From assembly GCA_021850485.1 (NCBI GenBank), contig JAJZLY010000009.1, positions 39,374-103,373 on the forward strand: a stretch of 64,000 bases of DNA, written 5' to 3'. This document shows, piece by piece, positions 1 to 64,000 of the stretch. The stretch is from Bacillota bacterium. GTDB taxonomy: Bacteria > Bacillota > Sulfobacillia > JAJZYS01 > JAJZLH01. Position 1 is the first letter of the stretch. The number at the start of each line of letters is the position of its first letter. A program made the position numbers and the translations under genes. The notes beneath the pieces were generated by a model that saw nothing but the letters and a program-made list of their open reading frames with translations, was not told the origin of the DNA and made no database searches.

Positions 1-879
1 CCGACGGCGCCGGATCACCCGGCCAAGGCCGTGGCCGGTTTTGGCCAGGTGCATCACGTCTTTGTGATCGTCATGGAAAACCTCGGCTATCGGGCCGCCC
101 TGGCGGTGCCGGAATTGAAGGCGCTGGCGCAGCGCTATGCCAGCGCCAGTCAGTACTATGCGACCACCCACCCCAGCTTGCCCAACTACATCGCGCTGAC
201 CTCGGGAGGCACCTTCGGCATCACCACCGACTGCTGGTATTGCCAGGTGGCGGTGCCCAATTTGGGTCAGGAGCTCACCGCCAAGGGCGTGAGCTGGGGC
301 GCCTACATGCAGGGACTGCCGGCTGATTGCTGGCTGGGGCCGTGGTGGCCACCCGGCGACTACGCAGGAAAACACGATCCGTTTCGCTACTACCAGGGCA
401 TCGTCCAGTCCAAGGCGCTGTGTCAGCACATCCAACCGCTGCACAACCTGACGGCTCAGCTGGCAGCTTTTGCCCCAGTGGTGCCCCGCTTCGTCTGGAT
501 CACACCAAACCTCTGCAATGACGGCCATGACTGCCTGCCCAGTCAGGCAGCGCACTGGCTGGAGCTGGAGGTGGCGGCGATCACGGCCAGCGCCGCCTGG
601 AAGGACGGCGGGCTTTTGGTGGTGACCTGGGATGAGGGAAACGGCAGCGACACCCGGGGCCTGAACCAGCGCGGCCAGGTGACCAGCGGCGCCGGCGGCG
701 GGCACGTCCTGACCCTGGTCATCTCGCCGCTGGTCCGTCCCGGTCTGGTCATATCGACCCCACTTGACCATTTCTCGCTGCTGAAGACGGTGGAGGAGAT
801 CTTTCAGCTGCCGCAACTAGGTGCTAGTGCGTCACCTCGGCTGGCAGACTTCAGCGGGTTTTTGAGCGCTCGCCCCTAG
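1..879 (+). CDS. Phosphoesterase family protein (acid phosphatase/phospholipase C-like), 5' end outside window
   Basis: The reading frame is open from base 1, so the true start, and probably a signal peptide, lies upstream. The visible 292 codons begin with a metal-binding motif of the phosphoesterase superfamily (HVFVIVMENLGY near base 55) and carry the late motif VVTWDEGNG near base 622. Both are typical of the family that contains bacterial phospholipase C and acid phosphatases of the alkaline-phosphatase fold. Several cysteines (DCWYC, DCW, LCNDGHDC) suggest disulfides and an extracytoplasmic location, which is inference. Substrate cannot be told from sequence. The 3' end overlaps the convergent thioesterase gene by 29 bases. 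Confidence 0.75.
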   Translation, partial: PTAPDHPAKAVAGFGQVHHVFVIVMENLGYRAALAVPELKALAQRYASASQYYATTHPSLPNYIALTSGGTFGITTDCWYCQVAVPNLGQELTAKGVSWGAYMQGLPADCWLGPWWPPGDYAGKHDPFRYYQGIVQSKALCQHIQPLHNLTAQLAAFAPVVPRFVWITPNLCNDGHDCLPSQAAHWLELEVAAITASAAWKDGGLLVVTWDEGNGSDTRGLNQRGQVTSGAGGGHVLTLVISPLVRPGLVISTPLDHFSLLKTVEEIFQLPQLGASASPRLADFSGFLSARP

Positions 880-1330
880 GTCGCTCCGACTCTTCGGAAC
901 GCTGCCGACTCACCACCGCTAGGGTGCAGCGGCTGGTGGCGATCAGCCGGCCCAGCTGGTCGGTGAGCGAAATCTGCCACACCATCGTGGTGCGCCCCAC
1001 CCGCACCGGCGTTGCTTCCGCCCGCAGGGTGCCAGAGCGCATCGAGCGCAGGTGGGAGATGTTCAGCTCGATGCCCATCACGCCCTGGGTCTGCGGATCT
1101 GGCAGCGCCAGCTGTCCGCCGATGCTGGCCGCCGACTCTGCCAGCACCGCCGAGGCGCCGCCGTGCAAATAGCCAAAGGGCTGGTGCACCCGCCAGTCGA
1201 CCGGCATGGTGAGGACGATGCGCGTCGCAGATGCCTCTTCAACACTGATGGCGAGCACGTCTAAAAGGGTCTTCACGCCAGGCTTGACCAAGCCCGCAAG
1301 GCGGGAGTGTGGGTCGTTTCCCGTCTCCAT
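851..1330 (-). CDS. Hotdog-fold acyl-CoA thioesterase (PaaI/YdiI-like)
   Basis: A 159-residue protein of the usual length for a single-hotdog thioesterase. The signature stretch HQPFGYLHGG followed by LAE (His56 and Glu65) matches the HGGxxxxLAE catalytic helix of the 4-hydroxybenzoyl-CoA/1,4-dihydroxy-2-naphthoyl-CoA thioesterase group, which hydrolyses acyl-CoA in the cytoplasm. I chose the ATG at 1330 because AGGAGGTG lies six bases before it; a GTG at 1336 would have no spacing. The acidic/basic tail (residues 140-159) overlaps the end of the convergent phosphoesterase gene. The acyl substrate is unknown; the fatty-acid operon 3 kb away makes a role in CoA-ester turnover possible, but this is inference. 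Confidence 0.82.
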   Translation of the reverse strand: METGNDPHSRLAGLVKPGVKTLLDVLAISVEEASATRIVLTMPVDWRVHQPFGYLHGGASAVLAESAASIGGQLALPDPQTQGVMGIELNISHLRSMRSGTLRAEATPVRVGRTTMVWQISLTDQLGRLIATSRCTLAVVSRQRSEESERPRGERSKTR

Positions 1331-1421
1331 GACCACACCTCCTGGCGATCTCGGGAACTTTTGACGGATCGATCGGATTCTAGAGGGAAGGGGCCAGTCA
1401 AGAGTCAGCTGAGGAGTGGGT

Positions 1422-2147
1422 ATGGTGGATCAAGTGGCGAGATGGGGCTGGCTGGTCGCAACCGTGGCGGTGCTGGCAATGGGCGGGATAATCCTTGTGC
1501 GGGGAGGCGGTACCGGGCCGCCGCCAGCGATCACCGAAATTGGCACCAGCACGGTTCAGGCCTCGCCGGACACGGCCGTGGTCCAGCTCGGCGTGAACAG
1601 TGTGGGTGCCAGCGCCGAAAGCGCCATCACCCACAATGATACCCTGATGGCGGCGGTGGAAAAGGCCATTGAGCAACTGGGACTTCCGGCATCGGATCTC
1701 CAGACCATCAGCTACAACCTGTATCCGCAGTATGGCGGCCAGGGCAAGGCTCAGGCGGGTGGCGCGCCGACCATCACCGGCTACAACGTCTCCGATACAT
1801 TACAGGTCACGACCAGCAGGCTGCAACTGGTCGGCCAGGTGCTCTCTGTCGGCATCGCCAGCGGCGCCAACAGCGTTCAAAACGTCCAGTACGAAGTGTT
1901 GAACCAAAACACGGCGCTGAGCCGGGCCGAAGGTGAGGCGATCGCCCAAGCCAAGGCCCAGGCGCAAACGGCGGCGTCCGCCATGGGCAAGGCGTTGGGG
2001 TCGGTGCTGTCGGTCGAGGAGATCGCTCCCAGCGCGATCGTGCCCTATGGCGTGCAGTACAACCCGGCCGCCAGCGGAGGCTCGCCGGTCTTGGCCGGCA
2101 CGCAGCCAGTGTCGGTCACGGTCAAGGTGGTGTTCGCGGTCCGGTGA
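1422..2147 (+). CDS. SIMPL-domain (DUF541) exported protein
   Basis: A 241-residue protein with one N-terminal hydrophobic segment (about residues 8-25) that acts as signal anchor, followed by a SIMPL/DUF541 domain. Typical family features are the ITEIGTSTVQASPDTAVVQL strand pair, the helix AITHNDTLMAAVEKAIEQLG, the YNLYPQY strand, and the late QAQTAASAMGKALG helix. SIMPL proteins (BP26/OMP28 family) form oligomeric channels or scaffolds at the cell surface; function here is unknown. The ATG at 1422 is preferred to the GTG at 1416 because GAGGAG (1411-1416) then sits five bases upstream. Its last 26 bases overlap the convergent YitT-family gene. Confidence 0.82.
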   Translation: MVDQVARWGWLVATVAVLAMGGIILVRGGGTGPPPAITEIGTSTVQASPDTAVVQLGVNSVGASAESAITHNDTLMAAVEKAIEQLGLPASDLQTISYNLYPQYGGQGKAQAGGAPTITGYNVSDTLQVTTSRLQLVGQVLSVGIASGANSVQNVQYEVLNQNTALSRAEGEAIAQAKAQAQTAASAMGKALGSVLSVEEIAPSAIVPYGVQYNPAASGGSPVLAGTQPVSVTVKVVFAVR

Positions 2148-3069
2148 CTTCTTGGTCGGTGGCTTGAGAGCGCCGGCGCAGGCCGGGCTCAAACGGCATG
2201 AACCCCTCCCCCAACACCTCGTGGGCGTGGTGGATGATCAAGAAGGCGCCAGGGTCGATGCCGACCACCAGAGACTTGAGCCGCACGGTCTCCAGCCGAG
2301 AGACTGCGATCAGCAACACCGGCCGCTCCTCCTTGGAGTACATGCCCTGGCCCTGCAGGGCGGTCACCCCTCGGCCCAGCTCGGCCATCACCGCCTCGGC
2401 GATCTCGTCAGGATGCACAGAGACGACCAGGGCCACGCGTTGCACGGCCAGGCCGTCGATCAGGAAATCGATGATCCGGCTGCCGACGAACAACGCCAGC
2501 AGGGAGTACATGGCCGGCTGCAGCCCCATCACCACGGCAAACAGGGCGATCACCAAGGCGTCGGCGCCCAAGAGGCCGACCCCAAGCGGCAGATCCAGGT
2601 AACGCCGCAGCAGCCTGGCCAAAAAGTCCGTGCCGCCGGTCGAGCCACCCATCCTGAAGATCAATCCGACGCCAGCGCCGGACAGCAGCCCGCCATAGAC
2701 GGCGGCCAGCAGCTGATCGTGGACCACCGGATGGATCGGCAAGAAGGTCAGGGCCAGTGAGAAGAGCACGGTGCCGATGACCGTCCGGACCACGAACCTG
2801 GGCCCGATCGCCACCCAGGACAGGGCAACTAGGGGCAAGTTCAGGAGCAATAACGTCGGCCCGACCGGGAGATGGAAGACGTCGTAGAGCAAGATGGCGA
2901 TGCCTGTAAGACCGCCGTCAATCAGGTGGTTGGGGATCAGAAAGAAGTTCAACCCGACCGCACCGATCACGGCGCCCAGCACCATGCCGAGCGCCGACTC
3001 CATTCTGATTAGCCGCCCGGGGCTGGCCGCTTGGTTGATCGCCGCCTTCTCCTCCTTCCTTAGGCGCAA
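2122..3069 (-). CDS. YitT family membrane protein (DUF161 plus C-terminal DUF2179 domain)
   Basis: Five or so hydrophobic segments fill the first two thirds, with the family hallmarks NFFLIPNHLIDGGLTGIAIL and FRMGGSTGGTDFLARLL. A soluble C-terminal domain follows (VSVHPDEIAEAVMAELGRGVT, then GMYSKEERPVLLIAVSR), as in YitT/YxkD-type proteins. Transport function is suspected for the family but unproven. The start is uncertain. A TTG at 3069 lies inside a long hairpin, whereas an ATG at 3003 (MESALGM) just before the first membrane segment gives a length closer to that of homologues. A purine-rich AAGGAAGGAGGAG lies between the two candidates. Confidence 0.85.
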   Translation of the reverse strand: MRLRKEEKAAINQAASPGRLIRMESALGMVLGAVIGAVGLNFFLIPNHLIDGGLTGIAILLYDVFHLPVGPTLLLLNLPLVALSWVAIGPRFVVRTVIGTVLFSLALTFLPIHPVVHDQLLAAVYGGLLSGAGVGLIFRMGGSTGGTDFLARLLRRYLDLPLGVGLLGADALVIALFAVVMGLQPAMYSLLALFVGSRIIDFLIDGLAVQRVALVVSVHPDEIAEAVMAELGRGVTALQGQGMYSKEERPVLLIAVSRLETVRLKSLVVGIDPGAFLIIHHAHEVLGEGFMPFEPGLRRRSQATDQEVTGPRTPP

Positions 3070-3101
3070 GGCCCTGCACGCGTCCGCGTGCAGGGCCTTG
3101 C
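3066..3101 (-). terminator. Long perfect hairpin downstream of the zinc-ribbon gene
   Basis: Bases 3066-3082 and 3085-3101 are perfectly complementary (GCAAGGCCCTGCACGCG and its reverse complement), giving a stem of about 16 bp with a tiny loop. It lies 29 bases after the stop of the minus-strand zinc-ribbon gene and before the YitT gene, so it is best read as the transcription terminator of the selenoprotein/zinc-ribbon pair. No clear U-tract follows on the minus strand, so the mechanism is uncertain. It overlaps the outermost TTG start candidate of the YitT gene. Confidence 0.6.
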
Positions 3102-3129
3102 GGTTGTGTCTGTGTGCCGCCTGTGGCCC

Positions 3130-3438
3130 TCACACCGGCTGAGGTGGTTCTTCCAGGGCATAACTGCCAAAGGCATAGGTCAGGATGTACGGTCGCCCGT
3201 TGCAATGGTAGACAGTGCCCTCTGGGGTTCCGTGCACAATGTCCACCAACATCTCGGTGCCTGGGCAGCTGACCATCTGGATCCACGTCCAGTGCAGTTG
3301 GCCGTTTGTCTCGAGCAGGCGGAACAAGATGCCGGCGCAGTCCGGACACTCGACCAGGTCGTTGGCCTTGGCGTCAGCCGGTAGCGGGATGGTTCGCCCG
3401 CAGTCCGGGCAGATCAGCAGGTCCTCTGCAGGTGCCAT
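3130..3438 (-). CDS. Small zinc-ribbon protein of unknown function
   Basis: A 102-residue protein. An N-terminal zinc ribbon is visible as CPDCGR (near residue 10) and CPDCAG (near residue 33), and two more cysteines follow. The remainder (HWTWIQMVSCPGTEMLVD, VYHCNGRPYILTYAFG) matches nothing I can name. The ATG at 3438 sits one base past the TGA stop of the upstream selenoprotein-like glutaredoxin gene, so the two are almost certainly co-translated. An in-frame ATG at 3462 would overlap that gene and is less likely. Context suggests a redox or metal-related job, but this is only guilt by association. Confidence 0.6.
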   Translation of the reverse strand: MAPAEDLLICPDCGRTIPLPADAKANDLVECPDCAGILFRLLETNGQLHWTWIQMVSCPGTEMLVDIVHGTPEGTVYHCNGRPYILTYAFGSYALEEPPQPV

Positions 3439-3439
3439 G

Positions 3440-3685
3440 TCACTTGAGCCCGAGCAATTCACTCACTTTGCCACGGTTGAAGCCTCTCAGCACCGTGCTG
3501 CCGATCACAATCACCGGCGTCCCCCGGACGCCGCCAGTATGCGTCAGGAGTTCGTCAATCGCTCCCGGGTCTTCCACAACGTCACGTCCGACGAAGGGCA
3601 CCCCCTGCGACTTCAAGAACTCCATCGCTTGATGGCAGGAACCTCAGCCCGGTGAATGGTAGACGGTCACCGCTGGATAGGCCAT
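3440..3685 (-). CDS. Glutaredoxin-like protein with in-frame TGA at the redox site (probable selenoprotein)
   Basis: Reading from the ATG at 3685, which has GGAGGTGG upstream, gives MAYPAVTVYHSPG, then TGA (bases 3646-3644), then GSCHQAMEFLKSQG and a complete glutaredoxin-like fold ending in GTPVIVIGS and VSELLGLK (81 codons). The TGA falls exactly where the first cysteine of a CxxC motif belongs (residue 14; resolving Cys17), and the frame is intact on both sides. Known selenoproteins show this U-x-x-C arrangement, so selenocysteine insertion is the simplest reading. A short hairpin follows the TGA. A start at the internal Met21 would lose the first strand and both redox residues. The alternative is a recent nonsense mutation. 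No selenocysteine machinery lies in this window. Confidence 0.72.
3622..3643 (-). promoter_or_regulatory. Candidate bacterial SECIS hairpin after the TGA codon
   Basis: Immediately downstream of the in-frame TGA on the minus strand, CCATC (3635-3631) pairs with GATGG (3626-3622) around an AAGC loop (3630-3627) that contains a G. The loop begins 13 bases after the TGA, near the spacing used by SelB-recognised bacterial SECIS elements. The stem is short (5 bp) and flanking pairing is imperfect, so this is a candidate only. Confidence 0.4.
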
Positions 3686-3768
3686 GCAAACCACCTCCTC
3701 CAAGGTGATTGTAACCCAGCCGTCTTCGGACGACGACCGCCGGCGACGATGGGGAGCGGAGGTGCGCA

Positions 3769-4479
3769 ATGTCCGTGTGGGTGCGAGAGGCCGGGCCGCT
3801 GGTCAACACTGCGGCTGCGCTCGCCGGAACCCTGCTCGGGCTGATGCTGAGACGGATCCCGCCTGCCCTGCAAGAGGGCGTGACCAAGGCCATGGCCCTG
3901 GCTGTGATTGCGATTGGCCTGTCGCTGGCACTGGCGCATCTGGATCCGGTACTGCTCACCGCGTCAGCGGTGCTCGGTATGCTGATCGGTGAACTGACGC
4001 ACATCCAAGAGGGATTCGACCGGGCCGGTGAATGGCTCAAGCGCATCTTGCACTCGGACGAGAGCCGGTTCGGCGAGGGGGCGGTCCTGGCCACTGTCGT
4101 CTGGTGCGTCGGTCCGCTGGCCATCATCGGAGCAATCGACAGTGGGCTGCGGGGCCAAAATGCGATCTTGGACGCCAAGTCAGTCTTGGACGGCGTCTCG
4201 GCGATTTTTTTCGCCTCGACCTTGGGCATCGGGGTGATCGTCGGCGTCGTTGCCCTGCTTTTCTACGAGGGCGGGATCGCCCTGGTGGCGACCGTGGCTG
4301 CGAGCCTGCTGACAGCGGCCTACATCTCGGCCATCTCCATGGTCGGTGGCGTGATCGTTCTGGCCATTGGCGTGAACATGCTGGGGATTTCCCGGATGAA
4401 GGTTGCCAATCTATTGCCGGCCCTGGTGGTGGCACTGGTGATCACCTGGCTGAAGGTGGCATTGCACCTACCGCTGTGA
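3769..4479 (+). CDS. DUF554 family membrane protein (YdfK-like)
   Basis: A 236-residue polytopic membrane protein with about six hydrophobic segments. DUF554 hallmarks are GPLVNTAAALAGTLLGLML at the N-terminus, MALAVIAIGLSLAL, LGMLIGELTHI, and the central VWCVGPLAIIGAIDSGL with LDAKSVLDGVSAIFFASTLG. The family is widespread in Bacillota and other bacteria, and its function is not known. The gene is divergent from the selenoprotein-like glutaredoxin gene, with 83 bases between the two starts. GGAGG lies upstream of the ATG. It ends just before the TetR regulator, but function appears unrelated to the acyl-CoA operon. Confidence 0.85.
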   Translation: MSVWVREAGPLVNTAAALAGTLLGLMLRRIPPALQEGVTKAMALAVIAIGLSLALAHLDPVLLTASAVLGMLIGELTHIQEGFDRAGEWLKRILHSDESRFGEGAVLATVVWCVGPLAIIGAIDSGLRGQNAILDAKSVLDGVSAIFFASTLGIGVIVGVVALLFYEGGIALVATVAASLLTAAYISAISMVGGVIVLAIGVNMLGISRMKVANLLPALVVALVITWLKVALHLPL

Positions 4480-4521
4480 CGACGAGAGCAAAGAAGGAGA
4501 TGGAACGGTCGCCGAGAAGTC

Positions 4522-4541
4522 CCGACCGACCGGTCGGTTGG
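4522..4541. promoter_or_regulatory. 20-bp palindrome, likely operator of the adjacent TetR regulator
   Basis: ACCGACCGGTCGGT (4525-4538) is a perfect palindrome. It extends to 20 bp (4522-4541) with one mismatched pair. It lies at the very start of the tetR gene, directly ahead of the acyl-CoA operon. From memory, ACCGACCG-type palindromes are bound by TetR repressors of fatty-acid and phenylacetate genes (PaaR/FadR/PfmR type). Autoregulation plus control of the downstream operon is inferred. Confidence 0.6.
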
Positions 4542-5134
4542 GAAGGGGCGTCGTCACGGATAAGCGGGTTGCCATCTACCAAGCGGCCAGCCGTCTGTTT
4601 GAGGAGTCCGGCTACCACGACACCTCAGTCGAGGACATCGCCACCGCCGTGGGATTGAGCAAGCCCAGTCTCTACCACTACATCAGTGGCAAGCAGGATC
4701 TGCTCTACGCCATCGCCAGGGAGACCATTCAGGCCTTCCACGACGATCTTGACCGCCTTAGCCTTGCGCCGATGCCTGTTGCCGACCGCTTGATCCGGTG
4801 GGTGCGCGCACACGCCCTGCGCATGGCCGCCGAGCGCGAGACGGTGGCTGTCTTGTTTCGCGAAGGCCGCCATCTGACGGGAGACGAGCGGCGCCTAGTG
4901 GCCGAGCTCGCCGACGCCTACGTCTTGAAAGTGCAGCAGATGATCGAACAAGGCGTTTCCGAACAGGTGTTTTCAGTCGCTGATTGCCGGGTGGCTGCGC
5001 TGGCCATCTTGGGCAGCCTGAACTGGATGAACACCTGGTATCGGCCTGGTGGCCGCCTGGGTGCTGAGCAAATTGCCGATCAGATGGCACACATGGCCCT
5101 GGCCAGCCTCCGATCAGCCACGGTCTCGGGGTGA
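4538..5134 (+). CDS. TetR/AcrR family transcriptional regulator of the acyl-CoA operon
   Basis: A 198-residue protein with an N-terminal TetR helix-turn-helix at about residues 10-55 (DTSVEDIATAVGLSKPSLYH, then KQDLLYAI) and a helical ligand domain behind it. Family repressors of this kind are released from DNA by acyl-CoA. The coding frame has no good ATG. TTG at 4538 is the most plausible start, although it lies inside the palindromic operator and lacks a clear ribosome site. A strong GAAGGAGA at 4493-4500 precedes an out-of-frame ATG at 4500. Its stop is 30 bases before the first acyl-CoA dehydrogenase gene, and no terminator is seen between them, so it probably belongs to the operon it controls. 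Confidence 0.85.
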   Translation: MGRGVVTDKRVAIYQAASRLFEESGYHDTSVEDIATAVGLSKPSLYHYISGKQDLLYAIARETIQAFHDDLDRLSLAPMPVADRLIRWVRAHALRMAAERETVAVLFREGRHLTGDERRLVAELADAYVLKVQQMIEQGVSEQVFSVADCRVAALAILGSLNWMNTWYRPGGRLGAEQIADQMAHMALASLRSATVSG

Positions 5135-5163
5135 GTCCCACCAGTCGAGAGGAGGGCGCCAGT

Positions 5164-6135
5164 GTGAATGACGGAGCAGAAGAGTTACTCGTCTCGGTGC
5201 GGGAGTTGGCCAAATCCTTGGCACAGACCAGCCTGAGGGAAAAAGGGCGTCAGGCCGAAGCGGACCGCGTTGTACCTCAGGCCCTGAGGGACGCCTTTGC
5301 CCAGACCGGACTGGACCTGACGGCCGATCCAGAGCCAGAAGGCGCCGGTCTCGGCGTGGCGGGACTTTATGCGGTCACCCGGGAGTTGGCCGAAGGCGAC
5401 CCTGCCTTGGCTGGCGCCCTTCTGTTGCCGGCGTGGCTCCGCCACCTCGGACGGATGCTCAGCCAGCCTGTGGCGGCGGTCAGTTTTGACCCCGGAGCAC
5501 TCGACAAGGAGCTGACCAATGACTTAGTGGCCCTGCGATCGACGGACGACGGGGCCACATTGTTCTTGTCGCCTCAGGCGTCGGCGCTCGCCGAGATGCC
5601 CCACCAGCCGTCAGAATATAGCGTGGGCCTCAGCGCGGCCGGACTGACCCGCCTGGGCAGGCCAGTGCTGACGGCCGCCAGCACTGGGGAAGAAGCGCAG
5701 GCGATGTGGCGGGAGGGCGTGCTCTTGCCCATCGCCCTGATGCTGGGTGCCGGCTGGGCTGCGTTGCACACGGCGGTGGCGTACGCCCTCACCCGTAAGA
5801 CCTTTGGCCAGCCCCTGACCACCTACCAGGGTGTGGCTTTTCCCCTGGCCGATGCCGCCACTTGGATGGAGGCAGCGCAGGCGTTGGTGGAAAGAGCGAT
5901 GTGGCTCCATCAGAGTGGACAGCCAGGTGCCCAGCAGGCAATGCTCAGCGCGCTGGTTGCCAGTCGTCAAGCCGCCTTCAAGGCCGGGGACGAATCGGTT
6001 CAGACTCTGGGTGGGGCTGGCTTTGTATCGGAGTTCCCGGTGGAAATGTGGTTTCGCGATGCCGTGGCCGCCGGTGCACTAACCGGCCGACTGGACCACT
6101 ACGCCCTGCTGATCGGCGAGGAGGTGGCGTCTTGA
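5164..6135 (+). CDS. Acyl-CoA dehydrogenase-like subunit lacking the catalytic glutamate
   Basis: A 323-residue protein, shorter than a full acyl-CoA dehydrogenase (about 380-400). The C-terminal helical domain is clear (ALTRKTFGQPLTTYQGVAFP, then GGAGFVSEFPVEMWFRDA), while the middle beta-domain is reduced. Where active enzymes have the base within xxxEGTxQIQ, this protein reads GALTGRLDH, so the catalytic glutamate is missing. The full-length partner follows with a four-base overlap. Together they resemble alpha2beta2 acyl-CoA dehydrogenases in which one subunit has lost its active site. GTG at 5164 was chosen because GAGGAGG lies eight bases upstream; a GTG at 5131 has weaker support. Confidence 0.8.
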   Translation: MNDGAEELLVSVRELAKSLAQTSLREKGRQAEADRVVPQALRDAFAQTGLDLTADPEPEGAGLGVAGLYAVTRELAEGDPALAGALLLPAWLRHLGRMLSQPVAAVSFDPGALDKELTNDLVALRSTDDGATLFLSPQASALAEMPHQPSEYSVGLSAAGLTRLGRPVLTAASTGEEAQAMWREGVLLPIALMLGAGWAALHTAVAYALTRKTFGQPLTTYQGVAFPLADAATWMEAAQALVERAMWLHQSGQPGAQQAMLSALVASRQAAFKAGDESVQTLGGAGFVSEFPVEMWFRDAVAAGALTGRLDHYALLIGEEVAS

Positions 6136-7355
6136 ACTGGGAGTGGACGCCTCAGATGCGTCAGGTCCGGGACTTCTTGCACTACTTTGCGCAGACCGAA
6201 ATCCGACCGATCTCCCGGGCTGCAGATATCGCCCACGAAGTGCCACTTGCCTTTCTGACCAAGGTGAAGGCGCTGGGCATCTCGATGGAGCCGATCCCGG
6301 CGTCTGTCGGTAGCGCTGGCGGTGGCGAGGGCGTGGGCGAAGAAGAGGACAGTAAGCGCGTCCGCCAGACCAATCGGATTGCCGTGGTGGCGGCCGAGGA
6401 GATGGCCTGGGGCGACGCGGCGGTGATCATCACGCTGCCTGGGCCCGGACTGGGCGGACCGCCCGTGGCGGCGACCGGAACGGCTGAGCAGAAGACGCGC
6501 CTATTCGGTGTCTTCAGTGCGCCAGAACCGAAGTGGGGGGCCTATGCCCTGACCGAACCGGAGGCTGGATCAGACGCCTCGGGCGTCCAGATGACCGCTG
6601 CCCAGACTTCAGGCGGCTACATTTTGAACGGCACCAAGACATTTATCACCAACGGGGCGAGGGCAGAGTGGATTGTGACCTTCGCCACTGTTGACCGCGC
6701 ACTGGGACGGCGTGGTCAGCGGGCGTTTGTCGTCGAAAAGGGCCAGCCGGGGCTGGAGCCCGGCCGCATCTTCGACAAGATGGGATTGCGGGCATCTGAG
6801 ACCTCCGAGTTCACCCTGGTCGACGCCTTCGTTCCCGACCACAACCTGCTGGGAGGCGAGTCCTACTACCAAGAGCGTCAGGCCAAAGGCTTCAGAGTAG
6901 CGATGGCGACTTTTGACTCAACAAGACCCCTGGTGGCGGCCATGGCGGTTGGCATTGCCCGGGCGGCCCTCGAGGAAGCGACTGATCGTCTCACCCAGAA
7001 TTCCGCCCTTTCCCTGGCCACCCCACTGGCGGGGGCGACCCGAGCCCGGCTGGGGCAGATGGCAGTGGAGTTGGAGATGGCTCGAGCCCTCGTCTTCGAG
7101 GCTGCCAGCATGGCTGACGCCCGCCAACCCAATGCCAAGATGGCGTCGATGTCGAAGGCATTTGCGGGACAGGTGGCGATGGCCATTTGTCGCCAGGCCA
7201 TGGATCTCGTTGGCAGTGTCGGTGCCCTTGGCGATTCGCTGCTCGAAAAGTGGTACCGGGATATCAAGGTGTTCGACATCTTCGAGGGCACCGGGCAGAT
7301 CCAACGTATCGTCATCTCCCGACGACTGTTTGAGGAGGCTGGCGCGGCGAACTAA
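6132..7355 (+). CDS. Acyl-CoA dehydrogenase, catalytic subunit
   Basis: A 407-residue flavoenzyme catalysing alpha,beta-dehydrogenation of acyl-CoA, the first step of beta-oxidation. The signature YALTEPEAGSDASG, the beta-domain GTKTFITNG, and the catalytic FEGTGQIQRI (Glu385) are all present. The start is TTG at 6132, overlapping the stop of the preceding subunit (TTGA), with GAGGAGG seven bases before it. The frame is open further upstream, but that part is antisense-like shadow with no homology. An acidic insertion (GVGEEEDSKRVRQ, residues about 67-80) is unusual. Electrons presumably pass to an ETF encoded elsewhere. Confidence 0.92.
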   Translation: MNWEWTPQMRQVRDFLHYFAQTEIRPISRAADIAHEVPLAFLTKVKALGISMEPIPASVGSAGGGEGVGEEEDSKRVRQTNRIAVVAAEEMAWGDAAVIITLPGPGLGGPPVAATGTAEQKTRLFGVFSAPEPKWGAYALTEPEAGSDASGVQMTAAQTSGGYILNGTKTFITNGARAEWIVTFATVDRALGRRGQRAFVVEKGQPGLEPGRIFDKMGLRASETSEFTLVDAFVPDHNLLGGESYYQERQAKGFRVAMATFDSTRPLVAAMAVGIARAALEEATDRLTQNSALSLATPLAGATRARLGQMAVELEMARALVFEAASMADARQPNAKMASMSKAFAGQVAMAICRQAMDLVGSVGALGDSLLEKWYRDIKVFDIFEGTGQIQRIVISRRLFEEAGAAN

Positions 7356-7367
7356 GGGGGGCTGGGA

Positions 7368-9047
7368 ATGGAACTCGAGCAACTGGAGGAGAGGTGGCAG
7401 GCGGCCTATCCGCCCGATGTGCAGCGCCACCTGCACTATCCAGAAATCAGCCTAGATGCCATGCTCCGGCAATCCGGGCGGGAGCTGGCCGATCAGCAGG
7501 CGCTGCTCTTTTTAGGATCGACCTGGACGTGGCGGCAGCTGACCGAACTGGCTGGTCGCTGGGCGGCGACGATCAGTAGCCTGGGGATCAGCCGCGGCGA
7601 ACGGGTGATGATTATGCTGCCCAACTGCCCGCAGGCGGTCTGTGCCTTCTATGGGACGCTGTGGGCCAGGGCTGTGGCAGTGATGGTCAACCCTTTGTAC
7701 GTGGAGCGAGAGATCACAGAGATCCTTACCGACTCTGGTGCATCACTGGTCTTGGCCCTCGACCGTCTGGCGCCCCGCCTGGACAGTGTCTTGCGCGATC
7801 ACCCGCAGGTGAAGGTGATCTACACCCACATCACGGACCTGCTGCCGGCGCCTAAGCGCCAGGTGGCACAGGTCGTGGCCAAGCGCCACGGTCAGTGGAA
7901 AGACGTTCCCACGAACCAAAGCTGGCGGCACAACTTAGCGACGCAGACCCTGGCCGTCCAGCCGGTGGAGCCGGAGGAGCTGGCGGCACTGCAGTATACC
8001 GGCGGCACCACAGGCACCCCAAAGGCGGTGATGCTCAGCCACCGCAACCTGATGGCCAACGCCGTCCAGACCATGGTCTGGTCTCGGCGCAAACCAGAGG
8101 CCGGTGCCCGGGTGGTCGGGGTGCTACCCTTCTTCCATGTCTACGGCATGACCGTGGCGATGAACCTGGCGCTGGTGTCCGGAGCAGCCTTGATTGCCGT
8201 GCCGCGGTTTGATGCCAAGGAGCTGGCCGACGCGTTGATCGCCTATCGGCCGCGGTTTTTTCCGGCCACCCCGACCATGTACGTGGCAGTGACGCGGGAG
8301 GCCACAGGGCGCCAGCTCGACCTCTCGTTCATCTCAGCGTGCATCTCGGGGTCGGCGCCGTTGCCTTTGGCCGTACAAGAGGAGTTTGAGGCGCTGACCC
8401 ATGGCTATCTGGTCGAGGGTTACGGCCTGAGCGAGGCGTCGCCGGTCACCCACTGCAACCCACTCAGCGAGCGCAGAAAGGTGGGCACAGTGGGGATCCC
8501 GTTCCCAGACACTGACGGTGTCGTGGTGAACGATCAGGGGCGGATCGCCGAGGTCGGCGAGCGGGGTGAGATCTGGGTGCGCGGTCCGCAGGTGATGCTT
8601 GGCTATTGGCAGCGGCCGGAGGAGACTGCCGCCGCCATCACCAGCGAAGGGTGGCTGAAAACCGGCGACATCGGCGTGTTGGACGAGGATGGATTTTTGC
8701 AGGTGGTCGACCGGCTGAAGGATCTGATCATCGCCGGCGGCTACAACATCTATCCACGTGAGGTCGAAGAGGTGCTCTATCGCCACCCCCTCGTGGCAGA
8801 AGCAGCTGTGTTCGGCGTGCCAGACGCCTACCTGGGTCAGACCGTACGCGCCGCCGTGGTGGCGAAGGGAGATGCCCAGCTCAGCGAGGCGGAACTGCGC
8901 GCCTACTGCGAGACCGAGCTGGCTCGCTACAAGGTGCCCCGCTCGTTTGAGGTGTGCGCGAGTTTGCCCAAATCCGTGATCGGTAAGGTCTTGAAACGAG
9001 TTCTGACCGAGCAGTTTCAACAGGCGACTGAGGAGGACAAACATTGA
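7368..9047 (+). CDS. fadD: Long-chain fatty-acid-CoA ligase
   Basis: A 559-residue adenylate-forming enzyme that activates fatty acids to acyl-CoA via an acyl-AMP. Visible motifs are the P-loop-like YTGGTTGTPKAVMLSH (about residue 210), GYGLSEASPV, TGDIGVLDEDGF, DRLKDLIIAGGYNIYP, and the C-terminal catalytic lysine in PKSVIGKVLKR. Length and motif order are standard for FadD-type ligases. The ATG is preceded by a purine-rich GGGGGGCTGGGA. The gene lies 12 bases after the dehydrogenase gene and overlaps the thiolase gene by four bases (TTGA), so it is part of one operon. Chain-length preference cannot be read from the sequence. Confidence 0.92.
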   Translation: MELEQLEERWQAAYPPDVQRHLHYPEISLDAMLRQSGRELADQQALLFLGSTWTWRQLTELAGRWAATISSLGISRGERVMIMLPNCPQAVCAFYGTLWARAVAVMVNPLYVEREITEILTDSGASLVLALDRLAPRLDSVLRDHPQVKVIYTHITDLLPAPKRQVAQVVAKRHGQWKDVPTNQSWRHNLATQTLAVQPVEPEELAALQYTGGTTGTPKAVMLSHRNLMANAVQTMVWSRRKPEAGARVVGVLPFFHVYGMTVAMNLALVSGAALIAVPRFDAKELADALIAYRPRFFPATPTMYVAVTREATGRQLDLSFISACISGSAPLPLAVQEEFEALTHGYLVEGYGLSEASPVTHCNPLSERRKVGTVGIPFPDTDGVVVNDQGRIAEVGERGEIWVRGPQVMLGYWQRPEETAAAITSEGWLKTGDIGVLDEDGFLQVVDRLKDLIIAGGYNIYPREVEEVLYRHPLVAEAAVFGVPDAYLGQTVRAAVVAKGDAQLSEAELRAYCETELARYKVPRSFEVCASLPKSVIGKVLKRVLTEQFQQATEEDKH

Positions 9048-10231
9048 GTGGGATCGTGATCGCGGGGCTGGCCCGGACAGCGGTGGGAGCCTTCGGTGGG
9101 AATCTTAAAGACGTGTCGGCGACGGCCCTGGGCGTGGCTACCGGCCAAGCCACACTAGCCAGGGCAGGGCTGGATCCGGCCGCCGTGGACGAGTTGATCT
9201 GTGGCAGTGGCGGCCAACCCATCGCCGAGGCCAATGTCGCCCGCCAGATCGGTCTGCGGCTAGGTCTTCCAGAAAGCACGCCAGCCTTTTCGGTGCAACG
9301 CAACTGCGCGTCTGGACTGCAGGCACTCACTTCGGCCGCCCAGTCGATTGCCGCCGGTGATGCCCAGGCGGTACTGGCCGTGGGTGCGGAGAATATGAGC
9401 CAAGCGCCCTACCTTACCTATGGAGCCAGATGGGGCCTGCATCTGCGCCATCAGGAATTGCGCGATGCGATCTGGGAGGGTTTGACCGATGCGTATAGCG
9501 GCCTGCTGATGGGCGAGACGGCTGAAAACCTGGCCGAACGCTATCAACTGAGCCGCCAAGCCCAGGACGCCTTTGCCCTAGAGAGTCACCGCCTAGCCTA
9601 TCAGGCGAGCCGAACCGGGTTGTTCAAAGCGGAAATTGCTCCAGTGCAGGTGGCCGCCCGGCGCAATGACCCAGCGGTCGAGATCAGCCGGGACGAGGGT
9701 CCGAGTCCGGCATTGTCCCCTGATCGGATGGCGATGGCTCCGACCATCTTCAAAAAAGGCGGGACTGTGACGCCGCTCAACTCTTGCCCGCTGAACGATG
9801 CGGCCGCCAGTTGCCTGGTGATGTCAGAGCAGGCAGCCAAGGACCGTGGCATCACCCCACAGGCGCGCCTGCTGGGCTACGCCTACGCAGGGTGCGATCC
9901 CAAGATGATGGGGTTGGGGCCGGTGCCGGCCACCCAAAAACTGCTCAAGAAGCTTGGTCTGCGGCTGGATCAGATCGATCTGATCGAGATCAACGAGGCG
10001 TTCGCCGCACAGGTGCTGGCCTGCCAGCGGGAGTTGGACTACGACCCGGCCCGGGCGAACGTCTCGGGAGGGGCGATTGCACTCGGCCATCCAATCGGTG
10101 CCACCGGACTCAGGCTGACCGCAACCTTGGTCCATGCGATGGCCCGTCTGAACGCTCGCTTGGGGCTGGTTACGCTGTGCATCGGCGGCGGCCAGGGGGC
10201 CGCCGCCATCTTCGAGAGGTGGGAGGCCTGA
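9044..10231 (+). CDS. fadA: Thiolase (acetyl-CoA C-acyltransferase)
   Basis: A 395-residue thiolase that performs the last, thiolytic step of beta-oxidation, or acetoacetyl-CoA synthesis in reverse. The three catalytic residues are in place: Cys88 in RNCASGLQAL, His349 in GGAIALGHPIGATG, and Cys379 in TLCIGGGQG. Start TTG at 9044 overlaps the ligase stop and is preceded by GAGGAGGAC. The 3-hydroxyacyl-CoA dehydrogenase follows after one base. Operon context favours the degradative role over biosynthesis of acetoacetyl-CoA. Confidence 0.92.
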   Translation: MSGIVIAGLARTAVGAFGGNLKDVSATALGVATGQATLARAGLDPAAVDELICGSGGQPIAEANVARQIGLRLGLPESTPAFSVQRNCASGLQALTSAAQSIAAGDAQAVLAVGAENMSQAPYLTYGARWGLHLRHQELRDAIWEGLTDAYSGLLMGETAENLAERYQLSRQAQDAFALESHRLAYQASRTGLFKAEIAPVQVAARRNDPAVEISRDEGPSPALSPDRMAMAPTIFKKGGTVTPLNSCPLNDAAASCLVMSEQAAKDRGITPQARLLGYAYAGCDPKMMGLGPVPATQKLLKKLGLRLDQIDLIEINEAFAAQVLACQRELDYDPARANVSGGAIALGHPIGATGLRLTATLVHAMARLNARLGLVTLCIGGGQGAAAIFERWEA

Positions 10232-10232
10232 C

Positions 10233-11105
10233 ATGTTTGTGCTGAAGGCCGGTGTGGTTGGAGCCGGGACGATGGGCGCCGAGATCGCCCAGGTGATTTC
10301 CTTTGCCGAAGTTCCGGTGGTGTTGGTGGACATCTCTGCTGCGGCGATGGAACGGGGCAGAAAGCGCGTCGAAGAGATTTATCAGCGCCGAGTTGATCGC
10401 GGCAGAATGACCTCGACCCAGGCCCAAGATCGGCTCAGTCTCCTCACCACTTCCACAGATCTGGCGGCCCTACACGATGCCGACCTGGTGATCGAGGCGG
10501 TGCCAGAGACGATCGATCTCAAACGGCAAGTGATCCAGGCACTGGACGCTGTCTTGTCGCCATTGTCGGTGATCGGATCCAACACCTCCGCCCTGTCCAT
10601 CACGGCCATGGCTGAGGGCAGTCGGCAGCCAGGACGAGTCGCCGGTGTCCACTTCTTTTTCCCGGCGTCGGTGATGCGGCTGGTGGAGGTGGTCAGCGGC
10701 GAGGCCACCACCGCTGACACCGTGGAGACGGTGGTCAGCTTTGTGACAGACATCCGCAAGATTCCGGTACGGGTCAAGGAGTGCCCTGGCTTTGTGGTCA
10801 ATCGAGTTCTGATGGCGGCCATGTCCGAGGTGTTGCGCTTCCAGCAGGAGACGGGAGCGAGCTTCGCCGATCTGGACCGGGCCACGCTGGAGCAGGGCCT
10901 GGTCCCGATGGGGCCGTTCGGACTTGCCGATCAGCTCGGCTTGGACATCGTCAAGGAGGTCCAGGCGACCTTGGCAGCGGCCTATGGTCCCCGTTTCGGG
11001 GGCGGATCAGCGGTGGCCGAGCGTGTGGCCAAAGGAGCCCTCGGTGTGAAGACGGGGCACGGATTTTACGATTACACGGGGGGCGGTGCGGACGATGGCC
11101 GATGA
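10233..11105 (+). CDS. 3-hydroxyacyl-CoA dehydrogenase (3-hydroxybutyryl-CoA dehydrogenase type)
   Basis: A 290-residue NAD-dependent enzyme of the single-function HBDH type. The Rossmann motif GAGTMG (residues 10-15) opens the N-terminal domain. GSNTSALSIT and GVHFFFPASVMRLVEV mark the substrate site. The C-terminal domain carries KECPGFVVNRVLMA and ends in GVKTGHGFYDY. The start ATG overlaps the thiolase context with GAGAGGTGGGAGG upstream. The end overlaps the next small gene, which encodes a second copy of the C-terminal domain, as if a longer FadB-like protein had been split. Confidence 0.92.
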   Translation: MFVLKAGVVGAGTMGAEIAQVISFAEVPVVLVDISAAAMERGRKRVEEIYQRRVDRGRMTSTQAQDRLSLLTTSTDLAALHDADLVIEAVPETIDLKRQVIQALDAVLSPLSVIGSNTSALSITAMAEGSRQPGRVAGVHFFFPASVMRLVEVVSGEATTADTVETVVSFVTDIRKIPVRVKECPGFVVNRVLMAAMSEVLRFQQETGASFADLDRATLEQGLVPMGPFGLADQLGLDIVKEVQATLAAAYGPRFGGGSAVAERVAKGALGVKTGHGFYDYTGGGADDGR

Positions 11106-11379
11106 TCTGGCGAGCGGTGTGGAGCGCTTTACCCTAGCCGCTTTTCAAGAGGCGTGCCGGATTGTGGCGGAAAATGTGGCCACCGTGGCTGACGTCGACA
11201 TCGCGCTGCGGGCTGGAGCTGGCTTCAAGGAGGGGATCTTCACCTGGGCGGACCAGCAAGGATTAGCCCAGCTTCACCAGCGCCTGGAGCAGATGGCCCA
11301 GTTCCATGGCGAGTGGTTTGCACCATTGCCGCTGCTCACCCAGCGCGTCGCCAGCGGGCGAGGGTTCACCGATGTCTGA
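11095..11379 (+). CDS. Stand-alone 3-hydroxyacyl-CoA dehydrogenase C-terminal domain protein
   Basis: A 94-residue protein resembling only the helical C-terminal domain of 3-hydroxyacyl-CoA dehydrogenases: RFTLAAFQEACRIVAENVAT, then DVDIALRAGAGFKEGIFTWADQQG. In multifunctional FadB/FadJ this domain occurs twice in one chain; here the second copy is a separate gene overlapping the first by 11 bases. Either ATG 11095 or GTG 11086 could start it. It has no NAD-binding or active-site part, so it presumably assembles with the upstream enzyme (inference). It overlaps the enoyl-CoA hydratase start by eight bases. Confidence 0.8.
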   Translation: MADDLASGVERFTLAAFQEACRIVAENVATVADVDIALRAGAGFKEGIFTWADQQGLAQLHQRLEQMAQFHGEWFAPLPLLTQRVASGRGFTDV

Positions 11380-12148
11380 GGCCGAAGGCCCGGTCGTTGT
11401 CCGAGTTGAGGCTAAGATTGCCTGGCTGACCATCACCAACCCGCCTGCCAATGCGCTGGCGCCAGCTGTCTTGGAGGCATTGGACGCGGCGCTGGCCGCC
11501 GTGGACAAGGACCCGGCCGTGCGGGTGGTGGTGCTCACCGCAGCTGGGCCGCACTTTTTCTCAGCCGGAGCCGACCTCAAGGGCGCGATGGGCATTGACC
11601 TACCCGCCTATTTGCAGCGTGGACAAGCCCTGTTTTCGCAGCTGGAGACATTGTCGCGTCCGACCTTGGCCATGATCCAGGGCACAGCGCTGGGTGGTGG
11701 CTTGGAATTGGCCATGGCCTGTGACATCCGCCTATGTGCCGACAGCGCACGCCTTGGCCAGCCCGAGACCACCTTGGGCATCATCCCGGCCTGGGGCGGC
11801 ACCCAGCGGCTGCCCCGGCTGGTGGGGAGAGGGCGGGCGCTTGAGATGATCCTGACTGGCGCTGTGATCACGGCCGAGCAGGCCGAGAACTGGGGACTGG
11901 TCAATCGCAGTCTGCCGCCGGACCAACTTGTCGACTTTACCCGGAACCTAGCTGGCCGCCTCGCCCAGCAACCGCCGATTGCCTTGGCAGAGGCCAAGGC
12001 GGCAGTACACCAGGGGTTGAGTGATGGCATCGCCGCCGGCATGATCGCGGAGCGCCAGGCGATGGCCCGGGTCATGACTTCCGATGACGCCAGAGAGGGG
12101 CTTGTTGCATTTTTGGAGAAACGGAGGCCACACTTTCAGGGGCGTTAG
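11372..12148 (+). CDS. Enoyl-CoA hydratase/isomerase family protein
   Basis: A 258-residue crotonase-fold protein that hydrates trans-2-enoyl-CoA. The oxyanion-hole segment FFSAGADLKG and both catalytic glutamates (GGGLELAMACD and GQPETTLGIIP, followed by WGGTQRLPRL) are present, as in true hydratases. Start ATG at 11372 lies inside the end of the previous gene; a longer frame from 11306 adds residues without family similarity. It is the last gene of the beta-oxidation operon. The next gene is 30 bases away and functionally unrelated. Confidence 0.92.
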   Translation: MSEAEGPVVVRVEAKIAWLTITNPPANALAPAVLEALDAALAAVDKDPAVRVVVLTAAGPHFFSAGADLKGAMGIDLPAYLQRGQALFSQLETLSRPTLAMIQGTALGGGLELAMACDIRLCADSARLGQPETTLGIIPAWGGTQRLPRLVGRGRALEMILTGAVITAEQAENWGLVNRSLPPDQLVDFTRNLAGRLAQQPPIALAEAKAAVHQGLSDGIAAGMIAERQAMARVMTSDDAREGLVAFLEKRRPHFQGR

Positions 12149-12178
12149 GTCCTAGGCAAGAAAAGGGGAGCGTGACCA

Positions 12179-12826
12179 ATGGCCAGACGCCACCCGGTGA
12201 CGCTCTCGCTCTTGGTTGCCATTGCCGTCCTCTGGGTGCTGGAGGGCGGGTTGGCCATCGGCGGAGGGACCATCTCGCTCGCTACCGCCGTGGCCCTCGG
12301 TGCCCAGTACACACCGCTGGTGCTGGCTGGCCAGCCATGGCGACTTGTCACGGCAATGTTCATCCACTGGTCCTGGCTGCACGTCTTGCTCAACGGCTGG
12401 AGTCTGTACATCGTGGGCACGGTGGTTGAACCGGTTTACGGCTCGTGGCGTACGCTGGGCATCTACCTGCTGGGCGGCCTGTTAGGTGGCGTGGCCACCT
12501 TGGCTCTGATGCCTCAGAATGTGATCTCTGCTGGTGCCTCCGGCGCCATTTTCGCCCTGCTGGGGGCGGTGCTGGTGGTGGCGATTGTGGCCAGGAAGCG
12601 GATCGGTTCTTCGCTGCTGTGGTGGGCCGTCGGCATCGTGGGCATCAACCTGCTGTTTGATCTCTACAATCCGCAAATCGCCATCTGGGACCACCTGGGC
12701 GGGTTTTTAGGCGGCATTCTCGCCACCTTGGTGTGTGGTCTACCGGGGCGCCGCTGGTCGTGGATGAACGCACTGGCCGGTGCGCTCCTGATTGGACTGG
12801 GCGCAGGACTGTGGATGATCGCCTAG
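12179..12826 (+). CDS. Rhomboid family intramembrane serine protease
   Basis: A 215-residue membrane protein with six or seven hydrophobic segments. The catalytic dyad is visible: Ser121 in the GASGAIFALLG motif and His172 in WDHLGGFLGG. The conserved HWSWLHVLLNGWSLY segment contributes the oxyanion asparagine. WR (PWRLVTAMFIH) of the L1 loop is also present. Such proteases cleave membrane-spanning substrates within the bilayer; the substrate is unknown. The ATG follows GGGGAGCGTGACCA. It ends at a strong bidirectional hairpin facing the ferredoxin gene. Confidence 0.9.
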   Translation: MARRHPVTLSLLVAIAVLWVLEGGLAIGGGTISLATAVALGAQYTPLVLAGQPWRLVTAMFIHWSWLHVLLNGWSLYIVGTVVEPVYGSWRTLGIYLLGGLLGGVATLALMPQNVISAGASGAIFALLGAVLVVAIVARKRIGSSLLWWAVGIVGINLLFDLYNPQIAIWDHLGGFLGGILATLVCGLPGRRWSWMNALAGALLIGLGAGLWMIA

Positions 12827-12841
12827 GGGTGCACGGTGCAC

Positions 12842-12874
12842 GCGCAGGAGGCGGCGATCCGCCGCCTCCTGCGC
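12842..12874. terminator. Strong hairpin between convergent rhomboid and ferredoxin genes
   Basis: GCGCAGGAGGCGGC (12842-12855) pairs perfectly with 12861-12874. A further G-C pair leaves a 3-base loop, giving a 15-bp stem. Its place between two converging genes, 15 bases after the rhomboid stop and 21 bases past the ferredoxin stop, fits a bidirectional terminator. Only a weak T-run (GGTTT) follows on the plus strand. Confidence 0.75.
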
Positions 12875-12895
12875 AGGTTTACGTCAGTGTGACCG

Positions 12896-13153
12896 TCAGC
12901 TGTTCAACGAGTCCAGTCCGAAGAACGTGCGGTTGATATCGATAAAATTCAGCCACTTGTCCGGCAGCACCGACTCCTCGAAAATGGCCGACACGGGGCA
13001 CACGGCCTCGCAGGCACCGCAGTTGATACAGTCGTCCGGGTTGATGAAGTACTGCTTGGCATCGTCTGTGGAGTGAATGCAGTCGACCGGACAGACATCC
13101 ACACAGCTGTGATCCTTCACCCCGATGCACGGCTCGGCGATAATGTAGGCCAA
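12896..13153 (-). CDS. Ferredoxin, 7Fe/8Fe type (FdxA-like)
   Basis: An 85-residue electron carrier with eight cysteines: Cys9, Cys17, Cys21, Cys25, Cys42, Cys45, Cys48 and Cys52. The first site has the Cx7Cx3CP spacing (CIGVKDHSCVDVCP) typical of [3Fe-4S]/[4Fe-4S] seven-iron ferredoxins, and the second is a standard CINCGACEAVCP cluster. The C-terminal extension (LPDKWLNFIDINRTFFG) is the FdxA-type tail. A good GGAGGCAACC lies before the ATG at 13153. It is a single-gene unit closed by the hairpin at 12842-12874. The redox partner is unknown; ETF or oxidoreductases elsewhere are candidates. Confidence 0.92.
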   Translation of the reverse strand: MAYIIAEPCIGVKDHSCVDVCPVDCIHSTDDAKQYFINPDDCINCGACEAVCPVSAIFEESVLPDKWLNFIDINRTFFGLDSLNS

Positions 13154-13278
13154 CTGGTTGCCTCCTCGGATTCAGCATGAGTGGCGGATTCGAGGCCAGA
13201 TTTATGATAGCAAACCCACCGCCAGCAGGCCAGAGGCGAGGGTGGAGTTGATCGACATCCGGCATGGAAGGGGCTAGG

Positions 13279-13827
13279 ATGAGGTCGATGTCAACGCACA
13301 ATCAGTTCACCCCCAAGCGCACAGGCTTCAGCCCGAGCCAGCAGGTCCGGCATGTCAGCGCGATCGACCTGGAGTCTTTGCGACAAAGTGGCATCCGCAT
13401 GCTGTTGATCGACTTTGACAACACCCTGATCGCCCGCCACGAAGCGCGGCCATCGGCTGCGGTTTTGGCTTGGTTGGAACGCGCTCGCCAAGCGGGCATC
13501 GAAGCTGTCGTGTTTTCAAACAACCGCTCGCGCCGGGTCAGTAGAATTGCCGGAGAACTCCGCCTACGCTGCTTTACGGGTGTTGGCAAGCCTGCTCTCT
13601 CGGCGTACCGCACGGCCTTGGATGCCTGCGGCCAGACGCCTGCCACTGTCGTCGCCATCGGAGATCAGGTCTTTCGGGACATCTGGGGTGCCAACCGCAG
13701 TGGGGTCCACAGCATTTTGGTTGAGCCTCTGGACCGGAGAGAGTTCTTGCCCATCCGTCTGATCCGGCCGATCGAGCGCCTGGTGCTCGCATCTCTGCGC
13801 GAACGCCAACTGCGCAACGTCGGTTGA
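13279..13827 (+). CDS. YqeG family HAD-type phosphatase
   Basis: A 182-residue HAD-superfamily IIIA protein. The nucleophile motif LLIDFDNTL (Asp45, Asp47), motif II VVFSNNRSRR, and the later GIGDQ-like VVAIGDQVFRDIWGANRSG are as in YqeG proteins, which in Bacillota often precede shikimate or ribosome-assembly genes. The physiological substrate is unsettled. ATG at 13279 was chosen because GGAAGGGG lies five bases before it; an ATG at 13264 is also in frame. The gene is convergent with the DivIVA-like operon, with only eight bases between the stops. Confidence 0.85.
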   Translation: MRSMSTHNQFTPKRTGFSPSQQVRHVSAIDLESLRQSGIRMLLIDFDNTLIARHEARPSAAVLAWLERARQAGIEAVVFSNNRSRRVSRIAGELRLRCFTGVGKPALSAYRTALDACGQTPATVVAIGDQVFRDIWGANRSGVHSILVEPLDRREFLPIRLIRPIERLVLASLRERQLRNVG

Positions 13828-13835
13828 TTTAGGCG

Positions 13836-15698
13836 TCAGGCTCCGGGTCCACCTAGCCCTGGGAAGGTCATATAGACGATCAGCTCCGGTAGCCGACCGG
13901 CGGCGTCGACGCGCTGGACCAGGGCGGCGTCGATCATCATATCCTTGGCGGCCAGCAGCTCTCCAGCAGAGTTGTAGATGTCTTGCCCAACGACCTTGCC
14001 TTCCAGAAAGGCCAAGACATCGACGGCACCACCCGAAGACGCTGCACCCATCTCTGGTGTTGGCTGCGGTCTGGTGGGCGGTGGCACCACTGGCCCTGGC
14101 GGCGGGCTAGGTGCCTGGCTGACTGGCGCTGCAGGCATCAGAGGTGGTGCCGCCGACGGCATAGGCGACTCCAGAGTCATCGGCGGCGGCACCGGCAGTG
14201 GCACACTCGTCTCTGCGAGGAGGTCGCTGCCAGCGACTGCGGCTGGAACGTCCACTTGCCACGAGGGCGGCGGCAGCAAGCCTGCCAGCTCAGCGAGGCT
14301 GGGTGCGGCTCTTGGGGGGACGGCCTGGGCGACTTGGGCGGCTGCGGCTGCGGCTGGGGATGGAACTACAGCCGGTGGTGTCGCCTGGATCGAGCGTTGA
14401 GGCGTGGCCGTGGTCTCCAAGATAGCGTCTGCTGGCGCCCGTTCGGCGGGTGTGGCAGGCGTCGGCTCGCCAACCCGTGCGTCGGGCGCGGACGTTGGTT
14501 GACCACCGCTGTCCTGGGCCGTAGATACGACGGTTGCGGCCGGTGTTTCCTTCGGCCCCGTTGCCTCACCAGTGGACTCTGGAGTCAGGTCCGCTGGACT
14601 GGTGGCCGGAGTCGGCGCAGCGGCCTTGTCCGTATCCGGCAACGACTGAGGCAACGGGGGGAGCCCGTCGGTGGGCTGAGGTTCAGGTGCTGGCTGCGCA
14701 GGGGGGGCTACCTCGGCCGGGAGGAGCTGCGGCTGGTCGACCGAGCCCGCAGGTGGAGCGACCACATCGCTGGCAGTCACCTTTGGCGCGGCCATCCCAA
14801 GCGAAGAGGTTTCGGTCAGAGCTGCGGCGGCCTGCCCGATCGACTCCAGGTCGGGAGCTGCGAGCCGGGTGACAGCGCGCAGGGCTTGCCCTTCCGGTAC
14901 CTCCGGCAAGTCCTCAAGGCTCATCAGGCGGGCGTCCGGCTTGACCATGACCGTATGTTGGCCGATGGCGACGACGTCGTCGGCGGGCAGTGCCCGCTCC
15001 GCCTCGTCGGTCGAGCCAACGACATACCCAAGAACCCGCGGCGGAAGCCCCGTCACGACGATTCCGGTCACAGAACCATTCAACTTTCCGTCTCGGCTCT
15101 GCACGCGCAGTCGGTCGGGAGGCACATCCAGACGGGTGCGATTTGCGGGCAGAGGCCGGGCGGTGACCTGAGACGCGTCGAGTTCCGAGCCGAACAGGAC
15201 TGGAGCGACTGCAGCGAACTGAGCATCGTGATCAATGCCGGACTGAATCGCCGCCGTCGTCTGCAACATGGTGTCCCGGATGGTCGCCATCATCTGACGC
15301 AGGCCCTGGTCGATTTTCTGCCGCTCACGGTCGATGGCCGGGACCAGCTGTGCGAGCTGCTCGCGCCGCAGTTGGTAGATTTGCTCCAGGCGGTAGATCT
15401 CGTGCTGGGCACCGACATCCAGCAGTTCGGCTGAAGCCTTAGCAGTACTGACCTGGGCCTCCAGCATCACCGTCTCGCGTTCGAGGTGGTGAAGGAGATC
15501 GCGCATCGTCATGGCCCGCTCGCGCGCTCTGGCGACGGCATCGCGCTCCAACTCCAGGGCGCGCGTCCAAATCTCTAGAGCGGCACGCTCAGAGCCCTCC
15601 AACTCCGCCAGATAGGCCTGCACATCGGCACGGTTATAGCCAAACAAGCCGACCCGTAGTCTGCGGGAGGGGAGTAGCCGGGACGAACTGCCCGGCAT
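13836..15698 (-). CDS. Large DivIVA-like coiled-coil protein with PRC-barrel-like domain and Pro/Ala-rich linker
   Basis: A 620-residue protein. The N-terminus (VGLFGYNRADVQAYLAELE, about residues 16-34) resembles the GY-containing membrane-binding start of DivIVA/GpsB domains and is followed by coiled coil to about residue 170. A beta-rich segment (SRDGKLNGSVTGIVV, VLGYVVGSTDEAER, residues about 205-265) looks like a PRC-barrel. Residues about 290-560 are a low-complexity Pro/Ala/Thr linker. The last 55 residues (GKVVGQDIYNSAGELLAAKD) form a small conserved-looking module. Such architecture suggests a polar or septal scaffold. It overlaps the preceding gene by one base (TAATG), so the two are coupled. 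The family assignment rests on short motifs. Confidence 0.6.
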   Translation of the reverse strand: MPGSSSRLLPSRRLRVGLFGYNRADVQAYLAELEGSERAALEIWTRALELERDAVARARERAMTMRDLLHHLERETVMLEAQVSTAKASAELLDVGAQHEIYRLEQIYQLRREQLAQLVPAIDRERQKIDQGLRQMMATIRDTMLQTTAAIQSGIDHDAQFAAVAPVLFGSELDASQVTARPLPANRTRLDVPPDRLRVQSRDGKLNGSVTGIVVTGLPPRVLGYVVGSTDEAERALPADDVVAIGQHTVMVKPDARLMSLEDLPEVPEGQALRAVTRLAAPDLESIGQAAAALTETSSLGMAAPKVTASDVVAPPAGSVDQPQLLPAEVAPPAQPAPEPQPTDGLPPLPQSLPDTDKAAAPTPATSPADLTPESTGEATGPKETPAATVVSTAQDSGGQPTSAPDARVGEPTPATPAERAPADAILETTATPQRSIQATPPAVVPSPAAAAAAQVAQAVPPRAAPSLAELAGLLPPPSWQVDVPAAVAGSDLLAETSVPLPVPPPMTLESPMPSAAPPLMPAAPVSQAPSPPPGPVVPPPTRPQPTPEMGAASSGGAVDVLAFLEGKVVGQDIYNSAGELLAAKDMMIDAALVQRVDAAGRLPELIVYMTFPGLGGPGA

Positions 15699-16213
15699 TA
15701 CTCGCCTTGGGCAGCGGCTCCGCTGGAGCGGGACTGAACGATGATCGGAGCTTGGATCTCAGAAGTGCCCATCTCCGAGACCGTAACGGGCAGCTGCTGA
15801 GTTGCAGTTAGCGCCGCCAGAGTTTTTTCGATCAGGGCGAGAACGCCGGCCCGGAACTCCTCCATCAAACGGCCGGTATGGGACAGCATGCTCTCGCGTC
15901 GGGCCAGCACAGCCATGCGCTGGGCGTCCTCTTGAGTCATCCGCTCCTGGGCTTCTTGAACCTTGCGCGTGCCCTGTTCTGACAGCACTGTCAGGGTAGA
16001 CCGCAGGGCGCTCTGTGCCTGCTCGTGATGCTGGATCGCCTGTTCGATCGTTTGAACATCTCGCTGGAACCCCTCTAGTTCCTGGTGCAGCGCAGAGATC
16101 TGAGCCTCCCTGGCCTCCCGGCGAGCCTGTACTTCCTGCTCGACATGGGTCAGAAACCGCTCCGTGGCCGCGATCTTATAGCCAATCAGACTGCGCTTGA
16201 GGTCACGGTCCAT
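15698..16213 (-). CDS. Small DivIVA-like coiled-coil protein
   Basis: A 171-residue, strongly helical protein. The first residues (MDRDLKRSLIGYKIAATERFL) mirror the GY-helix start of DivIVA/GpsB-type proteins and of the larger protein that follows. Residues about 20-110 are predicted coiled coil (many E, Q, R heptads). The C-terminal third is less regular. GGAGGCGTCCC precedes the ATG. It is translationally coupled to the 620-residue gene, so the pair may form a heteromeric scaffold. The PelF homologue lies upstream on the same strand after a 146-base gap; a link to polysaccharide export at a defined cell site is a guess. Confidence 0.6.
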   Translation of the reverse strand: MDRDLKRSLIGYKIAATERFLTHVEQEVQARREAREAQISALHQELEGFQRDVQTIEQAIQHHEQAQSALRSTLTVLSEQGTRKVQEAQERMTQEDAQRMAVLARRESMLSHTGRLMEEFRAGVLALIEKTLAALTATQQLPVTVSEMGTSEIQAPIIVQSRSSGAAAQGE

Positions 16214-16359
16214 GGGACGCCTCCGATCGCACTACTTCCCCTTGGCAACGGTCAATTGGGCTAGGTATCCGCAGATACACGAAGTCGAGTGAAACACTAG
16301 CACGCCAGCAGTGGCGCGCGCAAGAGGCTTGAGTGCTTTTTTGAGTTTCGCGTCCACGG

Positions 16360-18093
16360 CTAGGCCGAGGTGGATCGAACCGCCTCGAGGTGGTTCAGAA
16401 GCCAGGCACTGACCATGTGTCTGAGCCCTTGCTCCGTCTGCCCCAGAGAGCGCTCGAGTTGCGCCATCTGGGCCATCAAGAAAGCCGCCATGGGGTTGTT
16501 GGCATTAGCAGCGATCACGCCTCTGAGCTGATCCAAGGCCGGGGCGGCGAGGCCAACTCGCATCAGCGCGTAGGCCCGGTCTAACGCCAAGAGTTGTTGG
16601 CGTTGGGCATCGGCAGTCCGAGGACTCATACCAGCCAGGCGCATGTAGGTGTCCTGGTACAGGCGGATCGTTCGGGCGACGGTGAAGAAGTTAAGCGCAC
16701 GCTCTCTAGCCGCTTGGCCGAGTCGTTCGCGCAGCGCCCGGTCCTGGGCCAACACGATCAGTGCCAACGCCAGGCGAGCGGGATCACGTGCTGGCACCAA
16801 GAGTCCGGTGTCCCCAATCGCCTCCCTGGTGCCCCCGACGTCGGTGGCGACCACAGGTACCCCGCTCATCATGGATTCGATCACCGAATAGGGAAAGGCT
16901 TCGGAGACGCTGGACTGAACCACGATGTCTGCCCCGCGATACGACTCAGCGATGTTGGTGGTGGCACCCGGGAAGTCGACGACCTTGCCCAGTTCCAACT
17001 CCGAGCGCAGGTCGAGCAACTTCGCATGATACTCAGGCACTGACACCGCGCCGCGCACCACAAATCGCACACCGCCGATCTTTTGTTCGACGATGGCGGC
17101 GGCGTGGAGCAGGCTCTCCAGGTCCTTGTTCGGGTCGGACCTGGCCACACACAGCACTTCCAGCTTGTCTCCGCCAGGTGGTTCAGCCGCGGGCGTGAAC
17201 ACCTGGGGGTCGACGCCGTTGTAAATGACACGAATGCGTCCCGGATCGGCTCCAAGCAGGCGCTCCCAGCGGGCGTTGAAGGCACAGACCGGTGAGAGTT
17301 CATCGGCGTAGTGCAAGTTCGCCCGGACGATGGTCTGAATCAGCGAGATCAAGAAGCGCTTGGCAAAGCCCGACATGTTGCTACGTCCGACCGAGAGATA
17401 TTGCTCGCGCAGGTAGACCCCGTGCTCGGTGAGGATGTAAGGCGAGCCGAACTGGATCTTGGAGACGATGCCGGCCATACCACAGAAGGCCGCAGCCGAC
17501 GAGTGGACCAGGTCCACCTCTGGAAGGGTTGTGTTTAGGACGGTGAAGAAGTGGTAGATCCAGCCCAGCGACTGGACAGCCTCAAAGACCGTCGGTGAGT
17601 CCCACAGACCGTCTGCAGCGGCGGCGACCACCCACTCGCGGTAGTGGTCCCAGACCACCGGATTCTTAAAGGACATCTGGTAGTCGTACACCTGGAAATA
17701 TCTGTACAGACCGGCCAGTGCCTCACCCACCACCTCAGGATCCTCAGCGTTCGCCCGCATCTGGGCGAGGACTTGGTCGAATAGTGGGATAAACAGGCGC
17801 TCAATTTCGGCGGCCGTTGTCCGTTGCTTGCGCAAGAAGATCTGCGAAAAGGCCGCGTCTTGCCGATGCTCTGATGGGTCCTGGGTGCCCCACAACGGAA
17901 TAGTGACGACAGATTGGACGTGGCTGGGCATCGAGAAGCGGATGCTGACATAAGGGTTCATGGCGACAGCGAAGACGATGAAATCCACATCTGGCATCCG
18001 GTGGATCAAGGTGTCGCACCAGGTGCTGACGCCGCCGGGATGGAACGGGTAGGTCCCTTCGGTCGCCAGAAGGACCATCGGTCTGCGTGCCAT
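16360..18093 (-). CDS. pelF: PelF-like GT4 glycosyltransferase with C-terminal TPR-like extension
   Basis: A 577-residue cytosolic GT4-type glycosyltransferase. PelF hallmarks are the N-terminal GTYPFHPGGVSTWCD, the central ILTEHGVYLREQYL, and the donor-site YNGVDPQVF with SVSEAFPYSVIESMMSG and VVATDVGGTREAIGD. PelF polymerises UDP-linked aminosugars into the Pel polysaccharide in characterised systems. About 90 extra residues at the C-terminus (ALDRAYALMRVGLAAPALDQ onward) look like TPR helices, longer than usual PelF. It is transcribed divergently from the pelG-like gene, with 252 bases between. TGGGATGGC precedes a clear ATG; GGAGGTGATGG provides the ribosome site. Confidence 0.85.
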   Translation of the reverse strand: MARRPMVLLATEGTYPFHPGGVSTWCDTLIHRMPDVDFIVFAVAMNPYVSIRFSMPSHVQSVVTIPLWGTQDPSEHRQDAAFSQIFLRKQRTTAAEIERLFIPLFDQVLAQMRANAEDPEVVGEALAGLYRYFQVYDYQMSFKNPVVWDHYREWVVAAAADGLWDSPTVFEAVQSLGWIYHFFTVLNTTLPEVDLVHSSAAAFCGMAGIVSKIQFGSPYILTEHGVYLREQYLSVGRSNMSGFAKRFLISLIQTIVRANLHYADELSPVCAFNARWERLLGADPGRIRVIYNGVDPQVFTPAAEPPGGDKLEVLCVARSDPNKDLESLLHAAAIVEQKIGGVRFVVRGAVSVPEYHAKLLDLRSELELGKVVDFPGATTNIAESYRGADIVVQSSVSEAFPYSVIESMMSGVPVVATDVGGTREAIGDTGLLVPARDPARLALALIVLAQDRALRERLGQAARERALNFFTVARTIRLYQDTYMRLAGMSPRTADAQRQQLLALDRAYALMRVGLAAPALDQLRGVIAANANNPMAAFLMAQMAQLERSLGQTEQGLRHMVSAWLLNHLEAVRSTSA

Positions 18094-18345
18094 CCCATCA
18101 CCTCCCGGTGCGCTCAGGGTCTGATCAATCAGTCGGCGCCTAGCCGTGGTCTACTATATAGTGGTTCCGATCACCTTTGGACCAAGTGGCGAGCGGGGAA
18201 GGCGATGAACCCCGTAACTGGCGATCGCGACGTGCCAGCGGCCGAAGCGCCATCATGAACAGCCCGCCTTGAGCCTGGATATGCAGGATCGGGAGGCCCT
18301 CCCAGGGAATTCGAAAGCGGCCGTTATGTCTGCCTGTGAGGACCG
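18094..18345. promoter_or_regulatory. Divergent pelF/pelG intergenic region with AT-rich palindrome
   Basis: This 252-base spacer must hold promoters for both directions. The only striking element is ACTATATAGT (18153-18162), a perfect 10-bp palindrome that stands out in GC-rich surroundings and contains TATAGT/TACTAT, each close to a -10 box on one strand. No good -35 box is seen at the right spacing. A GAGG lies seven bases before the plus-strand ATG. Nothing else recognisable is present, and no cyclic-di-GMP riboswitch core was found here. Confidence 0.35.
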
Positions 18346-19974
18346 ATGGTGGCGATGGACCACTCTGTGCCGTTGCATCCATTGCCCTCTCGTCGCCTGG
18401 CTCCGGGCCGCGACGATGGCTACGAGCGCCTGATGCGGCAAGTGATGGAGGCCAACCCGGACGTTCAGGACACCATGGACGTAGCGGCGGTGATTGAGTC
18501 CACCGGCTGGACCGACCAGCGCGTCGAGTCGGCGTTTGGCTACGCCAGCGTGTTTGAGCTGGCGGAGCAGATGTATCTGGACATCAAGCGGTCGGTTGGT
18601 AGCCAACCGATTCCACCCAAGGTGGAGATCCCATTGTCGGTGCTTCTGGTGCAGACCATCCGGCAGGTTCTGCACGGGTTCACCTTCGCACTGCCGATGG
18701 CTGTATCCGTGCTCAGCATGATCTTGTTGCATATCTCGGTCGCATCCTACCTCTACTTCAGCGTCTATCAGGCCACAGCGCTGGCGTTGGCCACTTTCTT
18801 GAGCTTCATCGCCACCGGCGGATTCTCGCAGGCGATGGCCAACACCTACTACCTTTTGGTTGGACTTCAGGAGACGTCGATGGTGGAGCGCACCATGTAC
18901 CTGATCATGCGCTGGGGCTTTGTCTTTTCGGTCATCGTCGCCCTCACCGTATTGCTCCTCGACACCATCTTCCCCTTGATGCCGATTTCGCTGGTTTTGT
19001 TTATGTGCATCTACACGGTGATGCTGTCCATGCTTTGGCTGTCGTTCTCGGGCCTATACGTGCTACGCCGGGAGTACATCTTGACCTTGGTCACCGCCCT
19101 CGCCATCTTGATCGCCTATCTGATGTGGACGCACGGATTTCCGGTCGTGGTGGCGCAGGTGGTCGGGATCTTCGCGGCCACAGTGGTCACCGTAGTGGTG
19201 AGTATCGTGATCTTGCGCAAGAGCCTCATTGGTACCAAAGACGGCGGCCGCATCATCAAAACCAGGATGTCGCAGTTGGCGTATACGACCTGGCCCTATT
19301 TCATCTACGGCATCCTCTACTTTGTGTTTATCTTTGCCGATCGCCTGATCGCCTGGTCGACGAACACGGTGTTCTTGCCCTACGACATCTGGTTTCGGGG
19401 TCAATACGAATTGGGCATGGACTGGGCACTGGCGGCGCTGATTGTTCCTCTGGCCGCGGCCGAGGCGATGATCAATTATGTGATGCGGCGGATGCAAACC
19501 GACGAGCACGAGATTGGCCAGCAGGACGTGGTGGTGCTGACCGCCCGCATGCGCCGGGTATACATGACAGGAGTGGCGATTTTCCTGGGGGTGGCAGTGC
19601 TCGGCTGGGCGGCAGCGCACGTCATGTTGCTTCTGGTACTTCACCTGCCTGGCATGCAGAACGCGATTCCGGTCCGCGGCGTCGAGCCCTTTGTGTTGGC
19701 CTGGGCAAGCTGGGCGTATGTGTTTCTGGCCATCTGCCTGTTCAACATCCTGTTGCTGTTCACCCTCTCTCAGCCCATCCCAGCCCTGCGCGCCATGATG
19801 ACCGCGGTGGCCGTCGACTTGGTGGTCGGCTTGGTGGCCACCCGGGTGTTCGCAGCCTACCAATTCGCTGTGATTGGGCTGGCAGTGGGTGTGGCCTATT
19901 TGCTGATCGCCAGTTCAGCCGAAGTCTGGCGCACCCTGTCTCGAATCGACTACATGCTGTTTAGGATCGCGTAG
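18346..19974 (+). CDS. pelG: PelG-like polysaccharide transporter with N-terminal helical extension
   Basis: A 542-residue protein. After about 95 soluble residues (YERLMRQVMEANPDVQDTMD and a helical GYASVFELAEQMY region) there are about twelve membrane segments. The segment PYFIYGILYFVFIFADRLIA, then IWFRGQYELGMDWALAALIV, matches the family-typical region of PelG, the MOP/MATE-like membrane protein thought to move Pel polymer across the membrane. The N-terminal extension is not part of standard PelG and may bind a partner. The gene heads a long plus-strand run and is 9 bases from the next gene. Adjacent PelF supports the call. Confidence 0.75.
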   Translation: MVAMDHSVPLHPLPSRRLAPGRDDGYERLMRQVMEANPDVQDTMDVAAVIESTGWTDQRVESAFGYASVFELAEQMYLDIKRSVGSQPIPPKVEIPLSVLLVQTIRQVLHGFTFALPMAVSVLSMILLHISVASYLYFSVYQATALALATFLSFIATGGFSQAMANTYYLLVGLQETSMVERTMYLIMRWGFVFSVIVALTVLLLDTIFPLMPISLVLFMCIYTVMLSMLWLSFSGLYVLRREYILTLVTALAILIAYLMWTHGFPVVVAQVVGIFAATVVTVVVSIVILRKSLIGTKDGGRIIKTRMSQLAYTTWPYFIYGILYFVFIFADRLIAWSTNTVFLPYDIWFRGQYELGMDWALAALIVPLAAAEAMINYVMRRMQTDEHEIGQQDVVVLTARMRRVYMTGVAIFLGVAVLGWAAAHVMLLLVLHLPGMQNAIPVRGVEPFVLAWASWAYVFLAICLFNILLLFTLSQPIPALRAMMTAVAVDLVVGLVATRVFAAYQFAVIGLAVGVAYLLIASSAEVWRTLSRIDYMLFRIA

Positions 19975-19983
19975 GAGCGCTGC

Positions 19984-21978
19984 ATGGCACTTCCCCTCTG
20001 GTTGATCCTCGAAACGCTGGCTCGGCTGGCGGTTGGCGTGGTGGCCGTGTTCATCTGGTGGCCGACCTACGCTCTGCCGCAATACCCGGCGATGGCCCGT
20101 ATCGATCGGCTGGCGGCCAATGCCACCCAGATGGTGCTCTTTCTGATCGTGGTCGGCTATCTCCTCACCGCCGCCCACCTGCTGTATTGGGTGCCGCTGG
20201 TGGTCCTGATCTTCTTCCTGCGGTTCACGGTACGCCCGGCATACCGCAGCCGCTATGAGCTCTCGACCAACTCGCGCCTGGCGGCCATTTTTCTGGCTGA
20301 ACTGGACCGCTTAGCAACCACACCTCATCGCCTGGCTCAGGGCTTGGTGGGCGGCTGGAACCGTTTCTGGCACAGCCTACGACTACCTTCACTCTACGGC
20401 TTGGTGGCAGCGTTCACGACTCTTGTGGTGGTCTCGGTGGCTGCCTGGAGCCGCTTTTGGGGCAACTGGACACACGCTGCGCTGACCTATTCCGACGCCT
20501 ATGTGGTGATCGTCTGGATGAAAGAAATCCTGGCTCAGAACCTTTTTGTAAACGGAATTTACCCACGGGGCTTCCACTTGGTCCTAGCTCAGATGGACAA
20601 GCTGACCCTGGCCAGCCCAGTCGTGTTCGAGAAATTCTTCGGACCGGCCGTTGGTGTGGCCATGGTGCTGAGCGTCGGCTACTCGGCCTGGAGACTCACC
20701 GGCCGGGTGGCGCCGGGCATCGTGGCCATGGCCCTATACGGCACCATGTTCTTCTTATTCCCCTACGTCGCTGACCGCCAAGCCGCCACCGATAGCCAAG
20801 AGTTCGGCAACATCTTTGCCCTGCCCACGGCCTACTTCGTCTATCAGTCCTGGGTGGCGCCCCAGGAAAAGGGCTGGCGCTGGATTGCGGTCTGCCTGTT
20901 GGCGATTGCCGGGCTGGTCCACCCCATCCCACTGCTCAACGCTGTCATCGCTGCCGTCGCCGGAACGGTGGCAGGGTGGATGGCTGCAGGCGTCGACCGC
21001 AAGGTGCTCGGCTGGTATAGCCGCTGGATTCCGCTGGCCGCCCTGGTCGTGATCTTGCCCGTGGCGGTGCCCTACGCTCTTGGTATTCCGCTGTACGGCT
21101 CCGCAGCCAGCTTCCTTACTGCCAAAGGCACCTTGCCGCTGCTGAGCATTAGCCCGGTGGCCGAAGTGGCCGCCGCCAGTTGCGTACTGCTGTTCTTGTT
21201 GCGGCTGATCCGCCGCCAGGACGGTACCCGGATCGGGGCGCCCCTAGTAGCGCTGTTCGTGCTGGCGGGCGCCGTGGCGGTGCAGCAGCTGCCGCACTTC
21301 GGCATCGACTCCGCCTTGCTCACCACCAGGAGTGGCGAGTTCGTGGCTTTTGCCGAAGCACTGGGGCTGGCCATGGGCTGGTGTCTGATTGAGGAGCTGA
21401 TCGGCTGGGTGGTGCGAGACAGGGCGGCGACCTGGCTGTCGTTGCTGTCTGCGCTGGTGCTGACGGGGTATGCATGGCTGGTGTTCCCGCCGCCAGCGCT
21501 GACCCCTTATTCAATGACTTCCGATGCCTACGTTTACGCTTTTGAGAAAATTGCCACTACCCAGACGAGTGGCTCCTGGCTGGTCATCTCCAATAACTTT
21601 GGCTACTCGCTGGCGCTCGACCAGGGATTTCAAATCGACATCCCCACCTTTGTCAGCCACGTTTCGGCCTCAAGTCCCTTCCGCTGGCCCCACTACGCGC
21701 CCGGCGGTGGGGTCAAGCCCTACCCGCTGGCCCAAAGTGAGATCTTCTTATTTGTTAACCATCACTACCATATGGCGCCGGCCGCGGTGTCAGGGCCCCT
21801 TTACGCCGCCATCGACCGTCACGACAGCGCCTTGATCGCAGCCTGGCTGCGCACCTGGGATGCGACCCATCGCCCGGCGACCGTGTTCTTCACCAGCCCG
21901 GAGCTCACCGTTTATGAGCTGACGCTGCAGACATCTACAACTGCCACCACCGGTCGAACCGTGAACGGGGGCGGTTAG
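19984..21978 (+). CDS. Large polytopic membrane protein, GT-C-like (paralogue 1)
   Basis: A 664-residue protein with about twelve hydrophobic segments. It has an extracytoplasmic-looking region after the first two (HAALTYSDAYVVIVWMKEIL, then NGIYPRGFHLVL) and a soluble C-terminal domain (TSDAYVYAFEKIATTQTSGS onward). This is reminiscent of GT-C glycosyltransferases, in which an acidic residue in the first loop is catalytic; Asp in YSDAY is a candidate. I do not recognise a named family. A close paralogue lies at 30960-32915. Context in the Pel-like cluster suggests polymer modification or assembly. Five bases separate it from the next membrane protein gene. Confidence 0.65.
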   Translation: MALPLWLILETLARLAVGVVAVFIWWPTYALPQYPAMARIDRLAANATQMVLFLIVVGYLLTAAHLLYWVPLVVLIFFLRFTVRPAYRSRYELSTNSRLAAIFLAELDRLATTPHRLAQGLVGGWNRFWHSLRLPSLYGLVAAFTTLVVVSVAAWSRFWGNWTHAALTYSDAYVVIVWMKEILAQNLFVNGIYPRGFHLVLAQMDKLTLASPVVFEKFFGPAVGVAMVLSVGYSAWRLTGRVAPGIVAMALYGTMFFLFPYVADRQAATDSQEFGNIFALPTAYFVYQSWVAPQEKGWRWIAVCLLAIAGLVHPIPLLNAVIAAVAGTVAGWMAAGVDRKVLGWYSRWIPLAALVVILPVAVPYALGIPLYGSAASFLTAKGTLPLLSISPVAEVAAASCVLLFLLRLIRRQDGTRIGAPLVALFVLAGAVAVQQLPHFGIDSALLTTRSGEFVAFAEALGLAMGWCLIEELIGWVVRDRAATWLSLLSALVLTGYAWLVFPPPALTPYSMTSDAYVYAFEKIATTQTSGSWLVISNNFGYSLALDQGFQIDIPTFVSHVSASSPFRWPHYAPGGGVKPYPLAQSEIFLFVNHHYHMAPAAVSGPLYAAIDRHDSALIAAWLRTWDATHRPATVFFTSPELTVYELTLQTSTTATTGRTVNGGG

Positions 21979-21982
21979 GCAG

Positions 21983-23971
21983 ATGGTGCTGGCTTCGCTC
22001 GGAACTCTACTGCAGACACTGATCGGCTTTGTCATCGCCGTCTTGATCCTGCCGTCTATGGCCTTAGGCGGCCGCTCAGACGAAGGGGCGCTGGTCAGAC
22101 TCAGCAGCGTGCTGGTGGCAGGCGTGGCGTTTTGGACGGCTGTCACGTTTACCCTCACGCTGGCTCGCAGCGTGGAGCTCGCCACCATGGTGGCCGCGGC
22201 TGTGATCGGCGTGGCGGTGATCCGCACCCGTGGCCGCCGGCCTGCGACCAGAGATGAACGTGCGGCGGGAGCCACGAAGGCCAGCCGATTTTGGGACGTC
22301 TTGGACCCGGGGAGCGGGCACGGACTTTTGTGGTTCATCTGGACCTACCTCGCCGAGCTGGTGAGTGCTGTACGACGGGCCTTGCTCGGGCTGCGACAAC
22401 CCCTGGTGCTCGGTTCGGTGGTCGCCATCTTGATCACATTCGGGTGGCATCTGTGGGGGCCGTTAAACCAGGTAGCTCCTGGAACTGCCGAGGGCTATGT
22501 TGATCTTTTGGCCGTGAAGGAGATCGCTCTCAACCAGGGTCCGTTTGCAGTTGGCCTTTTCCCCGAGGGGTTGCATGTCCTGGTGGCGGCCCTCTCCACC
22601 CTATTTCTTAATAACTCGCTGCTGGTCTTCCGTTTTTGGGGTGCCCTGACTGCGGTGATGATCGTGCTGGGCGCAATGGCGCTGGCCTGGGAGATCTCTG
22701 GTGGCAGTCTGTGGGCGATCTTTACCACGGCCGTCATGGTCGGCCTTACCACCTTGCCGACGGCGGGCGGCGTGCCCTGGCATCTGACCACGCCGATCGC
22801 CGTGAAGATGGGCCTGGCCTTTTTGCTATTTGGGTTGGCCTTTGCCCTGCGCTGGCTGCGGGATGGCGAGCGGCGGGACCGCATGATCATGATATCGGCC
22901 GCAGTGGTGGTGACCCTGGTCGAACCGTTGCTGGTGCCGTATTTGCTGGCCGGCGTGGTCATGCTGGCCCTAAGTTGGGCGTCGTTGGTGGCCGGTACTT
23001 GGAAGCGGGCGATCAGTGCCGTGTTTGTCACGCTGGTGGCCATCGCGGCCAGCCTGATCCCGATCGCGGGTGGGCTGCTGCTGAAGGTCGCACCACTAAC
23101 CATCTTGTGGACAATGCGCATTCCCTATCTGCCGCCGACCGGGCTGACCATGTGGTTGACTGGCCCCAGGGCACCGCTCCTGATCGGCGCTGTGGTGGCA
23201 GGGCTGCTGGTGCAAACGATACTGGCCTTTCGCAATTCCCGCAGCTGGTCCGCCGTCACCTTGGGCATGGCCCTGGCCATTGCCAGCTGCTGGGGACTGA
23301 CCAAGCTAGGCCCCATCGGACTGTATGACGTGGGCGGAGCCGGCCTGGCGGCCGATGTGGTCGGGGCGCTCTTGATCACCACCTTTTTTGGATGGGCGTA
23401 TATGGGAGCGCTCAAGCTGCAGGAGAACCGGGCGGTGGCTGTGATCCTGGCCCTGGTCACCCTCGCCCCTGGCCTCTATCTGGCACCGCTCAAGCCGCAA
23501 CCGCTACATCGCTTCGAGGCAGTGGGCTCGGGCCAAGTCTACTTGCGGGTCAGCACCACCTTTCCGGCGTATACGTGGACCTTGATCTCTCCGACGCAAC
23601 AGTACAGCGAGGTGCTGGGCACGGGATGGCACGTGGAGCTGATCACCTTCGTCGGCAGTGCTCTGCTGGCGCAGGCCAAGAACCGCGACTTCAGGCCCAA
23701 AGATGCCCGCCATTTGGCGATCTTGACGCCAGACATCTTCCTCGACATTCCGCTCAAGGTGCCAGGTTTCCCACACCCGATCACGGTTCAAGATGCCAGT
23801 CTCAAGTTGCCCGTCGGCGGTGGCTCCTTGGTCTACACCGGCACGGCAGGAGCGGCCGTCAGCGGCCGGGCTTTGGTCTGGGGCCTGGCCTACTTAAAGT
23901 CTCATCCCAAGACGGCCAGCGTATACTTCCACAGTAGCCAGCTGCTGGTGATCTGGATTCAACAGCCATGA
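21983..23971 (+). CDS. Large polytopic membrane protein, GT-C-like, of unknown function
   Basis: A 662-residue protein with about thirteen hydrophobic segments, the same overall plan as its upstream neighbour, but only distantly similar. TAEGYVDLLAVKEIALNQGP followed by VGLFPEGLHVLVAAL corresponds in place to the YSDAY/GIYPRGFH region of the neighbour. A soluble C-terminal part (FPAYTWTLISPTQQYSEVLG, then VYFHSSQLLVIWIQ) ends the protein. Function is unknown; a membrane glycosyltransferase or polymer-handling role is inferred from plan and neighbours. It starts with ATG five bases after the previous stop and ends about 30 bases before the HD-GYP gene. Confidence 0.6.
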   Translation: MVLASLGTLLQTLIGFVIAVLILPSMALGGRSDEGALVRLSSVLVAGVAFWTAVTFTLTLARSVELATMVAAAVIGVAVIRTRGRRPATRDERAAGATKASRFWDVLDPGSGHGLLWFIWTYLAELVSAVRRALLGLRQPLVLGSVVAILITFGWHLWGPLNQVAPGTAEGYVDLLAVKEIALNQGPFAVGLFPEGLHVLVAALSTLFLNNSLLVFRFWGALTAVMIVLGAMALAWEISGGSLWAIFTTAVMVGLTTLPTAGGVPWHLTTPIAVKMGLAFLLFGLAFALRWLRDGERRDRMIMISAAVVVTLVEPLLVPYLLAGVVMLALSWASLVAGTWKRAISAVFVTLVAIAASLIPIAGGLLLKVAPLTILWTMRIPYLPPTGLTMWLTGPRAPLLIGAVVAGLLVQTILAFRNSRSWSAVTLGMALAIASCWGLTKLGPIGLYDVGGAGLAADVVGALLITTFFGWAYMGALKLQENRAVAVILALVTLAPGLYLAPLKPQPLHRFEAVGSGQVYLRVSTTFPAYTWTLISPTQQYSEVLGTGWHVELITFVGSALLAQAKNRDFRPKDARHLAILTPDIFLDIPLKVPGFPHPITVQDASLKLPVGGGSLVYTGTAGAAVSGRALVWGLAYLKSHPKTASVYFHSSQLLVIWIQQP

Positions 23972-24001
23972 GTGCGGCGGAGAGCGGATCGGAGGTGCCT
24001 A

Positions 24002-25603
24002 ATGGATAGCCTAGCGTGGATCTGGCTCGCAAGCGTGGGCCTAGGGCTGTTCGGGCGGCGTCCGGCGCAGCAGGGAACGGTCGATCAGGCGTGGCAGGAC
24101 GTCCTGGACGCCATCAAGCCGCCCTATGATCTGCAGACCACACTGTTCGCAGCTCTCACCGGGCTGGGCAAGCTGGTGGAGGCGTCTGGCTACTACGCCT
24201 ACGCTGCTGACGATGCCTCAGGGCCGCTGCTCCTGAAGGCGACCAGAACGGCCACCGGCACGCCGACGATTGGCCCCAACTACGCCGGTTTGGTGGGCGG
24301 GGGTCCGATCCGCCAGGCGCCGCTTGACCTGGAGATTCCCAAGGATCCGATGCAATTGGTGGTTGATGGCACCAAGGTCGAGCCGTATGTGAGCTTGAGT
24401 TGCGGCGAGGCCGTCATGCTCAGAATTGCGGTCCCGGCCCGCTATCGTCTGGACGACGCGGATCGGCGGCAGCTGCTGGCTTATGCCTATCGGCTGCGGC
24501 CCCTGCTGGCGGTTGTGCTGTATGCCGATCGATTGGAACGGCGGGCAGACGAGAGCCGCCTGGAGGCGACCACCCAGCAGCGAGCCTTGGAACTGGTGCT
24601 CCAGGTTGACGAGGTGCTGCGGCTGGTCTGCCGTTTGGGCGGTGAGGCCCTGAGTGCTGAGAGCGGCTATTTCGCAAGGTGGCAAGACTCTGGCGCAGAG
24701 TTGGAGATGTTGTGGCAGGGCGAGGACTCCTCTCTGGTCGATGCCCTCGATCCGCGCCAACTGACGGCTGCTTTGCCGACGGCCCAGGCGGCGGTGTGGA
24801 GTGCGCCCAGATTGCCTGCGCCGGTGCTCCGCCTTGGCTACAAAGGCTTCGTGGTGGTGCCGGTGGCGGCCGGCCGGGAGCGGGGGGCGGTGGTGTATGG
24901 CTCCAAGAACGGTTTGGTCGCCAGCGACCATCTGCGCAGCGTCCTGACCGTGCTGGGCCAGAGCCTGGCGTCAACGTTCCAGGGACGGGCATTGTCTGCT
25001 GCCACCACCGCCAGTTACATCGAGGCCCTCTACGCCATTGTCGACATGCTGGATGCAGCCGATTCGTTTAACCAAGGTCATTCCCGCAAGGTGTCGGACA
25101 TCGCGGTAAGCTTAGGGCGCGGACTGGGAATGACCACCCAGGAGTTGGGCCAGATCGAGATGGCTGGCCGCCTGCACGACCTGGGTATGGTCGCGGTCAG
25201 CCTCGACCTGCCGATGACCAAGGGAACACTGTCCGAGACCAGTCGGGCTCTGATCCAGCGGCACCCGGAGGTGGGGTACGACCTCTTGGCGAGCTTGCCG
25301 CCGGGGGTGGCATCCGGCACGGTGCGCGACGCGGTCCGCTATCACCACGAGCGGTGGGACGGTCTTGGCTATCCAGAGGGCTTGGCCGGCGAGGACATCC
25401 CGCTTGCAGGCCGGCTGATGGCTACGGCCGAGAACTATGTGGCCCGCACCTCGGCCAGAAGCTACCGTCCCGGCCTGCCGCCGGAGCGGGCGCTCTACGA
25501 GGTCGGTAAGCTGCGGGCAACCCAACTTGACCCGGCCATGGTCGATCTGCTGGAGCGGATCTTAGCCGACCAGGGAATCTTGCCTCGAGAACCGGAAGTC
25601 TAG
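24002..25603 (+). CDS. GAF-like/degenerate HD-GYP protein, possible c-di-GMP receptor of the Pel-like system
   Basis: A 533-residue protein. A short N-terminal hydrophobic segment is followed by two regions with GAF-like character (about residues 40-180 and 190-330), then an HD-GYP domain. The HD-GYP core keeps His360, His392-Asp393, His421, His448-His449 and the GYP motif. However, the usual first ligand Glu is Asp351, the HDxxK lysine is Met396, and the late Asp is Glu477. Reduced or no phosphodiesterase activity is therefore likely, while c-di-GMP binding could persist. In known Pel systems PelD (GAF plus degenerate GGDEF) is the c-di-GMP receptor; this may be its functional analogue. ATG at 24002 has GGAGGT upstream. 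Confidence 0.75.
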   Translation: MDSLAWIWLASVGLGLFGRRPAQQGTVDQAWQDVLDAIKPPYDLQTTLFAALTGLGKLVEASGYYAYAADDASGPLLLKATRTATGTPTIGPNYAGLVGGGPIRQAPLDLEIPKDPMQLVVDGTKVEPYVSLSCGEAVMLRIAVPARYRLDDADRRQLLAYAYRLRPLLAVVLYADRLERRADESRLEATTQQRALELVLQVDEVLRLVCRLGGEALSAESGYFARWQDSGAELEMLWQGEDSSLVDALDPRQLTAALPTAQAAVWSAPRLPAPVLRLGYKGFVVVPVAAGRERGAVVYGSKNGLVASDHLRSVLTVLGQSLASTFQGRALSAATTASYIEALYAIVDMLDAADSFNQGHSRKVSDIAVSLGRGLGMTTQELGQIEMAGRLHDLGMVAVSLDLPMTKGTLSETSRALIQRHPEVGYDLLASLPPGVASGTVRDAVRYHHERWDGLGYPEGLAGEDIPLAGRLMATAENYVARTSARSYRPGLPPERALYEVGKLRATQLDPAMVDLLERILADQGILPREPEV

Positions 25604-25627
25604 ATTCACTTCGGGGGGAGGATCGAG

Positions 25628-26434
25628 GTGCCCAGTCTGAAACCGCCTCGAATCAGGGTCCGCAGTTATACCGTCTATTACGGGTATGGCCCCCTGCAAG
25701 GGATCGATCAATACGAGCTCGCCATCTTGGAACCAGCCGGCTGGCGGGCAGCGGACATCGCCCATTTGAAGGCAAGAGGCGTCAAGGTTTTGGCCTATGT
25801 CGGCGCCATGGAAGCCGCGCCGCACGTGGTGGAAAAGGTGCGTCTGCAGAACCGTGACTTGCTCAGAGTTGAAGGCAAGGCCTGGCTTCGTGAAGAGTTT
25901 GGAACTTATGTCGTGGATCCGCGCTCAACGCTTTGGAAGCGCCATCTGCTGGAGCAGTTGACAGAGCTGTCCCGTGCCGGATGGGACGGAGTTTTCCTGG
26001 ACAGCCTAGGCGACGTCGAAGACCCGGTGGTGGCGCCAGATACGGGTTGGCTGCTCTCTGCCACCGCTGAATTGGTCCGGCTGGCACGCAGTGTGTTCCC
26101 AGATAAGTTAGTGGTGATGAACAACGGCCTATGGCTGCTGTTGCCGCTCGTGGCCAACTATCTGGACGGAGTCTGCTGGGAAGGAACCTTGTCCGAAGAC
26201 GAGCTGAAGGCGCCGTGGGCCCAACTGACATTGGATACCTTGTTGCAGTACGCCAATACCCAGGGTCTGATGCCGATGCTCCTGTCCTTGGTCGAACCGG
26301 GGGCGACGTCTGATCGACAACTCGACTACTTGCGCCAGTTGGCCCGCAAGTTCGGGTTTTTGCACTATGCCGCTCCCTGCGACTATGCCCAGGGCATTCG
26401 CACCGTGGACGGGGACATTGTTCGCGGCCGCTGA
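25628..26434 (+). CDS. GH114-like glycoside hydrolase (PelA hydrolase-domain homologue)
   Basis: A 268-residue protein of the (beta/alpha)8 fold seen in GH114/TM1410 proteins and in the hydrolase domain of PelA, which cleaves alpha-1,4-galactosaminan. Visible family strands are YTVYYGYG, YELAILEPAGW, VLAYVGAMEA, then YVVDPRSTLWK and WDGVFLDSLGDVE (likely active-site Asp), and VNYLDGVCWEG-like VANYLDGVCWEG. No signal peptide is visible, so it may stay in the cytosol or be misannotated at the start; GTG at 25628 has GGGGGGAGG upstream. The deacetylase partner domain is a separate gene at 28393. Two bases separate it from the next gene. Confidence 0.75.
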   Translation: MPSLKPPRIRVRSYTVYYGYGPLQGIDQYELAILEPAGWRAADIAHLKARGVKVLAYVGAMEAAPHVVEKVRLQNRDLLRVEGKAWLREEFGTYVVDPRSTLWKRHLLEQLTELSRAGWDGVFLDSLGDVEDPVVAPDTGWLLSATAELVRLARSVFPDKLVVMNNGLWLLLPLVANYLDGVCWEGTLSEDELKAPWAQLTLDTLLQYANTQGLMPMLLSLVEPGATSDRQLDYLRQLARKFGFLHYAAPCDYAQGIRTVDGDIVRGR

Positions 26435-26435
26435 T

Positions 26436-27248
26436 GTGGCCGACGCCCAAGCGCGCACCGGGCGGCCGACCACGGTTGCCCTGGTACCGGTATACAACGA
26501 GCAGGCGACGGTGGTGGCCGTCTTGGGCGGTGTAGCCAATTGGGTCGATCGGATCATCGCCGTCGACGATGGGTCGAGCGATGGATCGGCGACGAGCCTT
26601 GACCACTGGGCGAGTGGAGGGCCGGGGCGGACGGTACTGCACCACCCGCGCAATCGCGGCATGTCCCAGGCGTTGCTCAGCGGCTTTTCATATCTGGTGC
26701 TGGCGCTGCGCGATGGCTACCTGAAGCCTGATGATCTCCTGATCATGATTGATGCCGATGGCCAGCACCTGCCCGAGGAGATTCCGCGACTGGTGAAACG
26801 GCTGACAGACCATGATTTGGACGTCGTGCTGGGGCGGCGCGGCCTGAGCGGTTATCCGTTTGGCAAGCGTTTTGGCAACCGTGCCCTATCTTGGTGGGCG
26901 TCGTTGCTTGGTGGCCAGCCGTACGAGGATGCCGAGAGCGGTTTTCGGGTGATGCGGCTGGAGATAGTCCGTCGCCTATTGCCTTACTTCACGGCGCTGG
27001 CCTACGGCTGTGCGCAAGAGTTGGCGGTTCTGACCGCTCGCCAGGGGGCCAGGGTCGACAACACGGAGCCGGTGACCATCCGCTACTACCGCAAAGGGGT
27101 GAGACACCGCGATGGCATCACCAACGCGGTGATGGCGGTGGTGGCCTTTGCTCGCTCCTTTACCCGGCCCCGCCTAGATGCAGTGGCCAGGGCCAACGCT
27201 GCGCTGCGCGATGTCCGTGTCGTCGGAGGCTGGGCAAGCGGACGATGA
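26436..27248 (+). CDS. Family 2 glycosyltransferase
   Basis: A 270-residue GT-A fold enzyme without membrane segments. The nucleotide-sugar site is plain: VALVPVYNEQATVVAVL, IIAVDDGSSDGSA, and the metal-binding IDADGQHLPEEIPRLV. YEDAESGFRVMRLE is the usual acceptor-side motif of DPM1/DPG synthase-like enzymes. Start GTG at 26436 overlaps the preceding stop region (TGATGTG); the open frame upstream to 26367 lies within the GH114 gene and adds nothing recognisable. It overlaps the ATP-grasp gene by four bases. It probably transfers a sugar to lipid carrier or polymer, with substrate unknown. Confidence 0.85.
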   Translation: MADAQARTGRPTTVALVPVYNEQATVVAVLGGVANWVDRIIAVDDGSSDGSATSLDHWASGGPGRTVLHHPRNRGMSQALLSGFSYLVLALRDGYLKPDDLLIMIDADGQHLPEEIPRLVKRLTDHDLDVVLGRRGLSGYPFGKRFGNRALSWWASLLGGQPYEDAESGFRVMRLEIVRRLLPYFTALAYGCAQELAVLTARQGARVDNTEPVTIRYYRKGVRHRDGITNAVMAVVAFARSFTRPRLDAVARANAALRDVRVVGGWASGR

Positions 27249-28396
27249 AGGTATTAGTCACAGATGGGCAACTGCGCAAGAGTCTGGCGGTCGTGCGTAG
27301 CCTGGGAGCTACTGGCCACGAAGTGTGGGTGGCCGAAGACACACCGATTGCGCTGGCCCGTTTCTCCAAATGGGCAGCCGGCGCCCTGCGCTCGCCAGCT
27401 CTCGGCGACCCACAGCGCTTCTCGAAATGGCTCCAGCGTACGATCATCGAGCAAAAGATCGACCTACTGATGCCGATGGATGACGAGAGCACCGAGGCCG
27501 CCATCATGCTGGGAGGCCGGGCGGCGGCTCGAACACTGCTCCCCGAGAGCGACCAGTTTCAGATCTTTCGGGACAAGGGGCAGACCATGGCTCTGGCGCT
27601 ACAATTGGGTATCGACGTTCCAGGAAGCCGCCTGGTCGACACGGACCAGGACCTAGACCAAGCCGTACAGCAGTGGCCCGATGGTTTCATTCTGCGGCCG
27701 CGCCAAGGCGGCGGCGGTCGCGGCGTCAGCTTGGTCCGCACACGCGCCGAGGCAGCGGGCGTACGCCAGCGCTGGGCAACCTCCGGCGGCGGCATGATCG
27801 CCCAAGAATGGATCCAGGTCGCCACCAAGTGGGACGTGGGGCTACTCTACGGTTACGATGGCGAGCTCTTGGCTAGCTTCGTCCAACAGGAACTGCGCTG
27901 GTTCCCAGAGCCATACGGAGCGAGTACCGTTCAGGTCAGTGCGATTCGCCCAGACTTGGTCGAGATCGCCCGCAAGCTGGTGGAAACTGTTGGCTGGCGT
28001 GGCCCGGTGGAGGTGGAGTTTTTGGCCGAAGCGGAGGGTGGGCGGGTAGTACTGGCCGAGGTCAATCCGCGTTACTGGAACTCCTTGGCTGTCGCGGTCG
28101 CGGCTGGAGTGGACTTTCCCTTGCTGCAGGCGGCCGCGATGAATGGAGCCCCCCCGCTATCGCCACCCGCCTATGATGCCGGCGTTGGCTGCCGCTGGTC
28201 GATGCCCGCAGATGCCCTGCACTGGTGGTCGCACCCCGGACGCTGGTTCGGCCAGCGCAGGCTACCGGGCACCGTCCAGACGCTGACCGATGACATCTGG
28301 TCGGCAGACGATGTCGGTCCGACCGTGGCCTTCCCCCTGATTGCTGCGTCCTTGGCGCTCAGACCCCAGATGTGGCGGATGCTGTTTCGATGGTGA
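27245..28396 (+). CDS. ATP-grasp superfamily ligase
   Basis: A 383-residue protein with an N-terminal Rossmann-like half (MKVLVTDGQLRKSLAVVRSL), the glycine-rich ATP loop ILRPRQGGGGRGVSLV, EWIQVATKWDVG, and the metal-binding end GPVEVEFLAEAEGG followed by VLAEVNPRYWNSL. This is the carbamoyl-phosphate-synthetase-large-chain-like ATP-grasp group found in polysaccharide and natural-product loci, joining a carboxylate to an amine or other nucleophile. The true start is the ATG at 27245, overlapping the glycosyltransferase gene (ATGA). Possibly it decorates the polysaccharide with an amino acid or similar group (inference). Confidence 0.8.
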   Translation: MKVLVTDGQLRKSLAVVRSLGATGHEVWVAEDTPIALARFSKWAAGALRSPALGDPQRFSKWLQRTIIEQKIDLLMPMDDESTEAAIMLGGRAAARTLLPESDQFQIFRDKGQTMALALQLGIDVPGSRLVDTDQDLDQAVQQWPDGFILRPRQGGGGRGVSLVRTRAEAAGVRQRWATSGGGMIAQEWIQVATKWDVGLLYGYDGELLASFVQQELRWFPEPYGASTVQVSAIRPDLVEIARKLVETVGWRGPVEVEFLAEAEGGRVVLAEVNPRYWNSLAVAVAAGVDFPLLQAAAMNGAPPLSPPAYDAGVGCRWSMPADALHWWSHPGRWFGQRRLPGTVQTLTDDIWSADDVGPTVAFPLIAASLALRPQMWRMLFRW

Positions 28397-29271
28397 ACGC
28401 TCATATCTTGAGTGTGGACGTCGAGCGCTGGTCAGATGCCACCTTGCTGGCTGGCCAGGTGCAGCGCGATGTTGGCCAGCCCTTGGTTAGGGCGCAGACC
28501 GAGCGGGTACTCCGCATTCTCGCTCAGGCTTCGGTGCGGGCCACGTTTTTTGTGCTCGGTGAGGTGGCCCGCGACAATCCAGGCTTAGTTCAGGAGATCG
28601 CCGATCACGGCCACGAGATCGGGTGTCATGGCTGGACCCACGATCTGCTGGCCGATCTAGGGCGTGAGCGCCTGGAACACGACCTGAGCCGGGCCAGGAG
28701 GTTGCTGCAAGAGCTCTCGGGGCAGCCTGTCGCCGCCTTCAGGGCACCGACTTGGTCCCTGGACCGGCAGGCCCCCTGGGCTGCAGCGGTGATTCGTCAG
28801 ACGGGATTCACTGTCGACATGAGCATCTTTGATGGCCGGCACGGCCCCTATGGCGAGCCGATCTCGATCGGTCGCCCTTTTCGTCTCGCCACCTCAGGTG
28901 GGGATCTGTGGGAATTTCCCACCTCCGTTCGTTCATGGTCCGGTTTGCGTGTTGGCGGCGGCTTTTACTGGCGAGTGCTGCCGCGGAGATGGGTGGCGGC
29001 TTCGTATGCTGCCAAGGCACATCCGGCGGTAGGTTATCTCCATCCCTGGGAAGTCGGGCGCGTGGATTGGCAGTTTCCAGAGGCCGTACCAGCCGGAGTC
29101 CGCTTTACGATGACGGCGGGTGTCGACGCTTTCGAGGAGAAACTTGGCTGGCTGTTGTCGGTCATCCCCTGGCAGAGGTCCTGCGACGTGGTGGAAAGTG
29201 AGGTGGTCGAGCAGTGGCCGCGGTTGTCGCTCTCGGCCAGCGGGCTCAAAGTGGTCGAAGAGGGTGAGTGA
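28393..29271 (+). CDS. Polysaccharide deacetylase (NodB homology, DUF3473-type)
   Basis: A 292-residue carbohydrate esterase 4-like enzyme. The three NodB motifs are visible: SVDVERW (motif 1), HEIGCHGWTHDLL (motif 2, metal-binding histidines), and FRAPTWSLD (motif 3). The C-terminal YLHPWEVGRVDWQFP is the ending typical of DUF3473 deacetylases associated with exopolysaccharide loci. Lacking a signal peptide, it may act in the cytosol or on a lipid-linked intermediate. Deacetylation is essential for cationic Pel polymer, and PelA normally carries this activity fused to the hydrolase found here at 25628. Start at ATG 28393 overlaps the previous stop; ATG 28372 is possible. Confidence 0.85.
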   Translation: MNAHILSVDVERWSDATLLAGQVQRDVGQPLVRAQTERVLRILAQASVRATFFVLGEVARDNPGLVQEIADHGHEIGCHGWTHDLLADLGRERLEHDLSRARRLLQELSGQPVAAFRAPTWSLDRQAPWAAAVIRQTGFTVDMSIFDGRHGPYGEPISIGRPFRLATSGGDLWEFPTSVRSWSGLRVGGGFYWRVLPRRWVAASYAAKAHPAVGYLHPWEVGRVDWQFPEAVPAGVRFTMTAGVDAFEEKLGWLLSVIPWQRSCDVVESEVVEQWPRLSLSASGLKVVEEGE

Positions 29272-30090
29272 ATGGATCTCTATGGCGTGATTGGTTACCC
29301 GATTGGCCACTCTCTGTCTCCGCAAATTCATCAGCGAGCCTTCCAGCGAGCTGGACGGCCCGCACTATACGTCGGCGTGGCTGTTCGGCCCGAAGCGCTG
29401 GCGGGCGCCTTGGAGCGGATGTGGGATGAGCCCTGGCAGGGCTTCAACGTGACCGTCCCGCACAAGGAGTCGGTGGTCTCCCTGCTGGCGGGGCTCACAG
29501 ACCAAGCCCGCCAGGTGGGCGCGGTCAACGCCGTGGTCCGAGGCGCAGCAGGCTGGTACGGCGCGAATACAGACCTGGCTGGATTTGTGGCCACATTGCC
29601 GGCCCAGCCGCAACGGGCACTGGTGCTCGGCGCTGGCGGTGCCGCCCGGGCCGTTGTCACCGGCTTGCAAAGCCTCGGCACCAGCGTCAGCTGCAGCACG
29701 AGAAATGCTGCCAGGTTGGCCCGGCTGGTCGAACAGACGGGCGTCCGGGCCATCAGCTGGGAGCACCGCCACCGCCTGCTGGGTGACATTGACTTGCTGG
29801 TCAACGCCACCCCCCTTGGGCAGACGCCAGACACTCAGACCATGCCGCTGGATCAGCTCGAGGGCCTGGGTACCGACGCCTGGGTTTATGACTTGGTCTA
29901 CCGCCCGTGCCCGACCCGACTGCTCCAAGAGGCGCAGGCCCTAGGCTGCCGGACCGTGTCCGGTGTGGCCATGTTGGCGGCCCAAGCTGCACTCACCTGG
30001 GAGTTGTGGTTCGGTCAGCATGGACCTGAACGCGAGTTTCTCGCCCACCTGCACGAACTGGTGCAGGAGGAGACCGAGAACACGCCGTGA
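29272..30090 (+). CDS. aroE: Shikimate dehydrogenase
   Basis: A 272-residue NADP-dependent enzyme reducing 3-dehydroshikimate. SLSPQIHQRAF (residues 14-24) binds substrate, Lys65 in FNVTVPHKES is the catalytic lysine at the same number as in E. coli, and VLGAGGAAR marks the cofactor site, followed by NATPLGQTPD. Full length. The start ATG directly abuts the deacetylase stop, with GAGGGTGAGTGA upstream, and the end overlaps the prepilin peptidase by four bases. It is therefore embedded in the polysaccharide/pilus transcript and separated from aroC and aroKB by only two genes. Confidence 0.93.
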   Translation: MDLYGVIGYPIGHSLSPQIHQRAFQRAGRPALYVGVAVRPEALAGALERMWDEPWQGFNVTVPHKESVVSLLAGLTDQARQVGAVNAVVRGAAGWYGANTDLAGFVATLPAQPQRALVLGAGGAARAVVTGLQSLGTSVSCSTRNAARLARLVEQTGVRAISWEHRHRLLGDIDLLVNATPLGQTPDTQTMPLDQLEGLGTDAWVYDLVYRPCPTRLLQEAQALGCRTVSGVAMLAAQAALTWELWFGQHGPEREFLAHLHELVQEETENTP

Positions 30091-30821
30091 GTATTGTTGT
30101 GTTGTTTCTCTGTGGACTGGGCTTGGGTCTCGTGCTGGCGGTCGCCAGCCGGCGATGGCTCGATCCGACGGTCAGTCAGCCGTGGGTCAGACATTGTGCA
30201 GGCTGCCAAAGCCGGCTCCCTGCCTGGGCTTGGCTGGGCATACCCGGGGCCCGATGCCCCCACTGCCAGACTGCGCCCCCGTGGCGGGAGCGCCTGATGT
30301 CGCTCCTAGGGGGCGCCCTGGCGGCAACGGGCGGATGGCTGTTTGCGGACTGGCGGCAGGCGGTGCCTGCGGCGCTTTTTTTGCTGGTGCTGGGACTCGT
30401 CACTTGGACGGACTTAGAAGCCCGCCTGGTGCCGGACCGGATGCTCCTGGTGGCGGCCGCAGGTGCCGTGTTGATCGCCGTGGCGTGGCCACCCGCACCG
30501 TGGCAGTCAGCGCTATTCGGAGCGCTGGTGCTGGGTGGCGTTGCCCTATTACTGGCCATCTTCAGCAAAGGGGGGCTGGGCGGTGGGGACGTCAAACTGG
30601 CGGCAGTAATCGGATTGTTCCTGGGGCCGACCGCCGGGGCCTTTGCCCTGCTCGGCGCCTTCATCGCAGCTGGCTTATGGGCGAGCGCAATGCTGATCAG
30701 CCGAAGGCGGAGGGCTCATGACAGTATGGCTCTCGCTCCCTATTTGGCCGTTGCAGCAGCGGTGGTGCTCAGTCTGCGACTGGTCGGGATGCCGTTTTGG
30801 GGCGGGCCCGGCGCGCCCTAG
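30087..30821 (+). CDS. Prepilin peptidase (A24 family, PilD/TadV-type)
   Basis: A 244-residue membrane aspartic protease that cleaves the leader of class-III/type IV prepilins. It has the N-terminal cytoplasmic zinc site (Cys37, Cys40, Cys57, Cys60 in HCAGC and RCPHC) and both catalytic aspartates, in TWTDLEARLVPDRM and the GxGD motif GGGDVKLAAVIGLFLG. The zinc-bearing domain may also methylate the mature N-terminus. GTG start overlaps aroE. The Flp pilin and Tad machinery follow 5 kb downstream, so this is their likely processing enzyme. Confidence 0.9.
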   Translation: MSIVVLFLCGLGLGLVLAVASRRWLDPTVSQPWVRHCAGCQSRLPAWAWLGIPGARCPHCQTAPPWRERLMSLLGGALAATGGWLFADWRQAVPAALFLLVLGLVTWTDLEARLVPDRMLLVAAAGAVLIAVAWPPAPWQSALFGALVLGGVALLLAIFSKGGLGGGDVKLAAVIGLFLGPTAGAFALLGAFIAAGLWASAMLISRRRRAHDSMALAPYLAVAAAVVLSLRLVGMPFWGGPGAP

Positions 30822-30959
30822 AAGCCCAGGTCCTCGCGACCAACCAGAGTGGTGGCAAGACGCAGCGTCAGGGGGCGCTAGGAGCCGAGGGGCGAAGAGC
30901 AGGTGTAGGTCAGTTTCCTAGTGGGCCCTGAAGGTCGGGAACTGAGTGAGGGGGGGCAT

Positions 30960-32915
30960 ATGATGGCGCTGCCGCTCGTGCTGATGGTGGAGACTGTGAC
31001 TAGCATGATCGCGGTCGGCGCGTTGGTGCTGATCTGGTGGCCGACCTACGCACTGGTGCAGTTTTCGGAAATGGATGGCATCGACAGACTGGCGTCCAAT
31101 GCGACGCGCATGGTCTTGTTCTTGATCGTGATCGGCTACTTGCTTACCGCCATCCAGATCTTGAGCTGGATGTCCCTGGCTGCAGCCTTGATCCTGCTCC
31201 GGCTCGGGGTGCCACGACCTGACGCCAGCACCGAGAGAGGCGATACAAACACGCCAATCAGCCGGCGCCTGATGGTCGAGTTAAACGAGTTAGTGGCCCT
31301 GCCGACTCGCCTCTGGGCGAAGGGGCCTAGGCGGGGCACTGAGGTGGGGCACCAGGGACGAGGGCGATGGTCTTGGTATGGCGTGGCGGCGACTGCCGGC
31401 ACGACGGCGGTGGTTGCGGTAGCGACCTGGATGCGCTTTTGGCAGAATTGGGTGCACGCGGCGCTGCCGTACTCAGACGCCTATGTGCTACTGGCCTGGA
31501 TGAAAGATATTCAACTGGGTCGCCTGTTCCCGGACGGCATCTATCCCAAGGCGTACATGCTGGTAATGGCGGAATGGAGTCAGCTGGGCGGGACAAATCC
31601 GGTTGTACTCGAGAAGTTTTTCGGGCCTGCGGTGGGCGTGGCGATGGTGCTGACGGCTGGGTATACGGCCTATCGGTTCTCCGGTAAGGTGGCGCCTGGC
31701 ATTATCGCCATGCTCTGCTATGGCAGCCTCACGTTTCTGTTTCCCTACACGGTAGACCGCCAGGCAGCCTCCTTAGCTCAAGAGTTCGGCAGCGTCTTCG
31801 CCCTGCCCACGGCCTACTTCGTCTATCAGTCCTGGATCCAGCCAACACAGCGAGGCTGGCGGTGGACGGCGATCTCGCTGTTGGCAGTGGCAGGACTGGT
31901 GCATCCGATACCGCTGCTCAACGCCTCGATCGCGGCGGTGGCCGCAACGCTGGGTGGCTGGATGGCAGCCGGGATCGACCGTCGGCTTCTGGGCTGGTAC
32001 TTGAAATGGATTCCCCTGACCGCGCTGCTGGTGGCCCTGCCAATCGTCTTGCCGCGGGCGCTGGGCATTCCCCTGTACGGCTCGTCGGCGGCTTTTTTGG
32101 TCAGCAACGCGGCTGGACCTGCCCCACCGCTCAACGCGGTCGCCGCCGTGGCTGCAGGCGCCTGTGTCACTCTCTTCTTGCTCCACCTGCTGCGTCGGCG
32201 GGACGGCACCGTGATCACGGTGCCCCTGGTGGTGCTGATCGCCCTGGCCGGCGCCCTGCTCGTCCAGCAGCTGCCCCGCCTAGGACTGAAGTCGGCGCTA
32301 CTCAGCCAGCGCAGCGGCAACTTCGTGGCCTTCACTGAAGCACTCGGACTGGCGATGGCCTGGTGGCTCTTGGAGGAGATAGTCGCCTGGGTCACGTCCA
32401 ACAGACCAGCCGCCTGGATCTCTTTGGTGTTGGCTATCGCCGTTTCGATTGGGGCGTGGAGGACATTCCCGCCGCGCCCGCTGACGCCGTACGCGATGAC
32501 GTCTGACGCCTTCGTTGCTGCCTATGTGGACATCGCGACAAGCCAGCCGGCCAACAGCTGGCTTGCGGTTTCCAACGATCTAGGCTATTCGTTTGCCCTC
32601 GGCCAGGGCTTTCAGATCGACGCGCCGTTGTTCGTCAGTCACGTGCCGCCGACGATTTCCGGGACCTGGCCCCGCTATGCGCCGGGCGGCGGGGCACCGT
32701 CGTATCCGATCGGTCAGCGTGAGATCTTTTTGTTCGTGAATCACCGCTACCACGTGGCTGACTTGGGTACAGCCGGCCTCGCCTATGCGCGAGCCGACCG
32801 TCAAGATACGATTTTGGTAGAGGGCTGGCTCAAGGCCTGGGAGGCGCACCATGCTGCCCCCAAGGTCTTCTTCTCCAGCCCCCAGCTCACGGTCTACGAG
32901 TTGCAGGAGGGCTAG
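30960..32915 (+). CDS. Large polytopic membrane protein, GT-C-like (paralogue 2)
   Basis: A 651-residue membrane protein closely related to the product of 19984-21978: both share WWPTYAL, MVLFLIVxGYLLTA, YSDAYV, EKFFGPAVGVAMVL, FALPTAYFVYQSW, GLVHPIPLLNA, GIPLYGS and SFVAF-like FVAFxEALGLAM. At DNA level 31800-31835 is identical to 20818-20853 (36 bases). The ATG at 30960 is chosen because GAGGGGGGG lies directly upstream; GTG 30921 is less likely. 138 bases separate it from the prepilin peptidase gene, with no feature recognised there. Function is unknown; the duplication suggests two related substrates or a heteromer. Confidence 0.65.
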   Translation: MMALPLVLMVETVTSMIAVGALVLIWWPTYALVQFSEMDGIDRLASNATRMVLFLIVIGYLLTAIQILSWMSLAAALILLRLGVPRPDASTERGDTNTPISRRLMVELNELVALPTRLWAKGPRRGTEVGHQGRGRWSWYGVAATAGTTAVVAVATWMRFWQNWVHAALPYSDAYVLLAWMKDIQLGRLFPDGIYPKAYMLVMAEWSQLGGTNPVVLEKFFGPAVGVAMVLTAGYTAYRFSGKVAPGIIAMLCYGSLTFLFPYTVDRQAASLAQEFGSVFALPTAYFVYQSWIQPTQRGWRWTAISLLAVAGLVHPIPLLNASIAAVAATLGGWMAAGIDRRLLGWYLKWIPLTALLVALPIVLPRALGIPLYGSSAAFLVSNAAGPAPPLNAVAAVAAGACVTLFLLHLLRRRDGTVITVPLVVLIALAGALLVQQLPRLGLKSALLSQRSGNFVAFTEALGLAMAWWLLEEIVAWVTSNRPAAWISLVLAIAVSIGAWRTFPPRPLTPYAMTSDAFVAAYVDIATSQPANSWLAVSNDLGYSFALGQGFQIDAPLFVSHVPPTISGTWPRYAPGGGAPSYPIGQREIFLFVNHRYHVADLGTAGLAYARADRQDTILVEGWLKAWEAHHAAPKVFFSSPQLTVYELQEG

Positions 32916-33032
32916 GCGAAGGCGCCGGGTAGACCGCCCAGGCGGTCATGTCCTGCCAGGAAGTGCGCTGGCGATGAGGAACATAGTGCACGACCGGAGT
33001 GAGCAGAGGACGCACAGGGAGACAGAGCAAAC

Positions 33033-34181
33033 ATGATCCGGATCCTGACTGCGGGCGAGTCCCATGGCCCAGCACTGGTGGGCATCTTGGAGGGCATGCC
33101 GGCTGGTGTGAAGATCGCTCAGCGGGCGATCGACAAAGATCTTTCCCGACGCCAGATGGGATATGGCCGCGGTGGCCGCATGCAGATTGAGCGCGACCGG
33201 GCACAGATCTTATCGGGCGTCCGCTTCGGCGAGGCGATCGGCTCTCCGATCGCCCTCTTGATCACGAATCGCGATTTTGCTCACTGGCAAGACCGGATGG
33301 CCAATTCCGGACCACCAACTGGGCCAGCCGTGACCAGACCGCGCCCTGGGCACGCCGATCTGGCCGGAGCACTCAAGTACGGCCGCACGGACGCCCGCGA
33401 CATTCTGGAGCGGGCATCGGCTCGAGAGACGGCGATGCGGGTGGCCTTAGGCGCACTGGCCAAGACGCTGCTGGCCACCTGTGGCATCCAGGTGCTCTCG
33501 CACGTGACCGCTCTGGGTGGCGTACAGGCGGACGTGGGCGTACTCACACCGGCGGATTTGGCCAGAATCGATCGTTCTCCGGTGCGGACGGCTGACCCCC
33601 AGGCGGAAGTCGCCATGATCGCAGCCATTGATCGGGCCAAGGAGGCCGGAGATACCCTGGGCGGGATGGTCGAGGTGGTGGCCTTCGGGGTACCAGTGGG
33701 CCTTGGCTCCCACGCCCAGTACGATCGACGGCTGGATGCGGCTGTAGCCGGTGCGATGGTTTCCATCCCTGCGATCAAGGGAGCGGAGGTCGGCGACGCC
33801 TGGTGGTCGGCCGATCAGGTCGGTTCGATGGTGCACGACCCGATCGGATTCACACCCGGCGAGGGATTCACCCGCCCCACCAATCGGGCGGGCGGGATCG
33901 AAGGCGGGATGTCCAACGGCCAGCCGATCCGGGTGCGAATTGCGATGAAGCCCCTGTCCAGCCTGCGCCGGCCGCTGGCCAGCACTGACCTGATCACGCA
34001 TAAGCCGTTTGACGCCCAAGTTGAGCGCTCCGACGTGGTCGCCCTACCAGCTGCCGGTGTGGTGGCAGAAGCGGTGCTGGCGCTGGTTTTGGCCAGCGCA
34101 CTCACTGAGAAGTTCGGTGCCGATACCCTGACTGAGCTGAAACGGGCCAAACGGGCCTACGAAAGGCGGCTACCACGTTGA
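33033..34181 (+). CDS. aroC: Chorismate synthase
   Basis: A 382-residue FMN-dependent enzyme making chorismate from EPSP. Signature segments are TAGESHGPALVGILEGMPAG at the start, GYGRGGRMQIE, RPRPGHADLAGALKYG with DARDILERASARETA, and the C-terminal GGIEGGMSNGQPI and DVVALPAAGVVAEA. Length is standard. It is preceded by 117 bases in which I see no regulatory structure, and by GGGAGACAG before the ATG. It overlaps aroKB by four bases (TTGA), so the two are coupled. Confidence 0.95.
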   Translation: MIRILTAGESHGPALVGILEGMPAGVKIAQRAIDKDLSRRQMGYGRGGRMQIERDRAQILSGVRFGEAIGSPIALLITNRDFAHWQDRMANSGPPTGPAVTRPRPGHADLAGALKYGRTDARDILERASARETAMRVALGALAKTLLATCGIQVLSHVTALGGVQADVGVLTPADLARIDRSPVRTADPQAEVAMIAAIDRAKEAGDTLGGMVEVVAFGVPVGLGSHAQYDRRLDAAVAGAMVSIPAIKGAEVGDAWWSADQVGSMVHDPIGFTPGEGFTRPTNRAGGIEGGMSNGQPIRVRIAMKPLSSLRRPLASTDLITHKPFDAQVERSDVVALPAAGVVAEAVLALVLASALTEKFGADTLTELKRAKRAYERRLPR

Positions 34182-35689
34182 AAGTTGCGCTCACGGGTCT
34201 GCCCGGCGCTGGCAAGAGCCTGGTTGGCAGGCTCCTCGCCGATGAACTCGGTATCCCGTTTTTGGATCTCGACGACGAGGTCAGCCGGGAGGCGGGATCA
34301 GAGCCGGCCCGTCTGATCGACAGCCTCGGCTTGGATGCCTTTCGCAGCCTGGAGCATCGCATCCTGACTCGCGTCAGCGGAGAGCATGATGGCCTGCTGG
34401 CCCTCGGCGGCGGCAGTCTGGACGATCCACGAAACGCTCAGCTGTTGCGGGAGTGGCGCCTGATCTGGCTGCGGCCGTCGCTGACCACGCTGGTTCGCCG
34501 CCTGTCTGGAGACGACAGCCGGCCGCTCTTGCGCGGAAATCTGGCTGCCCGCCTGGACGACATCAACCTGCGCCGACGGCCGATCTTCTCGAGACTGGCG
34601 GAGGCGAGCTTTGAGGCCGAGACCGAGGCATCAGAGGTGGCGCGCCTGGTGGGCCGCTATGTGCAGGAGGTCGAATGGGTCGGCCCCGGCGTACTGTGGG
34701 GCAGAGGCAGCCGGCACCATCTTGCTCGTTTTGCCCCCGGGCGGGCAGCGGCGGTCATCGCCCAGCCAGTGACCCAGCACTGGAGCGAGGAGATCCGGCG
34801 GGCGCTACCAGAGGTGCCCATTTTGGCCTTTGACGACCACGAGGACAAGAAGACACTGGACAGCGTGCGTAGCCTGTACGGCTGGGCAGCTCAGCAGGCC
34901 TTCGATCGCACCACCACCGTATTTGCGGTTGGCGGTGGCGTAACGGTCGATGTCGTCGGCTTTTTGGCGGCCACCTACTTGCGCGGTCTGCCCCTGGTGG
35001 ACGTGCCTACGACCCTGCTGGCGGCGGTGGATGCGGGGATCGGCGGCAAGGTTGGCGTGGACCTGCCGGAGGGCAAAAACCTGGTCGGAGCCTTCCATAC
35101 GCCTCGCATCACGGTCGTGGACCCGGAGTTTTGGGCCAGCCTGCCGACGTCGGTGTTGGCCGACGCCATGGCCGAAATTGTCAAGGCGGCTTTGCTGGAA
35201 GGTGACTCCGCCTTGGAGGCGCTCGAGGAGATGGCCTGGCCAGCTACGCCGGAGGACCTGGAGCCCGTGGCCCGGCGCGCTGTGGCTGTGAAGATGGCGA
35301 TCGTGGAGGCCGATCCCAAGGAGGAGGCCGAGCGAACCTACCTGAATCTGGGACACACGGTTGGCCATGCCTTGGAGCAGGCCACTGGCTATCAAATGTC
35401 GCACGGCCATGCCGTAGCGATTGGCTTGAGTGCCATCTTGCGCTTCGGTGCCCCCCAGGGCAGGGCTGACGGTTTGGTGCGGCGCGTCGAGCAGTTGTTG
35501 CTGCGCTTTGGCCTGCCGATCTATGCCGATATCCCGCCCGAGCAGTTGATGCAGCCGATGGGCTTGGACAAAAAACGCAGTGATGGCGCCAAGCGACTGG
35601 TGCTGTTGGAACGGCCCGGCCACCCCTACCTGGCTGCGGCCAATGATGCAGACTTGCGACGTCTTGCCGAGCAGATGGTGCGCGACTGA
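34178..35689 (+). CDS. aroKB: Bifunctional shikimate kinase / 3-dehydroquinate synthase fusion
   Basis: A 503-residue fusion. Residues 1-165 are shikimate kinase: Walker A GLPGAGKS (7-14), LDLDDEV, LALGGGSLDD, and the lid RPLLRGN. Residues about 170-503 are dehydroquinate synthase: AVGGGVTVDVVGFLAATYLRG, VPTTLLAAVDAGIGGKVGVD, KNLVGAFHTP, and the zinc ligands in NLGHTVGHALE and SHGHAVAIG. The pathway would proceed from DAHP to DHQ and later shikimate to shikimate-3-phosphate. TTG start at 34178 overlaps aroC. Fusion order kinase-first is known in some bacteria. The riboswitch-led pilus operon follows. Confidence 0.93.
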   Translation: MKVALTGLPGAGKSLVGRLLADELGIPFLDLDDEVSREAGSEPARLIDSLGLDAFRSLEHRILTRVSGEHDGLLALGGGSLDDPRNAQLLREWRLIWLRPSLTTLVRRLSGDDSRPLLRGNLAARLDDINLRRRPIFSRLAEASFEAETEASEVARLVGRYVQEVEWVGPGVLWGRGSRHHLARFAPGRAAAVIAQPVTQHWSEEIRRALPEVPILAFDDHEDKKTLDSVRSLYGWAAQQAFDRTTTVFAVGGGVTVDVVGFLAATYLRGLPLVDVPTTLLAAVDAGIGGKVGVDLPEGKNLVGAFHTPRITVVDPEFWASLPTSVLADAMAEIVKAALLEGDSALEALEEMAWPATPEDLEPVARRAVAVKMAIVEADPKEEAERTYLNLGHTVGHALEQATGYQMSHGHAVAIGLSAILRFGAPQGRADGLVRRVEQLLLRFGLPIYADIPPEQLMQPMGLDKKRSDGAKRLVLLERPGHPYLAAANDADLRRLAEQMVRD

Positions 35690-35728
35690 TTACTGGGGCG
35701 AGACTTTTGGGAATCTGACGACTCCTAC

Positions 35729-35756
35729 TTGACATCTTGATGTAATGGCCTAAGAG
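35729..35756 (+). promoter_or_regulatory. Sigma-70-like promoter of the flp/tad operon
   Basis: A perfect -35 box TTGACA (35729-35734) is followed after 16 bases by TAAGAG (35751-35756), a poor match to -10. Predicted initiation near 35763 would start the transcript about 15 bases before the riboswitch core, which supports the assignment. The surrounding sequence is more AT-rich than the coding regions. A different -10 choice is possible. Confidence 0.5.
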
Positions 35757-35777
35757 TGGAGAACAAATTGAATGTCC

Positions 35778-35866
35778 AGCGAGAAAGGCAAACACGTCGA
35801 AAGGCGTGGACGCAAAACCACGGGCCTGAAGCTCCCCTCGGGAGACAGGCAGCCGGGTTGCCGAAC
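35778..35866 (+). promoter_or_regulatory. Cyclic-di-GMP-I (GEMM) riboswitch aptamer
   Basis: Sequence and order match the GEMM-I consensus. GGCAAAC leads into a hairpin CACGTC-GAAA-GGCGTG with a GNRA tetraloop, followed by the conserved GACGCAAA (35809-35816). A second stem with CC-acg-GGCCT on one side and AGGCAGCCGGG on the other contains a variable GCTCCCCTCGGGAG arm, and the element closes with GGTTGCC. The GAAA loop and the CCTGAA receptor side are those that dock in known structures. It lies between a promoter and a terminator ahead of the Flp pilin gene, so pilus expression should respond to c-di-GMP; direction of the response cannot be told. Confidence 0.88.
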
Positions 35867-35876
35867 GGGCGTGTTA

Positions 35877-35926
35877 GGAAGCCCTGAAAGCTTCCCCGCC
35901 TAGACGGACGGGGGGGCTTTCCTCTT
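35877..35926 (+). terminator. Intrinsic terminator with competing antiterminator of the riboswitch
   Basis: AAAGCTTCCCCGCC (35887-35900) pairs with GGaCGGGGGGGCTTT (35906-35920, one bulged A, two G-U pairs) and is followed by CCTCTTTCTC, a pyrimidine/U-rich tail typical of an intrinsic terminator. An alternative hairpin GGAAGC (35877-35882)/GCTTCC (35890-35895) uses the same left strand and would prevent the terminator. This pair of exclusive structures is the expected expression platform. Confidence 0.75.
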
Positions 35927-35957
35927 TCTCCGGACGTATGGGAAGGAGGTTTGCCAG

Positions 35958-36125
35958 ATGCTGTCACTCATGTCTCTATGGAATGTCCTGCGCAACCAGC
36001 GTGGTCAGGGCATGGTGGAGTACGCACTCATCATTGCTCTGATCGCAGTCGCCTTGGTCTTGGCCCTGACTAATCTCGGAGCCGGTATCGGAGCCATCTT
36101 CACCAAGATCACAACCAGCCTCTGA
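35958..36125 (+). CDS. flp: Flp/Fap-type pilin
   Basis: A 55-residue prepilin. The short positively charged leader ends in RNQRGQG, followed by the conserved MVEYALIIALIAVALVLALT hydrophobic helix with the Glu-Tyr pair that defines Flp pilins; cleavage by the A24 peptidase is expected after the glycine of the leader. It is the major subunit of Tad pili used for surface adhesion. AGGAGGT lies eight bases before the ATG. It is the first gene behind the c-di-GMP riboswitch terminator and is followed by a stable hairpin that may set its high expression relative to downstream genes. Confidence 0.92.
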   Translation: MLSLMSLWNVLRNQRGQGMVEYALIIALIAVALVLALTNLGAGIGAIFTKITTSL

Positions 36126-36149
36126 TCCCAGGGCCGAACAGCGAGGGCA

Positions 36150-36174
36150 CCAGGGGGCGAACTCCGCCCCCTGG
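36150..36174 (+). terminator. Stable hairpin after the pilin gene (attenuator or mRNA stabiliser)
   Basis: CCAGGGGGCG (36150-36159) pairs perfectly with CGCCCCCTGG (36165-36174) around a 5-base loop. It lies 25 bases after the flp stop and before tadE. No U-run follows, so partial termination, or protection of the upstream pilin message from 3' decay, is more likely than a full stop of the operon. Confidence 0.55.
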
Positions 36175-36204
36175 ACCTGTCGCCAGCTAAAGAGAGGGAC
36201 TGTC

Positions 36205-36606
36205 GTGGCCAAAACTCACCGTTTCGCGCGTGACCGACAGTCTGGTCAGGCAGCGGTTGAATTTGCGCTCATCTTGCCGCTTTTGGTGTTGCTGTTGGTC
36301 GGCGTGGTTCAGGTGGGAGCGATCTTGTCGGCCGCTCTGACCCTGCAGATGGCGGCGGCCGAAGGGGCGCGAGTCGCCATCACCGGAGCCACCAACGCCC
36401 AGATCGCAGCTCAAGTCGACCAGGTGGCCTCGGATCTGCCCGCTACCGGCTTGGTGATTACGATCACGCCCAGTGGGGCACGCCAGGCTGGCAGCAATGT
36501 CACTGTCTCGGTCAGCTACCAGGCACCGGTGCTGTTTGGAACCTTGGCCGGTCTGTGGGGCAGCACCATCCCGGTGTCTGGCAGCGCCACCATGGGCATG
36601 GAGTAG
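36205..36606 (+). CDS. tadE: TadE-like minor pseudopilin
   Basis: A 133-residue protein with the TadE signature near the N-terminus: DRQSGQAAVEFALILPLLVL, a pseudopilin-like segment with Glu at position 5 after the processing glycine, followed by a small extracytoplasmic domain rich in Ala, Thr and Val. TadE proteins are processed by the same prepilin peptidase and needed for Flp pilus assembly. Start GTG at 36205 lies behind AGAGAGGGA. The next gene, the TadG-like protein, follows after six bases. Confidence 0.85.
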   Translation: MAKTHRFARDRQSGQAAVEFALILPLLVLLLVGVVQVGAILSAALTLQMAAAEGARVAITGATNAQIAAQVDQVASDLPATGLVITITPSGARQAGSNVTVSVSYQAPVLFGTLAGLWGSTIPVSGSATMGME

Positions 36607-36612
36607 TGATCG

Positions 36613-37557
36613 ATGAGAGGCGGCGGCAGCGTGCAGAGGTCGGGGACGCGAAACTGGAACCAGCGGGGCTCGGTGATCGTCATCGTGGCGGTCTCCGCAG
36701 TGTTCGTGCTCGGGTTCTTTACGCTCTCGCTCGACGCCGGCCGCGTCTACGTGCTGAAGGAACAGTTGCAGACTGCTGCTGACGCCAGTGCGCTGGCCGG
36801 CGCTAGCCTCTTGCCCACCTCACCGAGCGGTGCCGTCACAGCCGCCGTGAACACCGCTGTGGCCAACGGCGTACCAGCGGCCGATGTGACCGCCGCCGTG
36901 ACCGGGGCAGCCGGCAACCAGTTGACGGTCACGATCGTGGAGCGAGAGCCGCTGGTCTTCGGCCCGCTGATCGGCATTTCCAGCGCTCAGGTTTCAGCCG
37001 TCGCCGGAGCCGCCATTGGGCAGCTGAACACCTTTACCGGCTTGTTGCCGCTAGGTGTCGAGATGACGACATGGACCACAGGTCAGACCTACACCTTGAA
37101 GATTGGCAACGGGTCCACCTCTAACGGCGACCTCGGTCCGGTATGGTTCGGCGACGGCTCGCCCGGCGCCACCACCTACGAACAAGACCTGATCAACGGC
37201 ACCCAGCTGCCGATCACAGTCGGCGAAACGATCAGCACCCAGCCCGGCGACATGGTGGGGCCGACAGAGCAAGGACTTTCGGCCAGGCTGGCGGCGTGCT
37301 CAGCCGCTGGAGAGGCGTCGGCAGAGGGCAGTGGGTCCACGATTGTCAACTCGCCGTGCCTGATGTACCTGCCCATCATCCTGCCGCCGAGTGGCGGCCG
37401 CACCACGGTGACCGTACTTGGCTTTGCGGCCTTCTGGCTGCAGTCCGTGCATGGGGGAGCGGTGACCGGATCTTTCATCAGCGCCGTGGTGAACGGGTCC
37501 ATCGGCCCCTACGTGCCGTCTACGACCAACCTGATGGGTGTCACCCTTGACCAATAA
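36613..37557 (+). CDS. tadG: TadG-like pilus assembly protein (Flp pilus-associated)
   Basis: A 314-residue protein. The N-terminal segment RGSVIVIVAVSAVFVLGFFT, then LDAGRVYVLKEQLQTAADASALAGA, is the TadE/TadG-like pseudopilin anchor and helix found in Flp pilus-associated proteins. The extracytoplasmic part resembles von-Willebrand-poor TadG forms without MIDAS motif, so adhesion function is uncertain. Residues about 150-260 contain two cysteines (CSAAGE, SPCLMY) that may form a disulfide. ATG start at 36613, six bases after tadE. Fifteen bases separate it from the cpaB-like gene. Confidence 0.8.
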   Translation: MRGGGSVQRSGTRNWNQRGSVIVIVAVSAVFVLGFFTLSLDAGRVYVLKEQLQTAADASALAGASLLPTSPSGAVTAAVNTAVANGVPAADVTAAVTGAAGNQLTVTIVEREPLVFGPLIGISSAQVSAVAGAAIGQLNTFTGLLPLGVEMTTWTTGQTYTLKIGNGSTSNGDLGPVWFGDGSPGATTYEQDLINGTQLPITVGETISTQPGDMVGPTEQGLSARLAACSAAGEASAEGSGSTIVNSPCLMYLPIILPPSGGRTTVTVLGFAAFWLQSVHGGAVTGSFISAVVNGSIGPYVPSTTNLMGVTLDQ

Positions 37558-37572
37558 CGGAGGCAACAAGTC

Positions 37573-38238
37573 GTGAGCATCGGCCGGCGCAGTTGGTTAC
37601 GTGTTGTCCTGCCTCTATTGGCGGCCGTGATCGTCGTTGCCGCCTTCTTGATCGTTTCCAGAGCTCCGGTTGCCCGGTTGCAACACGTGCTGGTGACCAC
37701 TCAGGCGCTGGCGGCCGGTACCGTACTGACGGCTGCGGATGTGAGCGAGGCGACGACGCCGACATTGGCAGTCGGTGATCTGACCGCCGTCCAAAACGCG
37801 ATCGGCCAGACGCTGACCGTGCCGTTGGCGGCGGGGGAGCACATTCGCCAAGAAGATCTGGTGCCACCGCTGAGCGCCGCCCTGACTCAGGAGCTGCCGG
37901 TCGGCGAGCGGGCGGTCACTGTCTCCCTAACCGCGGTGGCCGCCGTCGGCTTTCAGCTGGTCCCCGGCAACCGGGTCGATGTCATCGCCACATTTGGTGC
38001 GAGCAGCGGACCGAAGAATGCTCCACTCTCCGACCTCGTGCTCAGCAACGTGCTGATCCTGCGGGTGGCGGCACCTGCCACTGGGGCCACCAACGGCCTG
38101 ATCACCCTGGAGCTGACGCCAACCCAGGTGGCCACTCTGGAATTGTCTCAGCAGTTGGGCAGCATTACCCTGGCTCTTCGCCCGGCCCGTGACCACGTGC
38201 CGGCTAGTGCACTTCAGGAGGTGACAGTACTGCCATGA
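37573..38238 (+). CDS. cpaB: CpaB/RcpC-type pilus assembly protein with SAF domain
   Basis: A 221-residue protein with one N-terminal membrane segment (VVLPLLAAVIVVAAFLIV) and a SAF domain (VTTQALAAGTVLTAADVSEA), then the RcpC-like part VPLAAGEHIRQEDL, TVSLTAVAAVGFQLVPGNRVDVIA. CpaB/RcpC sits in the periplasm-equivalent space and is required for Flp pilus biogenesis. The start is GTG at 37573. It overlaps the CpaE-like ATPase gene by four bases (ATGA). Confidence 0.88.
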   Translation: MSIGRRSWLRVVLPLLAAVIVVAAFLIVSRAPVARLQHVLVTTQALAAGTVLTAADVSEATTPTLAVGDLTAVQNAIGQTLTVPLAAGEHIRQEDLVPPLSAALTQELPVGERAVTVSLTAVAAVGFQLVPGNRVDVIATFGASSGPKNAPLSDLVLSNVLILRVAAPATGATNGLITLELTPTQVATLELSQQLGSITLALRPARDHVPASALQEVTVLP

Positions 38239-39428
38239 GTGAGATCAGAGATGAGACCACCGTCGTGTTCGCCCTGCCCCGGCGAGCTGATCTGGACGCC
38301 CTGCGCACCATGCTGGGTGCCGAGGTGAAGGTGCTCGGCGAGGCCACCAGCTTTCGCGAGGCAACGGCCCTGATCACCCGCCACCGACCGGAGGTCGCGC
38401 TGGTGTCCAGCCAGCTTCCCGATGGCGACGTCTCCAGTTGGCTGGAACAAGACAGCCCGCTCGGTCAGACCAAATTGATCGTGCTGGCCACAGACCCCCA
38501 GCCGGAGGACTACCGCACCGCCATGCGCATCGGGGCGTTGGACCTGCTGCCCATGCCGCTGAACCCAGGGAGTATCCTGGAGAGTCTGCGCCGGGTGGCC
38601 AAGGGCCCGGGCGAGCGCCAGGGCAAGATCGTTACCGTGTTCGCCACCAAGGGCGGGGTGGGTAAGACAACGATCGCAGCCAACGTGGCTGCAGAGCTAG
38701 CCGGGCGCAGGCAGCGGGTGTGCGTGGTCGATCTCGATCTGGAGTTTGGTTCGCTCTCCGCCTTCTTCGGAGCGGTGCCCGAGCAGACGATGGCCGATCT
38801 GGTCCGCCGGCGCGGCGCCTTCTCCTTGCCGTTGATCCAAGAAATGATGGTCACTGACCCGATTTTGGGCGTGCCGATCCTGGCCTCCCCTTTGACGCCT
38901 GATCTGGCGCCGACCGTGGACGGCGAGGGCAAAAAAGAGGTCGGTCGCAACTATGTGGCTGAGATCTTGCGCATGTTGTGCCTGGGCTACGACACCGTGG
39001 TGGTGGATACGGCCAGCCGCTTTTCGGAAGCGACGGTCAGCGCCCTGGAGATGGCCAGCACGGTGCTGCTGGTCACGGCCCCCGATGTCCCGGCCCTGCA
39101 GAGTACGGCCAAGGGACTCACCGTGTTGGTGGACAAGCTGGGATTCCAGCCCGATCGCTTGAAGTTGGTCTTGAACCGGGCCAACGCCGCCATTGGCCTG
39201 ACCGCCGAAGACATCAGCCGCTTCTTGGCCTATCCGATCTCCTATCGACTGCCCTCAGACGGGGATGCTGCGGTGCGCGCCTGCAACACCGGGGTGCCGA
39301 TCGTCAGACGCCGGCGCAGCGGTCCGCTCGCCCGGGCGCTGGCGGCGCTTGCCCAAGACGTCGCCGGTCCGCCCCAGCGGCTCACTCCCCGGCGTAGCGT
39401 GCTGCGACCACTCGGTGTCAGGAGGTAG
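38235..39428 (+). CDS. cpaE: CpaE/TadZ-like pilus-localising ATPase
   Basis: A 397-residue protein with an N-terminal atypical receiver-like domain (about residues 10-120, no clear phosphoacceptor motif), followed by a MinD/ParA-type P-loop ATPase: VFATKGGVGKTTIAANVAAE (deviant Walker A near residue 138) and VVDLDLEFGSLSAFFG. TadZ/CpaE proteins localise the pilus machine at the cell pole or along the surface. The sequence ends with an unusual basic tail (LTPRRSVLRPLGVRR). Its stop lies six bases before the CpaF-type ATPase gene. Confidence 0.88.
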   Translation: MSEIRDETTVVFALPRRADLDALRTMLGAEVKVLGEATSFREATALITRHRPEVALVSSQLPDGDVSSWLEQDSPLGQTKLIVLATDPQPEDYRTAMRIGALDLLPMPLNPGSILESLRRVAKGPGERQGKIVTVFATKGGVGKTTIAANVAAELAGRRQRVCVVDLDLEFGSLSAFFGAVPEQTMADLVRRRGAFSLPLIQEMMVTDPILGVPILASPLTPDLAPTVDGEGKKEVGRNYVAEILRMLCLGYDTVVVDTASRFSEATVSALEMASTVLLVTAPDVPALQSTAKGLTVLVDKLGFQPDRLKLVLNRANAAIGLTAEDISRFLAYPISYRLPSDGDAAVRACNTGVPIVRRRRSGPLARALAALAQDVAGPPQRLTPRRSVLRPLGVRR

Positions 39429-39434
39429 GCCAAA

Positions 39435-40739
39435 GTGTCACTTTATCGCAAGATTCACGGTGCCGATGGCGACCCATTGGCTGGGCCAGAGCGCGAGCAG
39501 TTCATCTTGCTCAGACTGGAAATCCAAAAGCGCCTGGCCAGAGAGATGGGTGCCACCAAAGGGGTGGTGCGACTGGGCGCCGCTCAGGAGCCGGAACTGC
39601 GCGAGCGGGTGATGAGCCATCTCGCCGAGGCAGAGGTGCCAACGGTGGACCGTGAGATGCTGTGCGAGGAGATCGTCTCTTCGATCATCGGCCTAGGGCC
39701 TCTGCAGGCCCTGCTGGACGACCAGTCAGTGTCTGAGATCATGGTCAATTCCAGCCGCGAGGTCTACGTCGAACGGCGCGGCAAGCTGGAGCGGACGCCG
39801 GTTCGTTTCGCCGACGACCGCGAGGTCTTGGACATGGTGGACCGCATCATCGCGCCGCTCGGCCGCCGGCTCGATGAACAGAGCCCGATGGTCGACGCCC
39901 GCCTGAAAGACGGCAGCCGGCTGAACGCCATTATCCCGCCGCTGGCGCTGCGCGGCCCGACCGTCACCATCCGCAAATTCCCCACCCGCCCGCTCGGCGT
40001 GTCTGACCTGGTCGACAATCAAACGCTGAGCCAGGAGATGGCCATCTTTCTGGAGGACTGTGTGCGCAGCCGAGTCAGTGTGGTGGTCTCGGGAGGCACC
40101 GCCTCCGGCAAGACCACCTTGTTGAACGTGTTGTCATCGTTCATCCCGGCGGACGAGCGCATCATCACGATCGAGGATGCAGCCGAGTTGCGCTTGCAGC
40201 AAGACCACGTGGTCGCCCTCGAAACTCGGCCGGTGAATCTGGAGGGGTGCGGTGAGGTTGGGATTCGCCAGTTGGTCAGAAACGCGCTGCGGATGCGGCC
40301 AGACCGGATCATCATCGGCGAGGTGCGGGCAGGCGAGGCGTTGGACATGCTGCAGGCGATGAACACCGGACACGATGGGTCTCTGACCACCGTGCATGCC
40401 AACGGGCCGAGGGAAGCGCTGTCTCGGATCGAGACCATGGTCCTGATGGCTGGCGTTGATCTGCCGCTGCGCGCCATTCGGGAGCAGATTGCGTCAGCAG
40501 TGCAGATCATCGTTCAGATCGCCCGCGGCAAGGATGGCGCCCGGCGCGTGATGCAAATCGCAGAGGTGCAGGGATTGGAGAACGAGATCATCGTCTTGGA
40601 GGTCATGTTCTCGTACGACCAAGAGGCGCACGCCTTTCGCCAGACGGGCTTTAGGCCGAAGAATGCTGATCGCATGAGCGGCGGCAGCTGGGGGCTGGGC
40701 CAACGCGATAGCACCTGGCAAGAGCGCAGCCGTGGCTAG
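39435..40739 (+). CDS. cpaF: CpaF/TadA-type secretion ATPase
   Basis: A 434-residue hexameric ATPase that powers extension and perhaps retraction of Tad pili. It has the N-terminal domain (VDREMLCEEIVSSIIGLGPL, then SVSEIMVNSSREVYVERRGK), Walker A SGGTASGKTTLLNVLSSF, Asp box DERIITIEDAAELRLQQ, Walker B RPDRIIIGEVRAGEALDML, and the His box. Start GTG at 39435. Its end overlaps the TadB gene by eight bases. Length matches the family. Confidence 0.93.
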   Translation: MSLYRKIHGADGDPLAGPEREQFILLRLEIQKRLAREMGATKGVVRLGAAQEPELRERVMSHLAEAEVPTVDREMLCEEIVSSIIGLGPLQALLDDQSVSEIMVNSSREVYVERRGKLERTPVRFADDREVLDMVDRIIAPLGRRLDEQSPMVDARLKDGSRLNAIIPPLALRGPTVTIRKFPTRPLGVSDLVDNQTLSQEMAIFLEDCVRSRVSVVVSGGTASGKTTLLNVLSSFIPADERIITIEDAAELRLQQDHVVALETRPVNLEGCGEVGIRQLVRNALRMRPDRIIIGEVRAGEALDMLQAMNTGHDGSLTTVHANGPREALSRIETMVLMAGVDLPLRAIREQIASAVQIIVQIARGKDGARRVMQIAEVQGLENEIIVLEVMFSYDQEAHAFRQTGFRPKNADRMSGGSWGLGQRDSTWQERSRG

Positions 40740-41643
40740 ACTGCTGGTGGCGGTCGTTGTGGCCTTGGTGGTCTTCTGGACGGTCTGGGTGGTTGTGGAC
40801 GGCAACCCCACCAAGCGAACGTTGTCCCGTCTGAAGAGGTTGCGCAGTCCGGTTCTCGAGGCTGCGATTGGTCAGAGCGGGTCAGCGGCAGCTGGTGCGG
40901 CCAAATTCACCGCCTTGACGCGCCTGCTACGGCGATCCGACTCACGGTTCACGGCGAAAGAAGTGCTGATGGCTGCCGCCGCTGTCTCGGTGCTGATGGC
41001 ACTGGTGATGAGTTTGCTGATCGGACCGCTGGCCGTGGTGGTCGGCCCCGCCCTGACCATCGGCGGTGGCCGCTGGTGGCTGGCCATGCGCACGCAAAAG
41101 CGCCAGCGGGAAATGGAAGCGGCGTTGCCCAGTTTGCTTCAGGCTGTCGCCAACGGGCTTCGGGCTGGACACGCCCTCGGCCAGAGTCTGGAGATGGCGG
41201 CCGGGCAAGAGAATTCGCCGCTGAGCCGCGAGGTCCAGTCGGCGGTCTCCCAGATGCGCCTGGGCCTGCCCTTGGAAGATGTCTTGGAGGAACTGGCCGC
41301 TGATCTGGATCTCACCGAGCTGTCCTTGGCGGTGACCGCCATCTCGGTCCAGCGCCAAGTTGGCGGCAACCTGGCCGAAGTCTTGGACCGTATCCAAGGA
41401 ACGCTGCGCGAGCGGCTACGCATTGCCAATGAGGTGCGGGCCTTGACCGCTCAGGGCCGGATGTCCGGCTGGATCGTCAGCCTGCTGCCGGTGGCCATCG
41501 CCGTGCTCACCTCCTTGATCGACCCGGGATTCTTGCATCCGCTGTTTGCCACCACCATTGGACACATCATGCTGGGTGCGGCTGTTTTGCTGGAGTTGGT
41601 CGGTGGGCTGGTCATCCGCCAATTGGTCCAGGTGAACTACTGA
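40732..41643 (+). CDS. tadB: TadB-like inner-membrane platform protein
   Basis: A 303-residue member of the type II secretion F-domain family. An N-terminal membrane segment, the paired GLRAGHALGQSLEMAAGQEN, LGLPLEDVLEELA, and RQVGGNLAEVLDRIQGTL signature, and terminal membrane segments are in standard order. TadB with TadC forms the inner platform of the Tad machine. GTG start at 40732; last base of the stop overlaps the first base of tadC (TGATG). Confidence 0.9.
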   Translation: MARLLVAVVVALVVFWTVWVVVDGNPTKRTLSRLKRLRSPVLEAAIGQSGSAAAGAAKFTALTRLLRRSDSRFTAKEVLMAAAAVSVLMALVMSLLIGPLAVVVGPALTIGGGRWWLAMRTQKRQREMEAALPSLLQAVANGLRAGHALGQSLEMAAGQENSPLSREVQSAVSQMRLGLPLEDVLEELAADLDLTELSLAVTAISVQRQVGGNLAEVLDRIQGTLRERLRIANEVRALTAQGRMSGWIVSLLPVAIAVLTSLIDPGFLHPLFATTIGHIMLGAAVLLELVGGLVIRQLVQVNY

Positions 41644-42524
41644 TGGTCGCCTTGGTTGCGCTGATCGTGTTCGCCGTGGTGTTTGCTGCCGGGTCCGTGC
41701 TGATGGCGCCGGCTGAGGAGACTGTGCGCATCCAGCGCCACCTGGTGTCCCTGGCCAGGGGAGAGGCCGAAGCGGCCGTCGCTCCAGCACCGATTGGCGA
41801 CCGGGTGATCAAGCCGTTTCTCTCCAGCGTGGCAGGAGCGATCTTGCGCTATACGCCAAAACGGCAGGCGGACAGTTTGCAGACGCAGATTGCCCGCGCC
41901 GGATCGCCGATTTCTCTAGCGACCTTCATCCTCATTCGCCTAGCCTTGGCCCTGACGGCCGTGATTCCGGTGCTACTCGGGGGACGTAGCGGACTGCTCT
42001 GGGCGGTGCTGCTGGCATTGCTCGGCTATCGATTGCCCTCTTTGTGGCTGGCCAACCGGATCAAGGCGCGCAAGCGGCTGATGACCAAGGCCCTGCCTGA
42101 TGTGCTCGATTTGATCGCGGTTTCGGTGGAAGCGGGACTCGGCTTCGACGGAGCCCTTCAGCGTGTGGCCGAGAAAAGCCACCCGCCGCTCAGTGACGAA
42201 TTGGGCCGCACCCTCTCTGAGATCCGCCTAGGCCGGACCCGGGCCGAGGCGCTACGCGACCTGGCGACGCGCACCGACATCGCGGAGCTCCGCCAGGTGG
42301 TGTCGGCGATCATTCAGGCCGAGCAGATGGGCATTGGACTCGCCAGGCCGTTGCGGGTGGAGTCGGACGCCCTGCGCGTCCGCAGGCGCCAACGCGCTGA
42401 GGAGCAGGCGATGAAAACGCCTGTCAAATTGCTCTTTCCGCTGGTGTTTTTGATCTTCCCGGCCCTGTTCATCGTGTTGCTGGGGCCGGCGGTACTCGGG
42501 ATCGGCCATGTCTTACACCCGTAA
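41643..42524 (+). CDS. tadC: TadC-like inner-membrane platform protein
   Basis: A 293-residue type II secretion F-domain protein. Motifs DVLDLIAVSVEAGLGFDGAL, LGRTRAEALRDLATRTDIAE and AEQMGIGLARPLRVESDALR, with the final membrane segment FPLVFLIFPALFIVLLGPAV, are as in TadC. ATG start overlaps the TadB stop. It is the last recognisable tad gene; no separate secretin is present, as expected for a single-membrane organism. 54 bases separate it from the CofE-like gene. Confidence 0.9.
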   Translation: MVALVALIVFAVVFAAGSVLMAPAEETVRIQRHLVSLARGEAEAAVAPAPIGDRVIKPFLSSVAGAILRYTPKRQADSLQTQIARAGSPISLATFILIRLALALTAVIPVLLGGRSGLLWAVLLALLGYRLPSLWLANRIKARKRLMTKALPDVLDLIAVSVEAGLGFDGALQRVAEKSHPPLSDELGRTLSEIRLGRTRAEALRDLATRTDIAELRQVVSAIIQAEQMGIGLARPLRVESDALRVRRRQRAEEQAMKTPVKLLFPLVFLIFPALFIVLLGPAVLGIGHVLHP

Positions 42525-42578
42525 GCCGCGCAGCTGAGGAGGAATCCCCCGCCTGCTGGCCAAACCGAGGGCGGAGGG

Positions 42579-43304
42579 ATGTTCTTGGACAGCACCGAGT
42601 TGCCTTGGCCTCAGCATATCCAAGTCGGCTCGCCCATCATCTGCGGTCGTCAGACGTTTGACAGGTTGCTGGTACACACGCCGATGATCCACCAGGGCAC
42701 AGACCTGGAGCAGATGCTCCAGACCTTGGTCAGACCGTGGGTCAAATCCGGCGACATGATCTTCATCTCCGAGAAGGTGGTGGCGATCAGTCAGGGTCGC
42801 CTGGCCAAAGGGGATGAAATTCAGGTGCGCCCACTGGCGCACTTTTTGTCGGCGCGTGTGATGAAGTCCAGCCATGGCCTCGGCCACCGCAACCCGCTGG
42901 TGATGGAGATGGCGTTGCGCGAGGCCGGTCCGGTGCGGATTTTGTTCGCAGCCGCTGTTGGCGGCTTTAGCAAACGGGTCCTAGGACGCTCCGGCGACTT
43001 CTATCGTCTGGCCGGCAGGCGGGTTGCCGCCATTGACGGCACCAACCGGGTGACCATCCCACCCTACGGGGATTATGTCGTCTTAATGCCGACCGATCCT
43101 GAAGGAGTCGCCAGGCGCCTCGCTGGAGCGGCGGGTGGTGATCTGGCTGTGGTCGATGTGAACGATGTCGGGGCCGAGGTGCTGGGCGCCTCTGCCGGGA
43201 TAGACCGCGACCTGTTGCGTCAGGCGACGCGCGACAACCCACTTGGTCAGGGGCACCAGCAGACGCCGGTCGGCATCATTCGGGTACACAACCTGGCGCA
43301 CTAG
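42579..43304 (+). CDS. CofE-like (F420-0:gamma-glutamyl ligase family) protein
   Basis: A 241-residue protein closely resembling the coenzyme F420-0:L-glutamate ligase family: GDMIFISEKVVAISQGRLAK, FLSARVMKSSHGLGHRNPLV, GRSGDFYRLAGR, IPPYGDYVVLMP, then VVDVNDVGAEVLG and DNPLGQGHQQTPVGIIR. Versions of this protein occur in Bacillota that are not known to make F420, so the true substrate here may be different, with glutamate ligation inferred only from family. No other F420 gene is seen in the window. Neighbours give no functional clue. GAGGGCGGAGGG precedes the ATG. Confidence 0.8.
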   Translation: MFLDSTELPWPQHIQVGSPIICGRQTFDRLLVHTPMIHQGTDLEQMLQTLVRPWVKSGDMIFISEKVVAISQGRLAKGDEIQVRPLAHFLSARVMKSSHGLGHRNPLVMEMALREAGPVRILFAAAVGGFSKRVLGRSGDFYRLAGRRVAAIDGTNRVTIPPYGDYVVLMPTDPEGVARRLAGAAGGDLAVVDVNDVGAEVLGASAGIDRDLLRQATRDNPLGQGHQQTPVGIIRVHNLAH

Positions 43305-43465
43305 GGATCCTCTGGCTGTCGCGGTGCACTGGCCCGCACAGCCGCTGGATCCTGGTCCGATCGGTTCGGATCGTATTTCTGCCCGCAGCCCCGAAGGCGG
43401 CCGGGCCAGCGGCAGGGAGCATGGACGGTATCTTGTTGTCGTGTAGGCGATGACAAAATGGCGAT

Positions 43466-43780
43466 GTGGTGCGTCGTGCCGTCGAGGGGTGCTACATCCC
43501 CGAGCATCGCCGCCAGCACTTCGCCGATCGGGCAACTCCGGCAGAAGTGCATGAGGCCTTGAAGAACGAAGCATACTGATCTCAAGGGCAGCCGATCAAG
43601 GCACAGCGATCGTCGCTTGCCTCGGTAGCCCACGGTGGGACTGCACAGGGGCGCTATGTCTTGATTCCGGGAGTCACTTTTTCAGCCAACCCAATGAAGA
43701 ATGTCTTCATGCCGATCACGGTTCGAGACATGACAGCTCCAGAGCGGCGGTTCTTCAACGACAAGACGGAAGGGAGGTGA
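43466..43780 (+). pseudogene. Decayed BrnT-like toxin gene with in-frame TGA
   Basis: One frame reads from GTG 43466 through VRRAVEGCYIPEHRRQHFAD and TPAEVHEALKNEAY, meets TGA at 43577-43579, and continues in the same frame through GRYVLIPGVTFSANPMKN, VRDMTAPERRFF and NDKTEGR to TGA 43778. The two halves look like the beginning and end of a BrnT/RelE-like toxin (HxxHxxRxxTPAEV, then TVRDMTxxERR). With no start signal and a nonsense codon at a probable Trp position, this is a dead gene. 43305-43465 upstream holds nothing I can recognise. An antitoxin-like frame follows. Confidence 0.6.
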
Positions 43781-43828
43781 CCGGAAGCGAGCAAGGGAAA
43801 AATTCCAGACTTCAAAGACATCGATGAA

Positions 43829-44062
43829 ATGGCCAAGTTCTGGGAGAGCCATGACAGTGAGAACTTTGAACGCCAAGGTGTCGAAGAAGTCAGCTACCGG
43901 CCAAAGCGCGTTGTCCTGTCGGTGCGTTTCGACCCAGGCGACCTAGTAGCCATTACCAGGGCTGCCCGGAAATCTGGCGTAGATCGGTCGACATTGGTGC
44001 GCATGATGGTGAGAAAGCAGCTGCTCGCCGAACATGAGGACCGCACAGATCGTGCCCGCTGA
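43829..44062 (+). CDS. CopG/BrnA-like antitoxin, probably an orphan remnant
   Basis: A 77-residue frame with the BrnA-type opening AKFWESHDSENF and a ribbon-helix-helix-like second half (RVVLSVRFDPGDLVAITRAA, then VDRSTLVRMMVRKQLL). In-frame codons upstream to 43781 encode ASKGKIPDFKDIDE, which belongs to the same family's N-terminus, but contain no ATG, GTG or TTG, so the native start may be lost or non-standard. GGAGGTGA at 43773-43780 lies next to the toxin remnant stop. It probably once neutralised the decayed toxin and may still be made from ATG 43829. Confidence 0.6.
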   Translation: MAKFWESHDSENFERQGVEEVSYRPKRVVLSVRFDPGDLVAITRAARKSGVDRSTLVRMMVRKQLLAEHEDRTDRAR

Positions 44063-44183
44063 GCGGGGGCCGATGGACGACGGCCCTGCGTCATCCACTG
44101 GCGGGGAGCGGCTGGCTGGCTCGTTGACGCCGCCAGGCGCCGTTGCTAGCGTGAAGGGCGTGTCTTGAAGGAGGAGCGATGAG

Positions 44184-45293
44184 ATGGATCAGGCGCTGAA
44201 ACATACGCCGCTTTATGACCTGCATGTGGAGCTCGGCGGCCGGATGGTCGGCTTTGGCGGCTGGGAGATGCCGATCCAATACACCTCCATTTTGGCCGAG
44301 CATCAGGCAGTGCGGCAGCGGGCCGGATTGTTTGACGTTTCGCACATGGGAGAAATTGAGGTCCAAGGCCCAGGCGCCGCAGAGCTAGTTGACCAATTGG
44401 TCACCAACTGGCCGAGCCAGCTGCCGCCAGGCGGCGTGCTGTACACGCCGATGTGCCACCCGGACGGTGGCATCGTCGACGACCTATTGGTGTACAAGCT
44501 GGACGAAGACCGATTTCTGCTGGTCGTGAATGCGGGAACCACAGAAAAAGACGTGAACTGGGTTACCAGCCAGGCCAAGCGGCTGGGCAGTCCAGCCACA
44601 ATCACGGACCGCTCGCCGCAGATCGCACAGTTGGCGCTGCAGGGGCCCAAGGCAGAGGCGATCCTGGCTCCTCTCCTGGCGGCAGACCTGGGCGCGCTGG
44701 CGTTTTTTCATTGGCTGAAAGTTGACGATCTCTTTGGCCACTGTGCCTTGATCTCACGCACCGGATACACGGGCGAGGACGGTTTTGAGATCTACCTGGA
44801 GAGCACAGCGGTCGACCAGGTGGCGCGCGCACTGCTGCGCCATGGCCAGTCTGCGGGCCTGCAGATGGTCGGACTGGGAGCGCGCGACTCCTTGCGCTTC
44901 GAAGCCTGTTTGCCCCTATACGGTCAGGAGATCTCCGATTCGATCACTCCCTTGGAGGCGGCGCTTGGTGTGTTCGTCAAATGGGACAAGGCGTTCATCG
45001 GAAAAGAGGCACTAGCGAGCGCCAAGGAGCACGGGCTTTCCCGCTGCCTGGTCGGATTGCGCCTGAGCCAACGGGCCGTACCCCGCCACGGGTATGATGT
45101 GGTGGCCAACGGCCAGATCGTCGGTCAGGTCACCTCGGGCATGATCGCACCGACTGTCGGCCAGCCCGTGGCCCTGGCCCTGGTACCGCCTGAACTGAGT
45201 CAGGTCGGCACCCAGTTGGCGGTGCGGATCCGGGAGCAGGACATTGCGGCTGAGGTAGTCAAGAGACCCTTTTACAGGAGGGATCAGCGCTGA
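44184..45293 (+). CDS. gcvT: Glycine cleavage system T protein (aminomethyltransferase)
   Basis: A 369-residue tetrahydrofolate-dependent enzyme that transfers the methylene group of glycine from the H protein to folate. GGRMVGFGGWEMPIQY near the N-terminus, GLFDVSHMGEIEV, and the later YTGEDGFEIYL and LGARDSLRFEA are characteristic. The ATG is preceded by GAAGGAGGAG. It overlaps gcvH by one base. The 121 bases upstream contain no glycine-riboswitch core that I can find; a short GGGCCG/CGGCCC hairpin (about 44068-44087) is the only structure. Confidence 0.94.
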   Translation: MDQALKHTPLYDLHVELGGRMVGFGGWEMPIQYTSILAEHQAVRQRAGLFDVSHMGEIEVQGPGAAELVDQLVTNWPSQLPPGGVLYTPMCHPDGGIVDDLLVYKLDEDRFLLVVNAGTTEKDVNWVTSQAKRLGSPATITDRSPQIAQLALQGPKAEAILAPLLAADLGALAFFHWLKVDDLFGHCALISRTGYTGEDGFEIYLESTAVDQVARALLRHGQSAGLQMVGLGARDSLRFEACLPLYGQEISDSITPLEAALGVFVKWDKAFIGKEALASAKEHGLSRCLVGLRLSQRAVPRHGYDVVANGQIVGQVTSGMIAPTVGQPVALALVPPELSQVGTQLAVRIREQDIAAEVVKRPFYRRDQR

Positions 45294-45682
45294 TGGACGT
45301 ACCGAAGAGTCTTCTCTACACCCATGACCATGAGTGGGTCCAGATCAAGGGACAAGTTGGACGGGTCGGCATTACCGCCTTCGCCCAAGATCAGCTGGGG
45401 GATATCGTATTCGTGGAGTTGCCGAAGGTGGGGGCCAGCGTGACAGCGGGCGCCGCCTTCGGCGTGGTGGAGTCGGTGAAGAGCATGTCCGACCTGTACG
45501 CTCCGGTGTCCGGACAGGTGCTGGCGGTGAACGCACTGTTGGCCGACCAGCCGGAGCAGGTGAACAGAGACCCCTACGGTGAGGGGTGGATGATCGAAGT
45601 CCAGCTGGCGGATGCCTCCGAAGTGGACGCCCTGATCAGCCCGGAGGCGTACGCCGACAGCACCCAGTCGGCCGGGCACTGA
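45293..45682 (+). CDS. gcvH: Glycine cleavage system H protein
   Basis: A 129-residue lipoyl carrier that shuttles the aminomethyl group between the P, T and L proteins. The lipoyl lysine is Lys63 in VVESVKSMSDLYAPVSG. YTHDHEWVQIKGQVGRVGIT opens the protein in the usual way. ATG overlaps the gcvT stop (TGATG). The GcvPA gene starts one base after its stop. The dedicated octanoyltransferase gene sits in the same operon. Confidence 0.95.
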   Translation: MDVPKSLLYTHDHEWVQIKGQVGRVGITAFAQDQLGDIVFVELPKVGASVTAGAAFGVVESVKSMSDLYAPVSGQVLAVNALLADQPEQVNRDPYGEGWMIEVQLADASEVDALISPEAYADSTQSAGH

Positions 45683-45683
45683 G

Positions 45684-47027
45684 GTGCGCTTCACACCACA
45701 CACGCCAGCCGAACGCCAGGCGATGCTGACGGCTTTGGGCGCCACCGAGGTGATGGATCTGTTCGCCGACCTGCCCCAGGCGGTGCGCCTGGGACGGGAC
45801 CTCGAGCTGCCGCTGGGCATGCCGGAACTTGAACTGGACCGCCACGTCCGCTCACTGGCTGACCAAAACCGCCACCTCGGTCAACTGCCTTCATTTTTGG
45901 GGGCGGGTGCCTACGACCGCTTCATCCCAGCCGCTGTCGGCGAGATCTTGCGGCGCGCTGAGTTCTACACCTCGTATACGCCGTATCAACCGGAGGTGTC
46001 CCAGGGCACCTTGCAGGCGATCTGGGAGTTCCAGTCCCTGGTCGCCACCTTATACGACATGGACGTGGCCCAGGCGTCGCTCTACGACGGTGCCACCGCT
46101 GCAGCTGAGGCCGTGATGGTGGCAGTGGCCGAGACTGGCCGCCAGGGCGTGGTGGTGGCCCGCTCCGTCGACCCCCAGGTGCGCGCTGTGATCCGCACCT
46201 ATGCCCAAGGCCGCCCGCTGTCGATTCAGGAGCTGGCGCTGGACCAAGACCGCTGTGATCTGCAGGAGTTGGACCGACTGCTCACCGACCAGGTGGCCGT
46301 GCTGGTCATTCAGCAGCCGAGCTTTCTCGGAGCCATCGAGCCGGCGGCAGACATGGTGCAGGCAGCACACCGGGTTGGGGCTCTGGCAGTGGTGATCGCC
46401 GACCCGGTGGCCCACGCCTGGCTGAAGCCGCCAGGGGCCTACAGCGCCGACTTGGCGGTCGGTGAGGGACAGGGATTGGGCGTCGCTCCGTCCTTCGGCG
46501 GTCCCTACGTCGGGCTGATGGCAGCCCGCCAGGACCTGGTCCGCCGCCTGCCCGGGCGCATTGTCGGTGCCACTGTCGACGTAGATGGAAAACCGGGGTT
46601 CGTCCTCACCTTGCAGACCCGCGAGCAGCACATCCGCCGCCAGCGGGCCACCTCCAACATCTGCACCAATCAGGGATTGATCGCCCTGGCCGCCACCGTC
46701 TATATGTCCCTGATGGGGCCAGAAGGGTTGCGCCAGGTGGCGCTGCTCAGCCACGAAGGTGCCGAGGACCTGCGCCACAGGCTGCTCGCCCTTCCCGGCG
46801 TGCAGGCCGTTGGCAGCGCACCCACCTTTTACGAGTTCGCGGTCAATCTGCCCAAGCCAGCCGCCGAGGTCAACCGCAAATTGCTCGCCGCTGGCTTCAT
46901 CGGCGGCTACCCGCTGGTCGATGACTATCCGGAGTTGGGCCCCGGAGGCTGGCTTTTGGCCGTCACCGAAAAGCGGAGCGAGCAGGAAATCGCCGGGTTT
47001 GCAAAGGCGGTGGCACAGGCGCTATGA
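45684..47027 (+). CDS. gcvPA: Glycine dehydrogenase (decarboxylating) subunit 1
   Basis: A 447-residue N-terminal half of the two-subunit P protein. [18 protein letters not shown] and the [18 protein letters not shown] stretch are signature segments; [15 protein letters not shown] follows, and [16 protein letters not shown] near the end. It forms an alpha2beta2 pyridoxal-phosphate enzyme with subunit 2, decarboxylating glycine and loading the H protein. The PLP lysine is on the other subunit. GTG start; it overlaps gcvPB by four bases. Confidence 0.94.
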
Positions 47028-48463
47028 GTACGATTTTTGACGAATCGCGTCTGGGCCGACGGGGCTCAGAATTGCGGGCAACCAAAACCACTGCCCCGGC
47101 CGGCTTCGCATCTTCCGAGCTGCGCCACGAGTTGGCCTGGCCAGAGCTATCAGAGCCGCAGGTGGTCCGCCACTTCGTGCGCCTATCGCGGCTCAACCAC
47201 GCCATTGATGTTGGCTTCTACCCACTGGGCTCTTGCACCATGAAGTACAACCCCAAGATCAACGAAGAGATGGCCAGGTTGCCTGGATTTGCCTCCCTGC
47301 ACCCGCTGCAGCCAGAAGAGACTGTTCAGGGAGCGCTCCAGGTGATGTGGGAACTGCAGCGCGACCTGGCCGAGATTACGGGCATGGATCAAGTCAGCCT
47401 CCAGCCCGCGGCCGGCGCCCAGGGCGAGCAGACCGGGATTTTGATGATCAAGGCCTACCACCGCTCCCGCCAAGACCTGCAACGGACCGAGGTGTTGATC
47501 CCAGATGCGGCCCACGGTACCAACCCGGCTACTGCCTCACTGGCCGGGTTCGACGTGGTGGAAGTGGCGTCGGACAGCCGTGGCGGCGTCGACCTAGACG
47601 CCCTGAAGGCCAAGCTAGGGCCTAAGACAGCGGCCGTGATGCTGACCAACCCGTCGACTTTGGGCATCTTCGAAGACAACATCGTGGAGATTGCCCGGCT
47701 CACCCATCAGGCCGGGGGACTGCTCTACTACGATGGCGCCAACCTGAACGCCATCTTGGGCAAGTGCCGACCTGGTGACACCGGCTTTGACGTGGTCCAT
47801 GTGAACTTGCACAAGACGTTTTCCACGCCCCACGGCGGCGGTGGCCCGGGTTCTGGACCGGTGGGGGTGAAAAAGCACCTGGCGCCGTTTTTACCTGCCC
47901 CGACCGTCGGTCGCGACCAAAACGGCTTTCATCTGGTAGCGGGCGGGCCAGACTCGATCGGCCGCGTGCGTTCGTTTCACGGTAACTTCGGGATGCACCT
48001 GAGGGCCTATACCTACATCCGCAGCCTGGGCAAAGACGGTCTCAGCGCAGTGGCCGAGGATGCAGTGTTGAACGCAAACTACCTGCTCCATCTGATCAAG
48101 GACCGGGTGACCGTGCCCTATCAGCGACTGGCCAAGCACGAGTTTGTGGTCGGCCTGCCCAGGTCGATCAAGGACAAGACGGGTGTCCGCACCTTGGATG
48201 TGGCCAAGCGGCTGCTCGACTTCGGTGTCCATTCTCCGACCGTCTATTTCCCCTTGATCGTGGACGAGGCGATGATGATCGAACCAACCGAGACAGAGTC
48301 GAAAGAGACCTTGGAGGCCTTCGCTGCGATCCTCGCCCAGGTGCTGACTGAGGCAGTGAACGATCCAGAGATGGTCAAAACCGCTCCGCACACCACGCCG
48401 GTGCGCCGATTGGATGAGGCGCGGGCCGCCCGGCAGCCCGAATTGCGCTATCGGCCGCGATGA
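47024..48463 (+). CDS. gcvPB: Glycine dehydrogenase (decarboxylating) subunit 2
   Basis: A 479-residue C-terminal-half subunit of the P protein carrying the cofactor lysine, Lys264 in [45 protein letters not shown] and [16 protein letters not shown] are hallmarks of this subunit. Separate PA/PB subunits are usual in Bacillota and archaea, whereas most Proteobacteria have one fused chain. It overlaps gcvPA at its start and the octanoyltransferase gene at its end, each by four bases. Confidence 0.95.
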
Positions 48464-49260
48464 CGCGAACCAGGTGGTGGGTGGTTTCTGATCCGCCTGC
48501 CGCCGGTCGCGACCAGATGGCCACCGACGATGCCCTTTTGGAACTGGCCAGAGAGAGCCGCGATGTGTGGCTGCGCTTTTACCGCTTCGCACCGCCGGCG
48601 CTGAGCGTGGGCCGGGGGCAGACGCTTTCGGGTATCTACCTGCCAGGGGTGGCCGAGATCGGCGCCGATTTGGTCAGGCGGCCCAGCGGCGGTCAGGCCG
48701 TGTTGCATGACGACGAGTTGACCTATGCCCTGGCCGCACCGTTGGGCGTGATCCCCGGCGGCGTGGTGGAGAGCTACCGGCAGATCGCCGAAGCGCTGCT
48801 GATCGCACTGCAAAAGCTGGGTGTCCGGGCTGAACTGGCCGACCCACAGGTGGCCGCCACCTCAGCCAGCCGGGAAGCGAATTGCTTTGTGGCCCCGTCC
48901 GCCTATGAGCTGACGGTGGGTGGCAAAAAGGCAGCCGGCTCAGCCCAGGTCAGGCGGCGGGGGGGTCTGTTACAGCATGGCGCCTTGGCCCGAACCATCG
49001 ATTTTCAGCGCTGGAGTGCCTGCTTCGTGGCACCGGGCGCCGCCAGGCTGGGCTGGCAGACGGCGATGGAGGCGCGGGCGACCGGACTTTTTCAGCACTG
49101 GCCAGAGCTGAGCAGACCGTCCGACCTTGCGATCGAGGCGGCGGTGGTGGCAGGATTCAGTGAGCGGTTTTCGGTCCAGATCCAGCCAGCGACTCTGCCC
49201 GCCAAGACGCGCCTCGCCGCCAGGGCCGCCCTAACCTCCAGCCGCCGCTTCGCCATCTGA
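48460..49260 (+). CDS. lipM: Octanoyltransferase LipM (lipoate-protein ligase A family)
   Basis: A 266-residue protein of the biotin/lipoate ligase fold. [19 protein letters not shown] binds the lipoyl moiety, and the LipM-specific catalytic cysteine is Cys142 in [13 protein letters not shown], followed by [12 protein letters not shown] and LLQHGAL. LipM moves octanoate from acyl carrier protein to the H protein. Its place between gcvPB and glyA, four bases overlapping the former, fits this job exactly. A lipoyl synthase is not in the window. The C-terminal part lacks the accessory domain of true lipoate ligases. Confidence 0.87.
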
Positions 49261-49273
49261 GGAGGATCAAGAC

Positions 49274-50524
49274 ATGCGCCATCTCAGCGAGGTTGATCCA
49301 GCGGTGTTCGCCCTGATCGAACGCGAGCAGGCTCGCCAGGAGGACGGGCTGGAACTGATCGCTTCTGAGAACTTCACCTCGCTGGCGGTGATGGAGGCGA
49401 TGGGTTCTGCGCTGACCAACAAGTACGCGGAGGGCTATCCTGGAAAGCGCTACTACGGCGGCTGCGCCTTCGTGGACGAGGTGGAATCGCTGGCCATCGA
49501 GCGGGTGAAAGCCCTTTTTTCAGCAGACTATGCCAACGTCCAGCCTCACTCCGGAGCTCAGGCTAACATGGCGGTGTACCACGCGCTCTTGAAGCCAGGC
49601 GACTGCGTGCTGGGGATGAGCCTGGCTGCAGGTGGGCACCTGACGCATGGCAGCGCCGTAAACTTCTCCGGTCAGCTCTACCGCTTCGTGCCCTACGGCG
49701 TGGACCCGGTCAGTGAACGGCTGGACCTGGATGAACTCACGAGGCTGGCCGAACTGGAGCGACCCAAACTGATCGTGGCCGGGGCCTCCGCCTATCCGCT
49801 GCAGTTTGACTTCCCGGCCCTGCGGGCGGTGGCGGATCGGGTCGGCGCCCTGCTGATGGTGGACATGGCGCATATCGCCGGCCTGGTGGCGACCGGCCAG
49901 CACCCGACACCGGTGGGCGTCGCCCAGGTGGTCACCTCCACCACCCACAAGACCCTGCGCGGTCCGCGCGGCGGTTTCATCCTGGCCGACCAAGAACTCG
50001 GCCCAGCCATCGACAAGGCCGTGTTCCCGGGGATCCAAGGCGGCCCCTTGATGCACGTGATCGCCGCCAAGGCGGTCGCCTTCCAGGAGGCGCAAAGCCC
50101 ACAGTTCGCGCGCTACCAGCGGCAGGTGGTGGCCAACGCCAAGTGCTTGGCCGAGGCACTGTTGGCGGCCGGATGGGCATTGGTTGGCGGCGGTACGGAA
50201 AACCACATGCTGATCGTCAAACTGATCGGCCGTGGCCTCACCGGGGCGCAGGCGCAGCAGGCACTGGGCGAGGCCCAGATCACCGTCAATAAAAACGCCA
50301 TCCCCAACGATCCGCTGCCACCGCGTCAGGCCAGCGGCATCCGGATCGGGACCCCGGCAGTAACCAGTCGAGCGATGACCGAAGCGGCAATCACTGAGAT
50401 CGCTGCCCTGATTGACCAAGTCCTCTCCCACCCCACCGACGCCGAGGTGCTGGCTCAGGCCGGCGCCGCGGCACGGGCGCTGGCCAGGGCTTATCCACTG
50501 TATGCTACGGGCGGTGTGGCGTGA
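49274..50524 (+). CDS. glyA: Serine hydroxymethyltransferase
   Basis: A 416-residue PLP enzyme interconverting serine and glycine with tetrahydrofolate. The cofactor lysine is Lys226 in [41 protein letters not shown] and [15 protein letters not shown] are signature stretches. Full length. It follows lipM after 13 bases with TGAGGAGGATC before the ATG, so one-carbon flow from the glycine cleavage system and this enzyme would be co-expressed. The stop overlaps the aroQ start. Confidence 0.96.
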
Positions 50525-50991
50525 TGGCACAGGCCAGTTCAGCGACCCGTCGGATCTTGGTGCTCAACGGTCCCAATCTCGGACAACTGGAATTCCGGCC
50601 GGCCGATGTCTACGGAACACAAAGCTGGACCGAAATCGCCGCCCAGATCAGTGAACAGGCACAGCGGCTTCAGCTCACCGTCAGTTTTGCGCAGGCCGAC
50701 GGCGAGGGCGAACTGATCGGCATCTTGCAGCGTGCACGCGCCAGCCAAGATGCTGTGGTGATCAACCCCGGCGGCTTGTCGCATACGTCCGTGGCGCTGC
50801 GCGATGCCATCGAGGCGTTCTCCAAACCGGTGATCGAGGTCCATCTCAGCAATGTCGGAGCGAGGGAGCCTTTTCGTCATCCGGCCATCACCGGCGGTGC
50901 TGCCAGCGGTGTGATCAGCGGCTTCGGCGCTTTCGGCTACCGATTGGCGCTGGTGGCCGTGGCTGAACTGCTGGCGGCGCAGCGGGCATGA
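50524..50991 (+). CDS. aroQ: Type II 3-dehydroquinate dehydratase
   Basis: A 155-residue enzyme (dodecamer in the family) dehydrating 3-dehydroquinate. Recognised from LVLNGPNLGQLEFR near the N-terminus, the catalytic Tyr in VYGTQSW, VINPGGLSHTSVALRDAI, and EVHLSNVGAREPFRH with GVISGFGAFGYRLAL. The start is ATG 50524, overlapping the glyA stop (TGATG); a GTG at 50521 is also possible. It supplies the shikimate step missing between aroKB and aroE elsewhere in the window. It overlaps the peptidase gene by four bases. Confidence 0.93.
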   Translation: MAQASSATRRILVLNGPNLGQLEFRPADVYGTQSWTEIAAQISEQAQRLQLTVSFAQADGEGELIGILQRARASQDAVVINPGGLSHTSVALRDAIEAFSKPVIEVHLSNVGAREPFRHPAITGGAASGVISGFGAFGYRLALVAVAELLAAQRA

Positions 50992-52055
50992 CCGACCGCC
51001 CGGCTGCCGCCCAAGGCGCATTTGCCGCCCTGGGTGCACAGGTGGCGGTGATCACAGACCCCGCCAACCGGCGCTGGCTGACCGGCTTTACGGGATCGTC
51101 CGGGCTGGTCATCTTGCGAGACGGCGTAGCCGAGTTGATCACCGACGGTCGCTACACCATCCAGGCACAGGCGGAGGTGCGGCCAGGCGTACGGGTCACA
51201 ACCGACAGCCGGCGCACAGCTGGCGGGCTTGGTGAACACTTAGCCGGGCACAGCGGCCCGGTGGCCGTTGAGGCAGACCATCTGACCGTGGCCCAAATGG
51301 CAGACCTGGAACGAGACCTCAGTCTCATCAGCTGGGTGACAACCCGCGGTGTGCTGGCCAACTTGCGTGCGGTGAAGGACTCAGACGAGTTGGCGGCGAT
51401 CCGCCAGGCCTTTGCGGTCGCCGACGGGGCGTTTGGGGAGCTCTTGCCCGAGGTTCAGCCGGGCGCGCGCGAACTGGATCTGGCGCTCAGTCTGGAGGGA
51501 GCGATCCGCCGGCACGAAGGCTGTGGCCTTGGCTTCGAGTCCATTGTGGTCAGTGGGCCCCGGTGTGCCCTGCCTCACGGTCAGCCCAGCGGTCGCCAGT
51601 TGGCCGTCGGCGACCTCGTCACCATAGACTGGGGGGCCACGGTTGTCGGCTACACGTCGGACTGCACCCGAACGCTGGCCGTCGGCCAGCTGCAAGAGCC
51701 GGGTCGGCGCATCTACCAGGTGGTCAAGGCGGCGATGGAGGCTGCCATCGCAGCGGCTCGGCCGCAAACTCTGGGCAAAGACGTGCACGCCGCTGCCCGG
51801 GCCGTGATCGAGGCGGCCGGGTACGGGGCCAATTTCGTCCACGGCACAGGGCATGGACTTGGACTGGAGATTCATGAAGCCCCGGCACTGGGCGCCAGGA
51901 GCGAAGACCGTCTGCAGGTCGGCATGGTGGTCACCTTCGAGCCAGGCATCTATATCGAGGGTTACGGCGGCGTGAGGATCGAACAAACGGGTATTATTAC
52001 CGAGGGGCCAGTCGAAATCTTGTCTGGCCTGCCCACCGAGTTGCAGATCTGTTGA
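50988..52055 (+). CDS. Xaa-Pro aminopeptidase (M24 family)
   Basis: A 355-residue pita-bread metallopeptidase. The N-terminal creatinase-like domain (WLTGFTGSSGLVIL, LITDGRYTIQAQAE) is followed by the catalytic domain with ligands in TIDWGATVVGYTSDCTRTL (two Asp), FVHGTGHGLGLEIHE (His), TFEPGIY (Glu) and GVRIEQTGI (Glu). It cleaves N-terminal residues ahead of proline. Gene order aroQ-pepP-efp is common in Bacillota. ATG overlaps aroQ; efp follows after 11 bases. Confidence 0.93.
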   Translation: MTDRPAAAQGAFAALGAQVAVITDPANRRWLTGFTGSSGLVILRDGVAELITDGRYTIQAQAEVRPGVRVTTDSRRTAGGLGEHLAGHSGPVAVEADHLTVAQMADLERDLSLISWVTTRGVLANLRAVKDSDELAAIRQAFAVADGAFGELLPEVQPGARELDLALSLEGAIRRHEGCGLGFESIVVSGPRCALPHGQPSGRQLAVGDLVTIDWGATVVGYTSDCTRTLAVGQLQEPGRRIYQVVKAAMEAAIAAARPQTLGKDVHAAARAVIEAAGYGANFVHGTGHGLGLEIHEAPALGARSEDRLQVGMVVTFEPGIYIEGYGGVRIEQTGIITEGPVEILSGLPTELQIC

Positions 52056-52066
52056 GGAGGATCTAG

Positions 52067-52624
52067 TTGATCTCGAGTAACGATTTCAGAAACGGCCTGA
52101 CCATCGCCATCGACGGCGTACTGTACACCATCGTTGAGTTCCAGCACGTCAAACCGGGAAAGGGCTCGGCCTTTGTCCGGGTGAAGATGCGCAACGTCCG
52201 CACCGGCTCCACCGTGGAGCGCACCTTCAACGCAGGCGAGAAGGTGAATCGAGCCCAACTGGAGGGCAAAGAGGTGCAATTCCTCTATCAGGACGCAGAC
52301 GCCTACACCTTCATGGACACATCGTCCTACGAGCAGATCACGCTGAACCGGGCGGCCCTGGGCGACGCTTTGAACTTTCTCAAAGAGAGCCTGACCATCT
52401 CCCTCGAACTTTACGAGGGTGAAGTCGTGGGCGTGGAATTGCCGAACTCGGTGGAGCTGGAAGTGACCCAGACCGAACCCGGAATCAAAGGGGATACCGC
52501 CCAAGGCGCCACCAAGCCAGCGACGCTGGAGACTGGCTACACGGTGCGGGTGCCGCTGTTCGTCAATATCGGCGATCGCTTGGTGATTGATACTCGCAGC
52601 GGCAACTACATCAGCCGGGCCTGA
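52067..52624 (+). CDS. efp: Translation elongation factor P
   Basis: A 185-residue three-domain factor that rescues ribosomes stalled at polyproline stretches. Lys32 in the loop [10 protein letters not shown] is the residue modified in many bacteria. The OB domains show [19 protein letters not shown] and the C-terminal [20 protein letters not shown] start at 52067 behind GAGGAGGATC. It stands before accC, but without the accB gene that commonly intervenes. The Pro-rich DivIVA-like protein at 13836 would be a natural client (inference). Confidence 0.96.
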
Positions 52625-52641
52625 GAAGCGGAGGAGACGTC

Positions 52642-53991
52642 TTGCTGACAAAGATTCTGGTGGCCAACCGCGGCGAGATCGCCATCCGGGTGATGCGCGC
52701 CTGCCGGGAGCTGGGGATCAGCTCGGTGGCGGTGTATTCCGAAGCGGACAAAGACGCCCTGCATGTGCAGATGGCTGATGAGGCCGTGGCGATCGGGCCG
52801 GCGTCGGCCCGGCAGAGCTATCTGTCGATCCCAGCCATCGTAGAAGCAGCCAGCCGGGTGCACGCCGACGCTGTGCATCCGGGCTATGGCTTTTTGGCGG
52901 AAAATCCAGCGCTGGCCGAGGTGCTCGCCGTATGGGGGATCACCTTCATCGGGCCCAAGGCGGAGTCGATCCGGGCGATGGGGCTGAAAACCACTGCCAA
53001 GGAGACCATGCGCCGGGCCGGAGTGCCTCTGGCACCGGGCAGCGTGGGCGCCATCTCGGAGCTCCAAGAGGCTCAGCGAGAGGCGGAGCGGATCGGCTAC
53101 CCGGTGATGGTGAAGGCCGTGGCGGGCGGTGGCGGGCGCGGCATTCGCGTTGCCAGGCAGGCAGCGGATTTGCCAGACTCCCTGGAGCGGGCTGCCTCTG
53201 AGGCCAAGTCCAGCTTTGGCGACGGTGCGGTGTTTTTGGAAAAGTATGTGGAGGACCCGCGCCACATCGAGGTGCAGGTGATGGCGGACGGCCAGGGCGG
53301 GTACCTGGCCCTGGGCGAACGGGAATGCTCTTTGCAGCGCAGACGCCAGAAACTGGTCGAAGAAGCCCCTTCGGTGGCGATTACCCCGGCCCAGCGGCAA
53401 GCCGTGAGCGAAGCGGCGATTCGGGCTGCTGAAGCGGTGGACTATATCGGTGCTGGCACGGTGGAATTCCTGCTCGATCCCCAGACCGGCGAGTTCTACT
53501 TTATGGAGATGAACACCCGCATTCAGGTGGAACACGGCGTCACTGAGTTGGTGACCGGCGAGGATTTGGTCAAGAGCCAAATCCAGGTGGCGTCAGGCGA
53601 AGCGCTGGCGCGCACCGGCTGGGAGACACAGATGGTGGGTTGGGCGATGGAGTGCCGGATCAACGCCGAAGACCCGGATCAGGATTTTAGGCCTTCGCCG
53701 GGGACCATTAGCCGCTTTCAGCCGCCCGGCTTTGCAGGTGTGCGCGTCGACGCCGGGGTGACGGCTGGCTCGGCCATCACGCCCTACTATGACTCTCTGG
53801 TTGCCAAACTGATGACCTGGGGACGGGACCGAACCGAGGCGATCAGCCGAATGCGCTCGGCGCTGGCCGAATTTCGGGTGGAGGGGATTGCGACCACCAT
53901 TCCGATTCATCAAAAGATCATGACTGACCCAGACTTCATCAAGGGGGCCATTCACACCAACTTTCTGGAGCGGCGTTTTCCGGGTGCCTGA
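52642..53991 (+). CDS. accC: Biotin carboxylase (AccC-type)
   Basis: A 449-residue ATP-grasp enzyme carboxylating biotin on its carrier protein. The N-terminal NRGEIAIRVMRACRELGI, the glycine loop VKAVAGGGGRGIRVA, and EMNTRIQVEHGVTELVTG with the catalytic residues are standard. TTG at 52642 is supported by GCGGAGGAG. Unusually, no accB (biotin carrier) gene precedes it, although efp-accB-accC is the rule in Bacillota. It may serve acetyl-CoA carboxylase with an accB elsewhere, or another biotin-dependent carboxylase. Confidence 0.93.
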   Translation: MLTKILVANRGEIAIRVMRACRELGISSVAVYSEADKDALHVQMADEAVAIGPASARQSYLSIPAIVEAASRVHADAVHPGYGFLAENPALAEVLAVWGITFIGPKAESIRAMGLKTTAKETMRRAGVPLAPGSVGAISELQEAQREAERIGYPVMVKAVAGGGGRGIRVARQAADLPDSLERAASEAKSSFGDGAVFLEKYVEDPRHIEVQVMADGQGGYLALGERECSLQRRRQKLVEEAPSVAITPAQRQAVSEAAIRAAEAVDYIGAGTVEFLLDPQTGEFYFMEMNTRIQVEHGVTELVTGEDLVKSQIQVASGEALARTGWETQMVGWAMECRINAEDPDQDFRPSPGTISRFQPPGFAGVRVDAGVTAGSAITPYYDSLVAKLMTWGRDRTEAISRMRSALAEFRVEGIATTIPIHQKIMTDPDFIKGAIHTNFLERRFPGA

Positions 53992-54029
53992 GATGTCCCT
54001 GCTATAATTGGCGGTAGGGGGCCTGCCAG

Positions 54030-54437
54030 ATGGCGGAGGACGAGCGACCGACTCAGGCGGATGATGCGACGCCGGCGCTGGAGATCCGGATCGCCGATGA
54101 CGTCGTGGCGTCTATCGCCTCCATGGCGGCCTCTGATGTGCCTGGCGTGTTCTCGATGGCCGGGGGATTGGTCGGCGACCTGACCGAGCGATTGGGCCGA
54201 AGAAACTGGCAAAAAGGTGTCAAGGTCGACGTCCAGCAGGGAGTCGCCACCATCGACCTGTATGTGGTGGTGCTCTATGGCAGCAGGATCCCAGAGATCG
54301 CCCAGAAGGTGCAAGAGAGGGTACGGGCGGCCGTGGAGTCGATGACCGGCCTCAAGGTGAAGGCCGTCGACGTGCACGTCCAGGGCGTGGGAAGTCCAGA
54401 CGATCATCCGATCATCGAGACGGGAGGCTCCTCGTGA
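54030..54437 (+). CDS. Asp23/Gls24 family envelope stress protein
   Basis: A 135-residue member of the Asp23/Gls24 family: LEIRIADDVVASIASMAASD, VPGVFSMAGG, KGVKVDVQQGVATIDLYVVV and a C-terminal AVDVHVQGV. In Bacillota these proteins polymerise near the membrane and help the cell envelope withstand stress. The N-terminal 15 residues are acidic and disordered-looking. It lies 38 bases after accC and overlaps the AmaP-like anchor gene by four bases. Only one copy occurs here, whereas other genomes often carry two around this locus. Confidence 0.92.
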   Translation: MAEDERPTQADDATPALEIRIADDVVASIASMAASDVPGVFSMAGGLVGDLTERLGRRNWQKGVKVDVQQGVATIDLYVVVLYGSRIPEIAQKVQERVRAAVESMTGLKVKAVDVHVQGVGSPDDHPIIETGGSS

Positions 54438-54985
54438 AGGCGATTTCGATCATCGACCGGGTCATTTTGGTCCTGTACACGATCACCCTCGGCTTGGTGT
54501 CCGTGGCCATGATCCTGATGGGATTTGGTTGGCTCAACCCGCTGCGCTTTCTGGATCGACTGACCCTGGCCGTCAGCGGCCGCCTGACCGTGGCCGTGAT
54601 CGGCGCCATCTTGCTGCTGATCAGTGTGCGCCTGGCGTCTGTCGCGTTCGCCGGGGGCTGGCGGCGGCGGCACATCGTGCATCAACTGCCGATGGGCCGG
54701 GTTCGGGTCTCGATGCCCGCGGTTGAAGGGTTGGTCAAGCGCCTGGTGAAGGCCCATGGCGGCGTACATGAGGCCCATGTCGCCGTGCGCATGGGCTCCA
54801 AGGGCCTGCTGGTCGCAGTACGGACCACAGTCGGTCCAGAGGTGGAGATCGCCACCTTATCTGACGAGTTGCAACAGGCCATTCGCGCTCAGGTGAACCA
54901 GGTGGTCGGAGTGGGGGTGGAGCGGGTGTCCATCGACGTCGATCACATTACGCCAGCGGCCAGGACGCCGCGCGAGACCTCGTGA
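54434..54985 (+). CDS. amaP: AmaP-like alkaline-shock membrane anchor protein
   Basis: A 183-residue protein with two N-terminal membrane segments (VILVLYTITLGLVSVAMILM and LTVAVIGAILLLISVRLA) and a cytosolic domain (LVKRLVKAHGGVHEAHVAVR onward) typical of AmaP. AmaP anchors Asp23 to the membrane in Staphylococcus aureus. GTG start overlaps the Asp23 gene; its end overlaps the DUF2273 gene by four bases. The gene trio is a hallmark of Bacillota. Confidence 0.85.
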   Translation: MKAISIIDRVILVLYTITLGLVSVAMILMGFGWLNPLRFLDRLTLAVSGRLTVAVIGAILLLISVRLASVAFAGGWRRRHIVHQLPMGRVRVSMPAVEGLVKRLVKAHGGVHEAHVAVRMGSKGLLVAVRTTVGPEVEIATLSDELQQAIRAQVNQVVGVGVERVSIDVDHITPAARTPRETS

Positions 54986-55209
54986 GTCCGATTCGCGCCC
55001 TGTTCCACAACCACCTGTTTGCCGTCGTCGGTCTGGTGGCGGGTGTGGTGTTTGCCCTGTTGATTCTGCGCATGGGCTTTTTGGCCGCCTTCTTTCTGTT
55101 GCTGATGGGCGCCTTTGGGCTGTGGGTGGGACGCCAGTTCGACCCAGACGCGGCCGGAGAGATTCAAGATGTGTTTGAGCGGCTGTTTGGCCGCCGGGAT
55201 CGGGACTGA
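54982..55209 (+). CDS. DUF2273 small membrane protein
   Basis: A 75-residue protein with two hydrophobic segments (FAVVGLVAGVVFALLILRMG and FFLLLMGAFGLWVGRQFDPD), then a charged tail (FERLFGRRDRD). It matches the DUF2273 family, small proteins encoded next to Asp23 and AmaP, whose role is unknown but presumably in the same envelope complex. GTG start overlaps amaP. NusB follows after one base. Confidence 0.82.
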   Translation: MSPIRALFHNHLFAVVGLVAGVVFALLILRMGFLAAFFLLLMGAFGLWVGRQFDPDAAGEIQDVFERLFGRRDRD

Positions 55210-55210
55210 G

Positions 55211-55612
55211 ATGCCGAGGCGGCGGTTTCGCAACCTGGCTCTGAGCTGGCTGTTCGAGATTGACCTCGGTCATGCCGATCCGAAAGCGGTGTTGGCGCGC
55301 AGCGCTGAGGAGTCTTCACCTGCTCACCGCGCCGCGCATCAGGCCGTCTTAGGGGTACTCGGCATGCAAGCGCAGGCAGATCAGATCATCGGCCAGTTGG
55401 CCAAGGACTGGTCGATCGAGCGGATGCCGCCGATCGACCGCAACATTTTGCGCCTGGCGATTTGGGAGATGGTTTCCGGCCTCAGCCCAGCCGTGGCGAT
55501 CAATGAGGCAGTGGAATTAGCCAAGGCCTATGGCGCGGAAGATTCCCCGGCCTTCATCAACGGTGTGCTGGCCGGGTATCTCAAACGTGAGGAGGGAGCC
55601 CTGAGTGGCTGA
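55211..55612 (+). CDS. nusB: Transcription antitermination protein NusB
   Basis: A 133-residue all-helical RNA-binding factor needed for rRNA antitermination with NusE. RRFRNLALSWLFEIDLG (normally RxxAxxxLYxxD), then DWSIERMPPIDRNILRLAIW, and AINEAVELAKAYGAEDSPAF with INGVL are diagnostic. ATG at 55211 is right after the DUF2273 stop; the longer frame from 55115 is shadow sequence. Overlaps folD by eight bases. Confidence 0.93.
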   Translation: MPRRRFRNLALSWLFEIDLGHADPKAVLARSAEESSPAHRAAHQAVLGVLGMQAQADQIIGQLAKDWSIERMPPIDRNILRLAIWEMVSGLSPAVAINEAVELAKAYGAEDSPAFINGVLAGYLKREEGALSG

Positions 55613-56447
55613 GCGCATCGATGGGCGCGTCCGTGCCGACCAGGTGCTGGCGGAGGTGCAGACAGGTGCCATGGCCTTTCGGGAGGCCACCGGCCGGCCT
55701 CCGGGCCTAGCCATCGTCTTGGTCGGCGATCACCCGGCATCGTTGTCCTACATCAGGTCCAAGGAGCAGGCAGCGACCAAGGGTGGACTCTACTCGGAGA
55801 CCCATCGTCTGCCCGCCACCATGGCTGAGGACGCGCTGCGCCGTTTTGTCGGCCGCCTGAGTGAAGATGAGCGCCTGGACGGAATTTTGGTGCAACTTCC
55901 GCTGCCTGAGACGCTGCGCCAAGAAGAAGTGTTGGCTGCTCTGCCACCGGACAAGGACGTCGATGGGTTCACGACCTTGAACCAGGGCCGGCTGCTGGCC
56001 GGGGAAGCTGGTTTGCGGCCGTGCACGCCGCTGGGTGTGATCGATCTACTACGCTGGCACGGCGTCAGCCTGGATGGAGCCAACGTGGTGGTGATTGGCC
56101 GCTCACGCACGGTTGGCCGGCCGCTCGCCCTGATGCTCTTGGAGCAACATGCCTCGGTGACCGTGTTGCACTCCCACTCCCAGTCGCTGGCCCAAGATGT
56201 GCTGCGCGCCGACGTCGTGATCGCAGCTGCCGGCCAAGCGGGTATCGTGCGCCGCGAGATGGTGCGTCCTGGCGCCGTGGTGATCGATGTCGGCATCAAT
56301 CGAGTCGATGGCAAGCTGGTTGGTGACGTGGCAGCGGACGTTGCCGATGTGGCTTCGGCCATGACGCCGGTCCCAGGCGGCGTGGGCCCGATGACCGTGG
56401 CGATGTTGATGGCCAACACGCTGGAGGCCGCCAGATGGCACTACTGA
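55605..56447 (+). CDS. folD: Bifunctional methylene-THF dehydrogenase / methenyl-THF cyclohydrolase
   Basis: A 280-residue enzyme interconverting 5,10-methylene- and 10-formyl-tetrahydrofolate. The catalytic YIRSKEQAATKGG (Lys in the YxxxK motif), ILVQLPLPETLRQEEVLAAL, KDVDGFTTLNQGRL, CTPLGVIDLL and VVIGRSRTVGRPLALMLL are in place. GTG start overlaps nusB; its end overlaps xseA by 13 bases. It connects the one-carbon units from the glycine operon upstream to formyl-THF use. Confidence 0.95.
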   Translation: MAERIDGRVRADQVLAEVQTGAMAFREATGRPPGLAIVLVGDHPASLSYIRSKEQAATKGGLYSETHRLPATMAEDALRRFVGRLSEDERLDGILVQLPLPETLRQEEVLAALPPDKDVDGFTTLNQGRLLAGEAGLRPCTPLGVIDLLRWHGVSLDGANVVVIGRSRTVGRPLALMLLEQHASVTVLHSHSQSLAQDVLRADVVIAAAGQAGIVRREMVRPGAVVIDVGINRVDGKLVGDVAADVADVASAMTPVPGGVGPMTVAMLMANTLEAARWHY

Positions 56448-57628
56448 GTGTCAGTGATCTGAACCGCTTGGTGCGCGAGTTGCTGGACGCGGAGCCGCTG
56501 TTGCAAGGCGTGATGGTCCAGGGCGAGATGGCCAACGTGCGGCTGCACAGTTCCGGCCACCTGTACTTTTCGTTGCGTGACGCTGGGGCTTCGGTGCGGG
56601 CCGTGATGTTTCGCGGACAAGCCCGCCAGTTGGTGTTCTCGCCGCAAGATGGGATGCAGGTGATCTGCGCTGGTCGAGTGTCTTTGTATGAGCGAGACGG
56701 GAGCTATCAACTCTACGCCGAGATGCTGGAGCCGGCCGGCGTAGGCGCTGAATTTCTGCGCCTACAGCAGCTGAAAGAAAAACTCCAGGCTGAGGGCCTT
56801 TTTTCCCCAGAGCGCAAACGGCCGCTGCCGCTTTTGCCCAGACGCCTGGGCGTGGTCACCTCGCCGACCGGAGCAGCCATTCGTGACATCCTCAGCGTCG
56901 CTAGGCGGCGCTACCCAAACCTGGCCGTGGTGGTGGCTCCGGTGCAGGTGCAGGGGCCGACGGCAGCCGCTGAAATTGCCGCTGCGATCACCTTGTTGGC
57001 CGAGCAGGGTCAGGTCGATGTGATCGTGGTCGGCCGCGGCGGCGGCTCTCAGGAGGATCTGGCAGCCTTCAATCAGGAAGAAGTCGCCCGTGCGGTGGCT
57101 GGCAGTCCGGTGCCGGTGGTGGCGGCGGTGGGCCACGAGACGGATACAACCCTGATTGATCTGGTGGCAGACCGCAGGGCGGCCACGCCGTCGGCCGCCG
57201 CCGAGTTGGCGGTGCCGGTGGTGGCGGAACTGGTGGCGGGACTGCAGATGGCGGTCAGTCAGATGCAGACCGCACTCGACCACCACTTAGCCCTGGCCGG
57301 CCGCCAGGTGGACGCCATAGTCAGTCGCCGGGTGATGAGCCGACCACTGACCATGCTGGAGGCGAAACAGGAGCGTACTGTGCGCCTGGAGAAGGACCTC
57401 GGCCAAGCCACCGGGCGTCGGCTGCAAGAGGCCAAAGCGAGGTTGGTGGAGCACTCGGGGCGGCTGGCGGGTCTGTCGCCGCTGGCGGTGCTCAGGCGAG
57501 GGTTCGCGGTGGTGGAGAAAGAGGGCAAGGCAGTGCGCGACGCAAGCGGGCTCCGAGTTGGCGATCGAGTGCGCACCCGACTCCAAGTCGGATCGTTTGA
57601 GAGCCAGGTGGAGAGGGTGGAGTCGTGA
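56435..57628 (+). CDS. xseA: Exodeoxyribonuclease VII large subunit
   Basis: A 397-residue protein. The N-terminal OB-fold DNA-binding part (LLQGVMVQGEMANVRLHSSG) is followed by RRLGVVTSPTGAAIRDIL and the DVIVVGRGGGSQEDLAAFN catalytic region, then VVAAVGHETDTTLIDLVADR, and a long C-terminal coiled coil. It degrades single-stranded DNA with the XseB small subunit. It overlaps xseB by four bases. A little shorter than the E. coli protein, which is usual for Bacillota. Confidence 0.94.
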   Translation: MALLSVSDLNRLVRELLDAEPLLQGVMVQGEMANVRLHSSGHLYFSLRDAGASVRAVMFRGQARQLVFSPQDGMQVICAGRVSLYERDGSYQLYAEMLEPAGVGAEFLRLQQLKEKLQAEGLFSPERKRPLPLLPRRLGVVTSPTGAAIRDILSVARRRYPNLAVVVAPVQVQGPTAAAEIAAAITLLAEQGQVDVIVVGRGGGSQEDLAAFNQEEVARAVAGSPVPVVAAVGHETDTTLIDLVADRRAATPSAAAELAVPVVAELVAGLQMAVSQMQTALDHHLALAGRQVDAIVSRRVMSRPLTMLEAKQERTVRLEKDLGQATGRRLQEAKARLVEHSGRLAGLSPLAVLRRGFAVVEKEGKAVRDASGLRVGDRVRTRLQVGSFESQVERVES

Positions 57629-57834
57629 CGTTCGAGCAGTCCGTGCAGCGATTGGAAGAGATCGTCAAGCAGCTGGAGGACGGAGAGCTGGCGCTGGACG
57701 CCTCCTTGGCGTTGTTCGAAGAGGGCGTAGCCTTGGCCAAGCGCTGCCAGGGGATGTTGGAAGAGGCGTCTGGGACCATTCAGCGGTTGATCGGTGACAA
57801 GGTGGAGCCGTGGCCAGAAGGCCCGCATGACTGA
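57625..57834 (+). CDS. xseB: Exodeoxyribonuclease VII small subunit
   Basis: A 69-residue helical protein: TFEQSVQRLEEIVKQLEDGE, then LALDASLALFEEGVALAKRC, as in all XseB proteins. Several copies bind the coiled coil of XseA to form the active nuclease. GTG start overlaps xseA, and the stop overlaps the polyprenyl synthase start by eight bases. Confidence 0.93.
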   Translation: MTFEQSVQRLEEIVKQLEDGELALDASLALFEEGVALAKRCQGMLEEASGTIQRLIGDKVEPWPEGPHD

Positions 57835-58615
57835 GGAAGGGCTGCGGGCCGTCTTCGAGGCCTATCTGCAAATCCATCTGCCCGGTGGCGGCAAGGTGGA
57901 AGAGGCCATGGCCTACGCCCTGGGCGGTGGTGGGAAACGGCTGCGGCCGGTACTGGTGCTGATGGCCGCAGAGGCGGCTGGGGGCGACGCTGAATGTTGC
58001 CTGCCGGCCGCTCTGGCTGTTGAGGCTGTACACACGTACTCCTTGGTGCACGACGATCTGCCGGACATGGACAATGACGACTGGCGCCGCGGCCGACCCT
58101 CCTGCCACCGGGCCTTTGGCCCGGCGGTGGCCATCTTGGCAGGAGACGGGTTGTTGACCTGGGGACTGGGCCTCCTCGCTGACCCCAACTTGCGCCAGAG
58201 CTGTTCCGATGCAGCCTGCCTGGAGTGCCTGACGGTGCTCACGGCGGCCATTGGCACTGCGGGCATGGTCGGAGGGCAAGCCTTGGATCTGGGGTTCGGC
58301 CAAGCGAGTCGCGACCAGATCGACCAGATGAAGACGGCGGCCCTGTTCGGGGCAGCGGCGCAGATCGGCGCCATTTTGGCCGGGAGGGGCGATCTGGCGA
58401 TGGCACTGCGGGCGTACGGAGAGGATCTTGGCCGAGCGTTTCAGGCCGTCGACGACCGCCTAGATCTGGATCGCAGCGACCAGGTGCACTTGGCAGAGTT
58501 GACAAAAGTTGCCGATCTCCACTCCCAGCGAGCCTTGCAGCATCTCTTTCCGCTCGCCGAGCGGGGCGGAGAACTCACCGCATTGGTAGAGCGCCTCAGC
58601 CAACGTCAGGCCTGA
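57827..58615 (+). CDS. ispA: Polyprenyl (farnesyl) diphosphate synthase, short form
   Basis: A 262-residue all-helical prenyltransferase condensing isopentenyl diphosphate with allylic diphosphates. GGGGKRLRPVLVLM binds IPP, the first Asp-rich motif is VHDDLPDMDNDDWRRG (Asp76, Asp77), and the second is FQAVDDRLDLD. It is about 30 residues shorter than usual: behind the second motif the GKxxGxDxxxxKxTY-type segment is missing and the sequence runs straight into LAELTKVADLHSQRALQHL. Activity is still likely, but the lid is altered. ATG at 57827 overlaps xseB; the frame open to 57794 is not needed. OLE RNA follows. Confidence 0.9.
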   Translation: MTEEGLRAVFEAYLQIHLPGGGKVEEAMAYALGGGGKRLRPVLVLMAAEAAGGDAECCLPAALAVEAVHTYSLVHDDLPDMDNDDWRRGRPSCHRAFGPAVAILAGDGLLTWGLGLLADPNLRQSCSDAACLECLTVLTAAIGTAGMVGGQALDLGFGQASRDQIDQMKTAALFGAAAQIGAILAGRGDLAMALRAYGEDLGRAFQAVDDRLDLDRSDQVHLAELTKVADLHSQRALQHLFPLAERGGELTALVERLSQRQA

Positions 58616-58639
58616 ACCACGGGCTTATGGACGAACAGT

Positions 58640-59275
58640 GTATGATGTACGGACGAGGCGAGGTGATCGATCGGCTAGTTGGTGGTGCGGTATCCTAGTC
58701 GAAGCCATCTTCTCCCAAGGCGGGCCTAAAAATCCGCCGACAGGCACAGCGATGAAGTTCCTGGTGTCGGCTTCGGACGCCCAGTCTGGGGTTGGTGCTG
58801 GGAGTTAAGGCACCGGGACAGCCCGCAATGGCATGCGGACACTGGCCCTGGCGCCGCGGAGACCCGGGTGCGCCGGTGGCCGGCCTAACGGTTGACTGGG
58901 GGCCCGGGGGATGAACCTGCATGAGGTGCTGAACATATGGCGAGGCGTGTTGTGCAGCGTAGCCTGCCTTGAGCGTGGCGGGGAGAGAGGACCGAGCGAT
59001 CGGCCATTGAAACCCGTGGTGCAACAGAGGCTAAGAGAAGACGGGTGACGTGAGGAAAGCTCCTAGGCCGTCGGCCCTCGGGTCGGCTTGGTGGGGATTA
59101 CAGTGTGGCTTCAGTGGCAATCTAGCCCCGTTGACGGCGACGTCACGGACCAGGAGTAAAGGGGAACCGCCTGCCCGGCGACGGACAGGCTCCTCGGTGG
59201 GAAAGCCAGCTAGACCTAAACCGCAACGTTTACCTACCGGGTGCCACCAATCAGCCTTTTGCGCCCAGGGTGCTG
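58640..59275 (+). ncRNA. ole: OLE RNA (ornate, large, extremophilic RNA)
   Basis: About 0.6-0.7 kb between ispA and the OapA-like gene has no plausible coding frame but many potential helices, for example GGCGG (58719-58723)/CCGCC (58734-58738). OLE RNA is known from extremophilic and anaerobic Bacillota, is about 600 bases long, lies in this same isoprenoid-gene neighbourhood, and is bound at the membrane by OapA, encoded next to it. Size, position and partner all match. In Bacillus halodurans the OLE complex affects tolerance to Mg2+, cold and alcohol. Exact ends are unknown; the coordinates given are approximate. I recognise it from synteny rather than from an alignment. Confidence 0.82.
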
Positions 59276-59326
59276 GGTCCCCTACAATGGAGACATGACG
59301 CCCTGGCATGCTTGGCCTTTGATCCG

Positions 59327-59884
59327 ATGAGCAGGCACCGTGGCTGGTGGCGAGAACTTCCCTATGGACGGGCGGTGCGCTTTGCGGCCGTGGCGTTCGT
59401 GGCGGGCGGTTTGCTGGTCCTGCCGTCGCAGTTGGCCACCCCCCTGCTTGATCCGGCGCTGGATGTGGCGGTGGTGATCGTGGTGGTGGCCCTTGGCGTA
59501 GCGGCCGACATGGTGGGCGTGGCGTCGACCCGGGCCAAGGAACAGCCGTTCTTGTCCCGAGCCGCCAAGCGCACGCCGGGAGCTAGGCAAAGCCTGTACC
59601 TGGTGCGCCATGCCGATCGAGTGGCGACCGTGATGTCCGATCTGGTCGGCGATACCACCGGTACGGTGGCGGGGGCGCTGGCAGCGGCGATGGCCGTGCG
59701 GCTGGCGGAGCCGAAGTCGATCGCCGTGGTGACCGCCATCGCCGTGGGGGTACTATCGGCCGTTACGGTCGGCCTGAAGGCCCTGTCCAAGTACCTGGCG
59801 GTACACCGGGCAGACAGCGTGGTAACCTTTGCCGGCCGCCTGCTGGCAACTGTTGGATTCGACCCGGCTCGATCGAAGGGGTGA
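59327..59884 (+). CDS. oapA: OapA-like OLE RNA-binding membrane protein
   Basis: A 185-residue protein with about four hydrophobic segments (FAAVAFVAGGLLVLPSQL, LDVAVVIVVVALGVAADMVG and two near the C-terminus). The segment VAADMVGVASTRAKEQPFLS, then RTPGARQSLYLVRHADRVAT and MSDLVGDTTGTVAGA, is like OapA proteins and remotely like the DUF21/CNNM transporter domain. OapA dimers bind OLE RNA and bring it to the membrane. ATG 59327 gives a family-like N-terminus but has no good ribosome site; GTG 59270 adds 19 residues and would overlap the RNA end. It lies between the OLE RNA and dxs, as in B. halodurans. Confidence 0.82.
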   Translation: MSRHRGWWRELPYGRAVRFAAVAFVAGGLLVLPSQLATPLLDPALDVAVVIVVVALGVAADMVGVASTRAKEQPFLSRAAKRTPGARQSLYLVRHADRVATVMSDLVGDTTGTVAGALAAAMAVRLAEPKSIAVVTAIAVGVLSAVTVGLKALSKYLAVHRADSVVTFAGRLLATVGFDPARSKG

Positions 59885-59890
59885 CGCCGG

Positions 59891-61777
59891 ATGGCGCTAT
59901 TGGATCAGATCAAAAACCCACATGACGTGGCGCAGCTTTCGGCCGATGAACTGACCCGTCTGGCCCAAGAGATCCGCCAGCGCATCATTGACGCTGTGTC
60001 ACAAAACGGTGGTCATCTGGCGCCACCTCTGGGCACGGTCGAGCTGACGATCGCCCTACACGCCGTCTTCGAGTCGCCTACCGATCGCATCGTCTGGGAC
60101 GTTGGCCACCAGGCGTACGCCCACAAGCTGCTGACCGGGCGGGCAGGTGCTTTCTCCACTATCCGCCGCAAGGGTGGGCTCTCCGGCTACCTCAGGCGCA
60201 CCGAGTCAGAACACGACTGGTTTGGTGCCGGCCACGCCTCCACCTCGATTGCAGCCGCCGTTGGCATGGCCAAGGCGCGAGACCTGCAAGGGGACAGGCA
60301 TCGGGTTGTCGCCGTGGTCGGCGACGGTGCCATGACCGGCGGACTGGCCTATGAGGCGCTGAATAATCTGGGGCACCTGGAGACGCCGATGATCGTGGTG
60401 CTCAACGACAACTCGATGTCGATCTCGGCGAATGTCGGCTCCATGTCCCGGTACCTGGCCCGGTTGCGGGCGGCTCCCTCCTTCGGCCGGCTGAAGAAGG
60501 CTGTCCAGCGCACCTTGCGCCATTTGCCGTTGGTCGGCGAGCCGCTGGTCGGAGCCGCCGGCAAGCTCAAGGAAGTCATCAAGCTGACCCTGGTACCGGA
60601 CGCTGGCGCATTCTTTGAGGAACTCGGAGTCAAGTATTTTGGACCCTTTGATGGACATGACATTGCGTCTTTGGTGGCCGTGTTCGAACTGGTCAAGGAC
60701 ACAGATGTGCCGGTGTTGGTGCATGTGGTGACCCGCAAGGGCAAGGGCTATCCATTTGCCGAAGAAGAGCCCGGCAAGTGGCACGGGGCCTCTCCCTTCG
60801 ACCCCACTACCGGCCAGGGTACTGGCAAGAAGAGCCCGCCCAAGTGGCAGGACGTTTTTGGCGAGATCTTGCTCCGGATCGCCAAGGAGGATCCGCGGGT
60901 GGTGGCGATCACCGCCGCGATGGCCGATGGAACAGGCCTTAACGCCTTCGCCCGGGAGCTGCCCGGTCGCTTCTTTGACGTCGGCATTGCCGAGGCATAT
61001 GCCGTGACCTTCGCCGGCGGCTTGGCCGCCAGCGGCATGCGGCCGGTGGCAGCCATCTACTCGACGTTTTTGCAGCGCGCCTACGACCAGATCATTCACG
61101 ACATCGCCATCCAGAAGTTGCCGGTGCTGTTTTGCATGGATCGAGCCGGTCTGGTTGGCGAAGATGGCGCCACCCACCAGGGTCTCTACGACATCGCCTA
61201 TCTGCGCTGCATTCCCTCAATCACGGTGGCAGTGCCACGCGACCAGGAGAACTTGGAGTTGTTGATCCGCGGAGCGCTGCAAGTGGACGGCCCGGTGGCG
61301 GTACGCTATCCGCGCGGTGAAGCTCTCAGCCAAGTCGGCGCCCAGGCCAAGCCCTTCGCCTGGGGGACGGGTGAAGTCCTACGAGCAGGACAAGGGGCGG
61401 CTATTTTGGCCCTAGGGCCCATGGTCTCAGTAGCCTTGGAAGCAAGAGAGATCCTGATGAGCCAGGGTATTCAGGTGACGGTTGCCGACGGCCGTTTCGT
61501 CAAGCCGCTCGATCAAGAGTTGATCCGGGACCTGGCATCGCGGCACGAGCTTTTGTTCACTGTAGAGGAAGGCACGGCCATGGGCGGTTTCGGATCGGCG
61601 GTGCTGGAGTGGGTCGAAGCCGAGGGACTGGACTGTCGCGTGCAGATCTGGGGCACGCCGGATCGCATCATCGAACACGGCTCTCGTCAAGAGAACTTGG
61701 AGGAGGTTGGCCTGACCGCTGATCGGTTGAGTAATGCGATCAGCCAGGCACTCGGCACGGCGCGACACGTTTCATGA
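59891..61777 (+). CDS. dxs: 1-deoxy-D-xylulose-5-phosphate synthase
   Basis: A 628-residue thiamine-diphosphate enzyme, the first step of the MEP isoprenoid pathway. IVWDVGHQAYAHKLLTGR, SEHDWFGAGHASTSIAAAVG, the ThDP motif VGDGAMTGGLAYEALNN, DRAGLVGEDGATHQGLYDIA and PVAVRYPRGEAL are diagnostic. Full length. GGGGTGACGCCGG precedes the ATG, six bases after oapA. With ispA it gives the isoprenoid character of this locus. Confidence 0.96.
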   Translation: MALLDQIKNPHDVAQLSADELTRLAQEIRQRIIDAVSQNGGHLAPPLGTVELTIALHAVFESPTDRIVWDVGHQAYAHKLLTGRAGAFSTIRRKGGLSGYLRRTESEHDWFGAGHASTSIAAAVGMAKARDLQGDRHRVVAVVGDGAMTGGLAYEALNNLGHLETPMIVVLNDNSMSISANVGSMSRYLARLRAAPSFGRLKKAVQRTLRHLPLVGEPLVGAAGKLKEVIKLTLVPDAGAFFEELGVKYFGPFDGHDIASLVAVFELVKDTDVPVLVHVVTRKGKGYPFAEEEPGKWHGASPFDPTTGQGTGKKSPPKWQDVFGEILLRIAKEDPRVVAITAAMADGTGLNAFARELPGRFFDVGIAEAYAVTFAGGLAASGMRPVAAIYSTFLQRAYDQIIHDIAIQKLPVLFCMDRAGLVGEDGATHQGLYDIAYLRCIPSITVAVPRDQENLELLIRGALQVDGPVAVRYPRGEALSQVGAQAKPFAWGTGEVLRAGQGAAILALGPMVSVALEAREILMSQGIQVTVADGRFVKPLDQELIRDLASRHELLFTVEEGTAMGGFGSAVLEWVEAEGLDCRVQIWGTPDRIIEHGSRQENLEEVGLTADRLSNAISQALGTARHVS

Positions 61778-61805
61778 GATTTCGCCACGAGCCGGTCGGT
61801 TGGCC

Positions 61806-62435
61806 CTAGCCCCGAGCAGCGCCATGATGGCCTGTGATCTGGCTGCCCTGAGCGAAGCGGAGCAACACCGGCGGCATCAGGCTGAGCACGCTTAGGGAGG
61901 CGGGCGGAGGTTGACCCAATCGGACCCGATCGGCCAGATCCAACCCCATCGACGCACAGGCCAGCGCCAAGATCACACCGGTGTGCGTGACCACGACGAT
62001 ATCTTGATCTTGTGGCTGAGCGCCGGCCCAGGCGAATACCCGCTGGGCGAAACGGCGAAACGATTCACCACCAGGCGGCACGCTGTCTACTGTATCCGCC
62101 AGGTAGGACCTCCAGGCGGCAGGGAAGAGCTGGGCAGACTCGGCCATGGTGTGCCCAGCGAATTCGCCTAGATCCACTTCAGCCAAGGCTGGCATGACTT
62201 CGACCGAAAGGCGCAGGGTGCGCTGCAAGATGGTGGCACTCGCCACCGCTCGTTGCGCCGGGGACGCGATCAGCCTGGTAGGCTGGACGGCTTCCAGGAT
62301 GCTGGCTGTCCGGTACAGCGCCATCTCGGCATCGGAAGCGAGCGGCACCTCGATGCGCCCCCACCAGCGGTCGGACAGTGACTGGGAGATGGCGCCGTGG
62401 CGGACCAAGAAAAAGATGAGCGGTCGCCTCCTCAT
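61806..62435 (-). CDS. Histidine phosphatase family protein
   Basis: A 209-residue phosphoglycerate-mutase-like protein. The catalytic core is FFLVRHGAISQSLSDRWWGR with the phospho-accepting His, RLIASPAQRAVASAT, LAEVDLGEFAGHTMAES (general acid Glu), and DIVVVTHTGVILALACAS with the second His. The RHG lacks the usual following acidic residue. Substrate is unknown; relatives include alpha-ribazole phosphatase and broad acid phosphatases. It converges on dxs, with 28 bases between stops, and lies downstream of the ABC permease genes on the same strand. Confidence 0.85.
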   Translation of the reverse strand: MRRRPLIFFLVRHGAISQSLSDRWWGRIEVPLASDAEMALYRTASILEAVQPTRLIASPAQRAVASATILQRTLRLSVEVMPALAEVDLGEFAGHTMAESAQLFPAAWRSYLADTVDSVPPGGESFRRFAQRVFAWAGAQPQDQDIVVVTHTGVILALACASMGLDLADRVRLGQPPPASLSVLSLMPPVLLRFAQGSQITGHHGAARG

Positions 62436-62472
62436 GAGATCGGCGATGTGAGGCGCCTAGGCCACGATGCCA

Positions 62473-62506
62473 CACGGGTCAGACCCTCTGTTGGGCCTGA
62501 CCCGTG
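62473..62506. terminator. Hairpin between the permease operon and the phosphatase gene
   Basis: CACGGGTCAG (62473-62482) pairs with CTGACCCGTG (62497-62506), and an inner CCC/GGG adds three pairs after one mismatch. It lies between the minus-strand permease stop at 62578 and the phosphatase start at 62435. It probably ends the permease transcript. No U-tract follows on the minus strand. Confidence 0.5.
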
Positions 62507-62577
62507 GGCTGTGCACCTAAAATCATGTGAGCCATGCCGTTTTCGGGTTCACGGCGGCGCAGTCAATACCAGAACTG

Positions 62578-63531
62578 CTAGCTGTACTGAACCCGCGGGT
62601 CGACGAAGGCGTAGAGCAAGTCGGCGATCAAGTTACCAAAGACCGTGAGCAACCCGACGATCAACACCGCCGCCAACACAATCGGATAGTCGTGATTAAT
62701 CAGGGCGTTATAGGTGAGCAGGCCCATGCCTGGGTAGTTGAAGACTTGCTCAAGAAAGAGGTTGCCGGCGAACAGGGTTGGGATCGAAAATCCCACGAAG
62801 GTGATCAGCGGCAGCACCGAGTTGCGAAGCCCGTGCTTGAACAGTACAGACCATTCCGAAAGGCCCTTGGCTCGGGCGGTGCGGATGTAATCTTGGACCA
62901 AGGTCTCGCTCATGGCGGTGCGCATGTACCGGCCCCAGCCGGCCACGGTCAGCAGAATCAGCGTGATACTTGGCAGAGCGATGTGCGAGATCCACACCAC
63001 GAAACCAACCGGAGGCTGGCCCGGATTGGCGAGTCCGCCCGGTGGGAACCAACTGAGGTAGAAGGAGAAGATCATGATCATCACTAGGCCGAGCCAAAAG
63101 GTCGGCATCGAATAGAAAAAGTAACTGAAAGACGTCAGGGCGTGGTCGTCCCACTTGTTCACCCGGTTGGCCTGATAGGTGCCCATGGCGATCGAGAGCA
63201 CGTGGGCGAAGATAACGGCGATCCCGATCAGCGCCAGCGTGCGGGGAAGCGCCACCGACATCAGCTGCATCACGGTCTGGTTCTGAAAGTAAGAGATGCC
63301 CAGATTGCCCTGGAGGACTTGTCCAAGCCAGCGCACATACTGAATCGGCAGCGGCAGGTTCAACCCGTACTCGGCGTTGAACAGCGCCACCATGCGCGGG
63401 GTCGCCTTCGGTCCGAGCATGGTGTAGACCGGGCTTCCAGGCACCAAGTGGACGATCAGAAACGAGATCATGGTCACGCCGATCATGGTCGGGATGGCCT
63501 GGAGAAGGCGGGAAATCGTGTATTTGAGCAC
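62578..63531 (-). CDS. Oligopeptide/dipeptide-type ABC transporter permease (DppB/OppB-like)
   Basis: A 317-residue membrane protein with six segments. N-terminal IPTMIGVTMISFLIVHLVPG and the loop PRMVALFNAEYGLNLPLPIQ are typical DppB features. The EAA-type motif YIRTARAKGLSEWSVLFKHG contacts the ATPase subunits, and VEQVFNYPGMGLL-like LEQVFNYPGMGLLTYNALIN follows. It pairs with the second permease just upstream, three bases away. ATPase and binding-protein genes are presumably beyond the window edge, so the cargo (peptide, nickel or sugar) is not known. Confidence 0.92.
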   Translation of the reverse strand: MLKYTISRLLQAIPTMIGVTMISFLIVHLVPGSPVYTMLGPKATPRMVALFNAEYGLNLPLPIQYVRWLGQVLQGNLGISYFQNQTVMQLMSVALPRTLALIGIAVIFAHVLSIAMGTYQANRVNKWDDHALTSFSYFFYSMPTFWLGLVMIMIFSFYLSWFPPGGLANPGQPPVGFVVWISHIALPSITLILLTVAGWGRYMRTAMSETLVQDYIRTARAKGLSEWSVLFKHGLRNSVLPLITFVGFSIPTLFAGNLFLEQVFNYPGMGLLTYNALINHDYPIVLAAVLIVGLLTVFGNLIADLLYAFVDPRVQYS

Positions 63532-63534
63532 TTC

Positions 63535-64000
63535 CTATGCCCTCCCTTCCCGCAACCGAGGGTCAAAGCTGGCGCGTAGGGCGTCTCCAAGGAAGTTGAC
63601 GCCAAGTTCGGCGGCAACGATGGCCAGTCCAGGTGGGTAGATCAGCCACCAGGCGTTCTGAAAGATGTAATTGGTGCCATCGGCCAGCATGCCACCCCAG
63701 TTGGGTGTCGGTGGCGGTAGGCCAAGACCCAGGAAACTCAGTCCTGCGACCGTCAAAATGGCGCTTCCGACAGAGAAGGTGGCTGTGACCATCACCACGC
63801 CCATCACGTTCGGAAGCAGATGGCGCAACATCAGCCGCCAGGTTCCCGACCCCAGGGAGCGGGCCGCATGCACGAATTCACGTTGCTTGAGGGTGAGCAC
63901 CTCAGCTCGGACCAGCCGGGCCGTGCCTAGCCAACTCAACACCGAGATTACGACCACCAAGAGTATGGCGCTGGGCGAGAAGATAGAGTCGACCAAGAGC
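63535..64000 (-). CDS. Oligopeptide/dipeptide-type ABC transporter permease (DppC/OppC-like), cut by window edge
   Basis: The C-terminal part (at least 154 residues) of the second permease. The frame remains open to base 64000, so the start lies outside the window. The EAA-type motif FVHAARSLGSGTWRLMLRHL and the family-typical LTVAGLSFLGLGLPPPTPNW with GMLADG and WWLIYPPGLAIV are present, as is the ending LGDALRASFDPRLRE. It would heterodimerise with the DppB-like protein encoded three bases downstream. Confidence 0.92.
   Translation of the reverse strand, partial: LLVDSIFSPSAILLVVVISVLSWLGTARLVRAEVLTLKQREFVHAARSLGSGTWRLMLRHLLPNVMGVVMVTATFSVGSAILTVAGLSFLGLGLPPPTPNWGGMLADGTNYIFQNAWWLIYPPGLAIVAAELGVNFLGDALRASFDPRLREGRA

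Follow-up and report, generated by a model that had tools for sequence, protein, structure and literature searches.

A class I c-di-GMP riboswitch before a Tad/Flp pilus operon in the Bacillota, with a predicted OFF response to its ligand

How might c-di-GMP reach the genes of a Tad pilus when a riboswitch-like leader lies directly before the pilin gene? The question is raised by positions 35729-35957 of a stretch of 64,000 nucleotides from a member of the Bacillota, which was analysed as a whole (the window). This region is the gap between a shikimate kinase/3-dehydroquinate synthase fusion gene, ending at 35689, and flp, starting at 35958. A preliminary description of this DNA had proposed that a Tad/Flp pilus operon follows the leader, and Pfam matches bore this out. 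The genes looked for in a Tad/Flp (type IVc) operon, those of Flp, TadE, CpaB, a TadZ-like protein, TadA and two platform proteins, are all there, arranged as follows.

35943-35949, + strand: Shine-Dalgarno sequence AAGGAGG of flp (from the sequence)
35958-36125, + strand: flp, major Tad pilin of 55 aa (PF04964, E 8.6e-14)
36205-36606, + strand: TadE-like pseudopilin (PF07811, E 3e-13)
36613-37557, + strand: TadE/G-like protein (PF13400, E 7.3e-11)
37573-38238, + strand: RcpC/CpaB (PF16976 and SAF domain PF08666)
38235-39428, + strand: TadZ/CpaE-like ATPase (AAA_31 and a weak receiver domain)
39435-40739, + strand: TadA/CpaF ATPase (PF00437, E 1.4e-59)
40732-41643, + strand: TadB platform protein (PF00482)
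41643-42524, + strand: TadC platform protein (PF00482)

A prepilin peptidase gene (PF01478) is found near the operon at 30087-30821. Between it and the chorismate synthase gene lies an ORF of 664 aa (30921-32915, + strand) without a Pfam match at E 0.1, and the gene directly after tadC (42579-43304, + strand) matches F420-0:gamma-glutamyl ligase (PF01996, E 8e-11). Farther along, positions 58666-59263 (+ strand) match OLE RNA (RF01071, 378 bits, E 1.5e-107). This RNA is flanked by a polyprenyl synthetase gene and by an ORF of 204 aa (59270-59884, weak CNNM match), which occupies the position expected of an OLE-associated membrane protein and is followed by a DXP synthase gene.

The class of the leader RNA was examined with covariance models. 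When the 64 kb were compared with 4227 Rfam families, positions 35778-35866 matched c-di-GMP-I-GGC (RF03167) with 73.7 bits (E 1.4e-15), above the gathering cut-off of 59 bits. The match to c-di-GMP-I (RF01051) reached 78.2 bits (E 6.8e-16), above the cut-off of 35 bits, and was the sole one in the whole genome. It answers the test set beforehand for a class I (GEMM-I) aptamer before flp, namely a significant covariance-model match. A purpose-built covariance model (R1) gave 84.7 bits, the window row being part of its training set.

35772-35781, + strand: 5' strand of P1, made up of AUGUCC (35772-35777) and CG (35780-35781), read from the sequence
35778-35866, + strand: class I c-di-GMP riboswitch aptamer

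It can be seen that AUGUCC is paired with 35867-35872 and CG with 35862-35863, and that both P1 strands are invariant in the three genus genomes. The blocks named in advance, i.e. a GNRA hairpin, GACGCAAA and GGTTGCC, all lie where they had been placed: the GAAA tetraloop of P2 at 35799-35802, of the GNRA type that class I requires, GACGCAAA at 35809-35816 and GGTTGCC at 35856-35862. In one genus relative the P2 tetraloop is GCGA, likewise of the GNRA type. The ligand-contact nucleotides, identified in the sequence and in its alignment to the model, are G20 (35787), A47 (35814) and C92 (35861), which we take to be the c-di-GMP contact positions of class I aptamers. It is virtually certain that 35778-35866 is a c-di-GMP riboswitch. 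The riboswitch class is canonical and the target process of a known kind; both this type of riboswitch and the Tad pilus are well known.

The elements around the aptamer that could turn ligand binding into a change of transcription are listed below.

35729-35734, + strand: −35 element TTGACA, identical in genus and sister-family flp leaders
35752-35757, + strand: candidate −10 element AAGAGT, weak
35861-35907, + strand: predicted antiterminator (minimum-energy fold of 35857-35908)
35886-35921, + strand: predicted intrinsic terminator hairpin (−24.7 kcal/mol)
35922-35931, + strand: pyrimidine tail CUCUUUCUCC of the terminator (from the sequence)

The promoter had been placed at TTGACA, and all flp leaders have this hexamer, both in the genus and in its order's sister family. 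Since it is unchanged in two other genus members and in the sister-family leaders amid varying flanks, a real −35 element is supported. The −10 is poor in the genus, and a generic promoter scan made no call at TTGACA/AAGAGT. An intrinsic terminator, also proposed earlier, is predicted at the hairpin 35886-35921: none of 200 shuffles was as stable (z about −4.5), and its stem is 93% paired in the three genus genomes. Its tail is interrupted by C and has 5 U among the first 8 bases, which is U-poor for an intrinsic terminator. The hairpin was not called by a generic terminator scan, probably on account of a bulge close to its loop.

Positions 35857-35908 have a minimum-energy fold of −18.9 kcal/mol (z −2.05; 7 of 200 shuffles did equally well) with three helices, the first of 3 bp between CCG (35861-35863) and CGG (35905-35907), the second of 5 bp between GGGCG (35867-35871) and CGCCU (35897-35901), and an inner one of 6 bp between GGAAGC (35877-35882) and GCUUCC (35890-35895). 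The same fold was obtained for both genus relatives. An antiterminator had been described as having 5 bp or somewhat more; this fold bears it out as a prediction and revises its length to about 14 bp (3+5+6). Because C92 and the P1 bases on the 3' side (35862-35863 and 35867-35871) are taken up in it, the antiterminator is incompatible with the bound aptamer; it also takes up the terminator's 5' arm and some of its top, and is therefore incompatible with the terminator as well. In addition, CGCCUAGACGG, which forms the terminator top and loop, does not differ among the three genus genomes, although other bases of the platform do. There is no obvious reason for a terminator loop to be fixed in this way unless it has another pairing partner. 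Counting base pairs across the genus sequences, three in number, was uninformative for covariation, little of which is to be seen with only three genomes.

Control of the Tad operon by the riboswitch is very likely. As to the sign of this control, the architecture and its conservation point to an OFF switch, in which termination would probably depend on c-di-GMP. At low c-di-GMP, the terminator's loop and 5' arm would be paired with the last part of the aptamer, comprising C92, the 3' strand of P1 and what follows it, and the resulting antiterminator of about 14 bp would let RNA polymerase read through into flp. When c-di-GMP is held by G20, A47 and C92, P1 would be locked and the antiterminator would be deprived of both outer helices; the terminator could then nucleate at its top, and transcription would end before flp. 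The whole explanation, a class I riboswitch with a termination platform that controls the flp-tad operon and is OFF with bound ligand, is in our judgement reasonably likely, and we infer from the sequence that c-di-GMP binding and termination occur in the cell. The preliminary description had spoken of a route from c-di-GMP to surface pili, giving no sign. The route is supported by the aptamer, the Tad operon and the GGDEF and EAL domains of the genome; the activating tone is not, as the exclusive pairings favour OFF.

Leaders of the sister family bear on the sign. In these leaders the GGG of P1 itself is the 5' arm of the antiterminator, and when the bound aptamer was forced, the upstream pairing of the terminator arm dropped, for example from 0.67 to 0.05 and from 0.73 to 0.18. 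One pair of the sister-family terminator is compensated, being G-C in five sequences and A-U in three. The ensemble of the window was neutral on the sign (antiterminator pairing 0.65 in the apo state versus 0.67-0.72 in the bound state), since P1 and the inner GGAAGC/GCUUCC helix can form together. At 20 Tad-linked loci, own terminator arms, assigned by hand, matched the aptamer 3' ends better than swapped arms did (0 of 2000 permutations); an annotation-free repeat of this duplex test was marginal (Stouffer −2.07), and the window's own aptamer-terminator duplex was no better than shuffles (z +0.99; z 0.03 in the annotation-free repeat). For these reasons the permutation test was left out when the window's own sign was judged. 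In C. difficile all seven functional class I switches are OFF, and elsewhere there are ON switches of class I (PMC6366702).

The persistence of the inner antiterminator helix with P1 in the bound ensemble also suits an ON switch. Here bound P1 would draw GGGC (35867-35870) off GCCC (35882-35885) and thereby free GGAAGC for the inner antiterminator, and c-di-GMP would lead to read-through and pili. The required GGGC/GCCC complementarity exists in the window, and the C. difficile pilA1 switch, of class II, is ON (PMC6366702). However, GCCC is not conserved in the two genus relatives, where GCCU and AACU stand instead, and the use of the P1 GGG as antiterminator arm in the sister-family flp leaders gives OFF. 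We consider an ON switch rather unlikely.

Improbable, too, is control mainly at translation, by ligand-dependent access to a Shine-Dalgarno region (35940-35949) paired with the pyrimidine tract 35921-35931. A hairpin of about 10 bp over AAGGAGG is predicted (about −14.3 kcal/mol), also in one genus relative, but its z is only −1.1, so that composition accounts for most of its stability. Moreover, the Shine-Dalgarno sequence is predicted to be paired in all forced states, and thus no ligand dependence was seen. On these two grounds the hairpin was rejected as the control point.

For this aptamer, c-di-GMP is the expected ligand, judging from the G20/A47/C92 signature, the lack of A20 and the GGDEF and EAL domains in the genome. 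An A at position 20 is the mark of the cGAMP-binding relatives, and it is absent from this aptamer, which has G at 35787. RF03167 ranks first by E-value for the window and its genus relatives, and the cmscan clan rule retains the GGC label because this E-value is the lower one; the variant is presumably named after its nucleotides at the ligand contacts. That the aptamer is such a variant, with another or a broader ligand preference, is very improbable and was rejected, since the defining G47, which comes right after GACGC in the RF03167 consensus, is replaced by A in the window (35814, a mismatch in the model alignment) and in both genus relatives, and the bit score is higher with RF01051 than with RF03167.

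The pairing of this riboswitch with Tad genes is recurrent. RF01051 was present in 14 of the 15 genomes of the order and in 137 of the 154 of the class, and the aptamer is therefore common in the lineage. Within the order, the riboswitch lies directly upstream of 12 of the 14 flp genes (11 of the 13 flp-bearing genomes), a count that includes two genomes with identical copies. Of 30 well-scoring flp loci of the class that were compared, 13 carry it; nine of these lie outside the order and represent eight families. Some Tad loci of Bacilli and Clostridia have it as well: in a set of 80 named TadA relatives, there are five loci at which the riboswitch precedes tadA in the same orientation (Neobacillus, Fredinandcohnia, a Clostridiales bin and two other Firmicutes/Bacillota bins). 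At a further locus (L251, G141:C70) there are two divergent c-di-GMP-I aptamers, 1034-1125 (− strand) and 1288-1381 (+ strand), separated by about 160 bases, and flp follows one of them; the intergenic region between them may be controlled by c-di-GMP in both directions. A search of open-licence literature found no paper on the riboswitch-Tad pairing; as it did not extend to most subscription papers, this is weak evidence of novelty. What is less documented is the systematic coupling to Tad, seen at the flp genes of the order, together with the predicted repression of pili by c-di-GMP. If the OFF sign is true, the Tad pili of this lineage would belong to the low-c-di-GMP state, set by RNA alone.

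The genome from which the window comes encodes seven GGDEF and five EAL domains, and each genus member (G000, G012, G013) has between four and seven GGDEF domains. The three GGDEF domains inspected have the motifs GGDEF, AGDEF and GGDEF, and the usual Asp of the GD step is present. PilZ domains were not found in any of the three genus genomes, whereas 10 of the 15 genomes of the order have one, and no MshEN domain was found in the window's genome. The class I riboswitch is single-copy in two of the three genus genomes. A search of the genome for class II riboswitches gave no match, and the control genomes likewise gave none, so that this negative does not establish absence. These observations could be read as a nearly RNA-only c-di-GMP circuit in a genus with small genomes, in which several GGDEF/EAL proteins would turn c-di-GMP over, with no PilZ or MshEN receptor for it, and its main dedicated output would be a single class I riboswitch that turns Tad pili OFF. 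We put this forward as a doubtful conjecture. High c-di-GMP usually favours pili and adhesion, and the OFF sign of such a circuit, if true, would be opposite to this rule.

Compared with known systems, the aptamer is no different from those of other RF01051 (c-di-GMP-I, GEMM-I) riboswitches in sequence, structure and the G20/A47/C92 contacts, and its target here is a Tad/Flp operon. It is also alike overall to c-di-GMP-I-GGC (RF03167), the family of lowest cmscan E-value, whereas the G of that variant at position 47 is missing. The predicted platform is of the terminator type, like that of the C. difficile class I switches. Cdi-2-4, which precedes C. difficile pilA1, resembles the present case in that a c-di-GMP riboswitch and a terminator stand ahead of a type IV pilin gene; however, it is of class II, serves type IVa-like pili and is ON (PMC6366702), whereas class I, Tad pili and a predicted OFF sign are found here. 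Cd1, which precedes C. difficile flgB, likewise combines a class I aptamer with a terminator and is OFF with c-di-GMP (PMC6366702), but Cd1 governs flagella, while the riboswitch described here precedes pilus genes.
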